DNA from: Methylocystis sp. SC2 | GTDB lineage: Bacteria > Pseudomonadota > Alphaproteobacteria > Rhizobiales > Beijerinckiaceae | DNA length: 64,000 nt | Assembly (NCBI RefSeq): GCF_000304315.1 | Contig: NC_018485.1 | Coordinates: 1,830,501-1,894,500, forward strand | Direction of reading: 5' to 3' | Shown: positions 1-64,000 of the stretch, in pieces | How positions within the stretch are numbered: position 1 is the stretch's first letter | How the letters are laid out: each line of letters opens with the position of its first letter | Made by a program: the position numbers and the translations under genes | The notes under the pieces: generated by a model | What the model was told of the DNA's origin: nothing | Database searches by the model: none | What the model saw: only the letters and a program-made list of their open reading frames with translations

Positions 1-1708
1 CGACGAAGGTGAGGAGCGCCGCGCCGTCGAGCAGCGATTGCGCCGTACAGTCCAGGACGACGCCGTCGCTACGCTCGATGCGCCGGGTGAAGCCTTCGCG
101 CATTTCATTGAGACCCGTGACGAAACCCTGCAACGCCGCCCATGTCTCCTCCTTGGCGTGCAGCGCCCGACATCTCGCGGCGAGCGCGTCGAAGCGCGGC
201 CGTTGCGTGAGCTCCTCGGGATCGAGCCGCCACAGACGGGCGAAGGCGGGATTGCTGAACTTCAAACGCCCGTCGGAACCGAAAACCGCCACGCCCTCGT
301 GCAGCGTCTCGAGCGTTTCGCTCTGCATGCGGGCAAGCGCGTTGAAGCGCGTCTGGAGATCATAAGCCTTGGTGGCGTCGTCATAGAGATAGGTGACGCC
401 GCCTTTAGGATTGGGATGCGCGACGACGTCGATGATGCGGCCATCCGGCAAATGCCACGTGTGACGTATGGGCTCCGGCGAGCGATAGGCTTCGAACAGC
501 CGCTCCTTCCACGCCCTGTAATCCGACTCGACGGGCACGCGCTGCTCGGCGCGCAGACGGTCGAGAATCTGTCCGTCGGTCGGCCGTTGTTCGAGGAACC
601 GTGGGTCGAGCTGCCACAGCTTGGCGTAAGCGTCGTTGCTGTAGATCAGCCGCCGCGTGCGATCGAAGCTCGCGACCGCCGTCGGCAGCTGATCGAGCGT
701 GCGCACATGCGATTGCATCTGCTGTTCAAGATCGGCGCGCACCGTCTCGACCTCATGACGATCGATGGCTATGGCGGCGGCGGCGCCCGAGGCGGAGGCC
801 TGTGTGACGTCGAGCCGATGGCGCGCGCCCGCGACGACGGCGTTGACGCGCTCGCGCCAGACGCTGTTCTTGGCGCGCGCTTCCTCGGCGGCGCTGCGCG
901 CCGACTGGTCGAGCAACTCCAGTTTGCGGGCGAGAGCGTCCTCGGGGTTCTTCGCTTCGACGGCCTGCGCATAAGCGTCGTTGACGAAAACGAGTTCGCC
1001 TGCGTCGTCGCGTATCCAAAACGGCGTAGGCAACGCCTGGAGCATCGCGCGCAGACCGGAGAGTTCCGATTGCGCCGCCGTGTAGCGCTCGCGAAGGCCG
1101 ATGAGCTCCAGTCTGTCGCCGGAGACTTCACGGATGCGCAACACCACGCTGCCGCCAACCGCCCTCCCGTCGGCGTCGAAATGCCGACCGGCGACGCCGG
1201 CAAGCGCCAGGCGGAAGCTTTCGCCGCTCTTGCGCAGACGGTCGACGGCGCTTTCGAGCGCCTGGGCGTCCTTGGGCGCAAGCCAGGCGCCAAAGCTCAA
1301 TATGCGGCGCGGCGCGGCGACAGCCCCGGTCATGATCAGAGACGAAGAATGGATATCGGGCTCGGCGTCAGGCGCCGTCCAGGCGACGAAGATCTGCGGC
1401 TCGGACGCGAGGAAGGTTTTCGCCCGCCCCAGCTGGGCGCGCGCGTCGTCGAAGTCGAGTCGCAAGGCGGCTTCGCGGCGACGCCAGGCTGCGCGTTCGC
1501 GCACATGCGTGATCACGATCGCCGCGGCGAAAATCGCCAGTCCGCCGCTAAACGCGAAGCTGACGATCTGCGGATCGATCGCCAGATCTTCGAGAAAACC
1601 AGCCGCGCGCGCCGGCGTCGCCTCGAGCCCTAGCAGCAAAGACCCGAGAACAGCGCCGGCAAGGGGAGGAGCGCCAGAATGGTTGATCGCGCGCCGCCGT
1701 CTCGTCAT
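1..1708 (-). CDS. DivL-like PAS-domain sensor histidine kinase, N-terminal part (runs off the left edge)
   Basis: The frame is open on the minus strand from an ATG at 1708 to the window edge, about 569 codons, so only the sensor part is present. The start MTRRRAINH is the only ATG before an in-frame stop near 1811. Residues 10-35 and about 50-75 are hydrophobic (two likely membrane segments), followed by three PAS-like repeats; characteristic stretches are PTPFWIRDDAGELVFVNDAY, LPTAVASFDRTRRLIYSNDAY and VAVFGSDGRLKFSNPAFARLW. This layout and the neighbour ahcY match the DivL/PAS kinase that lies beside ahcY in many Rhizobiales and acts on the CtrA cell-cycle pathway. The phospho-acceptor region (Tyr instead of His in true DivL) lies outside the window, so the exact orthology is inferred. 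A 531-codon open frame on the opposite strand is its shadow. Confidence 0.85.
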   Translation of the reverse strand, partial: MTRRRRAINHSGAPPLAGAVLGSLLLGLEATPARAAGFLEDLAIDPQIVSFAFSGGLAIFAAAIVITHVRERAAWRRREAALRLDFDDARAQLGRAKTFLASEPQIFVAWTAPDAEPDIHSSSLIMTGAVAAPRRILSFGAWLAPKDAQALESAVDRLRKSGESFRLALAGVAGRHFDADGRAVGGSVVLRIREVSGDRLELIGLRERYTAAQSELSGLRAMLQALPTPFWIRDDAGELVFVNDAYAQAVEAKNPEDALARKLELLDQSARSAAEEARAKNSVWRERVNAVVAGARHRLDVTQASASGAAAAIAIDRHEVETVRADLEQQMQSHVRTLDQLPTAVASFDRTRRLIYSNDAYAKLWQLDPRFLEQRPTDGQILDRLRAEQRVPVESDYRAWKERLFEAYRSPEPIRHTWHLPDGRIIDVVAHPNPKGGVTYLYDDATKAYDLQTRFNALARMQSETLETLHEGVAVFGSDGRLKFSNPAFARLWRLDPEELTQRPRFDALAARCRALHAKEETWAALQGFVTGLNEMREGFTRRIERSDGVVLDCTAQSLLDGAALLTFV

Positions 1709-2059
1709 TGCGAGGACGACTCCGTTTGCAAGCGATCGACTGGGCGCGTCATGAAAACCGGTCTCCACGGTCAATTGCGGGTGCTCATCACAACAACGCC
1801 GTAAACGGTTCTAGCAAAACGCGGACGCAGCCTGCCGGGCGCAGGATGCGGATGGGCTCCGACCATAGGAAGACGGAGGGCGCCGTCCGTCGCCTGTCGC
1901 GCCGCACACGAATCAACCCCAATCTAAAGCGCAATCGCTCAAAACGGAATCTCTGGAGCCAAAAGAACGGCCTCGCCCACGACGGGGACGGGCGGCGGAT
2001 GCGCGCATTTTGCTATCATATCTGCTTGGAGGAGCCGCGAGGGCTATCGTCTCGGCGAT
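1709..2059. other. Intergenic region between divL-like gene and RAYT remnant
   Basis: About 350 bases with no convincing gene. The first bases contain CGTCATTGCGAGGA, overlapping the divL-like start codon, a motif common at the ends of alphaproteobacterial intergenic repeats. The weak open frames here are low-complexity Arg-rich translations and are not called. Confidence 0.4.
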
Positions 2060-2272
2060 ATGGTCAAGAGCTGGAAGACGTTCACCGCCCGTAGAATCAA
2101 TCATGCGCGCGGCGGCGCCGGATCGCTTAGGGCGCCCGATTATTTCGACCGCTATATGCGCGACAAGGACGATTTAGGAGACACGGTCGCCTATATCGAA
2201 AACAATCCCGTCGTCGCTGGACTCGCCGCGCGCTCCGAGGCGCGGCCATGGTCCTCCGCGGCGAAGAGGTGA
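2060..2272 (+). pseudogene. C-terminal remnant of a REP-associated (RAYT, Y1-type) transposase
   Basis: The frame encodes the tail of a RAYT/TnpA-REP protein: VKSWKTFTARRINHARG, then DYFDRYMRDKDDLGDTVAYI, then ENNPVVAGL and RPWSSA. These are the conserved C-terminal blocks of the family (WKsfta..iN, DYfDRYiRd, yIeNNPvkAGL, WpWSSA). The N-terminal half, with the HUH metal site and catalytic tyrosine, is missing: upstream codons in this frame show no match. About 70 of the usual 150-200 residues remain, so this is a dead fragment. RAYTs mobilise short palindromic REP sequences. Whether the 3.8-4.0 kb intergenic repeat is related is unknown. Confidence 0.7.
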
Positions 2273-2392
2273 CAAAGCCCCTTCGACGCTCAGATCGGAC
2301 CGCGAGGCTCTAGGCTCGCACTTTTTGCACGCTCTCGGCCATGCGGGGCCTGGAGGCGCGCGGTCCAGCGGCGCGCCCCGTCGGCCGCTCCG

Positions 2393-3802
2393 TCAATACC
2401 GGTAATGCTCCGGCTTGAACGGGCCGTTCTTCGGCAGGTTCAGATATTTTGCCTGCTCGTCGGTCATCTGCGTCAGCTTCACGCCGATCTTGGCGAGGTG
2501 CAGCGAGGCGACCTTCTCGTCGAGATGCTTGGGCAGCGTGTAGACGCCGACAGGATACTGGCCCTGCTTGGTCCACAATTCGATCTGCGCCAATGTCTGA
2601 TTGGTGAAGGACGCCGACATCACGAAGGAGGGATGGCCCGTCGCGCAGCCGAGGTTCACGAGGCGGCCTTCGGCGAGCAGCAGGATGCGCTTGCCGTCGG
2701 CGAACTCGATCTCGTCGACCTGCGGCTTCACATTGTGCCACTTCAGGTTCTTTAGGCCGGCGACCTGAATCTCCGAGTCGAAATGGCCGATGTTGCAGAC
2801 GATGGCGCGGTCCTTCATGGCGCGCATATGGTCGACGGTGATGACGTCGACATTGCCCGTCGCCGTGCAGAAGATGTCGCCGCGCGGCGCGGCGTCTTCC
2901 ATCGTCGTCACTTCATAGCCTTCCATCGCCGCCTGCAGGGCGCAGATCGGGTCGATTTCGGTGACGAGCACGCGGCAACCGGCGTTGCGCAGCGAAGCGG
3001 CCGAGCCTTTGCCCACGTCGCCATAGCCGGCGATGACCGCGACCTTGCCGGCCATCATCACGTCGGTGGCGCGGCGCACGCCATCGACCAGCGACTCGCG
3101 GCAGCCATAGAGATTGTCGAATTTCGATTTGGTGACCGAGTCGTTGACGTTGATCGCCGGCCAGAGGAGCTTGCCCTCCTTGTGCATGACATAAAGGCGA
3201 TGCACGCCGGTGGTCGTCTCTTCGGTGACGCCTTTGATCGCCTCGGCGTTGCGCTTGTAGAAGCCCGGATTGGCCTTCAGGCGCTTCTTGATCGAGGCGT
3301 AGAGAACCTCTTCTTCCTCATTCGATGCGGTTTCGAGGAAGGCGACGTCGCCCTGCTCGGCGCGCAGTCCAAGATGGATGAGCAGCGTCGCGTCGCCGCC
3401 GTCATCGAGGATCATGTTCGGGCAGCCGCCGTCGCCCCATTCGAAGATCTTGTGGGTGTAATCCCAATAATCTTCGAGGCTCTCGCCCTTTTTGGCGAAG
3501 ACCGGCGTGCCGGTCGCGGCGATGGCGGCGGCGGCGTGGTCCTGCGTCGAATAGATGTTGCAGGAGGCCCAGCGCACGTCGGCACCAAGCGCCTTCAGCG
3601 TCTCGATCAGCACCGCCGTCTGGATGGTCATGTGCAGCGAGCCGGCGACGCGCGCGCCCTTGAGCGGCTGCGACGGGCCATATTCGGCGCGGGTCGCCAT
3701 CAGGCCGGGCATTTCCGTCTCGGCGATGGCGATCTCCTTGCGGCCCCAGTCGGCCAGCGAAAGGTCGGTGACGGCGAAATCGTTAAAGTGATGTGCGGTC
3801 AT
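2393..3802 (-). CDS. ahcY: Adenosylhomocysteinase (S-adenosyl-L-homocysteine hydrolase)
   Basis: The enzyme cleaves S-adenosylhomocysteine to adenosine and homocysteine using bound NAD, keeping methylation reactions running. The protein is about 469 residues, full family length, and ends in the conserved KPEHYRY. Visible blocks are [20 protein letters not shown], the substrate-site [13 protein letters not shown] with its Lys and Asp, the Rossmann NAD loop [10 protein letters not shown], and GNVDVIT. The frame could begin at 3847, but the start at 3802 (MTAHHFNDF) is chosen because AGAAGGA lies 6 bases upstream. It is downstream of, and divergent from nothing on, the same strand; the divL-like gene follows it on the minus strand. 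Its leader contains a 162-bp repeat and, further out, an ATAAAGA/TCTTTAT palindrome. Confidence 0.97.
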
Positions 3803-3842
3803 GCGAAATCCTTCTGTTTCTCGTGCGCGCTCGGTCGCGGCT

Positions 3843-4004
3843 GTCATTCCTGACGCCTCGCCTGGGCGAAGCGAGGGCGAATCCGAGCAAGACCTTCCCT
3901 TGGCGACCCCTCGGCAAGCGAAGCGGTCGGCAATCCACAGCTACGCCAGCATCTCTACGTCGGCGCTGGATTCCCGGACAAGCCTGCGGCCTGCATGGAA
4001 TGAC
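3843..4004. repeat. 162-bp intergenic element bounded by GTCATTCC / GGAATGAC inverted ends
   Basis: The segment starts with GTCATTCC and ends with the exact reverse complement GGAATGAC; inner arms include GAATCC near 3880 and GGATTC near 3969. Such imperfectly palindromic 100-160 bp elements are common between genes in Rhizobiales. It lies in the presumed 5' leader of ahcY, between the gene and a likely operator at 4119-4134. I cannot tell without a genome search whether it is a multi-copy family. Confidence 0.5.
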
Positions 4005-4118
4005 GCGCCAATGGAATGAAATGCGAAGCGAACGGCTCAACCAAATTCCCGCCGCCGGTCCAGCCCAGCGGCTCGGAGCCAGCCTATAGCAGGGGCGGCC
4101 GAGAAAGGCAATAAAGAT

Positions 4119-4134
4119 ATAAAGATTTCTTTAT
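4119..4134. promoter_or_regulatory. Palindromic operator ATAAAGA-TT-TCTTTAT upstream of ahcY
   Basis: Perfect 7-bp inverted arms separated by TT, with one more direct ATAAAGAT at 4111-4118. Palindromes of this kind are bound by ArsR-family regulators of methionine/SAH metabolism in some proteobacteria, and ahcY is the next gene on the minus strand. That link is an inference from position and from memory of the motif type; the regulator is not in this window. The site lies about 315 bases from the ahcY start because of the intervening repeat. Confidence 0.4.
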
Positions 4135-4356
4135 GTGCTTACGCACAAGACACCTAGCTGCAATCGCGCAGGCGCTTGAAGAAGCTCGGCGGCTGTCGTG
4201 AGCCAGAGCTTCTCTGCAGGTGAATGGCTTCACAAGCGCCATCCGGGAGACTGCAGCCGGGCGGCGGGCGGCGGGCGACCTCCGTTTCGGTAAGTCATGG
4301 CCCAAATTAAACCCGTGATTAATCTTACGAAATACAGATACGCCCGGCTGTCAGAA

Positions 4357-4403
4357 ACAAAATGAAATTGGCAAGCCGGAATCTCGACACTCCTGTGCGG
4401 AAC
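4357..4403 (+). promoter_or_regulatory. 47-bp element, copy 1, upstream of the sulfotransferase gene
   Basis: This segment matches 5385-5431 at 36 of 47 positions with no gaps. The identical blocks are ACAAAATGAAA at the left, GAATCTCGACAC in the middle and TGCGGAAC at the right. Copy 1 ends about 70 bases before the sulfotransferase start and copy 2 about 38 bases before the response-regulator start, which suggests a shared operator or promoter. Confidence 0.55.
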
Positions 4404-4472
4404 ATTCGGGCGTCCACCCGCCCGGCCAAGCCGTGAGCAATAAAACTGTTCTGCTAGGCATCAGAGACTAAA

Positions 4473-5333
4473 GTGACAAACGCTTTTCATATCACAGATC
4501 GCATTCGTTATTTGTTAAACAAACGCAAAAAGCTTGCATTATTTACGCACCACAAGTGCGCATCGACTTGGCTAACATCGATAGTTGCAGACATTTGCCG
4601 CGAGAATAATTTGAAATACATCGCGATCCCGTGGGGACGCCAATGCCCAGAGTCGGGATATACTATGGAAATGGCGCTCAACTCCGGCAATGATGTCATT
4701 GTCGCGCTGAATGCTGACTATTCTGGTATAAACAAACATATATCTGCGAACATGCAATGCATGCATGTGATAAGAAATCCCCTGAGCGTCGTCGTCTCCG
4801 CATACTACTCCCACCTCCGAACACATCCGATTGATGGATGGGACTTCCTGGCGCGTCAGAGGAATGTTTTAGGTGAAGTCGACAAAGACGTCGGCATGGC
4901 CTTGACCTTGTCATTTCTGGAATCGAGTCACTTTCAGCCAGAGACGAACGGTCCTTTATACGACATGAGCGCGTGGAAATATGACGATTCACGAATCGTT
5001 ACGTTACGCATGGAGGACATAACCGCAAACGCAGCAAACTTCTTTCGCGAAATGTCTCGAACGGAGGTCTTAAGAAATGCATCGATGCCCGATCCTGATA
5101 GGTTTTCGTTTGCTGCGATGACCGGCCGGCAACAGGGCGTGATAGATCTCTCGTCGCACTATCGCTGTGGAAGCAGCACTGAATGGCGAGATGCTTTGCC
5201 GAGAGGCGTTATCTTATATGTACTTCATCATTACCGAGATTTTTTGCTGCGGTTCTATCCTGAAGTTATTTTTGAAGCCGGCTCCTTGAGCGACGCCAGC
5301 GTTCGTTCGAATTCGGACTGCCTCCGGGCGTGA
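4473..5333 (+). CDS. Sulfotransferase family protein
   Basis: The 286-residue protein has the two PAPS-binding signatures of sulfotransferases. The 5'-phosphosulfate loop is near the N-terminus (LALFTHHKCASTWL, residues about 21-34), and the 3'-phosphate-binding block is in the middle (HVIRNPLSVVVSAYYSHLRT, about 100-120), where the Arg and Ser are the usual ligands. It probably transfers sulfate from PAPS to a sugar or surface glycan; the acceptor cannot be read from sequence. The start is a GTG with a weak GAGA upstream. Base composition is clearly more AT-rich than the flanking genes, and rare codons are common, which points to horizontal acquisition. The downstream two-component pair and glycosyltransferase, and the shared 47-bp element, suggest a common cell-surface theme. 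Confidence 0.8.
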   Translation: MTNAFHITDRIRYLLNKRKKLALFTHHKCASTWLTSIVADICRENNLKYIAIPWGRQCPESGYTMEMALNSGNDVIVALNADYSGINKHISANMQCMHVIRNPLSVVVSAYYSHLRTHPIDGWDFLARQRNVLGEVDKDVGMALTLSFLESSHFQPETNGPLYDMSAWKYDDSRIVTLRMEDITANAANFFREMSRTEVLRNASMPDPDRFSFAAMTGRQQGVIDLSSHYRCGSSTEWRDALPRGVILYVLHHYRDFLLRFYPEVIFEAGSLSDASVRSNSDCLRA

Positions 5334-5384
5334 GGTGGCGGGATGGCGTTCGACTGGAGGCTGTAATAGGCTGCCTTGCACGCG

Positions 5385-5431
5385 ACAAAATGAAACAAAC
5401 GCGCCAGAATCTCGACACAGCCATGCGGAAC
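5385..5431 (+). promoter_or_regulatory. 47-bp element, copy 2, upstream of the response regulator gene
   Basis: Second copy of the element at 4357-4403. Here it lies immediately before the response regulator start at 5469, as expected for an autoregulated two-component operon. The left part, ACAAAATGAAACAAAC, recurs with 15 of 16 matches at 7472-7487, just before the glycosyltransferase gene. Confidence 0.55.
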
Positions 5432-5468
5432 TTTAAGTTCGCAACTCGTCGCCGGCGCGGCGACGCGC

Positions 5469-6203
5469 GTGGATGAACTCCCGACCTTGAACGAACCCGC
5501 ATCAAGCGCCGCCGATAGCCGATGGATCCTCATTGTAGAGGACGACGAGGATATTCGATCGCTCTTATCGAAATATCTCAGCGACAACGGGTTTGAGGTG
5601 ATGCTTGCCCGTGACGGCAGACAGATGGACGAGGTCCTCGCGAACGCGCAGGTCGATCTCATCGTGCTCGACGTCAACCTTCCCGACGAGGATGGATTTT
5701 CCATCTGCATGCGCTTGCGGAACTCGGGAAGCCCCCCATTGATCATGCTGACCGCGCGCGGCGAAGACACTGACCGCATTCTTGGCATCGAACTCGGGGC
5801 CGACGATTATCTGGTCAAACCCTTCGTGCCCCGCGAACTGCTCGCGCGCATCGGGGCCGTCCTGCGCCGGACCGCCCCGGATCTTGAGTCGTCCCAGAAA
5901 TTGAACGCCTATGGGTTTTCTGGATTCCTCCTCGACTCCTCCACACGGCGCCTGCTGGGTCCGACCGGCGTACGGGTGATCCTGACGAGCGCGGAATTCG
6001 ACCTGCTGCTGACGCTCTGCCGCAATCCCGGGAAAATATTCTCGCGCGACGAACTGAAGGCGTCGTCCACGACCGAGCGGAGCGTCGACATCCTGATCAG
6101 CCGGCTTCGTCAAAAGATCGAGAATGACCCGCGCGACCCGACGCTCATTCAGACGGTCCGCTCGATGGGCTACACATTCACGGCGAAAGTCAGCGTTCAT
6201 TGA
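5469..6203 (+). CDS. OmpR-family response regulator
   Basis: The 244-residue protein has an N-terminal receiver domain (residues about 18-130). The acidic pair is in ILIVEDDEDI, the phospho-acceptor Asp in DLIVLDVNLPDEDG, the Thr in LTARGED and the Lys in DYLVKPF. A winged-helix DNA-binding domain follows (about 145-240), with LTSAEFDLLLTLC and VDILISRLRQKIE and a C-terminal GYTF. The start is GTG at 5469. The gene overlaps the following kinase by a TTGA junction, so the two are translationally coupled. A repeat element upstream may be its own binding site. Confidence 0.93.
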   Translation: MDELPTLNEPASSAADSRWILIVEDDEDIRSLLSKYLSDNGFEVMLARDGRQMDEVLANAQVDLIVLDVNLPDEDGFSICMRLRNSGSPPLIMLTARGEDTDRILGIELGADDYLVKPFVPRELLARIGAVLRRTAPDLESSQKLNAYGFSGFLLDSSTRRLLGPTGVRVILTSAEFDLLLTLCRNPGKIFSRDELKASSTTERSVDILISRLRQKIENDPRDPTLIQTVRSMGYTFTAKVSVH

Positions 6204-7498
6204 AAACGTCTGCGCTCCGAAACATCAATGTGCAGCTCGGACTTCTCCTCCTCCTATGCGTCGGCCTGTTCCACGTGGCGGTGACGACGATCCTTTTCCT
6301 GTCGGAACCCGCTCCCGGCCACCCGCGCGACCGGAGCGCCTCCATTGTCGTGGCGACTCTGACGGCGTTGGACGCCGCTTCCGCAGCGGAGAGGCCGGCC
6401 ATCGCCGCAGCCCTGAACGCAAACCTTCCCGGGTTTCACGTCGCGCTCTCAGAGCCGGGAGTCGCCGCGCGCAACGGGGGCAAGCCAGTTTATTTCCAAT
6501 CTCGCCTTCCCGTCGGGGTCGAGATCGGAGCGCACGATGACAACAAGCGATTTAGCGGGTCATTGCACGACGGTCAGCAATTCCTGCTCGACGCTCCGAC
6601 CCGGCCTCCCGGATTTCCGCGGTTCGCGATCATCACCCTGGGCTTCGTCGCGGTGAGCTTGTTCGTCTTCTCCCTATGGGCCGCGCTGTCGCTTACGCGC
6701 CCCCTGACGAATTTCGCGGACGCCGCCGAATCCTTCGGCCTCGACAGCGTGCCGGCGCAGCTCGCCGAGACAGGCCCCGAAGAGGTCCGCAAGGCGACGC
6801 GGGCGTTTAATCGCATGCAGCGTCGTATCGCCGAGATGGCCTCTCAGCGAACGCGGATGTTGACGTCGGTCAGCCACGATCTTCGGACCCCGATCACGCG
6901 CATGCGTCTGCGCGCCGAATACATCGAAAGCAGCGAAACGAAAGCGAAACTGCTGCGCGACCTCGATCAGATGGAGGCGATGGTCGGCGGCTGCCTGGAC
7001 TACCTGCGCGGCGGTTTCCAGCAGGAAGTCGTGGCGCTGGATCTGGCGAGCCTGCTGCAGGCGATTGTCGATCAGTTCGTCGACGTCGGCGCCGATGCGC
7101 GCTACGAGGGGATCGATCGCGTCAATGTTTTGGGCAGTCCGGACGATCTCGAACGCGCATTCTCCAATCTTATAGACAATGCGGTGAAATACGGGGAGAG
7201 CCCTGAAGTCCGGCTGTGGGAAAGCGATGACGCGGCAATCGTCGAGATCGCCGACAGGGGTCCGGGAATCCCCCAGGAAAAAAGGGATTTGATGCTGGAG
7301 CCTTTCGAGCGAGGAGACGTCGACGCGTCGTCGAACGCAAACGCGGGCTTCGGGCTGGGCCTGGCGATCGCCCGCGGGATCGTGGAAGCGCACGGCGGAC
7401 GCCTCACCTTGGATGAGCGGACCGGCGGCGGCCTGATCGCGAGGGTGTCGCTGGCCAAAGCCGAACTCGAAACAAAACGAAACAAACTGAGCAAATAA
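6200..7498 (+). CDS. EnvZ-type sensor histidine kinase
   Basis: The 432-residue membrane kinase has a first membrane segment at about residues 10-32 and a periplasmic domain of roughly 100 residues. A second segment lies at about 137-160 (IITLGFVAVSLFVFSLWAAL), then HAMP, the H-box SVSHDLRTPITRM with the phospho-acceptor His, and an ATPase domain with the N-box FSNLIDNAVKYG, DRGPGIP and GFGLGLAIARGIVEAHGG. The start is TTG at 6200, overlapping the regulator stop (TTGA). It is the cognate kinase of the preceding regulator. The signal sensed is unknown; the last codons overlap a third partial copy of the ACAAAATGAAACAAAC motif. Confidence 0.92.
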   Translation: MKTSALRNINVQLGLLLLLCVGLFHVAVTTILFLSEPAPGHPRDRSASIVVATLTALDAASAAERPAIAAALNANLPGFHVALSEPGVAARNGGKPVYFQSRLPVGVEIGAHDDNKRFSGSLHDGQQFLLDAPTRPPGFPRFAIITLGFVAVSLFVFSLWAALSLTRPLTNFADAAESFGLDSVPAQLAETGPEEVRKATRAFNRMQRRIAEMASQRTRMLTSVSHDLRTPITRMRLRAEYIESSETKAKLLRDLDQMEAMVGGCLDYLRGGFQQEVVALDLASLLQAIVDQFVDVGADARYEGIDRVNVLGSPDDLERAFSNLIDNAVKYGESPEVRLWESDDAAIVEIADRGPGIPQEKRDLMLEPFERGDVDASSNANAGFGLGLAIARGIVEAHGGRLTLDERTGGGLIARVSLAKAELETKRNKLSK

Positions 7499-7545
7499 AT
7501 GTCTCCAGGCGATCCGACCTTGATGACCCAAAGAGGATCATCGGG

Positions 7546-8874
7546 ATGTCGATACATCAGTCAGCTCCGGGCCGCGCCGCGCTATCGGGAAAAACCGTCG
7601 CAGTCGTGCATCCTGCGTGGCATTCCTGCGGAACGCACCAGGTCATCGCCAGTCAAATAAAGGCCTATAAGAAACTTGGCGCGCGCGTGCTCTCCATTGC
7701 GCTTATGGACGACGTCACGCCCGCGATCGGCCGCGGCGCGCGCTGGGAGAACTACAGGGCGCATAGTCGGGACCTCGCCGCCGATGAGAGATATGAATCA
7801 TCCGCCACGATCGCGGACCTCTTCAGGACAGCGCTCCTAAAGGACGGCTGGCTGCCCTTGATCCATGGCGACCACGCAAGCTGGCTCGTGGAGCTGGTGA
7901 AGCGCGCGCCTCTGCCCGAAGCGCTCGACACGGGCGCCATTGACCTGATCCACGCCAACCATTTCTTCGTAATGCCCTTCGTCGAAAGAATGCGCGAAAG
8001 GCGCCGCATTCCCGTCGTGCTGGACACTCACGACATTCAGGCGCGGCAGTACGAGCTGCGCAATCGCGCCGGGTTTAGCATCCCGCCGCATGTTCGCTAC
8101 AACAGCATGCTCGCGATCGAACTCGAATGGATCGAGCGCGCCGACCTATGCATTCACTTGAATTCGGAAGAATATGCGACGTTCGGCCAGCTGCTGCCTC
8201 AGTCTCCTCACGAACTGATCTATCCGTCGATCGCGCCCGTGGCTCCCCAGCCCAATGGCGATCGGGCTATTTTTGTCGCCGGAGACAACGCCGCCAACTA
8301 CATCAGCATCCGATGGTTTCTGAAATATATCGCGCCGCATGTTCCTGAGATGTCGATTTCGATTTTTGGCGACATCGCCGATGGCGTGAAAAGGCGCGAC
8401 AGGCCGCTGTATGAAAAACACCGCAATCTTTTCCGCGGCAGGATCGCCGACATAGACTCCGCCTACGCCGACGCAGCGATGATTCTCCTCCCGACAAGAG
8501 AAGGGCACGGCCTTTCAATCAAGACCGTGGAAGCTCTGTCCAGTGGACTGCCGATCGTCGCGACGTCGAAGGCGTTCAGGGGCATGGAGATCGATCCGTC
8601 ACGGCTTCGCAACGTCCATATTGCGAACGACGCCAGCGAATTCGCCGCCGCCATGGTCAAGTGTCCGGCCATGAGCAAAGGAAGCGATCCGATGGCGAGC
8701 GATACGCGCGCGCTCTACGAAGACAGATATTCTTTGGAAGGCTTTGCGCGTCGGCTCGGGGACGTCGCATGCAAGTTGATGGCGAACGCGCGCTATACGC
8801 CGTTGGATGCTGGATACAAAGCAACAGCGACCGGAGCCTCGACCGACTCCCGCTCGGCGCCGTTCGCCGGCTGA
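7546..8874 (+). CDS. GT4-like glycosyltransferase
   Basis: The 442-residue protein has the two Rossmann halves of GT-B enzymes. The N-terminal acceptor half contains TVAVVHPAWHSCGTHQVIAS and IDLIHANHFFVMPFVE. The C-terminal nucleotide-sugar half has LIYPSIAP, AIFVAGDNAANYISIRWFLK and the family 4 motif with the Glu pair in LLPTREGHGLSIKTVEALSS followed by GLPIVATSKAFRGME. It probably adds a sugar to an exopolysaccharide, lipopolysaccharide or protein; the donor cannot be assigned. It starts 47 bases after the kinase gene and is probably in the same transcription unit. Together with the sulfotransferase it hints at a sulfated surface glycan under two-component control. Confidence 0.82.
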   Translation: MSIHQSAPGRAALSGKTVAVVHPAWHSCGTHQVIASQIKAYKKLGARVLSIALMDDVTPAIGRGARWENYRAHSRDLAADERYESSATIADLFRTALLKDGWLPLIHGDHASWLVELVKRAPLPEALDTGAIDLIHANHFFVMPFVERMRERRRIPVVLDTHDIQARQYELRNRAGFSIPPHVRYNSMLAIELEWIERADLCIHLNSEEYATFGQLLPQSPHELIYPSIAPVAPQPNGDRAIFVAGDNAANYISIRWFLKYIAPHVPEMSISIFGDIADGVKRRDRPLYEKHRNLFRGRIADIDSAYADAAMILLPTREGHGLSIKTVEALSSGLPIVATSKAFRGMEIDPSRLRNVHIANDASEFAAAMVKCPAMSKGSDPMASDTRALYEDRYSLEGFARRLGDVACKLMANARYTPLDAGYKATATGASTDSRSAPFAG

Positions 8875-9190
8875 TTGATCACGCCGGCGACCTGCGGCGA
8901 AACGCCGATCGGCCGCCCAGATCTAACATCCCTGCAGTCGATCGCCGGGCCGCCCGAAAGCGCGCGTCCGCGTTCTCGGCGCACATTCTGGAGACGACGA
9001 ATATGACGGCGGGGTCTCGACTGGCGGCCCGCCGCCCTTCGACCGGCCTTTCGTGGCGAGCTGAACGACGAACGCTGCCGAGAGGGTCGTAGGCGGCGGA
9101 TTGGCCGGATCGGCCTCACCGCCTACCCTTCCCGCTCCCCATGATCTATACGGATCACGACCCAACTCCCGTCCGGTAGCTTCGCCGCCC
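8875..9190. other. Intergenic region without recognisable feature
   Basis: About 316 bases between the glycosyltransferase gene and the TerB-like gene. Open frames here are short, Arg/Pro-rich and without start signals. I see no RNA gene, repeat or terminator I would defend. Confidence 0.4.
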
Positions 9191-9694
9191 ATGTTCTCAG
9201 CTCTCAAAAACTTCATCAACGACCTCACCGGCGAGACCGAGCGGCCCAAGGCCTTCGAGGCCGCCGACTATCAGCTGGCCGCCGCCGCGCTGCTCGTCCA
9301 TATCGCCTCGGTCGACGGCGAATTCGACGCCAAGGAAAGGGCGCGCATTCATCAGCTCGTCGAGGCGCGTTTCGGCCTTCAAGGCGACGCGGCGGCCGAA
9401 CTGATCGACTCCGCGCAGGAGAGCGAGCGCGACGCCGTCGACCTCTATCGCTTTACCAGCGTGCTGAAGCGCCGGCTCGATGAGGACGGGCGCCGGCAGA
9501 TCGTCGGCATGCTCTGGGACATGGCGCATGCCGACGGCGCCGTTCACGAATTCGAGGAGAACGTCGTCTGGCGCGTCGCCGAATTGCTGGGCGTCTCGAC
9601 GCGCGAACGCGTCGAGCTGCGCCGCGAGTTCCGCGACGCCGCCGCGCCGGCCCCAACCGGTCCCTGGTCGCCGAGCGAGGATGGCGACCAGTGA
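9191..9694 (+). CDS. TerB-like tellurite-resistance-family protein (COG4103 type)
   Basis: The 167-residue alpha-helical protein has the two TerB repeats: AALLVHIASVDGEFDAKERA (about residues 33-53) and MLWDMAHADGAVHEFEENV (about 105-125). Both carry the conserved Asp/Glu pattern of this metal-binding fold. The ATG at 9191 is preferred over an upstream frame extension, because homologues start at MFxALKxFI and the extension is Pro/Ser-rich. Function in this stand-alone family is unknown; most are stress-associated. The stop overlaps the GTG start of the following SDR gene (GTGA), so they form an operon. Confidence 0.82.
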   Translation: MFSALKNFINDLTGETERPKAFEAADYQLAAAALLVHIASVDGEFDAKERARIHQLVEARFGLQGDAAAELIDSAQESERDAVDLYRFTSVLKRRLDEDGRRQIVGMLWDMAHADGAVHEFEENVVWRVAELLGVSTRERVELRREFRDAAAPAPTGPWSPSEDGDQ

Positions 9695-10476
9695 CGCGCC
9701 CCGTCACGGTCATCACCGGCGCGTCCGACGGCATCGGGGCGGCGCTCGCCCGCGTCTTCGCCGCCAACGGCCATGAGCTCGCGCTCGTCGCCCGTCGCGG
9801 CGAGCGGCTGGAGGCGCTGGCCGACGAAATCGCCGCCAATGGCGCCGTCCGCCCGCTTCCCGTCGAACTCGATGTCGCAACCGAGGGCGCCGCGGACGCT
9901 CTTTCGGCGCGCTTGGCGGAGGCCGGCGCCGCCCCGCAATTCCTGGTGAACAACGCGGGATTTGGCCTCCTGGGCCGGGCCATCGACCTCGACGCCGCCG
10001 AGCAGCTCGCGATGCTCGACCTGAATACGCGCGCACTGACCGCGCTGACCTTGCGCTTTCTGCCGTCAATCGTCGCGGCGAAGGGCGGCGTGCTTAACGT
10101 CGCCTCGGTCGCGGCCTTCATGCCGGGGCCGGGCTTCGCCGTCTATTACGCCACCAAGGCCTATGTGCGTTCGCTCAGCGAAGCGCTTTCACAGGAATTG
10201 AAACCGCTGGGGGTGAAGGTCGCCTGCCTGTGCCCCGGTCCCGTGCAGACCGGCTTCCAGGCGCGGGCCGGCCTCGATTTCTCGGGCATGATGGGCGCGA
10301 TGAAGCCGGCGATGCTGCCGGCGGCGGAAGTGGCCCGCCAGGGCTATGAGGGCTTGATGGCCGGCAAGCGCATCATCGTGCCGGGCCTCGTCAACCGCAT
10401 GTTCGTCTGGGGCTCGGCGGCCGCGCCGCGCGCGCTGCTGCTGCCGTTGCTCGCGACGGCCCAGAAGCGGCGCTGA
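9691..10476 (+). CDS. Short-chain dehydrogenase/reductase (DltE/YqjQ type)
   Basis: The 261-residue classical SDR has the NAD(P)-binding loop TGASDGIGAALARVFA near the N-terminus, NNAGFG, the catalytic Ser region NVASVAAFMP and the active-site YYATKAYV (Tyr, Lys). An Arg pair after beta-2 (LVARRGERL) suggests NADPH. The start is GTG at 9691, overlapping the upstream stop. Substrate unknown. Confidence 0.88.
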   Translation: MTRPVTVITGASDGIGAALARVFAANGHELALVARRGERLEALADEIAANGAVRPLPVELDVATEGAADALSARLAEAGAAPQFLVNNAGFGLLGRAIDLDAAEQLAMLDLNTRALTALTLRFLPSIVAAKGGVLNVASVAAFMPGPGFAVYYATKAYVRSLSEALSQELKPLGVKVACLCPGPVQTGFQARAGLDFSGMMGAMKPAMLPAAEVARQGYEGLMAGKRIIVPGLVNRMFVWGSAAAPRALLLPLLATAQKRR

Positions 10477-10552
10477 CGCCGCCGGCGAAAACTGTCCGGC
10501 GGCCACGGCTTCGGCAAGGCTCAGCTGGCCGCCTTTGCTTACGGGAAGCGCT

Positions 10553-11314
10553 CTAGCCAGTTTTTATAATATCGACTGCAGATTTCAAAGGGTCGGTTGG
10601 AACAGTGAAGAATCCCTGGAACGGCCGATCGAGCTCCACCAGCAGAAAGATCGCCCCCGACACGCATAAGGAGGCCGTAACAAGCCCAAGCGCCGCTGTC
10701 CAATGATGGTGCGAAATGACGCCGAAATTAAAGAAAACCGTCACGAGCAGAGCGATCAGGAATATGACCACCTCCAGCGGTATATTGGCGTTCAAGTCGT
10801 TATATATTTTCCATCTTATGCCGGAAATTTCTTGGGTTAAATTAAGCGCGGCGGTCTTCGCCCATGATTTTTTCTCATCTTTCGCTTCTAAAGTGAGCAC
10901 GGCTTCTCGAAATGAATCGATCTTGGCTTTTTTAAAAGCCTCCTTTTGATCGATGTTATTGCCGCTCGCGACCTGCAAGAGATCAATCTGACCCTGCACA
11001 GTGCGTATGATTTTTGTTCTCGCTTCGTTGGCTTCGTCGCCAAACAAATCCAACACGCGATGCAACAAAACAACCTTTGACGCTTGCGTTCTGACCTCGT
11101 CAACCTTCTTATCGAAATTGTTTTTTGCCGTTACCAATAAAAAACCGAGGCATACCGCAAGCAGTGAAGCAATCATATTTCTCACGGCTTTGAATTGATC
11201 CCTGGATATGCCGTCGAGCCAGCTCTCTTTCAGACGTAAAGTAATAGAAAATCCAAAAATGCCTGCAAGCAACGTTGCAAAAAAGGTTACTATAGCTATA
11301 TCAACGCTATTCAC
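10553..11314 (-). CDS. DUF4239 (bestrophin-like) membrane protein
   Basis: The 253-residue protein has hydrophobic segments at about residues 5-25 and 45-62 and a pair near 183-230. Between them is a soluble helical domain with a charged core (ASKVVLLHRVLDLFGDEANE). The C-terminal LDRPFQGFFTVPTDPLKSAV is diagnostic of DUF4239/bestrophin-like proteins. Function is uncertain, possibly channel-like. Base composition is more AT-rich than the neighbours, suggesting transfer. Confidence 0.75.
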   Translation of the reverse strand: MNSVDIAIVTFFATLLAGIFGFSITLRLKESWLDGISRDQFKAVRNMIASLLAVCLGFLLVTAKNNFDKKVDEVRTQASKVVLLHRVLDLFGDEANEARTKIIRTVQGQIDLLQVASGNNIDQKEAFKKAKIDSFREAVLTLEAKDEKKSWAKTAALNLTQEISGIRWKIYNDLNANIPLEVVIFLIALLVTVFFNFGVISHHHWTAALGLVTASLCVSGAIFLLVELDRPFQGFFTVPTDPLKSAVDIIKTG

Positions 11315-11442
11315 GAGTATTTCCTCCGCAGGATCCTACCCGGTAAGTACGCCTTTTTTCAGAAGCCGCCCAGACCTTCGTCTGGCCGAAGCGATCCCCG
11401 ACCGCCGGGAAATGCTAAATCCTAGCGCATACGACTGTTCGG

Positions 11443-11474
11443 AAACAAAAAAAGCGAGCCTCGCAGCCCGCTTT
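11443..11474 (-). terminator. Rho-independent terminator of rpmF
   Basis: On the minus strand AGCGGGC pairs with GCTCGCT across a short loop and is followed by TTTTTTTG. It lies 24 bases beyond the rpmF stop. Confidence 0.8.
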
Positions 11475-11497
11475 CATTTCCTCACGCGCCGGCGCGA

Positions 11498-11686
11498 TTA
11501 TTCCTCGACGGATTTCGGCTTCAGCACCTGACGGCCGCGATACATGCCGGACTTGAGGTCGACATGATGCGGCCGGCGAAGTTCGCCGGAATCCTTGTCC
11601 TCGATATAGGTCGGCGCCTTGAGGGCGTCGGCGGAGCGACGGAAGCCTCGCTTCATCGGCGAGGTCTTTCTTTTCGGAACGGCCAT
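11498..11686 (-). CDS. rpmF: 50S ribosomal protein L32
   Basis: The 62-residue basic protein begins [20 protein letters not shown] and has the alphaproteobacterial L32 length. The zinc-binding cysteines of some L32 forms are absent, as is usual in this class ([16 protein letters not shown]). It is a structural part of the large ribosomal subunit. A terminator follows directly. Confidence 0.97.
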
Positions 11687-11823
11687 TTATTCTCTCTCTA
11701 AACGAAGGCCGCGGGCGGGAGCGCCGCGCGGCGGAAACTGGCGTTGCGCCTATACGCCAAATCTCGCCCCATGGCTACCCCGGCGACGGCTTTTACACGG
11801 GCGATGGGGCCTGCGGCTTTCCC

Positions 11824-12828
11824 CTATTGGACGGCGGCAGGTGGGACGGGAGCGCTCGCCGCCTTGTCATAGGCGTTCTTTTCGCTGCCTGACAGCATCG
11901 CCGGATCTTCCTCGATGAGCTGCTTTCCGCCGCGATCGTCGGTGGGCCGCGCGGCGACGGGCGCCGCCGCCAGGCCGGTCTGATGCGCGAGCCAGCTTCG
12001 CCAGTGATCGGCGGAGCCGTTGAACGTGTTCTGGTCCACTGCGCCGGTGATGCCCGGCACGCGCCCGTCCGAGCGATACTGCCAAAAAGTCCATTTGCGG
12101 TCGCCGTAACGCACCTGTGGGTGATATTTCGTCGAGCGCACCCAGATCGGATATTCGGACAGCGCGTCGGAGTGCAGAATCGCCTGATAGAAGTCGACCG
12201 AGGAATAGATGATCGGCTTCTTGCCGTAATGGCGCTCCATCTGCGTGAGCATGTCCTTCATGTCGCGCAGCACTTCCTCGCGATAGAGCGTGCGCTTGCA
12301 GGTTCCCGACGTCGGCGTCGCCTCGACATCGAGCACGGGCGGCAGCGCGTCGGGCTCATTCGGCACGACGCTGGCGAAATTGCCGATCTCTTCATGCGGC
12401 TGGCGGCACCAGTAAACGAAGTGATAGGCGCCGCGCGGCACGCCGGCCGCCTTCGCCGCCGCCCAATTGTAGGCGAATTTCGAATCGACCCGGTCGCCGC
12501 CTTCCGTGGCCTTGATGAAGGCGAAGGAGACGCCCGCGTCCTTGACCTGCTCCCAGTCGATATTGCCCTGATATTTCGAGACGTCGATGCCGTGGACGGC
12601 GAATTCGGCGCTGCGCGTCGCCGGAAATTTATGCAGATCCGACTCCGGCACGGCGTAGGCGAGAAAGCTCGGGTCGCGCTTGGGATTGATCAGCGGCGCG
12701 CTGGTCTGGAACCGCGGCCGGCGCGAGAAGCTCGGGTCATAGGAGCTGCCGCAGCCCGCGAGCGTCGTCGCCAGGGCGGCGCAGACCAGGGCGGCGGAAA
12801 TCAGCGAAAAAAATTTCAACGGGCGCAT
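11824..12828 (-). CDS. GH25-family lysozyme lipoprotein
   Basis: The 334-residue secreted muramidase has a signal peptide at residues 1-25 ending in the lipobox LAGC, so it is anchored as a lipoprotein. The GH25 domain starts at HGIDVSKYQGNIDWEQVK (Asp of DxSxyQG). It continues with FAFIKATEGG, GAYHFVYW, PPVLDVEAT (catalytic Asp/Glu) and KWTFWQYRSDG. It cleaves the MurNAc-GlcNAc bond of peptidoglycan and probably serves wall remodelling. A Pro/Ala-rich tail follows. Confidence 0.93.
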   Translation of the reverse strand: MRPLKFFSLISAALVCAALATTLAGCGSSYDPSFSRRPRFQTSAPLINPKRDPSFLAYAVPESDLHKFPATRSAEFAVHGIDVSKYQGNIDWEQVKDAGVSFAFIKATEGGDRVDSKFAYNWAAAKAAGVPRGAYHFVYWCRQPHEEIGNFASVVPNEPDALPPVLDVEATPTSGTCKRTLYREEVLRDMKDMLTQMERHYGKKPIIYSSVDFYQAILHSDALSEYPIWVRSTKYHPQVRYGDRKWTFWQYRSDGRVPGITGAVDQNTFNGSADHWRSWLAHQTGLAAAPVAARPTDDRGGKQLIEEDPAMLSGSEKNAYDKAASAPVPPAAVQ

Positions 12829-12880
12829 TTCTCCAGATTATCCCGCAGGCGGTAACGGAGCGTAAACGCGCCGACGCGCC

Positions 12881-14293
12881 TCAGCCCAAATGGAACCACA
12901 AACTGGCGATTGTAAGGAAGGCCCCGTAGCCGACCACATCGGTGATGGTGGTCACGAAAGGCCCCGAAGCGACCGCAGGATCGAACTTGAGCTTGTCGAA
13001 GGCGAGCGGCACGACGATTCCGCCCAAGGCGCCCGCAACGAGATTCGTGAACATCGCCATGGCTATCACTGGCCCAAGTCCAACATTATGGAACCAGTTG
13101 GCGGCGACGATGCCGGTCACGAGGCCAAAGGCCGCGCCATTGACCGCGCCGATGGCCAGCTCCCTGAGAATAATCCGCAGGGCGTTGGCGCGGGTCAGCT
13201 CGCGGGTGGCGAGCGCCCGCACGGCGACGGTCATGGTCTGGGTCGCGGAATTGCCGCCCTGTCCCGCGACGATCGGTCCGAGCACCGCCAGCGCCACCAT
13301 TTGCTCCAGCTGCGACTGAAAGGTCTTGAGCACGCTGGAGGTGATGAAGGCGGTCAGCATATTGACCGAGAGCCAGGTGAAGCGGCTCCGCGCGATCCAC
13401 CAGAAATTGTCGGTCAGCTCTTCTTCGGGGTTCACGCCGCCGAGCGCCAGGATCTCGTCCGAGGCCTGCTCCTGAATGACGTCGACGATGTCGTCGATGG
13501 TGAGAACGCCGACGAGCCGTTCGGATTCATCCACAACCGGAACCGAGACGAGATTGTAGCGCTCGAAGAGCCGCGCCGCCTCGGCGCCGTCCTCGGTCGC
13601 ATTCACCCGCCGCCGATCCTCCTGCATGATCTCGTCGAGCCGCGCGCTTGGCTTGGCCCGCACCAGAGCGTCGAGAAAAACGGTCCCCAGCAAACGGTAG
13701 CCGGGATCGACGACGAAAACTTCGAAGAAGTTTTCGGGCAGATTCTCTTCGCCGCTCTCGCGAAAAAAATCGAGCACGCGCCCCGCCGTCCAGAACGGCG
13801 GCGCGGCGACAAAAGTCGTCTGCATCAGGCGCCCGGCGGAATCCTCGGGATAGTCCAGCGAGCGGCGCAGGACGATCCGCTCTTGCGCCGGGAGAGCGTC
13901 GAGGACCTCCGCCTGTTCTTTCGGCTCCAGACCTTCGAGAATGGCGACGGCGTCGTCGCTTTCGAGTTCGCGCACGCCCTCGATGAGCGTCTCGACCGGA
14001 AGTTCCTCGAGGATGTCCTCGCGGGTCGCTTCGCCGACCTCCATCAGGGCCGTAAAGTCGAAGTCCGCGCCCATCAGCTCCACGAGGCGCGGTCGCGCTT
14101 CGTGGCTTAGGAGCTCCAGCAGGGCGCCAAGATCCGCCTCATGCAGGTCGCCGACGAGTTCGTGAATCCGCTCCGAGTCGCCCAGCGCGATCGCGCCTTC
14201 GACGTCCAGAACGAATTCCCGGCTGAGAGACGCCTCTCCGCCGTCGCGGAAGTCCTCGGCGGGGGGCGCCGTATCTTCATGATCGAGCGGCAT
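12881..14293 (-). CDS. mgtE: Magnesium transporter MgtE
   Basis: The 470-residue protein has the full MgtE layout. A helical N domain carries LLSHEARPRLVELMG and the repeats LEGLEPKEQAEVLDALPAQE; two CBS domains follow (VDPGYRLLGTVFLDALVRAK and VSVPVVDESERLVGVLTIDD). Five membrane helices at the C-terminus include GPIVAGQGGNSATQTMTVAV and a terminal block PFVTTITDVVGYGAFL with the pore Asp. It imports Mg2+ (or Co2+), gated by Mg2+ binding to the cytosolic domains. It is divergent from the deacetylase gene. Confidence 0.95.
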   Translation of the reverse strand: MPLDHEDTAPPAEDFRDGGEASLSREFVLDVEGAIALGDSERIHELVGDLHEADLGALLELLSHEARPRLVELMGADFDFTALMEVGEATREDILEELPVETLIEGVRELESDDAVAILEGLEPKEQAEVLDALPAQERIVLRRSLDYPEDSAGRLMQTTFVAAPPFWTAGRVLDFFRESGEENLPENFFEVFVVDPGYRLLGTVFLDALVRAKPSARLDEIMQEDRRRVNATEDGAEAARLFERYNLVSVPVVDESERLVGVLTIDDIVDVIQEQASDEILALGGVNPEEELTDNFWWIARSRFTWLSVNMLTAFITSSVLKTFQSQLEQMVALAVLGPIVAGQGGNSATQTMTVAVRALATRELTRANALRIILRELAIGAVNGAAFGLVTGIVAANWFHNVGLGPVIAMAMFTNLVAGALGGIVVPLAFDKLKFDPAVASGPFVTTITDVVGYGAFLTIASLWFHLG

Positions 14294-14364
14294 GGGCGGT
14301 CCCGCGCTATATTATGGTCGCGCTCTTAACCCGAGGGCGCGAGAAATCAAACCGGCAAGCCGTC

Positions 14365-15333
14365 ATGACCGCCATTTTTCTACTGTTGAAAAGATCTGAG
14401 GCGCCCGTCGCCGCTCCCCTCCTGCGGTTCGCGCTCATGCTGCTGGCGGCTTTGGCGGCCGCCGGCGGTCTTAATGCGCCGCCCGCCGCCGCCGCGGAAC
14501 GGACCTGCGGACCCGACGCGCTCGGCGTGTCCCGCGTCGTCGAAATCGACCGCTCCAAGGGAACGGCGGTCGGCCTGCAAAGCTATCCGCGCACGCTCGA
14601 TTTGCGCGATCATGAGGTGGTGCTGACGTTCGATGACGGACCGGCGTCTCCCACGCCGCAAGTGCTCGACGCGCTCGCCAAGGAATGCGCGCGCGTGACC
14701 TTCTTTCTGATCGGCCGGAATGCGGAAAGCCTGCCTGCTCTGGTGAAGCGCGCCGCCGCGGACGGCCACACCATCGCTCACCATTCCTACAGCCATCCGG
14801 ACAAGACCCTGAGGCTCATGAGCGAGGACGCCGCCAAGGCCGACATCGACAAGGGGATCACCGCCGTGAATAAGGCGCTCGGCGCGACGGCAGCGCCCTT
14901 CTTCCGCTTTCCCGGCTTCGCCGATACGCCCGCGCTCGTCGCCGACCTCACGTCGCGCGGCTACACGATTTTCGGCTCGGATTTGTGGGCCTCGGACTGG
15001 TCGCATATGACGCCCAAGGCCGAACTCGATCTCGTGCTGTCGCGGCTTGAAAAGAACCGCAAGGGAATCGTGCTCTTCCATGATTCGCAGGCGATCACCG
15101 CGCAGATGCTGCCCGAATTCCTGCGCGAACTGAAAAAACGCGGCTATTCGCTTGTCCACATGGTTCCGGGCGACGCGCCGACCCCGATCGTCGCCGCCGG
15201 CCCGGATTGGACCTCGACGACAGAGCCGATCATCGCCAAGACGCTTGGGCCAAAGGCGAAGCAGGCGCCGAAGGAGCATGGCCATGAGCATGAGTCTGGC
15301 GCGCAAGAGGCGCCCAAATCCGGCGCGCCTTAG
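14365..15333 (+). CDS. Secreted polysaccharide deacetylase (CE4)
   Basis: About 322 residues from the ATG at 14365; the open frame extends to 14314, but the later start places a signal peptide (residues about 20-45, ending AAAAE) sensibly. The NodB domain shows motif 1 LTFDDGPAS (catalytic Asp, metal Asp), motif 2 HTIAHHSYSHPD (metal His pair), motif 3 FFRFPGFADTP and motif 5 IVLFHDSQ. It probably removes acetyl groups from peptidoglycan or an exopolysaccharide outside the cytoplasm. The C-terminal 40 residues are His/Lys/Ala-rich and disordered. Confidence 0.9.
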   Translation: MTAIFLLLKRSEAPVAAPLLRFALMLLAALAAAGGLNAPPAAAAERTCGPDALGVSRVVEIDRSKGTAVGLQSYPRTLDLRDHEVVLTFDDGPASPTPQVLDALAKECARVTFFLIGRNAESLPALVKRAAADGHTIAHHSYSHPDKTLRLMSEDAAKADIDKGITAVNKALGATAAPFFRFPGFADTPALVADLTSRGYTIFGSDLWASDWSHMTPKAELDLVLSRLEKNRKGIVLFHDSQAITAQMLPEFLRELKKRGYSLVHMVPGDAPTPIVAAGPDWTSTTEPIIAKTLGPKAKQAPKEHGHEHESGAQEAPKSGAP

Positions 15334-15467
15334 CGCGATGTGATCGGGAGGCGCGCTCCAAGGCTGCGCGAGGCGCCCGCCTAGATCACGCTGCTTTTTG
15401 GCGGAATCGCCAAATGCGGCGCGATCGAATTCCAAAGTTTGGAGCGCGTTCGTTCGCGAGCCGCGCT

Positions 15468-16346
15468 CTACCCGCTGCGATCGCAAATATAGGCGCTCTT
15501 TGAACCCCAGCAGGCGCCGCTCTTGTATACGTTTCCGAGATTTTTGCCGCCCAGCGCCACAGACCAGCTTTTTCCCCTGGCCGGAGCAAGCGTCAGCGTC
15601 TGACCGGAATATTGGAAGACCACCGCGCCGCCTTTTCGCGAGATCTGACAAGCGCCGCTGTTGAGCACGCGTCCCGAAATTCTGACGTAGCATTTGCCGC
15701 TTCGCGCTTCGGACGCGGGCGGCTCCTGATCAGCCGCGACATTCGCCGTCGCCGCCGACTCCTCCTGCTCCCCGCGGCGCGCCGATCTGCGCTTTCCCCC
15801 GAGGCCGTCGTTGAGAAATTCCGGCTGGAGTTCGAGGTTCGCGATGGATGCGGCGAGAGGGTTCGACGCTTGAGCGCCCGGCGCCGATTCCGCGCCTACC
15901 TGCGCCGATGCGGCGCGTTCTGGCGTCGCTGACGGCGCCACCGGCCCGGCGATGATGGAAGGCGGCTGTTCCTGCGAACGCAAATTGGCGGCCGGCGCGC
16001 CCGAACGCGCTTGGCTCGGCGCCCCGCGCGGCGCGGGAGGCGCGATTTTTTGAGGCCTCATCGAATCCGCCGGCGCGCCATTCTGCGGAAGCTCTCCCCA
16101 GAAGGCGGAGCCGACGACGATCGCGGAGCCGACGACGACAAGCGCCGCGGCGCCAATGTAGAAGAAGCGCTCGACCCTTTCAAAATTGCGATCGGACGCC
16201 GTCGCGTAGGACTGGCGGCGCGAACCCGCCGGCCGCGGCGACGCCGCGCGCCAATCGCCTTCGATATCATGCCAGGCGTAGCGGGCGCGCGTCTCGATAG
16301 TGTCGGCCTTTGGCGGCGGCCTGCGGTCTCTTAACGACACAGCCAT
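15468..16346 (-). CDS. Hypothetical membrane-anchored protein with Cys-containing C-terminal domain
   Basis: The 292-residue protein has one membrane helix at about residues 60-82 (FFYIGAAALVVVGSAIVVGS), then a long Ala/Pro-rich linker to about residue 210. A small C-terminal domain holds CYVRISGRVLNSGACQISRK and a final CWGSKSAYICDRSG, whose four cysteines could form two disulfides in the periplasm. I do not recognise a named family. Length and order resemble alphaproteobacterial envelope proteins of unknown function. Confidence 0.7.
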   Translation of the reverse strand: MAVSLRDRRPPPKADTIETRARYAWHDIEGDWRAASPRPAGSRRQSYATASDRNFERVERFFYIGAAALVVVGSAIVVGSAFWGELPQNGAPADSMRPQKIAPPAPRGAPSQARSGAPAANLRSQEQPPSIIAGPVAPSATPERAASAQVGAESAPGAQASNPLAASIANLELQPEFLNDGLGGKRRSARRGEQEESAATANVAADQEPPASEARSGKCYVRISGRVLNSGACQISRKGGAVVFQYSGQTLTLAPARGKSWSVALGGKNLGNVYKSGACWGSKSAYICDRSG

Positions 16347-16822
16347 GCTTCCCTCTCCGGGCGCCGTCGAACCAAAAGAGCGGCGTCGAACGCCTCGCGT
16401 CTGCGCACAGGGCGCGCGGCGCGCTCATTTGCGAAGATCGAGCAGGCGGCTTGCACTGACCAAGCGCCAGCGCGACGATATTGCATCGGGGAATGTGGCT
16501 GATGTTTGCCCGCTGCGGCGCCGCAATCGGCCGTGCGCGCTTGGGGCGCTTTTAGGCGCAAAGGTCGTTTTCGTAGAACTTCTTGCTGCGGGTTGGCCTG
16601 CTCACATAGAAACCTGCTCATCCGACCCTTGGCGGTCAAGCAGCGAAGCCACTCCCTAGGAATTCGCCATCAGGAATGCAGCAGAGTGCATAGATTAAAC
16701 GAATGAATAGCATTCATTCTTTCTAATTTTCAATTGATTGGGGCTGCACACATATTAGGTCCATGCGCTTGGCGCGGCGGAGATTACGCCAGTTTGTCGA
16801 AGCGACTGAAAGGATCGAGACA
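16347..16822. other. Intergenic region with one palindromic operator
   Basis: About 476 bases. The left part is GC-rich with no convincing gene. The right part, from about 16680, turns AT-rich and promoter-like and contains the palindrome listed at 16701-16719, about 100 bases before the small secreted protein gene. Confidence 0.45.
16701..16719. promoter_or_regulatory. Perfect palindrome GAATGAATAGCATTCATTC
   Basis: Two 8-bp arms (GAATGAAT / ATTCATTC) separated by AGC, embedded in an AT-rich segment. The form suits a TetR-family dimer site. No TetR gene is visible nearby, so the regulator is unknown. The nearest downstream gene on the plus strand starts at 16823. Confidence 0.5.
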
Positions 16823-17068
16823 ATGTCCCGCTTGCTTGCCCTGACCACCGTGCTTGCCAGTGCGCTGGCCTTCAGCGCGCCTGCCGCCGCCTTCCACCTC
16901 TTCGACGACGTCGGCGACAATCGGAGCCTGAATTGCGAAATGAAGGCGAAAGATCGCTACGCCGCCGCCTGCGATCCGGCGCGCCGCGCCGGCGCCCCGG
17001 CGAAGCGTCAGGGCTATAACTGGCCGGATCAGCGCTATTACGGCCATTCCGGACTGATGTTTGACTGA
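16823..17068 (+). CDS. Small secreted hypothetical protein
   Basis: About 81 residues from MSRLLALTTVLASALAFSAP, a clean signal peptide cleaved after AAAF or near it. The mature part is about 60 residues with two cysteines (LNCEMK, AACDPA) and an aromatic, Gly-rich end (GYNWPDQRYYGHSG). The frame is open 60 bases further upstream, but the internal start gives the signal peptide. No family recognised. Palindromic site upstream. Confidence 0.6.
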   Translation: MSRLLALTTVLASALAFSAPAAAFHLFDDVGDNRSLNCEMKAKDRYAAACDPARRAGAPAKRQGYNWPDQRYYGHSGLMFD

Positions 17069-17103
17069 GCGTTCGCGCGCGGCTGCAACAAAGAAACGGA
17101 AGT

Positions 17104-17124
17104 GGCGGGCGCCGATGACCCGCC
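17104..17124. terminator. Possible stem-loop GGCGGG...CCCGCC after the small secreted protein gene
   Basis: Six-base arms with a nine-base loop, 36 bases beyond the stop at 17068. There is no clean T run, so termination is only possible. Confidence 0.35.
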
Positions 17125-17165
17125 CCTTCGACTTACTAAATCTCTGCTGAAAAGCCGATGGCTCT

Positions 17166-17250
17166 TGGTGCGGCCGAGAGGACTCGAACCTCCACTGGTT
17201 GCCCAACTAGCACCTCAAGCTAGCGCGTCTACCAATTCCGCCACGGCCGC
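17166..17250 (-). tRNA. tRNA-Leu (anticodon GAG), CCA encoded
   Basis: The minus strand reads an 85-nt cloverleaf beginning GCGGCCGTGGCGGAATTGG. Acceptor arms GCGGCCG/CGGCCGC pair fully, followed by discriminator A and an encoded CCA. The anticodon stem CTAGC/GCTAG holds loop TTGAGGT, giving GAG. A long variable arm and TTCGAGTCC T-loop are present. It decodes CUC/CUU leucine codons. Confidence 0.95.
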
Positions 17251-17359
17251 AAGGACGCTCCGCTTAACGCGAAGCGCCGGCGCGCTGCGTCTAACAAATC
17301 GGCTCCCGGATGACAAGCGGACCGACGCTTAGGACCTCGGTTTGGTGTAAAGTGACGCG

Positions 17360-18094
17360 ATGAGCCAAGCCGCCTGCCCTCCCGCGCCCGCCGCTGATGC
17401 GGCGATGCGCGCGCCTATAGGCGCGCCGCCAGTCGAATGGCGCGTCAGCGACGATCTCGTCCCCTATGAGGAAGCTCTGGCCTTCATGGAGGCGCGCGCC
17501 GCCGCGATCGCCGCGGGCGAGGCGCGCGAATGCGTCTGGCTGCTGGAACATCCGCCGATCTATACTGCCGGCTCCTCGGCGAAAGAGCAGGATCTGCTCG
17601 AGGCGCGCTTTCCGGTCTATCGGACCGGACGCGGCGGGCAGTTCACCTATCACGGGCCCGGGCAGCGCGTCGCTTACGTCATGCTCGATCTGACCCGCCG
17701 CCGGCGCGACGTGCGCGCCTTCGTCTGCGCGCTTGAATCATGGATCATCGCGACGCTCGCCGATTTCGGCGTCACGGGCGAGCGGCGCGCGGCGCGCGTC
17801 GGCGTTTGGGTCGCGCGGCCGGAAAAGGCCAAAGGGCCTGGCGACGAGACGGCGGAAGACAAGATCGCCGCGATCGGCGTGCGGCTGCGGCAATGGGTGA
17901 GCTTTCATGGCGTCGCGCTCAATGTCGCGCCGGATCTGACGCATTTTTCCGGCATCGCGCCCTGCGGCGTGCGCGACGCGCATCTTGGCGTCACGAGCCT
18001 CGCGGACCTCGGAGTCGCGGCGGAATTGCGTTCCGTCGACGCCGCGCTGCGCAGGAATTTCGAGGCGATCTTCGGCGCGACGGACGACGTCTAG
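17360..18094 (+). CDS. lipB: Lipoyl(octanoyl) transferase
   Basis: LipB moves octanoate from acyl carrier protein to the lipoyl domains of 2-oxo-acid dehydrogenases and the glycine cleavage H protein. The 244-residue protein shows the family blocks [15 protein letters not shown], the conserved Lys in KIAAIGVR and the acyl-binding Cys in SGIAPCGV. The start at 17360 gives a 25-residue N-terminal tail before the domain. It is convergent with bioB, overlapping its end by four bases. Confidence 0.95.
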
Positions 18095-19074
18095 GACGCG
18101 GCGGCGGCGCGCGTCTCGCGCGCCGCGAGCGCGGCGAAGAGCGCGTCGTCTTCATTGACCCCGGAATTGTCCGTCGTCAGCAGCTTCTCGCCGTAGAAGA
18201 TCGAATTGGCGCCGGCGACGAGGCAGAGAATTTGCGCTTCGCGCGACAACGACGAGCGGCCGGCCGAGAGCCGCACCCGCGCCTTCGGCATCACGATGCG
18301 GGTCGTCGCGATCATGCGCACGAGATCGAGCGGGTCGATCCGCGCGCGCCCGGCGAGCGGCGTGCCTTCGACGGCGACCAGCGCGTTGATCGGCACGCTT
18401 TCCGGATGCGGATCGAACGACGCCAGCGTCTGCAACATGCCGGCGCGGTCCTTCACGCTTTCGCCCATGCCGATGATGCCGCCGCAGCACATCTCCAGCC
18501 CCGCGCCGCGCACCGCCTTGAGCGTGTCGAGCCGGTCCTGATAGGTGCGGGTGGTTATGATCTCGCCGTAGAACTCCGGGCCGGTGTCGAGATTATGGTT
18601 GTAGGCGGTGAGCCCCGCGTCGACGAGGCGCCGCGCCTGCGACTCATTGATCATGCCGAGCGTGACGCAGGCCTCCATGCCCAGCGCGCGCACGCCGCGC
18701 ACCATGTCAAGCACGGCGTCGAAGCGCTTGCCCTCGGGCGCCGAGCGCCAGGCGGCGCCCATGCAGAAGCGATCGGCGCCGGCCTCTCTGGCGGTCTTCG
18801 CGGCGCCGAGCACCTCCGCCGTCTCCATCAGATCGACGCGATCGAGCTTGACTTCCCGGTGATGCGCCGACTGCGGGCAATAGGAACAGTCTTCCGGACA
18901 GCCGCCGGTCTTGATCGACAGCAGCGCCGCCTTCTGCACGTCATTGACGTCGTGAAAGCGGCGATGGACGGCGTTCGCCTGCGCGATGAGATCAAGCAGC
19001 GGCTGATCATGGATCGCGACGATCTCTTCGACGCCCCAGTCGTAGCGCAAGGAGAAGTCCGCGGGCGCGTTCAC
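18091..19074 (-). CDS. bioB: Biotin synthase
   Basis: This radical-SAM enzyme inserts sulfur into dethiobiotin. The protein has about 327 residues with the [4Fe-4S] motif CPEDCSYC near residue 50 and the second-cluster ligands, including Cys in MEACVTLGM and [11 protein letters not shown], and Arg in RVRLSAGR. The frame is open much further upstream, but the GTG at 19074 is preferred: GGAGG lies six bases before it and homologues begin there. The GTG overlaps the stop of the preceding membrane-protein gene (GTGA), so the two are co-translated. Confidence 0.96.
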
Positions 19075-19607
19075 GCCGGACCTCCGGCGTCGCGGCTTTG
19101 CGAACGATGCTGTGACCGCGCGGCGAGTTTGCGCTGCGGCGCCTCCTTCTCGGACGCGTCTTCGGCGCGCGCCGCGCTCTTGCGAGCGCCGCGCAACGCG
19201 GCGTAAGCGACGACAAGCGCCATCACGACGTCGAACGCCGCGTTGGCGATCACGAAGGGCGCGGGGGCGAATTGCGAGGCGGCGCCGATATAGTGAAAGT
19301 AAATCGCATAGAGCGGATGCAGCGCGAAGCCCGCGGCCACCCACCACGGCGAGCCGATGATCGACATGCCGGCGAGCGTGCCGAAGACGGCGACGCCGGT
19401 CATTTCGACGCCGACCCAGGGGCCGGGCTCTTCAGCGCGAAAGGCGAAGCCGACGTAGAGGAAGCACAGCGCAATCAGCGCATAGGCGGCGATCCGCTGG
19501 ACGGCCGCGCCCGACCATTTGCAGAATGCGAGAAGGCCCAAGGCGAAGACCAGGCCGACCCCGGCGAAGATAAGAATTTCGGTTGTGTCGAGCATGGCTT
19601 TGACCAT
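19071..19607 (-). CDS. Five-helix integral membrane protein of unknown function
   Basis: About 178 residues (or 174 from the second Met). It has hydrophobic helices at about residues 12-30, 38-57, 65-85, 88-106 and 115-140. A Pro/His motif between them ([20 protein letters not shown]) is reminiscent of the DUF6010 group, though that assignment is uncertain. A charged cytosolic tail of 35 residues follows. It overlaps bioB by GTGA, so a role linked to biotin handling is possible but unproven. Confidence 0.7.
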
Positions 19608-19770
19608 TAGCGCCGCGAACTGCGGAGATTAGGCGGATCGCATCGTCGCCGACGTCTATAAGGGGCGACGTCGCCTCGAACAAGTGCCGCGTCGAAAAGG
19701 CGCCCGAAGCCTGCTATAGCTGGCGTCGAGGCGCCTTGAGGCGCGGAACGTTCAAAGGTCGCGACAGATC

Positions 19771-22581
19771 ATGCAGCTCGAGGCGCAGGCGCAGGAAAAT
19801 CTCGTTACGGCCGCTCCGCCGGCGGGCGCCGATCCCGAAGCCTTGAAGGGCGACGAATCGCTCATCGAGGACATTCGCCTTCTGGGGCGCCTGCTGGGCG
19901 ACGCGGTGCGTGAACATGAGGGGAGCGCCGCCTTCGAGCGCATCGAGACGATCCGGCGGCTCTCCGTCGCCGCAAGCCGCAACGGCGACGCCGAGGCCGA
20001 CAGGAATCTAGACGCGTTGTTGCGTTCGCTGACCGCCGAAGAAGCGCGCACCGTCATCCGCGCCTTCAGCTATTTCTCGCATCTCGCCAATATCGCCGAA
20101 GATTTGCATCCGCTGCAGCAGCGCGCCCGCGCCCAGGCGAGCGGCGCCTTCACCGGCGCGCCGAGCCTCGCCACGACTTTCGCGCGTCTGCGCAAGGCCG
20201 CCGTCGGCGCCGGCAGGATCGCCCAGGCGCTGGCGCGCGGCTGGATTTCGCCGGTGCTGACCGCGCATCCGACGGAAGTGCGCCGCAAAAGCCTGCTCGA
20301 CGCCGAACACGCGATCTTCAAACTGCTCGCGGCGCGCGAGCATATGCGCGGCAAGGCCGAGCGCGCGCAAAACGAGATGCAGCTGCGCGCCCGCGTCTCG
20401 CAGCTCTGGCAGACCGAGCTGCTGCGTCATTCGCGCTTGACCGTGCGCGACGAAATCGAGAACACGCTGAGCTATTATCGCAGCACCTTCCTGCGCGAGA
20501 TCCCGCGCCTATACGCCGACATCGAACAGCGTCTCGACGGACTGCGCGTGCCGCCGTTCCTGCGCATGGGCGCCTGGGTCGGCGGCGACCGCGACGGCAA
20601 TCCGAACGTCACGGCGGAGTCGCTTTCGACCGCCCTGCGCATGCAGTGCGAGACCGTGCTGCGCTTTTATCTCATCGAAGTGCATGAGCTCGGCGCGGAG
20701 CTTTCGATTTCGCGGCGTTACGCCGGCTGCACCAAGGCGCTCGAAGCGCTAGCGGCCCGCTCGGGCGACGACAATCCGCATCGAGACGACGAGCCCTATC
20801 GGCGCGCGCTCATCGGCGTCTATTCGCGGCTCGCCGGCACGCTGGAGAAGCTGACCGGCGGCCAGGCGGCGCGTCACGCCGTGGCGCCGGGCGCGCCCTA
20901 CGCCAATTCCTGGGCGCTGCTCGCCGATCTCGTCACCATCGATGCGTCGCTGCGGGTGCATCACAGCGAAGTCATCGCCACGCAGCGGCTCGAGCCGCTG
21001 ATCCGCGCCGTCGAAGTCTTCGGCTTTCACCTCGCGACGCTCGACTTGCGGCAAAGCTCCGACCGCCACGAGGAAACCATCGCCGAGCTCTTGAACGTCG
21101 CCCGCGTCGTCGACGACTACGTCGCGCTGCCCGAGGCCGAAAAGCAGGCGTTACTGTTGCGGCTGCTGAGCGATCCGCGGCCGGTGCGCCTGCCGGGCGC
21201 GACATACAGCGACCGCGCCACGAGCGAATTGACGATCATGGAGCGCGCGCGCGAGATGCGCCGGCTCTATGGCGACGAGGCGATCCGCCACTACATCATC
21301 AGCCACACCGAAACGGTCAGCGACCTGCTCGAAGTGCTGCTGCTGCAGAAGGAATGCGGCTTGATGCGCGGCACGCTCGATCCGCGCGACGCGCAGCGCG
21401 TCATCGCCGATCTCATCATCGTGCCGCTCTTCGAGACGATCGACGATCTGCGCAACGCCGCGCCGATCATGCAGGAATTTTATGCGCTCCCCGGCGTCCT
21501 CAAGCTCGTCGTCAATTCCGGCGGGCAGCAGGACGTCATGCTCGGCTATTCCGACTCCAACAAGGACGGCGGAATCTTGACGAGCATCTGGGAGCTGTAC
21601 CGCGCCTCAACGGCGCTCGCGGAGTTTTTCGCCTCGGCGCCGAACGTCACGCTGCGGCTTTTCCATGGGCGCGGCGGAACCGTCGGACGCGGCGGCGGAC
21701 CGAGCTACGACGCCATTCTGGCGCAGCCGCCCGGCACGGTGAACGGGCAGATCCGCCTGACCGAGCAGGGCGAAGTCATCGCGGCGAAATACGCCAATCC
21801 GCAGATCGGCCATGTCAATCTCGAACTGCTCGTCGCCGCGACTCTTGAAGCGACGCTGCTCTCCGCGCACAAGACTCCGGCGCCGGAGTTCCTGGAAGCC
21901 GCTGAAGAATTATCGCAGGCCGGCATGGCCGCCTATCGCGGCCTTGTCTACGGGACCGAAGGCTTCGTCGATTTCTTCTTTTCGTCGACCCCGATTTCGG
22001 AGATCGCCTCGCTCAACATCGGCTCGCGTCCCGCCTCGCGCAAACCTTCGCGCCGCATCGAGGATTTGCGCGCGATCCCGTGGAGCTTTTCCTGGGCGCA
22101 GGCGCGCGTCGCGCTGCCGGGCTGGTACGGCTTTGGATCGGCGATCGCGCATTTCATCGCAGAGGACGAGAAGGCGCGGCTCGCGCTCTTGCGCCGGATG
22201 AGCGAAGAATGGCCGTTCTTTCGCGCGCTGCTCTCGAACATCGACATGATCCTCTCCAAAACCGACATGTCGATCGCGCATCATTACGCCGGACTCGTCG
22301 AGGACAAGGCGCTTGCCGCGCGCATTTTCGGCATGATCGAGGCGGAGCATGCGCGCGCCAATGACGCGCTTGAGAAACTTCTCGGCTCCAAGGAGCGGCT
22401 CGCCGACAATCCGACGCTCGCGCGCTCGATCAGGCACCGCTTCCCCTATATCGCGCCGCTCAACTATCTGCAGGTCGAGCTGATCCGCCGCCATCGCGCG
22501 GGCGAGCGCGGCGAAGACATTCGCGAAGGCATATTGATGTCGATCAACGGCGTCGCGGCGGGCCTGCGCAATACGGGCTAA
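19771..22581 (+). CDS. ppc: Phosphoenolpyruvate carboxylase
   Basis: Ppc fixes bicarbonate onto PEP to give oxaloacetate, anaplerotically and, in serine-cycle methylotrophs, as a main carbon-entry step. The 936-residue protein is full length. Active-site blocks are [36 protein letters not shown] and [18 protein letters not shown], and it ends with the conserved [14 protein letters not shown]. It converges with the alpha/beta-hydrolase gene with a one-base gap between stops; no terminator is visible between them. Confidence 0.97.
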
Positions 22582-22582
22582 G

Positions 22583-23548
22583 CTAGACGGACAGGAATTC
22601 CTCGAGTTGCGCGCAAAATTGCGCCGGCGCTTCGTCGGCGACGAAATGGCCGCTATCCTCGACGATCACGGAACTGAAATTCGTCGCCTGCGGCCGGAGC
22701 GCGTCAGCGAGTCTTTCGCCGACGCCATGTCGTCCCGCGATCGCCAGCACCGGCATGTCGAGCTTGCGGCCCTTCAAGGACGCGGCCGCGGCGGCGTCGT
22801 CCTTGAGCGCCCGGTAATAGTTGAATCCCGCCGTCATGCCGCCCTCCGAGGCGTAATGTCTGGCGAATTCCGTGATCGCGGCGTCCGGGACCGCGTCTTT
22901 CCGATGGGACCAGGCGCGGATCTGCGCCGCGATATAGTCGCGCTCGCGGCCCTTGGTCAGCATCTCCGGAAAATCTGGCGCCATGTGAAATCCGTAATGC
23001 CAGGCGCCGCCGCGCAATGAATCCATGTTCTCCGTGCCCGGAACCAGACAATCGACCATAACGAGTCTGTCGACATGCTCAGGATGCGAATGGGCGAGCA
23101 TGAAGGCGGCCTTCCCGCCCATGTCATGCCCGACGACATGGGCGCGTCCTCCCGCCGCCGCGTCGATGAGGGCTCGAATGTCGCCCGCAATGGTCTGCTT
23201 GTCATATCCCGCGGCGGTCCGTTCGGACAGGCCGAGGCCGCGCAGATCGGGGGCGATCAGCGTGAACCGCGCGCAGAGCCGCTCCATCGCGCCGCGCCAA
23301 GCGAACCAGGTCTGCGGCCAGCCGTGAAGCAAGACCACATGAGGGCCGACGCCGACGCGCACGTAGTGCAGCGTGACTCCATTGACGCGCGCAAAGCGGC
23401 TCTCGCCGCCTTTTGGCAGTGGTGCGCCGCCTCCGTCATCCGCCGCGGCGGGCGAACTCGTTTCGCTGGCCGTCGGCGAAGCGGACGCCGTCGCGCCGAC
23501 CGCGAGGGTCGACGCTCCAAGAAGAAAGGCGCGGCGTTCCATGCTCAT
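22583..23548 (-). CDS. Alpha/beta hydrolase (epoxide/haloalkane hydrolase-like) with Tat-type signal
   Basis: About 321 residues from MSMERRAFLLGAS. The RR motif followed by a hydrophobic run indicates export, probably by Tat. The fold shows the oxyanion block LLHGWPQTWFAWR, the nucleophile elbow VVGHDMGGKAA (Asp nucleophile, as in epoxide hydrolases and dehalogenases) and the terminal His in EDSGHFVADEAP. The substrate cannot be assigned. The start at 23548 has AGGA upstream; an upstream extension to 23599 would displace the signal. Confidence 0.85.
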   Translation of the reverse strand: MSMERRAFLLGASTLAVGATASASPTASETSSPAAADDGGGAPLPKGGESRFARVNGVTLHYVRVGVGPHVVLLHGWPQTWFAWRGAMERLCARFTLIAPDLRGLGLSERTAAGYDKQTIAGDIRALIDAAAGGRAHVVGHDMGGKAAFMLAHSHPEHVDRLVMVDCLVPGTENMDSLRGGAWHYGFHMAPDFPEMLTKGRERDYIAAQIRAWSHRKDAVPDAAITEFARHYASEGGMTAGFNYYRALKDDAAAAASLKGRKLDMPVLAIAGRHGVGERLADALRPQATNFSSVIVEDSGHFVADEAPAQFCAQLEEFLSV

Positions 23549-23842
23549 GATCCGTGTTTCCTGTGCATAGGGGCAATGGAGAGGATTAAGTCTCGGCAAG
23601 CTAAAATCCCCGCGATGCGCAACATTTCCAAGTCAGACTTTTTCGTGTGGCGGCTGGCCCGGCGGAGCGGCGCGCCAGCCAACCGGTTTTCTGCCCTGAA
23701 GAGTCGAAGGAACAAATGGCGCCCTAAACATGGTATAGATATTGCGCGTCGTCAGACCGCAAACTAACACGTTGGCCACAGGGATTTCGGTTGGGTCGCG
23801 CCCAGGCATCTCACGCAGGCCATTTCGGAGGGGTTAAACGTC

Positions 23843-24181
23843 ATGAGCGCTGGCAATCAGTTCAACGACATCAGTCTCGAGGAGTTGAAGTCCGGCCTTG
23901 CGACAGGGCGGGTCCTGCTTGTCGACGTGCGAGAGGCTGACGAATATGCGGCGGGCCATATCGCCGGCGCGATCTTCAATCCGCTGTCGAAATTCGATCC
24001 GAGCCAGCTGCCGGTCGCCGGCGAGGGCCAGCAAGTGGTCATCTACTGCCGCTCCGGCAAACGCTCGGTGTCGGCGATGGAGCAGGCGCGGCTCCTCGGC
24101 CGTCGCGACGCCAACACGCATTTTGGCGGCGGCATCCTCGCCTGGCTGAACGCCGGGGAACCTGTCGTCCAGGGCATGTAA
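23843..24181 (+). CDS. Rhodanese-like sulfurtransferase, single domain
   Basis: The 112-residue single domain is preceded by a strong GGAGG. VLLVDVREADEYAAGHIAGA and the active-site loop YCRSGKRS with catalytic Cys near residue 70 identify it. It transfers sulfane sulfur to cyanide or protein thiols in vitro; its physiological partner is unknown. It is divergent from nothing close and convergent with the oxidase subunit gene. Confidence 0.9.
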   Translation: MSAGNQFNDISLEELKSGLATGRVLLVDVREADEYAAGHIAGAIFNPLSKFDPSQLPVAGEGQQVVIYCRSGKRSVSAMEQARLLGRRDANTHFGGGILAWLNAGEPVVQGM

Positions 24182-24208
24182 ACAGCGCGCCCGGACCGCG
24201 GCGCCGCC

Positions 24209-25210
24209 TCAGCGCAGGCTCGCGAGATAGCGCGACAGGGCGAGCAGTTCGCTTTCGCTGAAGATGTCAAAGGCCGGCATCAGATTGCCGGGCTTGATGT
24301 CTTGATTGTGCGTGATCCATCGCGCGATGGAGGCTTCGTCCGTCGCGAGGATCGCGGCGCCGATCGAGATCCTGCCGCCCACATGGGTAAGATCGGGTCC
24401 GAGCCGGCCGGCCGCAGGCGTGCCGCGGATCGTGTGGCACGCGCCGCAGCCGTGCGAAAGAAACAGCGCCTTGCCCTCTCGCGTCTCCTGCGTTGCGGGC
24501 TCCTGCGCAGGCTGAAACTCCCGTAATCGCCATGCGTCATATTCATTCTGCGGCATCGCCACGACATTGAACGCCATCAGCGCATGCGCCCCGCCGCAAT
24601 ATTCCGCGCATTGGCCCCTGCTCACGCCAGCCTTTTCGGCGCTCAGCGTCAGCGCGGTCTTGCGGCCGGGAATCATATCGAGCTTGCCGGCCAATTTCGG
24701 CGCCCAGAAACTATGGATGACGTTGTCGCTCCTGAGTTCGATCTCGACCGCGCGGCCGAGCGGAATGCGCAACTCATTGGCGCTCTCGACCACAGAGCCG
24801 GCGTCGTCGCGATAGACGACGCGCCACCACCAGCGCTCGCCCGCCACCGCTATACCAACCGGACTCGCCGCCATCTGTCCCGGCCCCGCGCCGAGCATCG
24901 CCAGTCCGTAGACGAGGAGCGCGGAGAGCGTGACGACAGGGAAGATCAGCCCGCCGGCGAGCACGACGGCGTCGCCCGCCAGGAACGCCCGGCGGCGCGC
25001 CGACGCAAAGAGCGCGATCGCCGTCAGGAGAGTGACCCCGAGCAGGATCGCGCCGCTTCCCGCGACCATGACCCAGAAGAGTTGCGCGATATGGTGCGCC
25101 TGTGGTCCGGTCGGCGCGAGCGTCGATTGAACGCCCTCGCATCCCGCAAGGATCGCGCAGGCGGCTGGAGCGGCCAGTCCGATGCGGCTGGATCGTCTTT
25201 TATCGCGCAC
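24209..25210 (-). CDS. Cytochrome c oxidase subunit II with fused C-terminal cytochrome c domain
   Basis: About 333 residues from the GTG at 25210 (GAGGA four bases upstream). A lipoprotein-type signal ends in ILAGC; two membrane helices follow (about 45-70 and 80-105). The cupredoxin domain has the CuA ligands in HSFWAPKLAGK and CAEYCGGAHALM, and the fused heme c domain has CGACH and an axial Met in GNLMPAF. This is a caa3-type subunit II. It overlaps the preceding triheme cytochrome gene by 11 bases. No subunit I or III gene lies nearby. Confidence 0.88.
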   Translation of the reverse strand: MRDKRRSSRIGLAAPAACAILAGCEGVQSTLAPTGPQAHHIAQLFWVMVAGSGAILLGVTLLTAIALFASARRRAFLAGDAVVLAGGLIFPVVTLSALLVYGLAMLGAGPGQMAASPVGIAVAGERWWWRVVYRDDAGSVVESANELRIPLGRAVEIELRSDNVIHSFWAPKLAGKLDMIPGRKTALTLSAEKAGVSRGQCAEYCGGAHALMAFNVVAMPQNEYDAWRLREFQPAQEPATQETREGKALFLSHGCGACHTIRGTPAAGRLGPDLTHVGGRISIGAAILATDEASIARWITHNQDIKPGNLMPAFDIFSESELLALSRYLASLR

Positions 25211-26348
25211 GGCGTCCTCGACGAGGCGAAGGCGGCGCGGGCTTCTCGGGAGGCCCTGCCGCAACACTCGCGAAATAGGCGGCGACGTCTCGCGCCTGCG
25301 CGTCGGTCAGACGCGAAGCGATCGTCCCCATGATCGCGCCATATCCCGACTTTTTGCGCAGCCCGCGTTTCCAGATCTCGATCTGACCGACGATATAGGG
25401 CGCATATTGGCCGTCGAGCTTTGGAAAGGACGGCGCGCGCGTGTCGCCGTGGCAAACAAGGCAGGGCGGAACGCCCGACTCCGCGACGCCCTTTGTCGCG
25501 ATTTCTTCGCCGCGCGCAATCTGATCGGCGTTCGACTCCGTCGGCGGCGCGCTCGGCGCCGGGTTCGGCGCGCCCGCGTAATATGCGCTCAGCGCCGCGA
25601 TCGCGGCGCCGTCCAGCGCCGCAGCGATCGGCTCCATGATTCCGCTCGGCCTCAGCCCGCCCGCGAAATCGCGCAGCGCGCGTTCGACATAGGCCTGTGA
25701 CTGTCCGGCGAGGCGGGGCACGAGCGCGCTTCTGGGCTGCGCATCGCCACGATGGCAGCGCACGCATCGCGTCAGCGCCTCGGTCGTCATGCCGTTCCGG
25801 GCGATCTCGGCGCCGTCATTCGGCCGCGCCTCGGGGACGCCTATGGCGAACAGCCGATATTGGCTCGCGCTCATCCGCGACAGCGCGCGCAGAAAGGCGA
25901 CGACGGCCCATACCTCGTCGTCGCGCCGCTGCGCGACCCACGCCGGCATTCCAGTGAATTTCAGACCATGTTTGACGATCCAGAAGAGCTGCTCCGCCGA
26001 CCAGTCGGATGCGGCGCGGCCGAGTTCCGGCGGCGCTGGGAGCATGCGGCCAACGATCGGGTCGCTGTGACCCCCAGGCGCGCCATGGCAAGGCGCGCAG
26101 CCTCCGTCGAAATGGCCGGCGCCGAGGATCACCAGATTTTTATCATCGAGCGTCGGCGGCGTGATGGAGGCGCTGTGCGTCGCAACGGAACGCCGCAAAC
26201 CAAACTCCAGAAACCAGCGCGTGAGCGCCCAATGAGGCCGGCTGGCTGCGACGTTGTAGAGACCCGACCAAGCGAAGAACAGGACGGCCGAAGCGACAAC
26301 GAGGGCGACGCCGACGCCGGCGAGCAGAGCTTTTCCGGCGACCGCCAC
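25200..26348 (-). CDS. Membrane-anchored triheme c-type cytochrome
   Basis: The 382-residue protein has one N-terminal membrane anchor (about residues 5-30, LLAGVGVALVVASAVLFFAW) and three CxxCH heme sites: CAPCH (about 85), CVRCH (about 190) and CLVCH (about 290). Possible axial Met residues lie in KFTGMPAW and similar loops. The start is GTG at 26348. It is a periplasm-facing electron carrier, probably delivering electrons to the subunit II encoded by the overlapping downstream gene. It does not resemble the triheme subunit of FAD glucose dehydrogenases in its spacing, so I do not pair it with the dehydrogenase at 28.2-30.2 kb. Confidence 0.85.
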   Translation of the reverse strand: MAVAGKALLAGVGVALVVASAVLFFAWSGLYNVAASRPHWALTRWFLEFGLRRSVATHSASITPPTLDDKNLVILGAGHFDGGCAPCHGAPGGHSDPIVGRMLPAPPELGRAASDWSAEQLFWIVKHGLKFTGMPAWVAQRRDDEVWAVVAFLRALSRMSASQYRLFAIGVPEARPNDGAEIARNGMTTEALTRCVRCHRGDAQPRSALVPRLAGQSQAYVERALRDFAGGLRPSGIMEPIAAALDGAAIAALSAYYAGAPNPAPSAPPTESNADQIARGEEIATKGVAESGVPPCLVCHGDTRAPSFPKLDGQYAPYIVGQIEIWKRGLRKKSGYGAIMGTIASRLTDAQARDVAAYFASVAAGPPEKPAPPSPRRGRRAR

Positions 26349-26354
26349 CTGGCG

Positions 26355-26537
26355 TCACCGCCGCGCTGCGGCGCATCGGGGGCCAGCTGCGCTTGACTGT
26401 TCGGTTCTCTCCATACCGATCTCCCACTTGGCGCGAGCCTGGCGGCGTCGCCGACGCAGCCGCGCGTCCGTAAGAGAGATAGGGTTGGAACGCGGATCGA
26501 TCAGCTCGCAAGCGCAGGCCTCGCCAAATTGCCTCAT
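26355..26537 (-). CDS. Doubtful small ORF upstream of the triheme cytochrome gene
   Basis: A 60-codon frame, Arg-rich and ending six bases before the GTG of the cytochrome gene. The spacing would allow translational coupling, but no ribosome site or family match is visible. It is recorded because it occupies most of an otherwise empty 290-base gap. Confidence 0.2.
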   Translation of the reverse strand: MRQFGEACACELIDPRSNPISLTDARLRRRRRQARAKWEIGMERTEQSSAAGPRCAAARR

Positions 26538-26647
26538 GAGGCCGTGGCGGCGGAACGGTCACTCGCTTGGCGAACCCATGGCCACCGTCGAGCTGAAGGA
26601 ATAAGTTCTGATTTTAAAGCCTCGCAGCGACTTTCCGGGACATGCGC

Positions 26648-27388
26648 ATGAGCGACCAATATCAAACCATCAGCAGGCAATATTCGGCGGCGCGCAAGGA
26701 TGACAATACGAATTTCCTTGAAACGCCAACCGTCCAATCGGTTCTCGGCGATCTTTCAGGCGCGAGCGCCATCGACTACGCCTGCGGGACCGGCCATTAT
26801 TCCCGGCTGCTCAAAAGACTTGGCGCAGCCAATGTGCTCGGCGTGGATCTGTCGCCCGCGATGATCGAAGCCGCGCGAGACGAAGAGATCCAAAACCCGC
26901 TGGGAATCGTCTACAGCGTCGGCGACGCGGCGGCGATGACCGTGTTCGGATCTTTTGATGTCGCGACCGCCGCCTTTCTGTTCAATTATGCCGAGGATGA
27001 GCAGACGCTTGCGCAAATGTTCAGATCCGTCGCGGCGAATGTGATCCCCGGCGGCAGATTGGTCGCCGTCGTGCCCAATCCGGACTTCGTCAACGGTCGC
27101 GAGGATACGCTTCCTTACGGGTTTTTTCTCGAGGAGATCGGGGAAGGTCCCATGCGCCTGCGCGTGCGGATGACGTTTGTCGGCGAAGAACAATTCTGGA
27201 TCGAATTCACCCAGTGGAGCCGTCGCGCTTACGAGGACGCGCTGGCGCAGGCTGGGTTTGCCGACGCCGAATGGACGCCGTTCGCCGTGTCTAAGGAAGG
27301 AATCGAGCGTTACGGCCAAAATTTCTGGGACGCAATTCTCGCCAATCCAAAAAGCGTCGTGTTGAGCGCAAGGAAAAAGCCTGCGTGA
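26648..27388 (+). CDS. Class I SAM-dependent methyltransferase
   Basis: About 246 residues; the start may also be the ATG two codons earlier at 26642. The SAM-binding motif is IDYACGTGHYSRLLKRLGA, followed by VLGVDLSPAMIEAAR and the post-II block FDVATAAFLFNYA. The substrate is unknown; the family includes small-molecule and ubiquinone-type methyltransferases. It heads a plus-strand run with the transaldolase and sugar dehydrogenase. Confidence 0.85.
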   Translation: MSDQYQTISRQYSAARKDDNTNFLETPTVQSVLGDLSGASAIDYACGTGHYSRLLKRLGAANVLGVDLSPAMIEAARDEEIQNPLGIVYSVGDAAAMTVFGSFDVATAAFLFNYAEDEQTLAQMFRSVAANVIPGGRLVAVVPNPDFVNGREDTLPYGFFLEEIGEGPMRLRVRMTFVGEEQFWIEFTQWSRRAYEDALAQAGFADAEWTPFAVSKEGIERYGQNFWDAILANPKSVVLSARKKPA

Positions 27389-27441
27389 ACATGTCCTGGC
27401 GGCTATGGCCAAGATAAACAAAATCCCGATGTGAGGGCGCG

Positions 27442-28119
27442 ATGCTTCTCGTCGATACGGCGGATCAAAACGCTATCCTGGACGCGCTGAAATATCCGGG
27501 CGTGCAGGGATTCACCACCAATCCGACGTTGATCGCCCGCGCCGCCGGCGCGGAAGCTTTGTCTTTGGATGAGTATGTCGGCGCGGCGCGCAAGCTCTGC
27601 AAAATATCCGCCGACGTCGACGCCATTCGGCAGCTGATGATTCAGGCGGTCGGAGGTCCGGACGAGATCCCGAGGCAAACAATTCGCTATCTTGACGAGC
27701 TGAAGACCGCCCGCGAAAAAAAGCTTTGGATCAAACTTGCGCCGACTGCGCCGAGCCTCGCCTGCTGCCGGGCGCTGAAAGACTTAGGCTGCGCATCTCT
27801 GGCGACAGCGGTGTTCACGGCGGCGCAGGCCTATGTCGCCATGGAGGCGGGCGCGGATGGCGTCGCGGTATATCTCGGCAGGCTCATGCGGCATGAAAGC
27901 GATTGGGAGAAGCAGCTCGAAGCCATCGCCGCGGTCGTCAAGAGCGCCGACCGCACCTTGCTGCTTGCGAGTTTCCCCGATCGACAAACCGTCGAAGTCG
28001 GACTTCGATATAGTCGCGACATCACCGCGCCGCCGTCTGTTCTCGAAGACGTGCTGACGTCTTCACTGTCGCAGGAAGCGATCGAAGCCTTCGACAAGCG
28101 AATCGTCATGGAACGTTGA
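27442..28119 (+). CDS. Transaldolase / fructose-6-phosphate aldolase-like protein
   Basis: The 225-residue single TIM-barrel protein is the length of the FSA/short transaldolase subgroup. Visible are the first-strand motif GFTTNPTLIARA, the Schiff-base Lys region KKLWIKLAPT and CASLATAVFTAAQAYVAM, followed by GVAVYLGRLM. It probably transfers or cleaves a three-carbon dihydroxyacetone unit of sugar phosphates. It lies 53 bases after the methyltransferase and about 58 before the dehydrogenase small subunit. Confidence 0.85.
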   Translation: MLLVDTADQNAILDALKYPGVQGFTTNPTLIARAAGAEALSLDEYVGAARKLCKISADVDAIRQLMIQAVGGPDEIPRQTIRYLDELKTAREKKLWIKLAPTAPSLACCRALKDLGCASLATAVFTAAQAYVAMEAGADGVAVYLGRLMRHESDWEKQLEAIAAVVKSADRTLLLASFPDRQTVEVGLRYSRDITAPPSVLEDVLTSSLSQEAIEAFDKRIVMER

Positions 28120-28176
28120 ACGGCAAGCGTGCCTATCGCAGCCCTGCCAAAAGGCCCTTCGAAAAACGAGAACGCC

Positions 28177-28608
28177 ATGCGCGCAAAGGATCATCGTGAC
28201 GTCTCGCGTCGGAAGCTGCTGATCGGCTGCGCGCTCGGCGCTCTCACGCCCTGTATGGCGGATCGGCCCGGTTTGGCCGAGACCTCCGATCTTGCGGATT
28301 TTCTTCGCCTCAGCGCCGAGCTAACGGGACGCACGCGTCTTCCGGTCGATTCGGCTCGACTTTATCTGCAGAGTCTTGGACCCGATCGCGGCGCATTGAG
28401 CGGCATACGCTCTCTACAAGATGAAGACTCGGAGCGTCTCGCGCGAAGAATTGTGGCGGATTGGTATTCCGGTCAGACCGTCGAATCGGGCCGCATGATC
28501 TGCGTCGATTACACGGGCGCGCTGATGTGGGACGCGATGGGATTTGCGCGGCCGGGCGGCGTTCCCGGCGAAGCCGCGAGTTGGGCGCTTGCGCCGACCA
28601 AGGAGTGA
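28177..28608 (+). CDS. Tat-exported small (gamma) subunit of an FAD-dependent sugar dehydrogenase
   Basis: About 143 residues from the ATG at 28177, giving a Tat signal SRRKLLIGCALGALTP; a GTG at 28129 is also in frame. The body resembles the hitch-hiker subunit of FAD glucose/fructose/gluconate dehydrogenases: DFLRLSAELTGRTRL, then LARRIVADWYSGQT and YTGALMWDAMGFARPGGVPG. It carries the folded flavoprotein through the Tat pore. It is followed after 10 bases by the flavoprotein gene. Confidence 0.8.
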   Translation: MRAKDHRDVSRRKLLIGCALGALTPCMADRPGLAETSDLADFLRLSAELTGRTRLPVDSARLYLQSLGPDRGALSGIRSLQDEDSERLARRIVADWYSGQTVESGRMICVDYTGALMWDAMGFARPGGVPGEAASWALAPTKE

Positions 28609-28618
28609 GGCGTTCCAT

Positions 28619-30232
28619 ATGGATCTTCAAGCCGATGTATTGGTCATAGGCTCTGGCGTCGCCGGCGCGTTGGTCGCCTCTCGCGTCGCGCGCAAAGGCG
28701 CGACGGTCATTATTATGGAGGCCGGCCCGCGCGTGGACCGCGCCGCCTCGGTGAAACGATACCAGAGCGCTTCTGCAAAGACTCCCGAGTCGGCCTATGA
28801 GCAGGCCGCGTTCGCGCCGCACCCTGAAACAGACAAGCCCTATGCGTTTTACGCGCAGAGAGGCGCTCATCCCTTCGGTTCGACCTATTTGCGTCAGGTT
28901 GGCGGCACGACATGGCACTGGCTGGGCTCGGCGATTCGGCTGGTTCCCGACGATTTCGAGATGAAATCGCGCTTCGGCCTCGCCGTTGACTGGCCGATCT
29001 CCTACGCCGATCTCGAACCCTGGTATTGCGAGGCGGAACAGGAGCTCGAAGTCGCCGGAGACAATGACGACGATCTCGGCTCGCCGCGCTCCGCGCCCTA
29101 CCCCTTTCCGCCGATCGCCCAGAGCTTCCTCGATGGCGCATGGCGCAACGCGTTGCAGGAGTCCGACTACAAGGTCCGCCCGACGCCGCAGGCGCGACTC
29201 TCGAAGCCGTCCGGCGACCGACCGGCCTGTCACGGCAGCGCCAGCTGCATTCCAATCTGTCCGATCCAAGCGAAATATGATGCGACCATTCACGTCGCGC
29301 GCGCCGAGAGATTGGGCGCGAGGCTGCTGACGGAGACCTGCGCCAATTTCGTCGAATGCCGCCCGGACGGGCGCGTCGAAGCGGTCAGGTTCATACGATC
29401 CGACGGCTCGACCGGGCGCGTATTCGCGCGTGTGGTCTGCATCGCCGCCAACGGCGTCGAGACGCCGCGACTCCTGCTGGCCTCGGCCTCCGAGTCCTTT
29501 CCTGACGGCGTCGCCAATCGCTCGGATCAGCTCGGCCGAAATCTGATGGATCATCCGATCCAGCTCAGCTGGGCCCTCACGCGCCAACCCGTCTGGCCCT
29601 ATCGCGGACCCGGCGCGACGTCGGGGATCGAGAATTTTCGAGATCTGAAAGACCGCGGCGCAAATTCGGCTTTGCGATTCGAATTCGGCAATGAAGGGTG
29701 GAATTGGCCGACGGGAGCGCCTCAATCGACCGCGCGCGAACTCGCGCTCGGCGGCCTGCGCGGAAAGGCGCTCGACGCGGCGCTCAGGGAGCAGACGTCA
29801 CGTCACATTCGCGTGGCCGCATTGACGGAGCAACTCCCTCTGGCGAGCAACAGGGTGACGCTGGATCGGTCGCAAATCGAAAAGACCGGTCTGCCGCGCC
29901 CAGCCATCTACTTTCAACTCGACCGCTACACCGAACGCGCGCTCGGCAACGCCAAACATCTGCACGAAGACATGTTTGCGAAGATCGGCGTGGAAGCCTT
30001 TTGGCACAAGGACGACGCCCAGGCCGCCGGCCATATCATGGGCACGGCGCGCATGGGCGATGACCCCGCGACGTCGGTCGTCGACAAGGACCTGCGCGCC
30101 CACGCGCACCGCAATCTGTTTCTGGTCGGCGCCGCCGTGTTCCCGACCGGCGGAACCGCCAACCCGACGCTCACCATCGCCGCGCTCGCCCTGCGCGCCG
30201 CCGACGCCGTTCTTTCGTCTTTGCCGGAATAG
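28619..30232 (+). CDS. FAD-dependent sugar/alcohol dehydrogenase flavoprotein (GMC family)
   Basis: The 537-residue GMC oxidoreductase begins MDLQADVLVIGSGVAGALVA (FAD loop). It has GGTTWHWLGSAIRL, the Cys block CHGSASCIPICPIQAKYDA that holds a [3Fe-4S] cluster in the glucose dehydrogenase group, the catalytic His region AAGHIMGTARMGDD and the final NLFLVGAAVFPTGGTANPTL. It oxidises a sugar or polyol in the periplasm with the Tat subunit encoded just before it. The usual cytochrome subunit is missing beside it, so the electron acceptor is unclear. The 471-codon frame on the other strand is a shadow. Confidence 0.88.
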   Translation: MDLQADVLVIGSGVAGALVASRVARKGATVIIMEAGPRVDRAASVKRYQSASAKTPESAYEQAAFAPHPETDKPYAFYAQRGAHPFGSTYLRQVGGTTWHWLGSAIRLVPDDFEMKSRFGLAVDWPISYADLEPWYCEAEQELEVAGDNDDDLGSPRSAPYPFPPIAQSFLDGAWRNALQESDYKVRPTPQARLSKPSGDRPACHGSASCIPICPIQAKYDATIHVARAERLGARLLTETCANFVECRPDGRVEAVRFIRSDGSTGRVFARVVCIAANGVETPRLLLASASESFPDGVANRSDQLGRNLMDHPIQLSWALTRQPVWPYRGPGATSGIENFRDLKDRGANSALRFEFGNEGWNWPTGAPQSTARELALGGLRGKALDAALREQTSRHIRVAALTEQLPLASNRVTLDRSQIEKTGLPRPAIYFQLDRYTERALGNAKHLHEDMFAKIGVEAFWHKDDAQAAGHIMGTARMGDDPATSVVDKDLRAHAHRNLFLVGAAVFPTGGTANPTLTIAALALRAADAVLSSLPE

Positions 30233-30264
30233 GCGCAAGTCGGTCGGCGTATTGCGCCCGCCTG

Positions 30265-31374
30265 CTATGCACCGCGCGCCTTGAAGGCGGCGCCCAGGGA
30301 ATCGGCGGCATAAATCGCGTCCATGAGAGTCGCGGCGGTCACCTCAAAGGGCTCGTTATGCGCGCTCTCGCCGACGGCGACGGCGCGCTCGGCGATCGCC
30401 CGCGCCGTCTCGCGCGATAGATTTTGCAGCCCGAGTTCGGCGAGCGTCACAGGCAAGCCGACCGAGAAGCAAAATCCCATCGCCTCATCGACCGTCGAAC
30501 GCGGCCGTCCTTCGAGCACGAGCTGCACCAGCGTGCCGAAGGCGACCTTTTCGCCATGCAGCCGATCATGCGTTTCCGGCGCGGCGGTCAGACCATTGTG
30601 CACCGAATGCGCCGCCGCGAGGCCGCCCGACTCGAACCCGAGGCCGGAGAGCAGCGTGTTCGCTTCGATGATGCGTTCCAGCGCCGGCGTGATCGACCCC
30701 GCCTGCGCCGCCGCGACGGCCGACGTTCCGTCTTCGAGGAGCGTTTTGTAGCAGAGCTCGGCGATTGCGGCCGCGGCGATCGTGCTCAGGCCCCCAGCGA
30801 CGTTGTTGCGGTGCGCGCGGATCGTGGCGTCCGCTTCGAAAAAAGTGGCGAGCGCATCGCCCATGCCGGAGATCAACAGGCGCACCGGCGCGCGCGCGAT
30901 GACCGTGCTGTCGACAAGCACGAGATCGGGGTTGCGCCGGTAAAAAAGGCATTTCTCGAATACCCCGTCCTCGCTGTAGACGATCGAAAGCGCGCTGCAG
31001 GGCGCGTCGCTCGACGCCGTCGTTGGACAGCAGGCGACGGGAAGCTCAAGTTCCGCGGCGACGGCGCGGGCGGCGTCCAACGTCTTGCCGCCGCCGGCGC
31101 CTATGATCGAACCCGCCGAGACCCGGCGCGCTTCTTCCTTGCCCCGAGCAATCTCCGCAAAGGAACATTCGCCGCCGAAATCCAAAATCGCATGGTCGAG
31201 TCCGGCGGCCGGGAACGTCTCGCGCCAAACCCGCTCCAATTCCTTGCGCGCGGTCGGGCTCGCGATGATCAGCGCCTTTCCCGCGATGCCGAGCCGCGAC
31301 AACTCCGAGGCGAGCGAACTGGTTGCGTCACGACCCTGAACATATCGCGCCGGAGCGCAGAAAACCGTCAACAT
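30265..31374 (-). CDS. gldA: Glycerol dehydrogenase-like iron-containing alcohol dehydrogenase
   Basis: About 369 residues from the ATG at 31374 (MLTVFCAPARYVQG); an upstream Met at 31437 is less like the family. The NAD-binding loop is IIGAGGGKTLDAARAVA, with CCPTTASSDAPCSALSIVY, the metal ligands Asp in ISGMGDALATFFEAD and His residues in AAAHSVHNGL and HGEKVAFG. It probably oxidises glycerol or reduces dihydroxyacetone with NAD(H). It is a stand-alone gene convergent with the dehydrogenase pair. Confidence 0.9.
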   Translation of the reverse strand: MLTVFCAPARYVQGRDATSSLASELSRLGIAGKALIIASPTARKELERVWRETFPAAGLDHAILDFGGECSFAEIARGKEEARRVSAGSIIGAGGGKTLDAARAVAAELELPVACCPTTASSDAPCSALSIVYSEDGVFEKCLFYRRNPDLVLVDSTVIARAPVRLLISGMGDALATFFEADATIRAHRNNVAGGLSTIAAAAIAELCYKTLLEDGTSAVAAAQAGSITPALERIIEANTLLSGLGFESGGLAAAHSVHNGLTAAPETHDRLHGEKVAFGTLVQLVLEGRPRSTVDEAMGFCFSVGLPVTLAELGLQNLSRETARAIAERAVAVGESAHNEPFEVTAATLMDAIYAADSLGAAFKARGA

Positions 31375-31515
31375 GCGGGCGATCCGAGCTGATGCGTAAG
31401 CTGGTGCGATTTGAAAGCAAATGCGGCCGCAACGCAACGCATCGGCTTGAGATCAGCCGCGGCGGATCGCGGCGACTTACCCGGCGCGGCGCTCGAGAGA
31501 CCAAGTCGGCGGCGC

Positions 31516-31537
31516 AAAAAGGCCGGCCCTGCCGGCC
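31516..31537 (-). terminator. Strong minus-strand terminator
   Basis: GGCCGGC (31521-31527) and GCCGGCC (31531-31537) form a perfect stem with a three-base loop, followed on the minus strand by TTTTT. It lies upstream of gldA and does not follow a recognisable minus-strand protein gene. Confidence 0.65.
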
Positions 31538-31720
31538 GGCCCGATCGCAGCGAAAAGCTAAGGTGCTTGCAACCTTCGGATCATCGCGCGTCGCGTTGGA
31601 GGCCGCCGTGCGCCGGCGCACGGCGCGCGCGGCGCGGTTCACGTCCAAAGATCGCGCGGCAACTTCACGAAATCGGCCCATCCGCCGGTTTCGCCAATAT
31701 CTCCTCCGCATGCGCTGCGA
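31538..31720 (-). ncRNA. Candidate small RNA upstream of gldA
   Basis: The minus-strand segment ends in the terminator at 31516-31537. It contains the 20-bp palindrome GCCGTGCGCCGGCGCACGGC (31605-31624) and a weaker AAGGT...ACCTT hairpin next to the terminator. No protein frame with a convincing family match exists on either strand. Promoter elements are not clear. This is a structural guess, not a known family. Confidence 0.3.
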
Positions 31721-31788
31721 CGAATGTCGGCGGCGGATTGGCTATATTTGCCGCTTGAAATAAGGCGGCACACGTTCCTCAATCACCG

Positions 31789-32472
31789 ATGCGATCAGTT
31801 GAGCGGAAAGGGACACAAAAAGTGCGCAGCATTCCAGACGATATTTTTACCGAGCCTGAGTTTTCCCCCGATACGCTCGCCAATCTGGGTCCGCTGCGCC
31901 GCTTGGCCGGCGTGTGGCGGTCTGATCGAGGCGTGGACGTCAATCCCAAGGCCGACGGGCCCGAAACGCGCGCCTACCGGGAGCATATCAGGATGGAGCC
32001 GATCGACCCGCAGACCAACGGGCCGCAACTCCTCTATGGTTTGCGCTATCACATCCATATCAACACTGCGGAGGAGGCGATCACCTTTCACGACCAAGTC
32101 GGCTATTGGCTCTGGGAGCCAGCCACGGGCCTGATCATGCAGACCATCGCGATTCCGCGCGGACAAGTCGTGCTGGCGGGCGGAACGGCGAAACCCGATG
32201 ACGCGCGCATTTCCGTCGAGGCGCGGCGCGGCGACAGTCGCTTCGGCATTTGCTCGACGACCTTCCTGGAAGAAGCGTTTCGCACCGACTATTACCGGAT
32301 CGACATCGCCTTCAACGACGACGACAGCTGGACTTACGTGACGCGAACTGACCTCGCCCTGCGCGGCGTCACGCCGCCGTTCAACCACCACGACACAAAT
32401 ACGCTGCGGCGGGTCGCGCCGCCGACGCCAAATCCGCTTGTCGGTCTGCTGAAGGACAGCCAAGTCGGCTAG
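31789..32472 (+). CDS. Nitrobindin-like heme-binding beta-barrel protein (FABP-like)
   Basis: About 227 residues, or 216 from a GTG at 31822 that has AAAGGG upstream. The N-terminal signature LGPLRRLAGVWRSDRG and the strand pattern ending LRRVAP are typical of nitrobindin-like/DUF1794 barrels. Several conserved His residues (YHIHIN, FNHHDTN) may hold heme. The role is uncertain, perhaps nitric-oxide or peroxynitrite chemistry. It is the last ordinary gene before the rearranged accessory region. Confidence 0.75.
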   Translation: MRSVERKGTQKVRSIPDDIFTEPEFSPDTLANLGPLRRLAGVWRSDRGVDVNPKADGPETRAYREHIRMEPIDPQTNGPQLLYGLRYHIHINTAEEAITFHDQVGYWLWEPATGLIMQTIAIPRGQVVLAGGTAKPDDARISVEARRGDSRFGICSTTFLEEAFRTDYYRIDIAFNDDDSWTYVTRTDLALRGVTPPFNHHDTNTLRRVAPPTPNPLVGLLKDSQVG

Positions 32473-32539
32473 CTCTGGCTGGCGACGCAGCGCCAGCGAA
32501 CCGGCCTCGCCTCACTCGGCCCGGACAGTGGGTAAGATG

Positions 32540-32611
32540 GTAGCGGAGGAGCGCTACCGCCTTTCCCCACAACACCCAAACATACGCTATTGTCTCCGAT
32601 CGTGCGCCTGA
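32540..32611 (+). repeat. 72-bp dispersed repeat, left copy
   Basis: Matches 56096-56167 at 61 of 72 positions with no gap, in the same orientation. It starts with a stem-loop GTAGCG-GAGGAG-CGCTAC. Read on the minus strand both copies stay open for 24 codons, ending WGKAVALLRY here and WGKTVALLRY in the right copy. Confidence 0.75.
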
Positions 32612-32668
32612 CCCGAGTTCTGGCCCACAGGGCGTAGGCTTGAAAACGCACCAACCGTCACTTTGCAA

Positions 32669-32783
32669 TCATGCCGCAGCGCGCACCATCGGCAATACCA
32701 ATCTGCGTGAATCTGGAAGGCGAATGAATCCGTGGGCGGCATAAAATGCAGCCGCCGCTTCATCCAATGCGTCGACCACCACC
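32669..32783 (-). pseudogene. C-terminal remnant of a GNAT acetyltransferase toxin gene
   Basis: On the minus strand the segment encodes VVVDALDEAAAAFYAAHGF then IRLPDSRRLVLPMVRAAA and a stop. This aligns closely with the last third of the complete GNAT toxin encoded at 50910-51434. Upstream the frame is broken and similarity stops, so only about 37 residues remain. Both copies lie on the same strand. Confidence 0.85.
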
Positions 32784-32951
32784 TACGGGCTCAAGGCGAG
32801 CAACGCCGCTCTCCCTATTTTGACATCCGCCGGGACGTCCCCCAGGTCCTGATTTGTCGACGACATTTGTCTGGGACGCGGACGCGGGCCATAGCGCCTT
32901 GCAAAATTTGATGGGCCGGCTTCGTGGCGCAGGGCGCCGTTGGCGCGAATA

Positions 32952-32970
32952 GCTGTCAGTTTTTGACAGC
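32952..32970. promoter_or_regulatory. Palindromic operator GCTGTCA-N5-TGACAGC upstream of the YafY regulator
   Basis: Perfect 7-bp arms around GTTTT, 22 bases before the regulator start. Two further half-sites, CTGACAG and CTGACAGC, occur in tandem at about 33660-33678, before the glutathione transferase part. The arrangement suggests autoregulation by the encoded regulator. Confidence 0.6.
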
Positions 32971-32991
32971 ATCCTATGCTATTTTGCCCCG

Positions 32992-34362
32992 ATGGCCCGC
33001 ACCCATCGGCTGTTCGAACTCCTGCAAATGTTACGACGGCGCCGCCGGCCGGTGAGCGGGGCGGAGTTGGCGCGCGAAGCGGGCGTCTCCTTGCGCACGC
33101 TCTATCGCGACATCGCCGCTTTGCAGGCGATGGGAGCGGAAATCGACGGCGAACCGGGCGTCGGCTATGTGCTGCGTCCCGGCTTTCTCCTGCCGCCCCT
33201 GATGTTTTCGGAGGAGGAAATCGAGGCGCTGGCGCTTGGCGCGAAATGGGTGGCGCGCCGCACCGACGACGCGCTGTCCGAGGCCGCCGGCAACGCAGTG
33301 GCGAAAATCTCGGCGGTTTTGCCGCGAGAGCTTAGGACCCGTTTGGAAGACGACGCGCTGCTGGTCGGCCCAGGCTGGGAGCGGCCACAGCATGTCGAAC
33401 TAACGCTGTTGCGCCGCGCGTTGCGCGAAGAGCGCAAGTTCGCCATTTCCTATCGCGATGAAAAAGGCGCGCGGACGCGGCGCGTCATTTGGCCCGTAGC
33501 GCTCGGCTTTTTCGAATCCGTCCGCGTTCTCGTCGGCTGGTGCGAGTTGCGGCGCGCCTTTCGACACTTCCGAACCGATCGGGTCGAGGCGGCGCATATC
33601 CTGGACGCGCGCCCGCCGCGCCGCCGTCAGACGTTGGTGAGAGAATGGCGTCAAACCATGCTGACAGAAGCTGACAGCGTCATCGCTTACAGTCGCTCCG
33701 CATCAGGAAAGCCGAAGGGAGAATCCATGGCGAAGGAGCTTGTTTTCTACACCAATCCGCAATCGCGCGGCATGATCGCGCACTGGATGCTGGAAGAGGT
33801 CGGCGCGCCCTATTCGATCGAGGTCAAGGATTACGGAACGACGATGAAGGCGCCCGAATATCTCGCGATCAATCCCATGGGCAAGGTGCCGGCCGTCCGG
33901 CATGGGGAGACGGTGGTGACCGAGGCGGCCGCCATCTGCACCTATCTCGCCGACGCCTTTCCGGAGGCCGGGCTCGCGCCGGAGGCCGGGGCGCGCGGCG
34001 ACTATTATCGCTGGCTCTTTTTTGCCGCAGGCTGCGTCGAGCCGGCGATGAGCAACCACGCCGCCGGTTGGGACCCTGCGACGCCGGAGATGCAGGCCCG
34101 CTTTGGTTACGGCTCCTATGCCGCCGTGATGGACGCGGTGGCCAAGGCTGTGGCAGGACGTCGCTATATTGCGGGCGACAGGTTCACCGCCGCAGACGTT
34201 TATGTGGGGTCGATGATCGGCTTTGGGCTGCGATTCGGCGTGATCGATAAGCGTCCGGAATTCGAAGCCTATTGGAGCGGCTTGGAAAATCGCCCAGCGC
34301 GGCTGCGCGCCGGCGCCGAGGCCGAGAAGCTGGCGTCGAAACAAGCCTGGGTACCGGCGTGA
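32992..34362 (+). CDS. In-frame fusion of a YafY-type HTH/WYL regulator with a glutathione S-transferase
   Basis: A single 456-codon frame joins two proteins. Residues 1-235 are a DeoR/YafY regulator: HTH block SGAELAREAGVSLRTLYRDI, GVGYVLRPGFLLPPLMFSEEE, and a WYL-like part (LREERKFAISYRDEKGARTRRVIWP). Residues 246-456 are a GST: FYTNPQSRGMIAHWMLEEVG, NPMGKVPAVRHGETVVTEAA, and a C-terminal helix domain with RYIAGDRFTAADVYVGSMI. The link (SVIAYSRSASGKPKGES) looks like former intergenic DNA. GGGAG stands just before an ATG at 33727, so the GST may also be made separately. Usually these are two genes, so loss of the regulator stop is likely. Confidence 0.8.
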   Translation: MARTHRLFELLQMLRRRRRPVSGAELAREAGVSLRTLYRDIAALQAMGAEIDGEPGVGYVLRPGFLLPPLMFSEEEIEALALGAKWVARRTDDALSEAAGNAVAKISAVLPRELRTRLEDDALLVGPGWERPQHVELTLLRRALREERKFAISYRDEKGARTRRVIWPVALGFFESVRVLVGWCELRRAFRHFRTDRVEAAHILDARPPRRRQTLVREWRQTMLTEADSVIAYSRSASGKPKGESMAKELVFYTNPQSRGMIAHWMLEEVGAPYSIEVKDYGTTMKAPEYLAINPMGKVPAVRHGETVVTEAAAICTYLADAFPEAGLAPEAGARGDYYRWLFFAAGCVEPAMSNHAAGWDPATPEMQARFGYGSYAAVMDAVAKAVAGRRYIAGDRFTAADVYVGSMIGFGLRFGVIDKRPEFEAYWSGLENRPARLRAGAEAEKLASKQAWVPA

Positions 34363-34448
34363 TTCAGGATGATTTCCGTTATCCTGTCGCGCCGAGTTCC
34401 GAGGCTCGCGCCGCCGCGCGTAGCCCGTCATAGAGCTGCGAGTCGGTC

Positions 34449-34831
34449 ATGCAGCGCTTTCATATTTTTCGAACCGCTATCGGTTCCTGTGGCGTTGCGT
34501 GGAGCGAAGAGGGCGTGACGCGATTCCAATTGCCGGAGCGGGACGATGCAGCTTTGGCGCGACGCATGGCGAAGGCGGATCGGTGGTCAGGCGCCCTGCC
34601 TTTGCCGATCGCGCAAGCCATCGCGGACCTCGAGCGCTATTTCCGCGGCGTGAAGGTCATTTCTCGACCCTGCGGCTGGACCTTCGCGCCTGCGGCCCGT
34701 TTCACAAGGCCGTCTATGATGCGACCCGCGCCATTGGCTGGGGCGCCGTCGCGACCTACGGCGAGATTGCCCGTGGCGTCGGATCGCCAGGCGCCGCGCG
34801 CGCGGTTGAACACCGTCGCCAAGCTCGTTAA
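34449..34831 (+). pseudogene. Frameshifted O6-methylguanine-DNA methyltransferase remnant
   Basis: The first frame encodes the N-terminal domain (FHIFRTAIGSCGVAWSEEGV, then LPIAQAIADLERYFRGVKV). At about 34660 the similarity jumps to the frame encoding STLRLDLRACGPFHKAVYD then ATYGEIARGVGSPGAARAV. The conserved continuation with the active-site PCHR is absent, because the sequence diverges after ARAV. A one-base loss near 34660 plus a truncated 3' end make it non-functional as a repair protein. Confidence 0.75.
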
Positions 34832-34900
34832 GATCGCCGTCAAACGGTGATTTGAAGCAGCACGAAGGGCTCGCCCGACCCACTCGGGCGCGATAGCCAC

Positions 34901-35245
34901 CTAGCCTTCAACGAATGACTTCAATCGGGCCAATGTTGCGTCCCACTGCGCGGAGACGCGATCGAGATATTGTCTGGCATCCTCAATTGGTTCCGGCTTG
35001 AACTCGAAGAGACTCTCGCGCCCGGCGCGAACGCAGCGCACGACCCCTGCGCCCTCCAAAACACGCAGGTGCTTGGTTACGGCCTGACGCGATAGTTTCG
35101 AGCCCTCAGTCAAACGAGAAATCGATTGAGGTTCACCCTTGCAGAGCTTCGCGAGCACGGTTAGGCGCGTTTCATCGCCGAGAGCCGCGAATACCGAAGC
35201 GCGAACTTGCAGCGCCATGCCTTTTCTACGACGCATTCTCGACAT
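34901..35245 (-). CDS. ArsR-family transcriptional regulator
   Basis: The 114-residue winged-helix protein has VFAALGDETRLTVLAKLCKG and the recognition helix SRQAVTKHLRVLEGAGVVRC. It lacks the metal-binding CxC motif of true ArsR and belongs to the SdpR-like group that pairs with AHSA1/SRPBCC proteins. It overlaps the upstream AHSA1 gene by 20 bases on the same strand and is therefore coupled to it; an internal start (MALQVRAS) would remove the overlap. It probably binds the twin palindromes at 35676-35745. Confidence 0.88.
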   Translation of the reverse strand: MSRMRRRKGMALQVRASVFAALGDETRLTVLAKLCKGEPQSISRLTEGSKLSRQAVTKHLRVLEGAGVVRCVRAGRESLFEFKPEPIEDARQYLDRVSAQWDATLARLKSFVEG

Positions 35246-35678
35246 GCCGTGCGATGTTTTCCATTTGTATGTTCCAGCCGTCTTCGTTATCGCGCAAGAC
35301 GATAAGGCGTCGGCTGCCTGGAAACTTGTCGTAACCCGACTCGACGAGGCGCAGCCGTGTGCCGTCAGCTATTGCCTCCAAAGTGAATTCGACGGTCGTC
35401 GGCGGATCCTTGGCACTGTCATCCTTGGGATCGACTGCATACGGACCCCAGGTAAATGAGAACAATCGCTCGGGTTCTATTCGCAGCACGACAATCTCGA
35501 ACTGAATGTGTTCATAGCCGGGATAGGTGCTTTGTCCCCGCGTGGGATTTCCGATTACGAATGGTCCGTCCAACCGGGCGCGGAACCACGTGCCGAACTC
35601 GTTGTGATCGGTAAGAGCGCGCCAGACCCGGGAGACCGGCGCCCTGAGTTCTACGCGCTTCTCGATGCGATCATCCAT
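35226..35678 (-). CDS. AHSA1/SRPBCC-domain protein
   Basis: About 150 residues from the ATG at 35678, which has a perfect AGGAGG seven bases upstream; the open frame to 35729 is not needed. The fold signature is RIEKRVELRAPVSRVWRALT with the pocket end GWNIQMENIARHV. Such proteins bind hydrophobic ligands, and in this operon type accompany an ArsR-like repressor. The ligand is unknown. Confidence 0.85.
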   Translation of the reverse strand: MDDRIEKRVELRAPVSRVWRALTDHNEFGTWFRARLDGPFVIGNPTRGQSTYPGYEHIQFEIVVLRIEPERLFSFTWGPYAVDPKDDSAKDPPTTVEFTLEAIADGTRLRLVESGYDKFPGSRRLIVLRDNEDGWNIQMENIARHVENAS

Positions 35679-35745
35679 ATGCAACCTCCTTGTTGCATAT
35701 GAGTATGACTTGCTTGCGCTAAAATGCAACTATTGTGTTGCGTAT
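35676..35745 (-). promoter_or_regulatory. Twin palindromic operators over the AHSA1-arsR start region
   Basis: Site 1 (35676-35701) is CATATGCAAC-N6-GTTGCATATG, perfect over 10-bp arms; it covers the start codon and ribosome site of the AHSA1 gene. Site 2 (35724-35745) is ATGCAAC-N6-GTTGCGT, with one mismatch. The centres are about 46 bases apart. Binding by the downstream ArsR-like protein would block both transcription and translation start. Confidence 0.7.
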
Positions 35746-35907
35746 ATGGCCGTGGCTTCCTCGTCGCCCGCGCGGAAAAGAAATGCACATGGGTGGGTGG
35801 CGCTGAGATATGGATGCCGATCAAGGACGCAGCCTGGTCGCGGCGCGGAAGCGAGATTGATTGAACGCATGGATTCCTTTTGTACCTCGGCGAATGGGAG
35901 CGCGACG

Positions 35908-35985
35908 ATGGAATTCTTTGGCGGACTGGACGTGTCGATCGACGAAACGGCGATTTGTGTGGTCGACGACAAGGGCACGGTGCAT
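35908..35985 (+). pseudogene. N-terminal fragment of an IS110-family transposase
   Basis: The ATG at 35908 starts MEFFGGLDVSIDETAICVVD then DKGTVH, the typical first strand of the IS110 DEDD transposase (catalytic Asp in GLDVS). After about 26 codons the similarity ends at a GTGCATCG duplication, and the antisense yafY remnant begins. It is a fragment of an insertion sequence. Confidence 0.75.
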
Positions 35986-35991
35986 CGAGTG

Positions 35992-36355
35992 CATCGTCGT
36001 CCAGTCGGGACTTCAGTTCCTGCGGCAAGACACCGGCGATTTTGGTGAACGCATTGCGGGCAGCGTCGGACAATTCGTCGTCAGTGCGCCGCGCGACCCA
36101 TTTCGCCCCCAGCGCCAACGCCTCGATTTCCTCTTCGGAGAACATCAGAGGCGGCGGCAGAAAGCCGGAGCGAAGCACATAGCCCACTCCCGGCTCGCCG
36201 TCGATTTCGGCTCCCATCGCCTGCAAGGCGGCGAAGTCGCGATAAAGCGTGCGCAGGGAAACGCCCGCTTCGCGCGCAAGCTCCGCCCCGCTCACGGGTC
36301 GGCGGCGCCGACGCAGCATTTGCAGAAGCTCGAACAGGCGATGGGTGCGAGACAT
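35992..36355 (-). pseudogene. Truncated second copy of the YafY-type regulator
   Basis: The first about 121 residues (MSRTHRLFELLQMLRRRRRP onward, through LPQELKSRLDDDAL) match the N-terminal half of the regulator at 32992 almost residue for residue, on the opposite strand. The WYL half has been replaced by IS110 and unrelated sequence, so the open frame that continues to 35651 is meaningless. The two copies form an inverted pair about 2.6 kb apart. Confidence 0.85.
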
Positions 36356-36385
36356 GGGGCGAAGATACGATGCCGAACTCCTCGA

Positions 36386-36889
36386 TCATGAGCCTCCGAA
36401 ACGTTCTGCCAACGCTGTTACCTCGGTCGGGGCCACAAAAAGAAAGACGGCGTTCGGATCGACGAAGCGACGAATGAGCTATGGGCACGCTATCCGATCG
36501 ACCTTCGGACGAGCGCGCGTCACCCAAATCGTGCGTCCATCCTCGTTACGTGGCGGCAATTTGGTCTCTGCGACGAGAGCGCCGCCCGCCTGTGTCCACG
36601 CTTCGTAGCCGCCCTCAAGAATGTCAGCAGGCGCGCGATTATGACGAAGCCACGCGGCTGTTCCTTCACTGAGCTTTCCACCGCGTTGGCAAATCACGGT
36701 GGCCGCTCGGGCGACAAATGCCTCCGCCCATTGAGAGACAGAACGATGATCGCGCCGAATGCTCGCGGGTATGAAACGCGGATCGGCGGCAAAGTCCTCA
36801 TCTGTCCGAACATCGATCAGGACCGGTGCGCGGTGCGTGCCGATCAGGCGTGCAAGTTTCTCGGACGAGATTGCGTTGATAGACGACAT
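36386..36889 (-). pseudogene. ChrB-like rhodanese/chromate-resistance protein gene, broken by an amber codon
   Basis: Residues 1-135 form an intact rhodanese domain (SSEKLARLIGTHRAPVLIDV, active-site Cys in VICQRGGKLSEG) followed by RTIWVTRARPKVDRIACP. The next codon is TAG where the family has Trp (TGG). The frame then continues LIRRFVDPNAVFLFVAPTEV to a TGA at 36386, where it is cut off beside the truncated yafY. The ChrB C-terminal domain is thus mostly missing. A separate rhodanese of 136 residues may still be made from 36889 to 36479. Confidence 0.8.
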
Positions 36890-37415
36890 GAGGCGCCCTT
36901 CGCTTCCATGTGAGCGTGGACGCGATGCTTGGGCATGTCGCCTCGTGGGGAGATCGCGATCCCCATATCGGTAAGGTCGGCTAGGGAACGCGGTCTGTCA
37001 ATATAGGATACCGGACCTGCCTCGGGTCGCTGGCCATCGTGTGCTTGAAGGTCGCTGGCCTGAGGAAGCTTTAGCGCTGGTAATGGAGCGGCAATGTAAC
37101 TAACACGCTTCACGCCCTGAGACATGGGCGATGTTCCCGAAATGCACGCCCGTTATGGGTGCTTGGGAAGGGCCTTTCCCACATGAAAAACGCCCCGCCG
37201 GTACATCCGCACTCGGCGCGCCTACCGCACCTGCTATGTGTCGAGGCGTCACCCAGCATCTTTCCTGGGCTGATATCCATCGGCTCGTCGGCCTGATCGG
37301 CGCGTCGCGCTTACAAAACCGAGGACGACGCAGATCGAGGTCACTTCCGCCTGCGACAGGCGACAATGAGCTTTCCCATGTACCGGGGTCGCGCGGTCCA
37401 ATCCCCACCGCAGTC
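36890..37415. other. Mixed intergenic region with gene debris
   Basis: About 525 bases between the chrB-like pseudogene and the GDCCVxC gene. It includes a small SRAP-like fragment (37236-37305) and a 93-codon minus-strand frame (36844-37125) with no family match and no ribosome site. I call no functional gene here. Confidence 0.4.
37236..37305 (+). pseudogene. N-terminal fragment resembling an SRAP (YedK/HMCES) peptidase
   Basis: MCRGVTQHLSWADIHRLVGL resembles the start of SRAP proteins, where Met is removed and Cys2 is catalytic (MCGRxTQ...WxEIhxLY). The G and R are swapped here, and the match ends after about 23 residues. It is tiny, so the call is tentative. Confidence 0.35.
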
Positions 37416-37643
37416 TCACGTGCGGGAGCAGCATCCAGCAGTGTGACCACGCGCTCCCCCTTCTTGTATTGGTGGGCAAGGCAGATCGCCGTAAGAGCAG
37501 AAGACGCAGCAATCCCCCGCCTTCGGCTTGAGCAGCGCGCCGCAGCCCTTGCATTCATAAAAGAATTGGCAGGCATCCGTTGGCATCGTCTCCGTCGACT
37601 GATGGCCGCACGATGGGCAGGTGATCGTCGAGACGAGTTGCAT
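37416..37643 (-). CDS. GDCCVxC-domain small protein of the mercury cluster
   Basis: The 75-residue protein has paired CxxC motifs (TCPSCG, ECKGCG) and the name-giving GDCCVFCSYGDLPCPPIQ. Such proteins are found next to MerT/MerR genes; they probably bind Hg2+ or another soft metal with their many cysteines. The C-terminal 15 residues (GGARGHTAGCCSRT) add two more Cys. It starts one base after the merT stop, so it is translated with it. Confidence 0.85.
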   Translation of the reverse strand: MQLVSTITCPSCGHQSTETMPTDACQFFYECKGCGALLKPKAGDCCVFCSYGDLPCPPIQEGGARGHTAGCCSRT

Positions 37644-37644
37644 T

Positions 37645-38076
37645 TCAACGCCCCCGAACGAGCTTGATGAGCATTGGGTCGATATAGCTCCAGCTTGCAG
37701 CCGCCAGCACGACGGCCGAGGCGCCTAGGAGCAGCGTTAGTGTTGCGCGTGAGCGTTCGGACGACGCGCAGCTCGAACCCGCAACGCAAGCATCAGGACG
37801 CTTCCACCACCATGCGCCCCATCCCCCAACAATGGCCAAGGCGCTGACGGATAGGAACGGGACGCGCCATTCAGCGAGCGATTCAAGGCCGCCGAAAACG
37901 CCCGCCCCCGCGCCAACCGCGGCGAGCCCGAGCGGGACGACGCAGCAGGAAGAGGCGATGACCGCCCCGAGACCAGCTGCCAACCCCAATGCCGCAAGCC
38001 ACTTGGGCGCGGCCGGCGAAGCGGCGGGAGACGATGCGTTTGGCGTTGTTTCGTCTGTGGTACTGTCGATGGTCAT
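37645..38076 (-). CDS. merT: Mercuric transport protein MerT
   Basis: About 143 residues from the ATG at 38076 (GGAAGGG upstream). Three membrane helices are at about residues 25-48, 58-78 and 105-125. The Hg-binding Cys pair is in the first helix (VIASSCCVVPLGLA), and a second Cys pair is in the cytosolic loop (PDACVAGSSCASSE). It imports Hg2+ for reduction. It is divergent from merR, with a MerR-type promoter between them. No mercuric reductase gene follows. Confidence 0.88.
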   Translation of the reverse strand: MTIDSTTDETTPNASSPAASPAAPKWLAALGLAAGLGAVIASSCCVVPLGLAAVGAGAGVFGGLESLAEWRVPFLSVSALAIVGGWGAWWWKRPDACVAGSSCASSERSRATLTLLLGASAVVLAAASWSYIDPMLIKLVRGR

Positions 38077-38103
38077 GGTTCGCCCTTCCTCGATGGTTGG
38101 GCT

Positions 38104-38134
38104 ATCCTGCACCCCGTAGCGGCTACGGGTGCAA
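38104..38134 (-). promoter_or_regulatory. MerR-type promoter/operator for merT
   Basis: On the minus strand a -35-like TTGCAC (38134-38129) and a -10-like CAGGAT (38109-38104) are separated by 19 bases, the overlong spacer that MerR proteins untwist. The spacer contains the dyad CCGTAGC-C-GCTACGG (38114-38128). It stands between divergent merT and merR. Confidence 0.8.
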
Positions 38135-38149
38135 GAGAAATAATCGCGC

Positions 38150-38563
38150 ATGTCCAGGCAGCCCTTGACAATTGGAAGGCTTGCGGCGGCGGCGGGCGCC
38201 AATCTTGAGACCGTGCGTTATTACGAGCGCATCAAGCTCATGCCGCCGCCGGCGCGGACGGCGAGCGGGCATCGCGCCTATGAAGAAGGCCATATCCGAA
38301 GGCTGGCCTTTATTCGCCGCGCTCGCGAACTCGGGTTCAGCATCGAGCAAATCCGCACCCTGTTGGCTCTTGCCGAGCCGACCCGCGCTTCCTGCGCGGA
38401 GGTGCAAGAGGTTGCGCAGACGCATCTCGACGAAGTGCGGACGAAGCTCGCCGATCCCGCCAAACTTGAGCGCATTCTTGACGAGACGGTCGCCCGCTGT
38501 TTTGGCGAACCTGCCCCCACGTGTCCGGTGCTCGATATATTGACGACGCAGAAACGCGCATAG
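38150..38563 (+). CDS. merR: MerR-family mercury-responsive regulator
   Basis: The 137-residue protein has the MerR HTH (TIGRLAAAAGANLETVRYYE, then SGHRAYEEGHIRRLAFIRRA). Three metal-binding cysteines sit as in Hg-type MerR: Cys in TRASCAEVQE, Cys in ETVARCFGE and Cys in APTCPVLDI. It activates the divergent merT promoter when Hg2+ bridges the dimer. Confidence 0.92.
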   Translation: MSRQPLTIGRLAAAAGANLETVRYYERIKLMPPPARTASGHRAYEEGHIRRLAFIRRARELGFSIEQIRTLLALAEPTRASCAEVQEVAQTHLDEVRTKLADPAKLERILDETVARCFGEPAPTCPVLDILTTQKRA

Positions 38564-38606
38564 TTCCGATTTATACGACGGAGCAGCTGAGCCTCGAGGA
38601 ACAGCG

Positions 38607-39242
38607 ATGACACCGACTGACCAGCAAGCGCACTGGGAAAACATTTACACGACCAAGGGCGAGACCGAAGTTAGCTGGTTTGAGGAACCCCCCACTGAAT
38701 CCCTTCGATTGCTCCAGCTTGTCGGCGCGCAGCCGTCATCGGCCATCATAGATGTTGGCGGCGGCGCATCCCGCCTAGTCGACAATCTTCTGGCGCAGGG
38801 CTTCGAGAACATCACCGTCCTGGACTTATCGGCCGCCGCGCTCAACTCAGCGCGTGCTCGGCTTGGCGACAAAGGCGAGGCGGTGAAGTGGATCGTGGCC
38901 GATGCGACGGAATGGCAGCCGAAAGATACATATGACGTCTGGCATGATCGCGCCGCCTTCCACTTCCTGACCAACGAGAAGGTACAGCAGGCCTACATCC
39001 AACGGCTCAAGCAGGCGCTCAAGCGCGGCGGTCACTTCATTATCGGGACGTTTGCGCTCGACGGCCCTGAGAAGTGCAGCGGCCTTCCGGTTGCGCGGCA
39101 CAGCGCTGAAAGCCTTAGCGCGCTCTTAGCGCCTGACTTTGATCTGATTGATAGCCGCCGCCATGAGCACATAACTCCATGGCAGGCAGTCCAGAAATTT
39201 CAATTTAGTACTTTCCGTTACAATTTACGAAACACGATTTAG
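38607..39242 (+). CDS. Class I SAM-dependent methyltransferase in the mercury cluster
   Basis: The 211-residue protein begins PTDQQAHWENIYTTKGETEV, has VSWFEEPP, the SAM loop IIDVGGGASRLVDNLLAQG and the motif NITVLDLSAAAL, then WHDRAAFHFLT. This type (thiopurine-S-methyltransferase-like, with EVSWFQ near the start) is often near metal-resistance genes. It follows merR by 43 bases and is probably in its operon. The substrate is not known. Confidence 0.85.
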   Translation: MTPTDQQAHWENIYTTKGETEVSWFEEPPTESLRLLQLVGAQPSSAIIDVGGGASRLVDNLLAQGFENITVLDLSAAALNSARARLGDKGEAVKWIVADATEWQPKDTYDVWHDRAAFHFLTNEKVQQAYIQRLKQALKRGGHFIIGTFALDGPEKCSGLPVARHSAESLSALLAPDFDLIDSRRHEHITPWQAVQKFQFSTFRYNLRNTI

Positions 39243-39461
39243 GCCAACATTCGTGGCCGCCCTCGCCGCCCTGGTCAGACAAGCGGCGAAGGTAAAAAGC
39301 TGGTGGGGGATGGCTTACGCCACGCCGTCACCCGCGAGGAACTCGTTATTGCTGATCCGGCCGCGCGGCGCGGCAATTACTCTACGGCCGGATAACCTTG
39401 GCCGCGATCATAAAATGAGTTGGGGCTTGCCATGGTAGTTTGCGGCTGACAGAGTAGCGAA
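39243..39461. other. Short region with a remnant reading frame
   Basis: A plus-strand frame (about 39255-39400) reads GEGKKLVGDGLRHAVTREEL to a stop and looks like the tail of some lost protein; I cannot name it. No terminator is obvious between the methyltransferase and the copper operon. Confidence 0.25.
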
Positions 39462-39782
39462 ATGCTCCGCTGCCTTCGCCTTTTGATCTCTGCGGTTATT
39501 CTCACTACAGCTTTAGCTGGGGGCGGAGCTTTTGCCGCGAAGATGAACCATGTTTGCCTTGAAATGAGCATGGACGATTGTCCCGGCCACGGCGGCGATG
39601 ACGGCGCAGCACTCCCCATGTGCGCTGAGATCCTGTGCGGACCAAGTCAAGCAGCGCTTCCGCAGTTTCAACCACTTCTTGATGCCCTCTTTTGGGGGTA
39701 TGCGCCGCCGCTGACTCCCTGCGATGACATTGAGTTCAGTGGATTACGAAGTCCGCCAGCTCTTCGACCTCCAATCGTCTAA
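39462..39782 (+). CDS. Small secreted Cys/His protein heading the copper-efflux region
   Basis: The 106-residue protein has a signal peptide (about residues 1-25, ending FAAK) and a short mature part with CLEMSMDDCPGHGGDD and MCAEILCGPSQ. Met, His and Cys are dense enough to suggest a metal-binding periplasmic protein. I recognise no named family. It lies 220 bases before the FixH-like gene. Confidence 0.6.
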   Translation: MLRCLRLLISAVILTTALAGGGAFAAKMNHVCLEMSMDDCPGHGGDDGAALPMCAEILCGPSQAALPQFQPLLDALFWGYAPPLTPCDDIEFSGLRSPPALRPPIV

Positions 39783-40002
39783 AGCCGAAAGTCCAATCTC
39801 GCTCACGGTAGCGCCGCGAGCAGATTTGGCGCGACCTCAAGCGGTCGCTGCGGCTAGCCGAGGGGGATCGATATCCACGATCCCATTCCCGCAGGAACCA
39901 GCGCCGTTGTCGCATCGACGCGTGAGGCGCGATGATGTCCCTTGTCGGGATTGAGCGCAGCTCTGCGATCCGCACCCATCAGTGGGATACGGAGATAATC
40001 TG

Positions 40003-40407
40003 ATGATGCTCGTGACCTCGGGCAAGGCGCGCTTATTCGCGCTGGTCGCGCTTGCCATCTTGAGCTCAGCGCCGCACGCTCGCGCCAACATCAACGACTA
40101 CGAATTCCGACTCGTCGAAGCGCAATTCAAGACGGGGCGAGCGATCGTATCGGTGAGTCTCGTCCATAAGCCCGACGACAAGCCGGCGCCAAACTCGGTG
40201 ATCTTCGCGATGCGTCTCGACATGGCTCCAGATGGCATGGAGACGATGACCAGCATGATCGAACCGGCGCCAAGCCCCGATCCCGGAGTTTATCGCTTCA
40301 AGGTCGATCTGACCGATGCGGGAACGTGGCGGATATCACTCGCTGCAAAGGTGCAGGGCGAGAGCGGCACGCTCCAGAGCCGACTAATTCTAAAGGTGGC
40401 GCCATGA
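40003..40407 (+). CDS. FixH-like periplasmic protein of the metal-efflux operon
   Basis: About 134 residues from the Met-Met at 40003 (open from 39982), giving a signal peptide ending HARA. The mature domain is a small beta-sandwich with MRLDMAPDGMETMTSMIEPA, whose methionines suit Cu(I)/Ag(I) binding, and DAGTWRISLAAKV, as in FixH/YtkA-type proteins. Its stop overlaps the start of the TolC-like gene (ATGA), so it is part of the efflux operon. Confidence 0.75.
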   Translation: MMLVTSGKARLFALVALAILSSAPHARANINDYEFRLVEAQFKTGRAIVSVSLVHKPDDKPAPNSVIFAMRLDMAPDGMETMTSMIEPAPSPDPGVYRFKVDLTDAGTWRISLAAKVQGESGTLQSRLILKVAP

Positions 40408-41651
40408 ATCGAAGACGGCGCCTTCGCGCCATCTCATTTGTGGGGTCGGCGGCAATATTGATGTGCTCAACATCGCTTTCGGCGACCGAACGAAACTTGC
40501 TAGGCGCCTCCGTCGAAAGTGTTGTCGCGCTTGCAAAGCAGCTAAGCCCCGAACTGGCGGCGGCCGCGCTAGATGCCGATGCGGCAGCGCATCGAGTGGG
40601 CGCGGCTGGTGTGCTCGCCGATCCGACGGTAACGCTGCAGGCGTGGGACGTGAATGGACGCGGCGTCGGCCAACGTTGGATAGGCGCCGAACAGGAATTC
40701 AAACTTTGGGGCAAACTCGACCTGGAACGCGGCGTGGCAGAGGCCGACGCCGAGGCTGCGAGGCATCAGAGCCGCGCCGTCGCCACAGATTTGATCGCCC
40801 GCGTCAAAACCGCCTATGCGCAATACGGCGCCGCGCATCGGGCGGTCGACCTTTCGCTTGGATTAAAGCGCCGGCTCGATGAGATCCTCGGTTTGTTGCG
40901 CTTGCGTTATGGCGCGAGCTCGGTCGACCAACAGGAAGTGATCAAGGCCGAGATCGAGGCGGCGACGGCTGAAACAGAGGTCGCGCGTCGTCAGGGCGAG
41001 GCTAAATCCACCGCCGCTCGCTTAAACGCCCTGATCGGCCGCGACTCGCTAGCGCCGCTCGCTGTTCCCAGAGGCTTTCGGCCGCTGAAAGCAAAGCTGA
41101 CGCTCGCCGGCGTTCAGGCGCTCGCGAGAGCCGCCAATCCAGCCCTCGCCACGACCAGCGCGCAAGTCCGTGCGGCGACCGGAACGAAGGAGCTTACGGA
41201 CCTGAATTACTACCCAGACGTTAAGGTTGGCGCGAACTTGGTGCAGCGTCCCACCGGCGACAATAGCGGCATGTTCACGCTCGGCTTCAAGGTGCCGCTG
41301 CAATATGAAGCGAAGGACGCCGAACAGCGCGCCGCCAGTTCACGACTCGGCGCCGCGCAGATGCGCTACGACGCCATCCGAATTCGGCTCGACGGCGATG
41401 TCGCCGAAGCGTGGTTCGGGCTGGAGGCGGTGCGCAAGGCGATCCGCATTGTCGAACAACGCCAGCTTAATCCGGCGCGCCTGTCGGTAGAGACGGCGCG
41501 AAGCGGCTTTGCGGCCGGCGCCGCCGACTTGGCGACGTCTCTGGAAGCTGAACGACGCGTGCAAGCGATCGAACTCGAAATCCTTAAGCTTAGAGTCGAA
41601 GAGCAAGCCCGATACGCTGAGCTTGAACGTCTGGCGGGAGGCTCTCTATGA
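40404..41651 (+). CDS. TolC-family outer-membrane efflux protein (CusC-like)
   Basis: About 415 residues from the ATG at 40404, with a signal peptide ending SLSA. The two repeated alpha-helical halves start VESVVALAKQLSPELAAAAL and LTLAGVQALARAANPALATT, each with the typical Asn/Pro-containing turn. It forms the outer-membrane exit duct for the CusBA pump encoded downstream. Starts and stops overlap at both ends (ATGA). Confidence 0.88.
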   Translation: MNRRRRLRAISFVGSAAILMCSTSLSATERNLLGASVESVVALAKQLSPELAAAALDADAAAHRVGAAGVLADPTVTLQAWDVNGRGVGQRWIGAEQEFKLWGKLDLERGVAEADAEAARHQSRAVATDLIARVKTAYAQYGAAHRAVDLSLGLKRRLDEILGLLRLRYGASSVDQQEVIKAEIEAATAETEVARRQGEAKSTAARLNALIGRDSLAPLAVPRGFRPLKAKLTLAGVQALARAANPALATTSAQVRAATGTKELTDLNYYPDVKVGANLVQRPTGDNSGMFTLGFKVPLQYEAKDAEQRAASSRLGAAQMRYDAIRIRLDGDVAEAWFGLEAVRKAIRIVEQRQLNPARLSVETARSGFAAGAADLATSLEAERRVQAIELEILKLRVEEQARYAELERLAGGSL

Positions 41652-43072
41652 CTCGCCGTCACATCGTTATTCTTTTGGGCTTTGCGGTCGTCGCGGCCAG
41701 CCTCGCTTGGTTGGTCGAGGGACGTTTCAAATGGGTCACACCTACAGGAACGCTGGGCGACGCCGGGCCTAACATCTCGGATAAGGCGCCTGCAACGACG
41801 GGCCCGATCATTTACTACAGAGATCCCGACGGTCGCCCATCCTATTCCTCGACGCCCAAGAAGACATCGGCAGGCAAAGATTATCTGCCGGTGCGCGCCA
41901 GCGAGGATGTGAGTTTCGAGGACAAGCCTCCTGCAGGCGCCGCCAAGATTGGCGGCGAACGACGCGTGCGCTTCTATCGCCATCCAATGGGCCTGCCCGA
42001 CACATCGCCCGTTCCCAAGAAGGACGAGATGGGAATGGATTACGTACCCGTCTACGAGGACGAGGCGGAGAACGGCGCGACCATCACGATCAGCCCCGGA
42101 AAGCTGCAAAAGACCGGCGTTCGCTCCGAACCCGTCCAACGCCGGACGCTGAGCGTCCCTGTTCGAGCGACGGGCAGGATCGACTTCGACCCGCGACGTA
42201 TCTCGATCGTCTCCCTGCGCTTCGAAGGCTTCATCGAATCGGTCGGGAAGTTTGCGGAGGGCGATTACGTTCGCAAGGGCCAGACGCTGATGCGCGTGTA
42301 TGGGCCGAATCTTTCGAGCGCAGCCGCCGAATATGTCGCCGTCCTCAACATGCGGCGTGGCGGCGGGATCGACGCCCAGCGTCTGGAGGGAGCCAAGCGG
42401 CGGCTCGTCAATCTCGGCCTCGACGAAAGCGCCATCGCCGCGATCGGGCGCGCCCGCAGCGTTCCACGTGTGATTGCATGGCCCGCGCCGCAAGACGGCC
42501 ATGTCCTGGAGCGGGCGGCAATTAACGGCATGCACGCCGCGCCAGGCGACATGCTGTTTCGCATCGTCGATCATTCCCTAGTTTGGGTGCTGGCGGACCT
42601 CGCCGAGCGAGACATCGCCTTGATCAAGCCCGGACAAAAGGTCGACGTGCGGCCACGGGCTTACCCAGATCGAGCCTTTAAGGGGCAAGTCGCTCTGATT
42701 TATCCCCATCTCAATATGGAGACACGAACGGCGCGCGTCAGGATCGAACTGCCGAACCCCGACGGGTTGCTGCGGGGAGATATGTATGCCGAGGTCGAGA
42801 TCGCAGCCGGCGGAAACGAGAAGGTGCTAACGGCGCCCGAAAGCGCCGTCATCGACACCGGTAAGCGGCAAGTGGCGATTGTCGACAAGGGCGAAGGACG
42901 CTTCGAGCCGCGCGAAGTCAAGATCGGCCGGCGCGGCGAAGGCTTCGTCGAAATCAAGAGCGGCGTGAGCGAAAACGAACGCGTGGTTACGACCGCGAAC
43001 TTCCTCATCGACGCCGAAAGCAATTTGAAGGCGGCGTTACGAGCTCTCGACCAAGGGGAGGCGGGCAAGTGA
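41648..43072 (+). CDS. cusB: Efflux RND periplasmic adaptor with two heavy-metal-binding repeats (CusB-like)
   Basis: The 474-residue protein has an N-terminal membrane anchor (residues about 5-22). Two heavy-metal-binding domains follow: a degenerate IIYYRDPDGRPSYSSTPKK at about 55 and the intact RFYRHPMGLPDTSPVPKKDE then MGMDYVPVY at about 110. The adaptor body follows, with VSLRFEGFIESVGKFAEGDYV, then a barrel and membrane-proximal domain. It joins CusA to the outer-membrane channel and hands Cu(I)/Ag(I) to the pump. It overlaps cusA by GTGA. Confidence 0.9.
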   Translation: MTRRHIVILLGFAVVAASLAWLVEGRFKWVTPTGTLGDAGPNISDKAPATTGPIIYYRDPDGRPSYSSTPKKTSAGKDYLPVRASEDVSFEDKPPAGAAKIGGERRVRFYRHPMGLPDTSPVPKKDEMGMDYVPVYEDEAENGATITISPGKLQKTGVRSEPVQRRTLSVPVRATGRIDFDPRRISIVSLRFEGFIESVGKFAEGDYVRKGQTLMRVYGPNLSSAAAEYVAVLNMRRGGGIDAQRLEGAKRRLVNLGLDESAIAAIGRARSVPRVIAWPAPQDGHVLERAAINGMHAAPGDMLFRIVDHSLVWVLADLAERDIALIKPGQKVDVRPRAYPDRAFKGQVALIYPHLNMETRTARVRIELPNPDGLLRGDMYAEVEIAAGGNEKVLTAPESAVIDTGKRQVAIVDKGEGRFEPREVKIGRRGEGFVEIKSGVSENERVVTTANFLIDAESNLKAALRALDQGEAGK

Positions 43073-46000
43073 TCGCCCGTCTCATCGCCTGGTCGGCGCG
43101 CAACCTTTTGCTCATATTCGTGGGCGCTGCCTTCGCGGTCGCAGGGGGCGTCTATGCCTTGCGCACACTGCCACTCGACGCCATTCCCGATCTCTCCGAT
43201 GTGCAAGCGATCGTTTATACGGAATATCCGGGCCAGGCGCCGCAAGTCGTCGAGGATCAAGTCACTTATCCGCTCACCACTTCGATGTTGACCGTTCCGC
43301 GCTCCAAAGTGGTGCGCGGATTTTCATTCTTCGGCGTATCCTTCGTCTACGTCATCTTCGACGATGGCGTCGATATTTATTGGGCGCGCTCGCGCGTCCT
43401 CGAATATTTGAGCGCGGCGAGTAAGAGATTGCCGGCGGGCGTGACGCCCGTTCTTGGTCCCGATGCGACGGGCGTCGGCTGGGTCTATCAATATGCGCTC
43501 ATCGCCAAGGATATGACGCTCGCCGAATTGCGCTCGATCCAGGACTGGACGATCCGCTACGGCCTCGCCAAGGCTGAAGGCGTCGCTGAGATCGCGAGCG
43601 TCGGCGGCTTCGTCAAGCAGTATAATGTCGTTGTCGATCCTAACCGACTACGCGCGCTCGGCATTCCACTGTCGAAAGTGCGCGGCGCCATCCGCGCCAG
43701 CAATGCCGATGTCGGCGGTCGCACGGTCGAACTTTCCGAATTTGAATTCATTGTGCGTGGACGAGGCTATCTGCGCAGCGTGAGCGACCTGGAAAGTATT
43801 GTCCTGCGCGTCGAAAACGGCACACCACTTCTCCTGAAGGATGTCGCGCGCGTCGAGCTCGGCCCCGACGAGCGGCGTGGCGTCACCGAACTCAATGGCG
43901 AGGGCGAGGTTGCGAGCGGCATCGCGCTACAGCGTTATGGCGCCAATGCGCTCACAGTGATCGACAATGTCAAATCGACCCTTGCGCAGATGGCGACAAG
44001 CCTGCCCAAGGGCGTTGAGATCGTCTCGGTTTACGACCGCTCCCAGCTCATTCATGCAGCCATCGAGACGCTCAGGAGCACACTTGTCGAAGAAGGCGTC
44101 ATTGTCGCTCTCGTCTGCGTCGTCTTTCTAATGCATGTGCGCAGCGCACTCGTCGCCATCATCATGCTTCCCGTTGGCGTATTAATGGCTTTCGCCGCGA
44201 TGAAGACGCTGGGAATCGGCTCCAACATCATGAGTTTGGGCGGCATCGCCATCGCCATCGGCGCAATGGTGGACGCGGCCATCGTTATGATTGAGAACGC
44301 GCATAAGCATCTGGAGCGCGCGCTTCCCGACAAGCGGCGTATCGAGATATTGATCGATGCTGCGACCGAGGTTGGCCCCGCGCTGTTCTTCAGCCTGTTG
44401 ATCATTACGGTTTCGTTCCTGCCGATCTTCACGCTCGAAGCGCAAGAGGGGCGTCTGTTCAGCCCGCTCGCCTTCACCAAGACGTTCGCTATGGCGGCGG
44501 CGGCGCTTCTTTCCGTGACACTCGTGCCGGCGCTGATGGTCGTCTTCGTGCGCGGAAAAATTGTTCCCGAGGCGAGGAACCCCATCAATCGCGCACTCAT
44601 TTGGCTCTATCGGCCGATCATACGTCTGGTGCTCAAAGCGAAAGTCGCCACTATTCTGCTGGCGCTGGGCGCGCTAGCGCTGACCATCATTCCGGCCCAC
44701 CAGCTCGGTAGCGAATTCATGCCGGCTCTCAATGAGGGCGCGCTCCTTTATATGCCAACGACGTTGCCGGGACTCTCGGTCACCAAGGCCGCCGAACTCC
44801 TGCAAACGCAGGACCGCATCATCAAATCCTTCCCCGAAGTTCAGTCCGCCTATGGCAAGGCCGGGCGCGCCTCAACTGCGACCGATCCGGCGCCGCTCGA
44901 AATGTCCGAGACCGTCATCCAATTGAAGCCGAAGGATCAGTGGCGTTCTGGAATAACGATCGACAAGCTCATTGCAGAAATGGACGCGGCGCTGCAATTT
45001 CCCGGCGTGTCCAACGCCTGGACCATGCCGATCCGAAACAGGATCGACATGCTGGCGACCGGGATCAGAACGCCGATCGGCGTCAAGATTTTCGGCCGCG
45101 ACCTGTCGCAAATGGAGGACCTGGCGCGCCAAGTCGAGTCCGTCCTGAAGCGCGTGCCCGGAACGTCGAGCGCCTACGCCGAACGCGTCATCGGCGGCTA
45201 TTATCTGGATATTGTTCCCGACCGCGCGATGCTCGCGCGCTACGGCCTGATGATCGGCGACTTGCAAGAGGTTATCGCGACGGCTCTTGGCGGCGAGACC
45301 ATAACTACGACCGTCGAGGGGCGTGAACGCTATGGCGTCAATATTCGCTATCCGCGCGACTTTCGTTCGGATCCGAGGGCGATCGCCAGCGAAGTGCTGA
45401 TCGCCATGCCGGGCGGCGGGACGGTTCCGCTCGGCGAGGTGGCGAGGGTGGAACTCGTTCGTGGTCCTACTTCGATCCGCACCGAAAACGGCCAGCTCGC
45501 GGTCTATATCTTCGTCGATATTCGGGACCGCGATCTTGGCGGCTATGTCGCGGAAGCGCGTAAATCGGTCACAGAAGCGATCGAGTTCCCGCCCGGGTCT
45601 TATATCACGTGGAGCGGCCAATTCGAATATCTGGAGCGCGCCGACGCGCGCATGCGGATCGTCGTGCCCCTGACGCTGCTCGTCATTTTCCTGCTGCTCT
45701 ATCTGAATTTCCGCCGCTTGACCGAGACATTGATTGTCATGCTGTCGCTGCCGTTCGCGCTGGTCGGCGGCGTGTGGCTGATGTGGTGGTTGAACTTCAA
45801 CATGTCCGTCGCGGTGGCGGTGGGTTTCATCGCGCTCGCCGGCGTCGCCGCCGAAACCGGCGTCGTCATGCTGATTTATCTCGACCAAGCGATGCGCGAA
45901 ATCAAGACTGCACGTAACGTCTCGCGCGTTGCTTTCACGAGAGCCGATTTGCATGAGGCGATCATGCTCGGCGCTGTCGAACGTGTGCGGCCGAAGATGA

Positions 46001-46230
46001 TGACGGTTGTCGCGATCATGGCGGGGCTTGTGCCGATCCTCTGGAGCACGGGCGCAGGATCAGAAGTTATGCAGCGTATCGCCGTTCCGATGATTGGCGG
46101 GATGGTGTCTTCGACGGCTCTGACGCTCGTTGTCATTCCGGCGATCTATGCGCTGATCAAGGGGTTTGGCCTGCCTCAAATAAGAGAGGTCAAACAGGAG
46201 TTGGGAGGAACTATCCGCGCAGCTCCATAA
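43069..46230 (+). CDS. cusA: Heavy-metal RND efflux pump (CusA/CzcA family)
   Basis: The 1053-residue proton-driven pump has about 12 membrane helices. The first porter domain has YPGQAPQVVEDQVTYPLTTS. The proton-relay Asp/Glu motif in helix 4 (AIGAMVDAAIVMIENAHKHL) and the C-terminal twin GVAAETGVVMLIYLD are the HME-RND signature for metal, not drug, pumps. It exports Cu(I)/Ag(I) from the periplasm or cytoplasm. The start is GTG, overlapping the cusB stop. Confidence 0.93.
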   Translation: MIARLIAWSARNLLLIFVGAAFAVAGGVYALRTLPLDAIPDLSDVQAIVYTEYPGQAPQVVEDQVTYPLTTSMLTVPRSKVVRGFSFFGVSFVYVIFDDGVDIYWARSRVLEYLSAASKRLPAGVTPVLGPDATGVGWVYQYALIAKDMTLAELRSIQDWTIRYGLAKAEGVAEIASVGGFVKQYNVVVDPNRLRALGIPLSKVRGAIRASNADVGGRTVELSEFEFIVRGRGYLRSVSDLESIVLRVENGTPLLLKDVARVELGPDERRGVTELNGEGEVASGIALQRYGANALTVIDNVKSTLAQMATSLPKGVEIVSVYDRSQLIHAAIETLRSTLVEEGVIVALVCVVFLMHVRSALVAIIMLPVGVLMAFAAMKTLGIGSNIMSLGGIAIAIGAMVDAAIVMIENAHKHLERALPDKRRIEILIDAATEVGPALFFSLLIITVSFLPIFTLEAQEGRLFSPLAFTKTFAMAAAALLSVTLVPALMVVFVRGKIVPEARNPINRALIWLYRPIIRLVLKAKVATILLALGALALTIIPAHQLGSEFMPALNEGALLYMPTTLPGLSVTKAAELLQTQDRIIKSFPEVQSAYGKAGRASTATDPAPLEMSETVIQLKPKDQWRSGITIDKLIAEMDAALQFPGVSNAWTMPIRNRIDMLATGIRTPIGVKIFGRDLSQMEDLARQVESVLKRVPGTSSAYAERVIGGYYLDIVPDRAMLARYGLMIGDLQEVIATALGGETITTTVEGRERYGVNIRYPRDFRSDPRAIASEVLIAMPGGGTVPLGEVARVELVRGPTSIRTENGQLAVYIFVDIRDRDLGGYVAEARKSVTEAIEFPPGSYITWSGQFEYLERADARMRIVVPLTLLVIFLLLYLNFRRLTETLIVMLSLPFALVGGVWLMWWLNFNMSVAVAVGFIALAGVAAETGVVMLIYLDQAMREIKTARNVSRVAFTRADLHEAIMLGAVERVRPKMMTVVAIMAGLVPILWSTGAGSEVMQRIAVPMIGGMVSSTALTLVVIPAIYALIKGFGLPQIREVKQELGGTIRAAP

Positions 46231-46264
46231 AGCAATGACAACGATCTTCAGAGGAGGAAGACCA

Positions 46265-46477
46265 ATGCTTAGACTTCCTATTGCCTTAGCGACGATGCTG
46301 GCCCTATCCATCCCCGCGATGGCCCACCAAACCCAAGCACGCGACCCGCAGATTCACGGAATGGTCCCAGGCGGCCATGGCCGGCACATGCATCGCGATT
46401 GGAGCACCCCCGGTCAACACAGACATAATGTGTGCTGGCACCGCCATCATGGAAGATGGGTATGGGTCTGTCGCTGA
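46265..46477 (+). CDS. Small His-rich secreted protein
   Basis: About 70 residues with a signal peptide (MLRLPIALATMLALSIPAMA) and a His/Met-rich mature part (IHGMVPGGHGRHMHRDW, HRHNVCWHRHHGRWVWVCR). GAGGAGG lies 8 bases upstream. It probably binds copper or silver in the periplasm and belongs to the efflux operon, 34 bases after cusA. Confidence 0.65.
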   Translation: MLRLPIALATMLALSIPAMAHQTQARDPQIHGMVPGGHGRHMHRDWSTPGQHRHNVCWHRHHGRWVWVCR

Positions 46478-46552
46478 CCGAGAGAGCTTCGTGATCGACC
46501 GCATGTCCAATGCGAACCTGGCGTAAGGCAATCTCCATCGACAATAATAGAA

Positions 46553-46579
46553 CGACCCGACAGTCGATTTGCTGTCGGG
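46553..46579 (+). terminator. Stem-loop CCCGACAG...CTGTCGGG after the efflux operon
   Basis: Eight-base perfect arms with an eight-base loop, about 80 bases beyond the last gene. No strong T run follows, so termination is inferred from position. Confidence 0.5.
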
Positions 46580-46931
46580 CCGCATTCCCTAGGTAAGCAT
46601 AGGAGCGCTGGAGGTCTCATCGCGGCGAGATATCACTCAAGGAATCTGCGTCCTCACAATCGCCGAGCAAGAATGGCGGACCACATCGAGGGATCAGCAG
46701 TTCCGCCGTAAACTTTGTGTTGCGAGGCCTTCCGAGACACGATGCGCGATGACGACATAGCCCGAGCGGGAAACGCTGCGGTCGACGGTGGCGTTGCCGT
46801 GACCGAAGGAACCGCCATTTCTGGAAGCGCGGGGCCGCATTACCTAGCGAGCGACGACGATCGACGTTGCGCAGGGGACGACGAGATCAATTAGGATGCC
46901 GTTCTGATGGCGTAAGAGAAGGATGATCCGC
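46580..46931. other. Intergenic region before the copper ATPase gene
   Basis: About 350 bases without a gene. A 16-base sequence GGGCCGCATTCCCTAG at 46577-46592 recurs with one mismatch at 46832-46847. I see no clear CueR-type dyad. Confidence 0.4.
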
Positions 46932-49187
46932 GTGGCCCACGAGCATCGGCATGATCACGCCTCTCATGAGGAATCGACATCCGCCCGCGCCGGCGGCGCG
47001 ACCGAAGATGCAGCTCACGGCGATACGCACGCGTCGAACGTCATCTACACATGCCCGATGCATCCGCAAATTCGCCAGATCGGCCCCGGCAATTGTCCGA
47101 TCTGCGGCATGACGCTCGAGCCGCTGGTCGCTTCAAGTGAAGCCGAACCGACCGCCGAACTCGTAGATATGACCAGGCGGTTCTGGATCGGGCTGGCGTT
47201 GGCGGCGCCGGTGCTCGTCTTGGAGATGGGCGACCATTTATTCAATCTGCATCACTTGCTAGCGCCGCAGGCGTCGAACTGGCTACAGCTCGTTTTAGCG
47301 ACCCCGGTCGTGCTCTGGGCCGGCTGGCCGTTTTTTGTTCGAGGCGCGCAGTCGCTCGTGACGCGCAATCTGAATATGTTCACGCTCATCGCCATGGGAA
47401 CTGGCGTCGCCTGGATTTACAGCGTCGCCGCAACAATCGCGCCGTCTCTTTTTCCACCTGCATTTCGCAACATCGACGGCTCTGTCCCGATCTATTTCGA
47501 GGCGGCGGCGGTGATCACCGTCCTTGTTCTGCTTGGACAAGTTCTTGAATTGCGCGCGCGGGAACAGACCGGCGGCGCCATACGCGCGCTCCTCGATCTC
47601 GCGCCAAAAATGGCGACTCGGATTAACGCTGACGGATCCGACGAAGAGATTGTGCTGGATCTTGTGAAGGTCGGCGAGCGCCTGCGCGTCCGTCCAGGAG
47701 AAAAGGTTCCTGTGGACGGCGCACTCGTCGAGGGCCGCAGTTCGGTCGATGAGTCCATGGTCACCGGCGAATCCATGCCGGTGACCAAGACTGCAGGCGA
47801 CAACGTCATTGGCGGCACGCTCAATCAGACTGGCGGCTTTGTGATGCGCGCCGAGAAGGTTGGCCACGACACCGTGCTCTCAAGGATTGTCGAGATGGTC
47901 GCATCGGCGCAGAGAAGCCGCGCGCCAATACAACGCCTCGCGGACCAAGTGGCGGGTTGGTTCGTGCCCATCGTCATTCTCGTCGCCGTTCTTGCATTTC
48001 TTGCCTGGGCGATCTGGGGACCGGAACCGCGCATGACGTATGGCCTTGTTGCGGCGGTCTCCGTTCTCATCATCGCCTGCCCCTGCGCGCTCGGTCTTGC
48101 GACGCCGATGTCGATCATGGTCGGCGTGGGACGCGGCGCGCAGTCGGGCGTGCTGATAAAAAGCGCCGAGGCGCTGGAGCGCTTGGAAAAAATAGACACG
48201 CTGGTGGTGGACAAGACCGGGACGCTTACCGAAGGCAAGCCGCGCGTCACGGCCATCCGCGTCGTTGCGGGCATCGCAGAGAACGATCTATTGGCGACGG
48301 CGGCGAGTCTTGAACGCGCCAGCGAGCATCCGCTGGCGTTGGCGATCGTTCAGGCGGCAGCCGAGCGCGGGCTCGCGCTCAAGGGCGCGACGGATTTCGA
48401 TTCCCCCGTGGGCAAGGGCGTCATCGGCCGGGTCGAAGGCAATGCGGTCGCGATCGGCAATCGTCGATATCTCGTGGAGCTCGGCGTCGATGCGACGCCG
48501 CTCGATAGCGACGCCGAACGCCTGCGGGAAGACGGCGCGACAGCGATCTTCGTGGCGATCAACGGAAAGATTGCTGGCGTCATCGCCATTGCCGATCCGA
48601 TTAAACCGACGACGGAAGCCGCGCTGCAATCGCTGCGCGAAGATGGCGTCGCCGTGGTGATGCTGACCGGCGATAACTGGACAACGGCGCGCGCCGTCGC
48701 CAAACGCTTGGGGATCAGCGAGATCGAAGCTGAGATCCTCCCGGAGGACAAGAGCAAGGTCGTGAGCCGCTTGCGCGAGGCGGGTCGAATCGTCGCCATG
48801 GCGGGAGACGGCGTGAATGACGCCCCTGCCTTGGCCGCCGCCGATGTCGGCATCGCCATGGGAACCGGAACCGATGTCGCGATCGAAAGTGCGGGGGTGA
48901 CTTTGCTGAAGGGCGATCTCGGAGGCATCGTGCGTGGCCGACGTCTCTCCAAGACAACGATGCGCAACATCCGCGAGAATCTGTTCTTTGCATTCATTTA
49001 TAATGCCGCGGGCGTGCCCATTGCGGCTGGCGCGCTCTATCCGATCTTCGGGCTACTTTTATCGCCGACGATCGCCGCCGCGGCGATGGCGCTGTCATCA
49101 GTCAGCGTCGTCGTTAATTCCCTGCGACTGAGGCAAGCGGAGATCGAACCTAAAGCCAAAATCGAGATGCCGCCGTTCTCGACCTAA
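46923..49187 (+). CDS. copA: Copper-translocating P1B-type ATPase with N-terminal heavy-metal-binding domain
   Basis: About 754 residues (751 from a GTG at 46932, which has a better-spaced AGAAGG). After a His-rich start ([10 protein letters not shown]) comes [20 protein letters not shown], the Cys/His heavy-metal-binding domain that replaces the usual HMA domains. Eight membrane helices carry the CPC motif ([15 protein letters not shown]). Cytosolic domains show MVTGESMP, the phosphorylated DKTGTLTEG and [20 protein letters not shown]. It exports Cu(I) or Ag(I) using ATP. Confidence 0.94.
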
Positions 49188-49353
49188 GCAGAAAGCTTTG
49201 GGTTATCCGGCACGACGAGTGGAAGGCGCGCTATTGTTGTCTGAGCACGACCGGCTTTGCACTGCGCTGCCCGAACACCACACTAAGAACAACTACCGCA
49301 ACTGGCCGCGGAGGGCTCCTGCGTCTATCACTGCGTCCAAGAGAGATTGGAGA

Positions 49354-49515
49354 ATGCGAAAAATCGCGCTACTGATCGTGTCACCGCTGTTTGCCGCGGG
49401 ATACGCAGGTCATCATTTCTATCCCAAGCACTTCCATCAGGATTACGGCATCACCGAAGCTTGGGATGATGCGGCCCGAGGCCTCGCTCAAAGCCCACGA
49501 GCTCCCTCCGCATAA
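49354..49515 (+). CDS. Small secreted or anchored peptide
   Basis: 53 residues from the ATG at 49354, with GGAGA directly before it. A hydrophobic N-terminus (MRKIALLIVSPLFAAGYAG) is followed by HHFYPKHFHQDYG. The His-rich mature part and the position after the copper ATPase gene suggest a metal-related peptide, but no family is known to me. Confidence 0.4.
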   Translation: MRKIALLIVSPLFAAGYAGHHFYPKHFHQDYGITEAWDDAARGLAQSPRAPSA

Positions 49516-49527
49516 GGCAGCCTTAAT

Positions 49528-50337
49528 TTACCTTCGGATTCCGACCGTCAGCCAATATTCTCGCGGCACGCAGACGCCGAGATCATTTCGAAACCCCTCG
49601 TGGAAGGCGACGAAATCGCGCTCCAGCTCCGAGCGCCGCGTAGCGTCGAGATTTTCCGCGAGCGAATGCGTCGGTCCGTAGCCCGTCGAAAACGTTTTCC
49701 ACGCCGCTTCGCCGCTCGGCTCGCGGTAGAACGAAGTTCCTTTTTCAAATGCGAGGTCGAAATTGGCGCCAAGCAATTCATTGATACGCTCCGTTTTTCC
49801 CCATTCGAAAGGCGACGGCGGCGCGGGCGTTGGCGGCGGCGGCATATAGGGCTTCATCACCAAGAACATCTTGAAGAGATTGCTGTCGGACAACCAGGTG
49901 GTCAATGCGATGCGTCCGCCCTTTTTGCAAACGCGCGCCAGCTCGGCCGCGGCGGCCTCCGGACGGCTTGCGAACATCACGCCACAGGTTGAAATGACGG
50001 CGTCGAATTCTCCCTCTTCGAACGGCAGACTTTCTGCGTCTCCAATTTCATAGGCAATGTCGAGTTTTTCGCTCTTTGCGCGTTCGATCGCGGTCTCGAT
50101 GAGCTTCTCGCTGATGTCGACGCCGGTGACGTTCGCGCCTCGCCTCGCGAGGACGCGAGATGTCCAGCCGGTTCCAGTCGCAAGATCAAGAATGCGTTCG
50201 CCGCGCTTGGGATCAAGGCGCAGCACGCAGTGTTCGATCGAATCGGCGATGCCGCGGCTGATATCTTCGTAGTGGGCGCCGCCAGAGTTCCACACAGCTG
50301 CCGACTTTTGGTTGTGAGCCTGGATCACGCCGGTCAT
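49528..50337 (-). CDS. Class I SAM-dependent methyltransferase
   Basis: The 269-residue protein has HYEDISRGIADSIEHCVLRL, the SAM loop ILDLATGTGWTSRVLARRGA, then NVTGVDISEKLIETA, AESLPFEEGEFDAVISTCGV and KKGGRIALTTWL (UbiE-like). The substrate is unknown. It lies downstream of the broken arsR-rhodanese gene on the same strand. Confidence 0.87.
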   Translation of the reverse strand: MTGVIQAHNQKSAAVWNSGGAHYEDISRGIADSIEHCVLRLDPKRGERILDLATGTGWTSRVLARRGANVTGVDISEKLIETAIERAKSEKLDIAYEIGDAESLPFEEGEFDAVISTCGVMFASRPEAAAAELARVCKKGGRIALTTWLSDSNLFKMFLVMKPYMPPPPTPAPPSPFEWGKTERINELLGANFDLAFEKGTSFYREPSGEAAWKTFSTGYGPTHSLAENLDATRRSELERDFVAFHEGFRNDLGVCVPREYWLTVGIRR

Positions 50338-50380
50338 CTTTTCCTCCCTTAAGTTTGTTTTTCTCGACGACGGTCATTCA

Positions 50381-50913
50381 TCAGGCCTCGGCGACGATCG
50401 GCAATCCCGCGGCGCGCCATTCGGGCAGGCCGTCCTCCAGACAGCGGGCGTTGAAGCCGCGCCTGCGCAACAACGCCGCCGCCTCGAAGGAAAGCACGCA
50501 AAAACGCCCCGGCAGTAAGCGACGACTTCTCGCGACGGATCGAGTTCGTATAGCCGCGCTTCCATCGCTTTCAGTGGAATTTTCAAGGCATTGGGAAGAT
50601 GGCCGAGCGCAAACTCGTCTTCCGGCCGCACGTCCAGCACCGTGTCCGACCCGTCGCGGATTCGCTGGAACAGCTCGTCGCGCGGTACGGGCTCCAGCCT
50701 TTCTCGGTCATTGAAATAGCGGCGCATGATGCGTTCGACTTCCGCGACTTTGCGTTCCGCCAACCGACCGAGCGCCGCCAGAAGATCGAGCGCGGCTTCA
50801 TCGGCAAGCCGATAGTAGACGAATTTGCCGTCGCGTCTCGCGCCCACCAGGCCGGCGCGGCGCATGTGCTGGAGATGCTGCGAGGCGTTGGCGATGGAGA
50901 GGCGGGTTGTCAT
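50381..50913 (-). pseudogene. 5'-truncated, frameshifted ArsR-rhodanese fusion gene
   Basis: The minus-strand frame starts inside the ArsR HTH (TTRLSIANASQHLQHMRRAG, then LVGARRDGKFVYYRLADE). It continues into a rhodanese domain (DTVLDVRPEDEFALGHLPNA). Just after the active-site VAYCRG a slip in a T run changes frame; the other frame then continues FEAAALLRRRGFNARCLEDG to the true stop at 50381. The first about 45 residues of ArsR are missing, replaced by the GNAT toxin gene, whose stop overlaps the residual ATG. The gene is therefore broken at both ends. Confidence 0.8.
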
Positions 50914-51434
50914 TTCCTATTCGGACCGCCCGCGCGCACCATCGGCAACACCAGTCTGTTCGAGTCGGGGAGGCGAATGAACCCGTGGGAGGTATAAAAT
51001 CCCGCCGCCGTTTCATCCAAGGCGTCGACGACCACCATTGAAGACCCCACCGTGCTGGCGCTCATAAACGCTCGTTGCAATGCGTCGGCTAAAAGGATCG
51101 AGCCCAAACACTTTCCCTGGAGATCCTTCGCCACCGCCAACCGGCCAATCAGCGTTGCGCTGACGAGCGGGTATCGGGGAATGAATTTTCTGGCTGCATC
51201 GGGCACCTCGCCCTGAGCAACGGTCATGGCGCAAAGCGTGTAATAACCAAGAACACGCTCTGGTTCGTTGGTTCTGGTCAAAATAAACACGGCGTTGGCG
51301 TGCCGGCGAACGTCTTGCCCAGCTTGCGCTTTGAAATAGAGATCGAGGCTCTCGACCCCGCAGGAGAAGCCCCGTCGATCATGCTGCTCGGCAAGCAAGT
51401 CAATCCGAAGATCGGCCGACGGCTGCTTCGCCAT
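50910..51434 (-). CDS. GNAT acetyltransferase toxin (TacT-like)
   Basis: The 174-residue protein has the acetyl-CoA-binding block LIGRLAVAKDLQGKCLGSIL and the GNAT C-terminus FYTSHGFIRLPDSNRLVLPM. In TacT-type modules the toxin acetylates charged aminoacyl-tRNA and stops translation. The gene follows the DUF1778 antitoxin with zero gap. Its last residues (GGPNRK) differ from the remnant copy at 32.7 kb, so the 3' end was probably altered at the junction with the arsR pseudogene. Confidence 0.88.
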   Translation of the reverse strand: MAKQPSADLRIDLLAEQHDRRGFSCGVESLDLYFKAQAGQDVRRHANAVFILTRTNEPERVLGYYTLCAMTVAQGEVPDAARKFIPRYPLVSATLIGRLAVAKDLQGKCLGSILLADALQRAFMSASTVGSSMVVVDALDETAAGFYTSHGFIRLPDSNRLVLPMVRAGGPNRK

Positions 51435-51737
51435 TCACCGTGTGACCCGACGCTTATGCTCGGCAAAGGCACGTTGAAGTCGCTCATTCAACACAGGCGG
51501 GTTGACCAGGGCATCAAAAAAAACGCCCCGATCACGGTCAGAGAGCACAAGCATTTCGTGTTCCGCTATCGTCTTGCGGGCAGCTTCCGTGAGCGCGGCC
51601 ATACAAAAATCTGTCAACTTCCGCCGCTCAAGCTGCGCGGCGCGCTCGATCAGAGCCTTGGTCGGTTCGTCGACTCGAAATCCGAGGCGTTCCTCCCGCA
51701 GCCGCCGGTCTTTCTTCGCTGTCGTGGCCATATTCAT
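51435..51737 (-). CDS. DUF1778 antitoxin (TacA-like)
   Basis: About 100 residues from MNMATTAKK (an upstream frame to 51794 has no homologous start). The ribbon-helix-helix part is LGFRVDEPTKALIERAAQLE and is followed by a helical toxin-binding tail with SDRDRGVFFDALVNPP. It neutralises the GNAT toxin encoded immediately downstream and represses the operon. Confidence 0.88.
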   Translation of the reverse strand: MNMATTAKKDRRLREERLGFRVDEPTKALIERAAQLERRKLTDFCMAALTEAARKTIAEHEMLVLSDRDRGVFFDALVNPPVLNERLQRAFAEHKRRVTR

Positions 51738-51818
51738 GCCTCCCCCTAATTTGTACGTCAATTTGACGAACATTTCAAGGCCGGGTTCAGCCACGCATCA
51801 ATCTTTCGCGGTTAACTC

Positions 51819-52262
51819 TCAGGTCCTTATCGTCCCGCGCTGGTTTTCATCCGATCCAGGCTCTTCTGGAATCGTGGGGTCGCGCCGTTGTGGCAACGCG
51901 GGACATAGCGCGTCAATTGCCGTGATCGCCTCAGAAAGCTTGGATCGCACTTGATACAATTCGGCTCCAACCAGCATTGACGACCGACCCGCCGCCGTAA
52001 GGAAGTACATCATCACGCTGTCCGAATGGCGCGCCAGCGCGATGAGGTACGGTCCGCTTGGGCCGTGCGTTCCGGCAAGCCAATGTTTTACAGTCCGTTC
52101 GCTGGCGCCGGTCCAGTTCATCACTGTTTTAACGGCTTGATGCGTCGAACCGAGTTCGCTTTTCAGCGCCCTCGCTATCGCATTTTCAAATTTCTCATTG
52201 AACGCAGGTTCTTGCGATCTCCAGTGTAACTTCTTGCCCTTTTTCGGCAACATCTTCCGCAT
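51819..52262 (-). CDS. HTH protein divergent from the recombinase gene
   Basis: The 147-residue protein has a central helix-turn-helix (AVKTVMNWTGASERTVKHWL then AGTHGPSGPYLIALARHSD). Similar proteins accompany integrases and recombinases and probably control them. It diverges from the serine recombinase gene, with about 120 bases between that hold tandem ATTAAG half-sites near 52275-52290. Confidence 0.65.
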   Translation of the reverse strand: MRKMLPKKGKKLHWRSQEPAFNEKFENAIARALKSELGSTHQAVKTVMNWTGASERTVKHWLAGTHGPSGPYLIALARHSDSVMMYFLTAAGRSSMLVGAELYQVRSKLSEAITAIDALCPALPQRRDPTIPEEPGSDENQRGTIRT

Positions 52263-52380
52263 CCTCCCCGATTAAGCTCATTAAGATGCGGAGACGGGTG
52301 GCGCAGTCTGAACGAACATTTCTTCGTTCACGGTGATCTGATGCGTTTCCTCGAACCCCCAGTGGGCAGGGTGTCGCGTC

Positions 52381-53952
52381 GTGACAAAGCCAACCCGACA
52401 CCTCGGTTTCGAACCACCAAGACTCGAGAAGGGAACCCGGGCGGCTGAGTATGTCCGCATGTCAACTGACCATCAAAAATATTCGACCGAGAACCAGTCA
52501 GATGCGATCCGTCGCTACGCCGCCGAACGATCGCTCGATATCGTCAGAACCTATGCCGATGCGGGCAAGAGCGGTCTCAACATCGATGGACGAGACGCGC
52601 TGAAGCGCTTGATCGAAGATGTGGAGAGCAAGCGCGCTGATTTTGAAACGATACTCGTTTACGACGTTAGCCGATGGGGTCGCTTTCAGGACGCCGATGA
52701 AAGCGCCTTCTACGAGTACATCTGCAAGCGTTCCGGAATCACTGTCCGATATTGCGCGGAACAATTTGAAAATGACGGAAGCCCGGTCTCGACGATCGTA
52801 AAAGGCGTGAAGCGAGCCATGGCAGGTGAATATAGCCGCGAACTGTCGACTAAAGTGTTCGCCGGCCAGTGTAGGCTGATCGAACTCGGGTTCCGCCAAG
52901 GCGGTCCGCCTGGATTCGGATTACGCCGCAGGCTCGTCGATCAAACCGGAGTTCCAAAAGCCGAACTCTCGCGAGGAGAACATAAAAGCCTCCAGACAGA
53001 TCGCGTCGTTCTTGTTTCCGGCCCCGACGCCGAGATCGCCGTGGTTCGGGAAGTTTATCATCGCTTCGTCGAAGAAAGCCTGTCGGAGCGCCACATCGCC
53101 GATGACCTCAACGTGCGAGGAATCACGACCGATGCGGGACATCCCTGGACGAGAGGAACCGTTCATCAGATTCTGATCAACGAAAAATACATTGGAAATA
53201 ATGTTTGGAATCGCGTGTCTTTCAAGCTGAAAAAGAAGCGTGTCCGAAATCACCCCGATATGTGGATTCGCTCAGATGGGGTATTTCCGGCCCTCGTCGA
53301 CGCAAAGCTTTTTTCAGAAGCACAAGAAATCATTCGCGCACGATCTCTTCGGTTGTCCGATACGGAGATGCTCGACCTCCTCCGCCAGCTTCGAAAAAAC
53401 GTTGGACTCTTGTCGGGCTTGATCATTGACGAAGCCGAGGGGCTTCCGTCGAGCAGCGCGTATCGAACACGGTTTGGCAGCCTCTTACAAACTTATCGTC
53501 TCATTGGCTATACGCCACGGCGAGACTATTGCTACATCGAAATCAATCGCCGCCTTCGCGCACTTCATGAGAACGCGATCGCCGCCATCGTGGAAAGTCT
53601 TCGGGGCGTCGGTTGTCAGTTGTCCAATGAATCGAAAAATGGCCTCCTGTTCGTCAACAACGAAGTTACTCTCTCGATCGTGATCGCTCGCTGTGCGCGC
53701 ACCCATGGCGGCTCCTATCGATGGCGGTTGCGATTCGACGCTGGTCTCCAGCCCGACGTGACAATCGCGGTGCGCATGGACGCAGAAAACCGAACGCCTC
53801 TTGATTATTATCTGTTGCCTCGAATCGATATCGCGGCCGAAAAATTGAAGCTTTCCGAGGACAACGGCCTCGCTCTAGACGCCTATCGTTTCGATTCGCT
53901 TGATCAATTTGTTGAATCCCTAGCGCCCATCACGATCACGGAGACCGCGTGA
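52381..53952 (+). CDS. Large serine recombinase
   Basis: The 523-residue protein has an N-terminal resolvase domain (residues about 20-170): AAEYVRMSTDHQKYSTENQS with the catalytic Ser and the Arg-rich block VYDVSRWGRFQDADESAFYE. A recombinase domain follows (FGLRRRL, RHIADDLNVRGITTDAGHPW then TRGTVHQILINEKYIGN) and a long C-terminal region without the usual zinc ribbon cysteines. Such enzymes insert and excise DNA at att sites. It overlaps the ParB-like gene at its 3' end, a trio seen in many Rhizobiales. Confidence 0.92.
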   Translation: MTKPTRHLGFEPPRLEKGTRAAEYVRMSTDHQKYSTENQSDAIRRYAAERSLDIVRTYADAGKSGLNIDGRDALKRLIEDVESKRADFETILVYDVSRWGRFQDADESAFYEYICKRSGITVRYCAEQFENDGSPVSTIVKGVKRAMAGEYSRELSTKVFAGQCRLIELGFRQGGPPGFGLRRRLVDQTGVPKAELSRGEHKSLQTDRVVLVSGPDAEIAVVREVYHRFVEESLSERHIADDLNVRGITTDAGHPWTRGTVHQILINEKYIGNNVWNRVSFKLKKKRVRNHPDMWIRSDGVFPALVDAKLFSEAQEIIRARSLRLSDTEMLDLLRQLRKNVGLLSGLIIDEAEGLPSSSAYRTRFGSLLQTYRLIGYTPRRDYCYIEINRRLRALHENAIAAIVESLRGVGCQLSNESKNGLLFVNNEVTLSIVIARCARTHGGSYRWRLRFDAGLQPDVTIAVRMDAENRTPLDYYLLPRIDIAAEKLKLSEDNGLALDAYRFDSLDQFVESLAPITITETA

Positions 53953-54848
53953 TGCCTGTCTCGCGCGATCAGAAAATCGAAATGATACCGATCAACCAGA
54001 TAAATGTGCTCAATCCTCGTGCGCGCAACAAGCGCCTTCACCGCGAGATTATTGATAATATCGAAACGATTGGACTAAAGCGGCCGATCACCGTCAGTCG
54101 ACGGTCGGGAGCAAGCGTGAATCGGTATGATCTTGTATGTGGAGAAGGACGTCTCGAAGCTTTTCGTGTCCTGGGCGCAACGGAAATTCCAGCGGTCGTC
54201 ACCGACGCTTCCGAACCTGACTGTCTCGTGATGAGTCTCGTCGAAAATATCGCGCGGCGACAACATCGTCCCATAGACATTATGCAGGAGATCGGGAGTC
54301 TCCACGAACGAGGCTACTCGGACACTGAAATCGCTCAAAAGATCGCCGTATCCGCCAATTGGGTCGGCACGATCGTTGCGTTACTGGAGCGAGGCGAGGA
54401 GCGACTGTTAACAGCTGTTGAAACAGGTCTCATACCCGTCAGTTTCGCAATCGATATTGCCCGGGCGGATCACGCCGAAGTCCAGAACGTGCTTATGGAC
54501 GCCTATGCCGCTGGAAAAATCAAGGGCAAGAAGCTCGTCGCTGTTCGCCGCCTGCTCGATCAAAGGGTGAAGCGAAGCAAGACCATCCGGGGCAACCCAC
54601 CCGGCCGTAAGAGTCCTCACAAGAAGATCACTCCCGACGAGCTTATGCGGCTTTATCAACGCGAGGCTGAAAAGCAGCGCCTTCTCGTCAAGAAGTCAGA
54701 CTATGCTCAGGCCAAGCTCCTTTTTGTCGTCGAGGCCCTTAAAGATCTGTTGACCGAGGCGGCCTTCACGACGCTACTTCGCGCCGAACGCCTCGATACG
54801 ATGCCTCGTGCTTTAACGGCGCGAATTTCGAAGGAGCATTTGCATTGA
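53949..54848 (+). CDS. ParB/Spo0J-domain protein of the recombinase trio
   Basis: The 299-residue protein has the ParB N domain (IPINQINVLNPRARNKRLHR, GLKRPITVSRR, and the CTPase/nuclease-type motif LVCGEGRLEAFRVLGA). The box MSLVENIARRQHRPID and the HTH YSDTEIAQKIAVSANWVGTI follow. It could bind a centromere-like site of the element. The start overlaps the recombinase stop by four bases, and its own stop overlaps the next gene, so all three are co-translated. Confidence 0.88.
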   Translation: MMPVSRDQKIEMIPINQINVLNPRARNKRLHREIIDNIETIGLKRPITVSRRSGASVNRYDLVCGEGRLEAFRVLGATEIPAVVTDASEPDCLVMSLVENIARRQHRPIDIMQEIGSLHERGYSDTEIAQKIAVSANWVGTIVALLERGEERLLTAVETGLIPVSFAIDIARADHAEVQNVLMDAYAAGKIKGKKLVAVRRLLDQRVKRSKTIRGNPPGRKSPHKKITPDELMRLYQREAEKQRLLVKKSDYAQAKLLFVVEALKDLLTEAAFTTLLRAERLDTMPRALTARISKEHLH

Positions 54849-55774
54849 CCCACCGGGACGTACGAAACGCTCCAGACATCAAACTGGGCTTTCTAAGAGA
54901 AACGATAAAACTCACTCTCAATCAAATCGTCCCGCTCAAGACGCTGCGGCCTGGAACCAAGTCCGGGAAGAAATACACGCAGATCGTCAGTTCTGTGCGC
55001 GCGATCGGACTTGTCGAGGCGCCCGTGGTGACGCCGGACAAGAGACGCGCCGGATCGTATTACCTGCTCGACGGTCATCTCCGCATAGAAGCGCTCAAGG
55101 ACCTTGGCGTCAATGAAGTTGAATGTTTGATCTCAACGGACGATGAAACATACACATACAATAAGCGCCTGAATCGGCTGGCCGCGGTTCAGGAGCATCG
55201 CATGATCGTTCGGGCGGTGGATCGGGGAGTTCGACCAGAGCGAATTGCGGAAGCCTTGCACCTCGATGTCGTGACGATCCGGCGTCGCTTTCGGATGCTC
55301 GACGGAATATGCCCTGAAGCAGTAGAGCTACTGAAAGATACGACATGCCCGATGATCGTCTTCGAAATCCTTCGCGAGATGGCCCCGATCCGTCAGGTGG
55401 AGGCCGCCGAATTGATGATCGGACAAAACAATTTCTCGTCGATGTTCGCAAAGGCGCTCCTGGCGGCGACGAACGAGAAACAGCTTGTCGATCCCCGGAA
55501 GAGGAAGCCCAAAGGGCCGAACACCATTACGTCCGATCAGATCGCAAAACTGGATCGCGAACTGACCAGCTTGCAGGTTCAAGTGAAATCGATCGAGGAC
55601 AGCTACGGCATCGACAATCTCCATTTGACGTTGGCCAAGGGTTATGTCGCAAAGCTCCTCGGGAACGCGCGGATCGTTCGATGGCTGGTTCAGAACCGAC
55701 AGGAATATTTGAATGAATTTCAATCGATCGCTGAAATCGAGAATATCGGCACTGGAAAAGCAGCCGCCGAATGA
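54845..55774 (+). CDS. RepB-like plasmid-partition protein of the recombinase trio
   Basis: The 309-residue protein has a ParB-like N domain (YYLLDGHLRIEALKDLGVNE) and the HTH RPERIAEALHLDVVTIRRRF. A RepB C-terminal domain (REMAPIRQVEAAELMIGQNN, then FSSMFAKALLAATNEKQLVD) follows, with a coiled-coil end. It is the third gene of the recombinase operon. A true plasmid would have parA next to it, which is absent here, so partition in the usual sense is unlikely. Confidence 0.85.
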   Translation: MTHRDVRNAPDIKLGFLRETIKLTLNQIVPLKTLRPGTKSGKKYTQIVSSVRAIGLVEAPVVTPDKRRAGSYYLLDGHLRIEALKDLGVNEVECLISTDDETYTYNKRLNRLAAVQEHRMIVRAVDRGVRPERIAEALHLDVVTIRRRFRMLDGICPEAVELLKDTTCPMIVFEILREMAPIRQVEAAELMIGQNNFSSMFAKALLAATNEKQLVDPRKRKPKGPNTITSDQIAKLDRELTSLQVQVKSIEDSYGIDNLHLTLAKGYVAKLLGNARIVRWLVQNRQEYLNEFQSIAEIENIGTGKAAAE

Positions 55775-55920
55775 AGATGAAGGGGACCCGGACCCGAAAG
55801 CGCGGGGACCGCAGGAGACGCCGCACTGTGGGGCGGATCAATTGTGGTGGCGGGGATGGTGGCGATCCCTCCGGAGCCCGCAAGGCTGGTCGAGCTTTCG
55901 CCGGCCGCGCTGGGCGCTGA
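55771..55920 (+). CDS. Possible small basic protein coupled to the RepB-like gene
   Basis: A 49-codon frame starts at an ATG overlapping the RepB-like stop (ATGA) and reads a very Arg/Lys/Gly-rich peptide (MKMKGTRTRKRGDRRRRRTV at the start). The overlap pattern continues the one used by the three genes before it. Low complexity and lack of a known family leave it doubtful. Confidence 0.3.
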   Translation: MKMKGTRTRKRGDRRRRRTVGRINCGGGDGGDPSGARKAGRAFAGRAGR

Positions 55921-56361
55921 CCCAGTGTAATGATTCGGGCGCGCCGCTTGAGCTTCTAAAATGCTCGCGGCGCGTCCCCGGGAGCGACGCCGCATTCGCG
56001 CCAGTTGTGGCGCGCGGACCCGGACCAACAAGTTACGCATTCATGCTACAGTGAACTATATCGTACTCTAGCGAAAAATATCGCGCTCCAGAGGAGTAGC
56101 GGAGGAGCGCTACCGTCTTTCCCCACAACGACCAACTGTACGATATTGTCTTCGGGCGTGCGCTTGATTTTCCGGGCGAGTCAGATCGAGCTAGGCCATT
56201 CGCTGCTTCTGGCATACGACCACCATCTGCCGGTCGCGGACTGGGGCGATTTCCACGTTCGCCTTGATCGTCAGGATGGCGTACGCCTCAGGTCAGCGCA
56301 CCGCTACGCGCTTGATACGTGTACACGAATACGCTATTTGTGTGTCACGTGGAGGCGCTCA
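55921..56361. other. Intergenic region at the right side of the recombinase module
   Basis: About 440 bases with the right copy of the 72-bp dispersed repeat (56096-56167) and no intact gene. The segment near 56040-56090 is AT-rich and could hold a promoter for the toxin-antitoxin operon. Confidence 0.4.
56096..56167 (+). repeat. 72-bp dispersed repeat, right copy
   Basis: Same orientation as the copy at 32540-32611, 61 of 72 identical. It begins with the stem-loop GTAGCG-GAGGAG-CGCTAC. Between the two copies lies the resistance region and the recombinase trio. Confidence 0.75.
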
Positions 56362-56808
56362 ATGACGATAGCGGATAAGGCTAAGCTCAAGGCCAAGACG
56401 AAGGCGCGGCGAGCGATGAAGGAAGGTATCACTCTCGAAGCGTTAGTCGATCGCCTTGGCGATCGAGCCGCCAGGGAATTCTTCAATCGGATCGACGGCA
56501 CCCTTCGCGAGGGAACAGTAATCGTCGGCACCAGTGTACGCGATGCCCGTGTCGGCTTCGGTAAGGCGATGACCAGTAGCGTCAAGGTGGTCGTTCCGAG
56601 GCGTACGAGTGGCCGTAGGCGGAGCTCGGTCGATCCGTCCGAAGGATTTGTCATCATGAAGATCGACGATCTTGAGGCCGTCGTGCGCGCGGGTCAGGAC
56701 GAGTTCGACTGGGGGCAGGCGTTCGCGCCGCGCGCCGGGCTCGAAGCCGCGACTACTACGCCGGTGCTCAAGCGCGGGTCCCGCGGTCGGCGTCACCTGC
56801 AGGTCTGA
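56362..56808 (+). CDS. Antitoxin-like protein preceding a PIN-domain gene
   Basis: About 148 residues from the ATG at 56362 with GGAGG seven bases before it. It is Lys/Arg-rich at the N-terminus (DKAKLKAKTKARRAMKEGIT, then LEALVDRLGDRAAREFFNRI) and has a beta-rich middle (REGTVIVGTSVRDARVG). No named antitoxin family is recognised; the role is inferred from its position one base before the PIN gene start. Confidence 0.55.
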   Translation: MTIADKAKLKAKTKARRAMKEGITLEALVDRLGDRAAREFFNRIDGTLREGTVIVGTSVRDARVGFGKAMTSSVKVVVPRRTSGRRRSSVDPSEGFVIMKIDDLEAVVRAGQDEFDWGQAFAPRAGLEAATTTPVLKRGSRGRRHLQV

Positions 56809-56809
56809 T

Positions 56810-57253
56810 GTGTACCTGCTCGACACGCAACAGGTGATGGATCTGTTCAGTCGCGATGCGGCGAGACCCGTCTTCCAATGGCTCGAGGAGACCAGGCCCG
56901 GAAAAAGCGATCTTTTCGTGAGCGTCATCAGCCTGGGGCAGATCGCTCACGCCATCGAGGACATGGGTGTCACTCAGCGCAATCACTGGCGCCGTCTTTA
57001 CCAGGAAGGACGTCGGGACTTCGAGCAGTCTGGTGGCGTCATCGATGTCGATGCCGCGATTGTGGACGTTTGGCAAGCCGGTCTTCGCGGCGATCGCCTG
57101 ATTGATGTTCCCGATGCGGACGATGAACTCGGGGAGGATGATCGTCTGATTTTCGCAACGGCGATCGCCCGCGGCTATGCGCTCGTTACGAACGGGTCGC
57201 GGCAACTCCAGGACATCGCGGAGCGGACCACGCTCAGCATGATCGAGATATGA
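56810..57253 (+). CDS. PIN-domain toxin (VapC-like ribonuclease)
   Basis: The 147-residue protein starts with GTG: VYLLDTQQVMDLFSRDAAR carries the first acidic residue. The second conserved acid of VapC (usually ElxxG) is Gln here (VISLGQIAHAIEDMG), while the last acids are present (ADDELGEDDRLIFATAIARG then YALVTNG). A changed second acid may weaken catalysis, or a nearby Glu (HAIE) may replace it. It overlaps the patatin gene by ATGA. Confidence 0.8.
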   Translation: MYLLDTQQVMDLFSRDAARPVFQWLEETRPGKSDLFVSVISLGQIAHAIEDMGVTQRNHWRRLYQEGRRDFEQSGGVIDVDAAIVDVWQAGLRGDRLIDVPDADDELGEDDRLIFATAIARGYALVTNGSRQLQDIAERTTLSMIEI

Positions 57254-58230
57254 ACAGCCGAAAACTCGATCCCGGCGAACTTCCCAGAGGGGAGCGGCGC
57301 GGGCGGCGCGAGCGACACCTTCTCGCCCTAACCGGCGGCGGTTACCGCGGGCTCTTTTCAGCCGAGATCTTGGCCGCGGCCGAAGCGGAAGGCGGCGTCC
57401 CGCTCGGCAAGCGCTTCGACATGATAGCCGGCACGTCCGTAGGTGGGATTCTCGCGATCGGGCTTGCCAGCGGCGTGCTGGCGCGCGATCTCGTGGCGTT
57501 CATGCGCGAGCATGGACCGGCGATCTTTCAACCTAGGCCGCTGTCATTCGCAGGCTTCTCCAAATCCCGCTATGGAAATGGTGGCCTGCAGCGCGCGATC
57601 GAGGCAGTCCTCGGAAAGCCCCGCGCGCAAAGGGCTTTTGCCGACATTCCCGTCCCGCTCGTGGTCTCCGCGGTGCAGGAAGGTACAGGCACACCGTATC
57701 TCTTCCGATCCAGCGCTGCGGCGACCGGAAAGGGAGACGAGGTCTCGACCCTCGATGTCGCGCTCGCAACCTCGGCGGCGCCGACCTATTTTCCCCCGCA
57801 CCGGATCGGTGACCGGGTCTATGTCGACGGTGGTCTTGTGGCCAATGCCCCGGATCTGGTCGTTCTAACCGAGGCAGCGCGGCAATTCGGCTGCCGCATC
57901 GAGGAATGCCATCTGCTCAGCATCGGAACGGCTGGGGCGCCACGGGCCGGCGCCGTCGATGGCGCGCCTGGAAAGATTGGCTGGCTCGCCCGGCACGCCA
58001 TCATTGACCTCATTATGACGGCGCAGGAGGCGCTGGCGATCGATCAGGTTCGGTGTTTGCATCCTGGCACGTTTCTTCGGATCGATGCCAAGCCGGCCCA
58101 ACGGATCGAATTGGACGACACGAGCACCGTCGCGACGAAAACGATCATTGAGCTCGCGCAGAAGGCCATCGAGAACACCCGGCAGACGCAGGCCGCGGAG
58201 TGGCGGCGGTTTCTGGCGTACTTGGCTTGA
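57250..58230 (+). CDS. Patatin-like phospholipase
   Basis: The 326-residue protein has the oxyanion loop LALTGGGYRGLFSAEIL, the nucleophile elbow MIAGTSVGGILAIG with the catalytic Ser, and the dyad Asp in VYVDGGLVANAP. No signal peptide or membrane segment is visible, so it is cytosolic. Such enzymes act as membrane-damaging effectors in CBASS (CapV) and other defence systems, but no cyclic-nucleotide synthase is near. Its start overlaps the PIN toxin stop, which suggests a single three-gene system. Confidence 0.87.
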   Translation: MNSRKLDPGELPRGERRGRRERHLLALTGGGYRGLFSAEILAAAEAEGGVPLGKRFDMIAGTSVGGILAIGLASGVLARDLVAFMREHGPAIFQPRPLSFAGFSKSRYGNGGLQRAIEAVLGKPRAQRAFADIPVPLVVSAVQEGTGTPYLFRSSAAATGKGDEVSTLDVALATSAAPTYFPPHRIGDRVYVDGGLVANAPDLVVLTEAARQFGCRIEECHLLSIGTAGAPRAGAVDGAPGKIGWLARHAIIDLIMTAQEALAIDQVRCLHPGTFLRIDAKPAQRIELDDTSTVATKTIIELAQKAIENTRQTQAAEWRRFLAYLA

Positions 58231-58320
58231 ACAATCGACCAGCGGTGGAGATCGTGCGGCTGTGGGAGGCTTCCCCCAGAGAGGGGCTGGCCGAGGCCGA
58301 GAATTCATGGGGGCTGATTT

Positions 58321-59625
58321 TTGGGTACTGAGATCACATTAGATGTTGGCAGCGTATCCCTCACCTATAGCAAGAATTTCTGTGGGATTGATCACGGCTC
58401 ATTGTTCCAGGAACAGGATCGCAAGCGTGTTCGTGGGAAGCAGATCGACTATGATTATTTTGAGGAAACGGGAAAAAGTCCCGTGGCCATGGAGATGGCT
58501 CTCTCGCGTCCGTTGAAGGATGTCGTTCCCAGGCTCCAGTTGCTCGGCTTCTCGCTTGAACGGGTGAAGCGGGAATATGAGCGCACGGCAGAGGCATGGC
58601 GCGAGGAGCGGCGGTCTTTGGCCGACGATGAGCAAGAGCCCTTGCCGGACCTAATGAGCTTCGACGAATTTCGCCAGTTCGTGACACGGCATCCGCTCCG
58701 TAGTTTAGACGAAACGTTCGTCTCGGGTACTGGTAAAGCAAACGAGGCAAGTGTTCGCGGACGCTTCAACAACGAGGGGATCACCGCTCGACTCCCTCGC
58801 TATTCGCCTTTCGATTTCCAGGCATACTCGGAGCGAACCTATTTTGGCGAGCTTGTGAACATCATGCATCCATACTCGGTTATGCGCTTGCTAGCGGAAT
58901 GCAAGGCGAACGAGGACGACGAGGTTATCTGGCACTATGGACCGCTGGTGGATGCAGGCTGGGCGAACGAAAGTGATTTCGTGCCGAACGCGCGGCGAAC
59001 CGAGACCTTCCTGGTCGCCACTGAGGGGAGTTCGGACGCGCATATCCTTAAGCACGCATTTGGATTGCTTCGACCAGAGATCGCGGATTTCTTCCGGTTC
59101 ATCGACGTTAGCGAAAGCCATCCATTTCCGGGCACCGGCAACCTGCTCAAGTTTGCGGAAGGGCTCGCGAAAATCGACGTGCACAATCAGGTTGTCTTCC
59201 TGTTCGACAATGACGCGGAGGGCTTTGATGCCCATCGGCGGCTCTCCAACCGCCTCCTGCCGGTCAACATGCGTGCCATCATGCTGCCTGAACTGGATCG
59301 GTTTCGCGCCTTTCGGGCGCGTGGACCTGAGGGGGTAAGCGAAACGGACATCAATCGACGGGCGGCGGCAATTGAATGCTATCTGGACCTCGACGCCGGA
59401 GGATTTCCCCCCGCGCAGGTGCTTTGGACCAATTACAAGAGGGAAGTGAAGGCCTACCAAGGCTCCTTGGAGCACAAGGAGTCCTACATCAAAGAATTCT
59501 TGAGGCAGACACCCGATACGCTGTCGGCAGGCTCTTACGACGCGAGCAAGATCAACACAGCGCTCGACGCCCTCGTATCCGAGTGCAGTTCCATCGCAGC
59601 AGCCACGCGGAACCCTACCGCGTAG
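58321..59625 (+). CDS. HEPN/Toprim-associated defence-type protein
   Basis: The 434-residue protein starts with TTG (GGGGG upstream): MGTEITLDVGSVSLTYSKNF then DHGSLFQEQDRKR is the HEPN/Toprim N-terminal domain. The middle includes YGPLVDAGWANESDFVPNAR. The Toprim half has the Glu motif FLVATEGSSDAHILKHAFGL and the DxD motif VVFLFDNDAEGFDAHRRL. Such proteins are thought to cut nucleic acid in defence against phages. It follows the patatin gene by about 90 bases on the same strand. Confidence 0.8.
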   Translation: MGTEITLDVGSVSLTYSKNFCGIDHGSLFQEQDRKRVRGKQIDYDYFEETGKSPVAMEMALSRPLKDVVPRLQLLGFSLERVKREYERTAEAWREERRSLADDEQEPLPDLMSFDEFRQFVTRHPLRSLDETFVSGTGKANEASVRGRFNNEGITARLPRYSPFDFQAYSERTYFGELVNIMHPYSVMRLLAECKANEDDEVIWHYGPLVDAGWANESDFVPNARRTETFLVATEGSSDAHILKHAFGLLRPEIADFFRFIDVSESHPFPGTGNLLKFAEGLAKIDVHNQVVFLFDNDAEGFDAHRRLSNRLLPVNMRAIMLPELDRFRAFRARGPEGVSETDINRRAAAIECYLDLDAGGFPPAQVLWTNYKREVKAYQGSLEHKESYIKEFLRQTPDTLSAGSYDASKINTALDALVSECSSIAAATRNPTA

Positions 59626-59766
59626 ATCGGTTCGATTCGCGTGATGGCGGTTCCAGTGAGTGGAGATACCCGAACGAAAATTGCAACGGATTGCAAGGCT
59701 AATGTTAAAAATTTCTCGTTCTCACCGAGCATATCATTACACCAATCACCATACCAAACCTGAGCC

Positions 59767-60618
59767 GTGACGATGCTATTCTTTGAAAATGAATGGAGGT
59801 TCGAGAGCCCCGGTAGCATTGAGCGAGACGTGGAAGCTGGCTTCCTCGATCTGATCAATCGCATCTGTGGTCAGGGCAATCGCCAAAACATCTTAGAACA
59901 TTTCAAATCGCATTTCTCCGCTGCGGCAGGCCGTCCCCACCACGTCAGCAGCAATGCGAGTTGGGCGGCGAGTGATTTGGAAACAGAGATGAGCTACGCC
60001 GCCACCAATGCGCCGCTCTTCATTGAAGCTTTTTACAGCGCCTGCGAGGAGCTACAGCAGAGGCCAGACATCGCCCTGCCGGATATCGGCAGGATCAACC
60101 GCATTCTTTCCGATGCTGGTGCTGGGTATCAGATCGACCCACCGAATCTTGTCGCTACTCGTGTACACATTCCGATCGCGGTGCCGGAGCAGCCGCCCTC
60201 GCTCGACGTGCAGGCCCAAACCCTGATTGATGAAGCCCTTCGAGCCTCTGAGCGCGCTCTTGCTGAAGGAAATGGTCGGCAGGCAGTGCAGGAAGTCGTG
60301 TGGCTTCTGGAGACGATCGCCACTGCGTTTCGGAGCCCCGATATTTTCGACGGCAGCATTCAGGGGCGATATTTCAACAAGATCGTCCCTGAGTTGCGTC
60401 AGCGAGGGCGCGGGCATCAGGAACAAATTTTCGGGTGGATGATGACGCTGCACGGCTATCTATCTTCGCCGACCGGAGGCGGTGTCCGCCACGGCGTCGA
60501 CCTGAAAGAGGGGCTGGCGCTTCAACTCCACGAGGCGCGGCTCTATTGCAATCTCATTCGCAGCTATCTGACCTTCCTGATCGCTGAGCATGAGCGGTTG
60601 AGCCGAGGCGGGGCTTGA
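59767..60618 (+). CDS. Unrecognised Abi-like protein in the defence cluster
   Basis: About 283 residues (or 281 from an ATG at 59773). The C-terminal part (ALRASERALAEGNGRQAVQE, VVWLLETIATAFR, then GGGVRHGVDLKEGLALQLHE) is helical and resembles the Abi_C/RloB-type nucleic-acid-associated tails, with a conserved GxRHG. The N-terminal 130 residues have no family I can name. Context, not sequence, suggests abortive infection. Confidence 0.5.
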   Translation: MTMLFFENEWRFESPGSIERDVEAGFLDLINRICGQGNRQNILEHFKSHFSAAAGRPHHVSSNASWAASDLETEMSYAATNAPLFIEAFYSACEELQQRPDIALPDIGRINRILSDAGAGYQIDPPNLVATRVHIPIAVPEQPPSLDVQAQTLIDEALRASERALAEGNGRQAVQEVVWLLETIATAFRSPDIFDGSIQGRYFNKIVPELRQRGRGHQEQIFGWMMTLHGYLSSPTGGGVRHGVDLKEGLALQLHEARLYCNLIRSYLTFLIAEHERLSRGGA

Positions 60619-60680
60619 CCTCGCGGAGCCTCTCAGGAAGTTGCAACGCGCTGCAGCGAGGGTGCGGGCGTACCTCGCTA

Positions 60681-61079
60681 TCACGCGCTCTTCATCACCT
60701 TGTTGAAATCTATGTCGTAGCCCGCCTCGTCCAGCTCCTTCGCAAGCTGCATCTTCCATGCGCCCGCGCTGTCCCATTTGACATAGGCGACGCCCACGTA
60801 GTCGGTCGCCATTTCGATATCGTCCTTGAGTAGGGCGCACACTTTGTCCCGACCGAGGCGTCCGACGAAGTATCCCAACTCAAGGATGACGTTCTGACGG
60901 GTGCGCGGCTTGTCCTCGGTTGTGTTCTTAGCGCGGCCCACGTCATCTGGGGTGAGAAGAACCACCGCGAAGCCGACGTTGCCGTGCTTGATAAGCCTCT
61001 CGGGGATCGTCATGCCCCCGTTGGCCTTCTCGTGAAAGATCACCGCCTCTGCGATCGAACGCCAGTTCTCTGTTGCCCC
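60681..61079 (-). pseudogene. 5'-truncated TIR-like nucleotide-binding protein (PF10137 type)
   Basis: The minus-strand frame encodes the C-terminal two thirds of the predicted nucleotide-binding TIR-like domain: IFHEKANGGMTIPERLIKHG, GFAVVLLTPDDVGRAKN, RTRQNVILELGYFVGRLGRD and a typical end AGYDIDFNKVMK. The first strand with the VHG motif is missing; upstream an in-frame TGA at about 61080 and the DUF932 leader interrupt it. A GTG at 61043 leaves a 120-residue product. Related domains are NAD-degrading or nucleotide-sensing effectors in phage defence. Confidence 0.75.
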
Positions 61080-61154
61080 GCGTCAGTTTCCACGAATGCG
61101 GGCCTTCTTGGATATCGGTATTCATCGATAAAGTGAGAGTTCGGCCGGTTTTCC

Positions 61155-61203
61155 GTGACGGGATGGCAGGCGCGAGAGAGGCTCGCGTTGCCCGTCGTGG
61201 AGT
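61155..61203 (+). promoter_or_regulatory. Repeated leader segment before the DUF932 gene
   Basis: Begins GTGACGGG and ends CGTCGTGGAGT, the latter holding the ribosome site. A closely similar leader (62533-62582) precedes the ParB gene, with the shared core GAGAGA/GAGAAAGGCT between. It may set joint expression of the two genes. Confidence 0.55.
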
Positions 61204-61210
61204 CTTGGTT

Positions 61211-62428
61211 ATGAACATCGATGTTGCGAGCACCGCGGCTGCGGGCGCGGGTTCGGCCGGGTTTGCCGACGAGAGCGGTTTCAAGGTGGATCTGTCACGC
61301 GGTCAGCGTATCGGCCGCGTGTCGTCGGAATGGTTTTCCCGTCCCGATGACGAGCGGTTTTTGTCCCTGTCGGAACTGTTCGTCGCCGTTCGCGGCCGCT
61401 CGGAGCGCAGCCGCACGCGGATGGTGGAGAGCGCCGAGATCCAGGTGGAGGCGCGCGGCGCCAACGCCGAGCACCTGACGCTGGCCTTGCCGGGTTCGGA
61501 CGTTCCGGTCGCGCCGACGCACTGGTCCTTCGGGCAGCTTTGCAGTCTGGTCGGCGCGCCGTCGAGCTATTTGCGCGATCTCCCAGCGCCGCTCGCTGGC
61601 GTCAATCTCCAGCATGGCCTGCTGTCGCATCGTGCCGAGTTGATCAAAACGCTCGAAGCCGAGGGCGACAGGGCGGAGCTGCGCGCCGTCACCGGTCCCG
61701 ATTATGGTCGTATCTGGGACCATGAACTCGTCGCCGCCGTGATGAAGATCGCGGGGAACGGAACGGGCGACACGCGCTGGAAAGTTCCTGGCGTCCTCGA
61801 CTGGGCGACTATGACCCACAATCCCTTTGTCGACGTCTCCAAGGAGACGACGACGCTTTACGCCAGTGATCGCGACGTCTTTCTGTTTCTCGTCGACGAT
61901 ACGCATCCGATCGAGGCCGGCCGTCTGCCGAACGGCGATCCAGATGTGTTTTTTCGCGGCTTTTACTGCTGGAACAGCGAGGTCGGCTCGAAAACGCTCG
62001 GCATCGCCTCCTTCTATCTTCGTGCGGTGTGCATGAACCGGAGCCTTTGGGGCGTCGAAGGTTTTGAAGAGATCAGCATCCGGCACAGTAAATTCGCGGC
62101 GCAGCGCTTCGCCCATGAGGCGACGCCAGCGCTGACGAACTTCGCGCGTTCCTCGCCAGCGCCTTTCATCGCAGGCGTCAGAGCGGCGCGCGAACGCATC
62201 GTCGCCCGCAAGGACGAGGAACGGGAGGCGTTTCTGCGTAAGCGCGGGTTCAGCAAAGCCGAAACGGCCAAAGTGATCGCGACGGTTCTGAATGAAGAAG
62301 GCCGACCGCCGGAAAGCATCTTCGACTTCGTGCAGGGCATCACCGCGATCGCCCGCGCCAAGCCGCATCAGGATGCGCGCCTCGAGATCGAGGGCAAGGC
62401 CAAAGCGTTGTTGGAGCGCGCCGCCTGA
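61211..62428 (+). CDS. DUF932-domain protein
   Basis: About 405 residues from the ATG at 61211 (MNIDVASTAA), preferred over an upstream frame because GGAG precedes it. The DUF932 body holds SFGQLCSLVGAPSSYLRDLP, LRAVTGPDYGRIWDHELVAA, then YASDRDVFLFLVDDTHPIEA and FFRGFYCWNSEVGSKTLGIA. These proteins are common on plasmids, phages and integrative elements, often next to a large ParB; the function is unknown. It is paired here with ParB at 62590. Confidence 0.87.
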   Translation: MNIDVASTAAAGAGSAGFADESGFKVDLSRGQRIGRVSSEWFSRPDDERFLSLSELFVAVRGRSERSRTRMVESAEIQVEARGANAEHLTLALPGSDVPVAPTHWSFGQLCSLVGAPSSYLRDLPAPLAGVNLQHGLLSHRAELIKTLEAEGDRAELRAVTGPDYGRIWDHELVAAVMKIAGNGTGDTRWKVPGVLDWATMTHNPFVDVSKETTTLYASDRDVFLFLVDDTHPIEAGRLPNGDPDVFFRGFYCWNSEVGSKTLGIASFYLRAVCMNRSLWGVEGFEEISIRHSKFAAQRFAHEATPALTNFARSSPAPFIAGVRAARERIVARKDEEREAFLRKRGFSKAETAKVIATVLNEEGRPPESIFDFVQGITAIARAKPHQDARLEIEGKAKALLERAA

Positions 62429-62532
62429 TCATCGTGACGCAATGACGCCGAGACCACGGTTCTCTGGCGCTGCGCCTTCCTCCTCTTATTTTTCGGCGTC
62501 GCCCTCAGAGTAAGAGGGCGGCGCTGCGCTTC

Positions 62533-62582
62533 GTGACGGGTTTCAGGTCGAGAGAAAGGCTTTCGGCCGCTCGTCGTGGAGT
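62533..62582 (+). promoter_or_regulatory. Repeated leader segment before the ParB gene
   Basis: Matches the leader at 61155-61203, starting GTGACGGG and ending CGTCGTGGAGT seven bases before the ATG. Just upstream, CCTCTTA and TAAGAGG form an inverted pair (about 62480-62518), and GGCGCTGCGC is directly repeated on either side. Confidence 0.5.
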
Positions 62583-62589
62583 AACTTCC

Positions 62590-64000
62590 ATGGCCAAGAC
62601 GGTTCAGAAAATCCAGTTGAGCGCCTCGCGCGATATCCCCTTCAACAAGCTGGTGCTGTCGCAATCCAATGTGCGGCGCATCAAGGCTGGCGTTTCGATC
62701 GAGGAACTTGCGGAAGACATCGCCCGCCGCACGTTGTTGCAGAGCATCACCGTGCGGCCGGTGCTCGATGAGAACGGCGCCGAAACCGGCATGTTTGAAA
62801 TCCCCGCTGGGGGACGGCGCTATCGTGCGCTGGAATTGCTGGTGAAGCAGAAGCGCCTGGCTCGCAATGCGCCGATCCCCTGCGTCGTGCGCACCGAGGG
62901 AACGCCGGAGGAGGACAGTCTTGCCGAGAATGTCCAGCGCGCCCCTTTGCATCCGCTTGATCAATTCCGGGCTTTTCTGGCGCTGCGCGAAAAAGGTCAG
63001 AGCGAAGAGGAGATCGCGGCCGCGTTTTTCGTCAGCGTCAATGTGGTCAAGCAACGGCTGCGACTTGCGTCCGTCTCGCCGAAACTGCTCGACATCTACG
63101 CCGAAGACGGCATGACGCTCGACCAGCTCATGGGTTTCACCGTCAGTTCGGACCACGAACGCCAAGAGGAAGTCTGGGAGGCGATCCAGCGCTCCTACAA
63201 CAAGGAAGCCTATCAAATCCGCCGGCTTCTGACCGAGGGCGCCGTGCGCGCCAGCGACAAGCGGGCGCAATATGTCGGCGAAGATTACATCGCGGCCGGC
63301 GGCGCCGTCATGCGCGATTTGTTCCAGAACGACGACGGCGGCTGGCTGCAGGACGTTGGGCTGCTGGACCGGCTGGTCGCGGAAAAACTCGAACGCGACG
63401 CGCAAGCCATCCGCGCCGAGGGCTGGAAATGGGTCGAGGTCGCGACCGATTTTCCTTACGGCCATACATACGGCCTGCGGCACACCTCGGGAGAGCGCCA
63501 ACCTCTGACGGACGAAGAAACCGCGACGCTCGACGCTTTGCGCGCCGAGGCCGAGCAGCTTGAAGAAGCCCACGCCGATGCGGACGAGATTCCCGAGGAA
63601 GTCGATCAGCGCCTCGGCGAGATCGAGACCGCGATCGCCGCGATCGAGGAGCGGCCGGTCAGCTACGATCCCGTCGAGATCGCCCGGGCGGGCGCGTTCG
63701 TCAGCATCGATGGTTCGGGCCGGCTGCGCGTCGAGCGCGGCTATGGCCGCCCCGAGGACGAAGTGTCGCTCACTGAAAGGGACGTTCCCGATCAGGAGAA
63801 TGAGAACGAGATGAGCGCCTCGCCCTCATCAGCATTAGCCGCTTCCAAGGCTGTCGCGCCGAAGGGTGGCGCGGTTCAATCCGAGCCGGCGGAAGACGAG
63901 GACGTAGGTCTGCGGCCTCTGCCCGACAAATTGCACACCGAACTTACCGCCTATCGCACGCTGGCGCTGCGTGAAGCGGTGGGCAATGATCCCGGCGTCG
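62590..64000 (+). CDS. Large plasmid-type ParB protein (runs off the right edge)
   Basis: The frame is open from the ATG at 62590 to the window end, at least 470 codons. The ParB N domain shows IPFNKLVLSQSNVRRIKAGV, ITVRPVLDENG, FEIPAGGRRYRALELL and DSLAENVQRAPLHPLDQFRA. The HTH is GQSEEEIAAAFFVSVNVVKQ. A long acidic region follows (EEAHADADEIPEEVDQRLGE), as in the 600-700 residue ParB proteins of rhizobial plasmids and ICEs. It pairs with the DUF932 gene. No parA is visible in the window. Confidence 0.9.
   Translation, partial: MAKTVQKIQLSASRDIPFNKLVLSQSNVRRIKAGVSIEELAEDIARRTLLQSITVRPVLDENGAETGMFEIPAGGRRYRALELLVKQKRLARNAPIPCVVRTEGTPEEDSLAENVQRAPLHPLDQFRAFLALREKGQSEEEIAAAFFVSVNVVKQRLRLASVSPKLLDIYAEDGMTLDQLMGFTVSSDHERQEEVWEAIQRSYNKEAYQIRRLLTEGAVRASDKRAQYVGEDYIAAGGAVMRDLFQNDDGGWLQDVGLLDRLVAEKLERDAQAIRAEGWKWVEVATDFPYGHTYGLRHTSGERQPLTDEETATLDALRAEAEQLEEAHADADEIPEEVDQRLGEIETAIAAIEERPVSYDPVEIARAGAFVSIDGSGRLRVERGYGRPEDEVSLTERDVPDQENENEMSASPSSALAASKAVAPKGGAVQSEPAEDEDVGLRPLPDKLHTELTAYRTLALREAVGNDPGV

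Follow-up and report, generated by a model that had tools for sequence, protein, structure and literature searches.

CBASS operons of the CapV type combine a patatin-like phospholipase effector with a DncV-like cyclase, and a CD-NTase within the operon marks the system. In Phd-VapC (VapBC-type) type II toxin-antitoxin pairs, a small first gene is followed at once by the gene for a PIN toxin with conserved catalytic acids. Three-component toxin-antitoxin systems carry a small repressor-like gene and a further protein that may be needed for control of the toxin. To our knowledge, no described three-component member has the make-up reported here. A unit of patatin, PIN and antitoxin was not described in the titles and abstract openings of open-access papers among the matches listed, and the words patatin and phospholipase are absent from the main text of PMC10440598. 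We regard the novelty of the patatin/PIN/antitoxin-like module as provisional.

The locus lies in the window, a stretch of 64,000 nucleotides from Methylocystis sp. SC2, whose genome is a single contig of 3.77 Mb. Three co-directional, abutting genes form the unit, and the relevant features are as follows.

56096..60926, strand not assigned: block holding the unit, 98.3% identical to positions 7297-12116 of L040, a Methylocystis MAG contig whose left flank differs
56312..56340, + strand: possible promoter TTGATA-17-TATTTG, read by eye; same sequence in L040
56362..56808, + strand: gene 1, possible Phd-like antitoxin/repressor, 148 aa (ATG 56362, stop 56808)
56810..57253, + strand: degenerate PIN-domain protein, 147 aa (GTG 56810, stop 57253), Pfam PF01850
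57250..58230, + strand: CapV-type patatin phospholipase, 326 aa (ATG 57250, stop 58230), assigned by PF01734, NF041079, PADLOC, tree and residues

An earlier note on this DNA had placed the stop of gene 1 one base ahead of the PIN GTG and had the PIN stop overlap the patatin ATG by four bases; the coordinates bear out both junctions. The three genes presumably share one transcript. The evidence for a promoter or palindrome element at 56312..56340 is weak. The eye-read promoter does not appear in the output of a promoter scan, and the 10-base palindrome in its spacer, CGTGTACACG (56318-56327), is not above chance, since 42 of 200 shuffles were as good.

Recurrence of the unit and its surroundings

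The order small gene, degenerate PIN gene, CapV-type patatin gene was found in seven lineages: the window (with L040), Rhizobium L51/94 (L044), Sphingobium xenophagum (L045), Qipengyuania (L046), an unannotated record of R. leguminosarum (L079), L187 (with L193) and L194. L187 and L194 lie in genomes from outside the window's class but within its phylum, and in four of the seven lineages the unit is plasmid-borne. The junctions, with start codons chosen by the analyst, are given in bases in the order window, L044, L045, L046, L079, L187, L194.

Gene 1 to PIN: +1, +2, +6, +8, +4, -4, -4
PIN to patatin: -4, +1, +1, -4, -4, -1, -11

Lengths of -11 to +8 bases would fit translational coupling. Because the same order with tight junctions occurs in six further lineages, the three-gene arrangement is more than chance. 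The earlier note had staked its idea of a three-gene system on adjacency of the PIN and patatin genes, and the idea passes this check: a PIN gene and a small gene lie directly upstream at every locus found of the patatin group.

How widespread is the unit? A tblastn search with the window patatin returned 263 plasmid records, all below 60% identity. Twelve contexts were examined among the 30 matches listed; eight were CBASS loci with a DncV-like cyclase and four were PIN-linked, with two small genes abutting the patatin in place of the cyclase. One of the lineages, L079, was recognised by profiles that had not been trained on it (gene 1, 1.6e-11; PIN, 2.4e-27). Searching instead with the Sphingobium PIN gave 11 plasmid records, of which eight have an adjoining patatin by coordinates (copies of L045/L046, and L079); the remaining three are VapC genes at 27.6% identity. 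Two ordinary VapC matches, one of them from these records, had no patatin within 2 kb.

Genome samples were searched as well, and all counts from them include the window's own genome. Of 298 family genomes, 125 had a match to the window patatin at E <= 1e-3, and the 30 best places were examined. With a profile of PIN-linked patatins, matches at E <= 1e-40 came from 19 genomes of the class sample (385) and from 14 of the order sample (249); in the phylum sample of 398, nine genomes matched at E <= 1e-50. The only further PIN-linked locus among those examined was in G1069, a genome of the phylum sample outside the window's class. In its genus the patatin was present in 3 of 31 genomes (E <= 1e-50), with a PIN gene directly upstream in all three and no DncV-like cyclase in the stretch examined. 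Altogether, 150 of 194 loci contained a patatin: 37 with a DncV-like cyclase (E <= 1e-4), 13 with a PIN gene and none with both. These 150 include some places fetched twice, and PIN genes were counted by a 600-base rule that missed those present in L191 and L193.

Searches outside cellular genomes, and searches that did not start from the patatin, added no members. None of 54 patatin loci on viral contigs had a family PIN, the PIN profile found no relative on viral contigs, and one family PIN used against phage records had no match. Neither the window's own PIN nor its gene 1 matched anything on plasmids; the family was reached via the patatin, not via queries with the other two genes. The window PIN matched in 5 of 249 order genomes; outside its own genome, the identity in the other four was 27-34%. 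A PIN-family profile matched in 52 of 385 class genomes, the window's included, and 29 of the matched places, when examined, had no patatin in the stretch examined. L013, L015 and L016 proved on reading not to be PIN-linked, and L189 has neither a PIN gene nor a DncV-like cyclase. From this sampling of genomes, viral contigs and phage records, the unit is rare. We conclude that the conserved three-gene module is real and rare.

The L040 contig is the nearest named match to the window. Besides the unit, the block shared with L040 covers a HEPN/Toprim gene at 58321-59625, a gene for a 283-aa protein at 59767-60618 and a portion of a TIR gene; none of its five complete genes differs in length between the two copies. 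Between the copies, dN/dS (NG86) is about 0.47 for gene 1, 0.30 for the PIN gene, 0.36 for the patatin gene, 0.53 for HEPN/Toprim and 0.08 for the 283-aa gene, values that rest on 5 to 20 changed codons per gene and resolve selection weakly. The HEPN/Toprim gene (PF18871, 8.8e-73) and the 283-aa gene, which has no family match, both follow the unit and travel with it in L040; the L044 unit, too, has a PF18871 gene nearby (1818-3107, minus strand). At 60681-61043 (minus strand) is a TIR gene of the CAP12/PycTIR type that looks truncated, because only the C-terminal part of the PADLOC PDC-S35 models is matched; at this gene, L040 carries some 1 kb of different DNA, in which an ORF at 12115-13107 looks integrase-like by eye. 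A 72-base repeat (85%) occurs at 56096-56167, the left boundary of the shared block, and at 32540-32611, with a third partial copy at G000:C1:2417000-2417036. Just left of the block, a serine recombinase gene is followed by two overlapping RepB/ParB-like genes (52381-55774), a stretch that does not align with L040.

The phospholipase and its relation to CBASS

The window patatin matches Pfam PF01734 (E 6e-26), scores 239.2 bits against a cut-off of 200 with the NCBIfam model NF041079, "CBASS cGAMP-activated phospholipase", and matches the PADLOC CBASS phospholipase effectors at 1.6e-73. The nucleophile of the GxSxG motif and the aspartate of the DGG motif, Ser63 and Asp193, are kept in all seven lineages and in 15 of 15 cyclase-linked controls, as expected of a patatin-like phospholipase. 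PMC12802263 uses CapV S62A.

The earlier note had brought up the patatin effectors of CBASS. Its kinship with CapV enzymes stands; the trees add that the PIN-linked patatins form a group of their own. Support for that group was 83/92 with six rows, 100/98 with seven and 95/96 with nine in three trees, which were midpoint-rooted and built from chosen rows (38, 41 and 43) and not from every locus; L194 sits on a long branch, and L088, which had a very long branch in the first tree, was left out of the second and third. The nine patatin rows representing all seven lineages were separated from the 15 cyclase-linked CapVs in 100% of 200 bootstrap trees.

The two groups also differ in their residues. 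All 15 cyclase-linked CapVs have Lys153 and His156, and none of the seven PIN-linked lineages does. His207 (15/15 against 0/7), Glu208 (15/15 against 2/7) and His269 (13/15 against 0/7) behave similarly. The pattern was first noted on 13 versus 5 rows, and the later-found L187 and L194 fit it. We dropped His207 as a marker: by alignment, Arg occupies this position in the solved V. cholerae CapV (8zr9). The same alignment gives 8zr9 the Lys and His of the Lys-Thr-x-His motif. The patatins of L015 and L016 keep the Lys-Thr-x-His and His-Glu motifs by reading, and there is no DncV-like cyclase within about 1.5 kb of them. A literature search for the CapV residues that bind cGAMP did not find them. 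The loss of Lys153 and His156 is suggestive only of a loss of activation by cyclic oligonucleotides.

The earlier note had also reported that no cyclase lies here, and this held: none that is DncV-like occurs in the annotated or scanned neighbourhood of the window unit. At no PIN-linked locus did an ORF resemble any of three DncV-like cyclases, and other cyclase clades were excluded by annotation for L044-L046 and by Pfam for the neighbours in the window. The patatins of L044, L045 and L046 are publicly annotated "CBASS cGAMP-activated phospholipase", with no cyclase annotated adjacent.

Perhaps the patatin is still a CBASS effector that is activated by a cyclic dinucleotide made in trans, with genes 1 and 2 regulating its expression only? 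The match to the NCBI CBASS lipase model speaks for this, as does the presence of candidate cyclases in two hosts. The window genome has a separate patatin and DncV-like cyclase pair (L041; PF21654, 74.9 bits), and in Rhizobium L51/94 a different plasmid carries a CBASS (L077). The L041 pair is compact, with frames that overlap by four bases (L041 5468-7860, G000:C1 2850467-2852859), and adjoins ORFs that appear phage-derived by eye. Used as a query, the L041 cyclase protein found no relative in the L040 MAG, a result limited by the MAG's completeness not being given, or in the four plasmid records; the window genome served as positive control. A PF21654 family search likewise returned nothing from the MAG or the four plasmids, and its controls were also silent. 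Some hosts thus have a cyclase that could act in trans, and in another none was found. Against activation from a distance stand this missing cyclase, the absence of Lys153 and His156 from all seven lineages, and the conserved dead PIN, which it leaves without a reason. We consider it unlikely, and the model name "CBASS cGAMP-activated" is probably misleading for the window patatin.

Gene 1 and the PIN protein

The label "antitoxin-like" that the earlier note gave to gene 1 fared unevenly. At E <= 0.1 the window copy matches no family of Pfam, PADLOC or NCBIfam, and for it the label expresses position; in position and length it is as in the six other lineages. Elsewhere the label gains a little from weak matches to Pfam Phd_YefM, all below the curated cut-off, in L045 (0.0014), L046 (0.047), L079 (0.002) and L187 (0.0011), and in the plasmid relative L185 (3e-5). 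L044 gave no Phd_YefM match; these Pfam runs, on gene 1 and PIN alike, covered the six lineages other than L194.

A profile of gene 1 from all seven lineages matched small proteins encoded immediately ahead of PIN genes in L007, L050, L053 and L056, and a protein beside a second PIN ORF in L051. All five pass the Pfam Phd_YefM cut-off. That the profile matches true Phd antitoxins upstream of PIN genes suggests that gene 1 and the PIN gene descend from a Phd-VapC pair. Leave-one-out profiles recovered gene 1 of three of the seven lineages (L045, L046 and L079) and missed those of the window, L044, L187 and L194. Against the other gene-1 proteins, hhalign placed the window protein at E 0.016 with a probability of 2.9% over 28 columns. 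The window gene 1 is among the weakest members of the family and barely recognisable as Phd-like. Predicted structures, each built from two near-identical sequences, were unusable for both gene 1 (mean pLDDT 37.4) and the PIN protein (39.1).

We compared repeated words upstream of gene 1 with 300 dinucleotide shuffles, as a measure of operator-like repeats. Words of 11 bases in L044 and L045 (0/300 each) and of 9 bases in L046 (3/300) stood above the shuffles, and L079 was marginal (17/300). Repeats were not above chance in the window (299/300), L187 (51/300) or L194 (154/300). Single palindromes upstream of gene 1 were nowhere above chance, the best being that of L046 (16/200 shuffles).

In Ensifer and Sinorhizobium, a relative of gene 1 stands ahead of a 296-aa protein instead (L184 3995-5295; L186 4010-5242), with the frame of the relative in L186 apparently broken. 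The 296-aa protein has no Pfam match above cut-off and is possibly another toxin for the same antitoxin family, as if the partners of gene 1 had been exchanged.

The window PIN scores 35.7 bits against PF01850 (cut-off 23.6), and among solved structures the closest are those of FitB and VapC proteins (2h1c, E 3e-4). The window is the only lineage to pass the Pfam cut-off; L079 falls just below (22.0 bits), and L044, L045, L046 and L187 have no Pfam PIN match. Leave-one-out PIN profiles found all seven left-out members at E 6.5e-8 or better, and for L044, L187 and L194 an ordinary VapC outscored the left-out protein. Membership of the family thus rests on the linked patatin and on position as much as on PIN similarity.

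The earlier note had pointed to a Gln in place of a catalytic acid of the window PIN. Residue 44 is indeed Gln there and Glu in 33 of 33 control proteins, and the loss extends beyond the window. We compared positions 5, 44, 111 and 132, which we take to be the catalytic acids of VapC, with 33 ordinary PIN proteins drawn from a window-PIN search of order genomes and a PIN-profile search of class genomes. Residues are given in the order window, L044, L045, L046, L079, L187, L194; position 132 and the L187 and L194 proteins are aligned with less certainty.

Position 5: D, S, S, S, S, G, T (ordinary PINs: Asp 33/33)
Position 44: Q, T, Q, Q, H, I, L (ordinary PINs: Glu 33/33)
Position 111: D, E, T, G, S, L, E (ordinary PINs: Asp 33/33)
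Position 132: Q, A, Y, Y, Y, Y, E (ordinary PINs: Asp 28/33)

None of the four acids is kept as such in six of the seven lineages; the window retains two, Asp5 and Asp111, with Gln44 and Gln132 at the other positions. The catalytic acids of a VapBC toxin are thus not conserved in the family. The suggestion that the PIN protein is not a nuclease is strengthened by this family-wide loss, and the family PIN looks like a pseudo-enzyme; with two acids kept, the window protein may have residual activity.

Two further explanations of the first two genes must be weighed. They might be an ordinary, decayed VapBC-like plasmid-maintenance pair, with the patatin a passenger that has a role of its own. The PIN protein is recognisably VapC-like and the loci lie in mobile, defence-rich DNA, both of which speak for this view. 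However, the pairing is kept in seven lineages with frames that abut or overlap, the patatins of these lineages group together, and a decaying pair is not expected to remain open and coupled over such divergence. We find a passenger patatin rather improbable. Least probable of all is a two-effector toxin-antitoxin system in which the PIN protein, with altered metal ligands, still cleaves RNA and the patatin damages membranes: the window PIN keeps Asp5 and Asp111 and three changes elsewhere are Asp to Glu (position 111 in L044 and L194, position 132 in L194), but no lineage keeps Glu44 and only the window keeps Asp5, residues that all 33 ordinary PINs retain.

Proposed protein control and comparison with known systems

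We favor the reading that the unit is a single mobile module with its origin in a Phd-VapC toxin-antitoxin pair, and put its probability at about 0.58. In its favor are the shared order and junctions, the grouping of the patatins with their intact dyad, the lost PIN acids, the absence of any locus with both PIN gene and DncV-like cyclase, the Phd matches of the gene-1 profile, the repeats upstream of gene 1 in L044, L045 and L046, and the plasmid location in four lineages. Counting against it are the poor recovery of gene 1, the low PIN scores outside the window, the lack of repeats above chance in the window, L187 and L194, the two acids kept by the window PIN, and the negative results from phage records and viral contigs. 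The CapV-type phospholipase would be the present toxic output. The PIN protein would be a VapC that has lost its RNA-cleaving activity and now links the antitoxin-like protein to the phospholipase, as adaptor or sensor. Repression of the operon would fall to the antitoxin-like protein, which together with the PIN protein would hold the phospholipase off. Breakage of the complex, either by phage infection or by decay of a labile antitoxin after loss of the replicon, would release the phospholipase, which would then attack the inner membrane, so that the cell stops growing or dies. Formation of the complex, the direction of inhibition, the trigger and a role in defence or addiction are the parts that we infer.

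A bolder version sees a new kind of gated suicide module, in which a Phd-VapC pair with an enzymatically dead VapC has replaced the cyclic-nucleotide switch of CBASS. Protein-protein control through the pseudo-PIN adaptor would then hold and release the CapV-type phospholipase, an effector that would have left CBASS and acquired another trigger. We give this version slightly less than even odds. The earlier interpretation of the locus as a whole, a toxin-antitoxin unit that may have recruited a membrane-damaging effector, is supported in part: the adjacency is conserved, the family-wide loss of acids favors a PIN protein that is no nuclease, and the patatin is akin to CapV enzymes, in a group of its own.

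If the favored reading is true, an immune effector has moved from second-messenger control to toxin-antitoxin control. A VapC toxin would have been kept for a role other than RNA cleavage, giving a pseudo-enzyme family with a clear partner. The module would also account for some of the solitary CBASS lipases to which annotation pipelines give the label cGAMP-activated with no cyclase alongside.

How does the unit compare with the systems it resembles? With CBASS of the CapV and DncV-like cyclase kind it shares a homologous patatin effector with the Ser/Asp dyad, and the window copy passes NF041079. Unlike CBASS, it has no adjacent DncV-like cyclase, its patatins lie apart in the tree and lack Lys153 and His156 in every lineage, and it adds a small gene and a degenerate PIN gene upstream. 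Like Phd-VapC pairs, it begins with a small gene and has a PIN gene at once after; unlike them, it has lost the PIN acids and carries a patatin as its third gene, and the window gene 1 is not recognised as Phd by Pfam. Compared with the three-component toxin-antitoxin systems, the unit differs in that its extra protein is a degenerate PIN and its presumed toxin a phospholipase.
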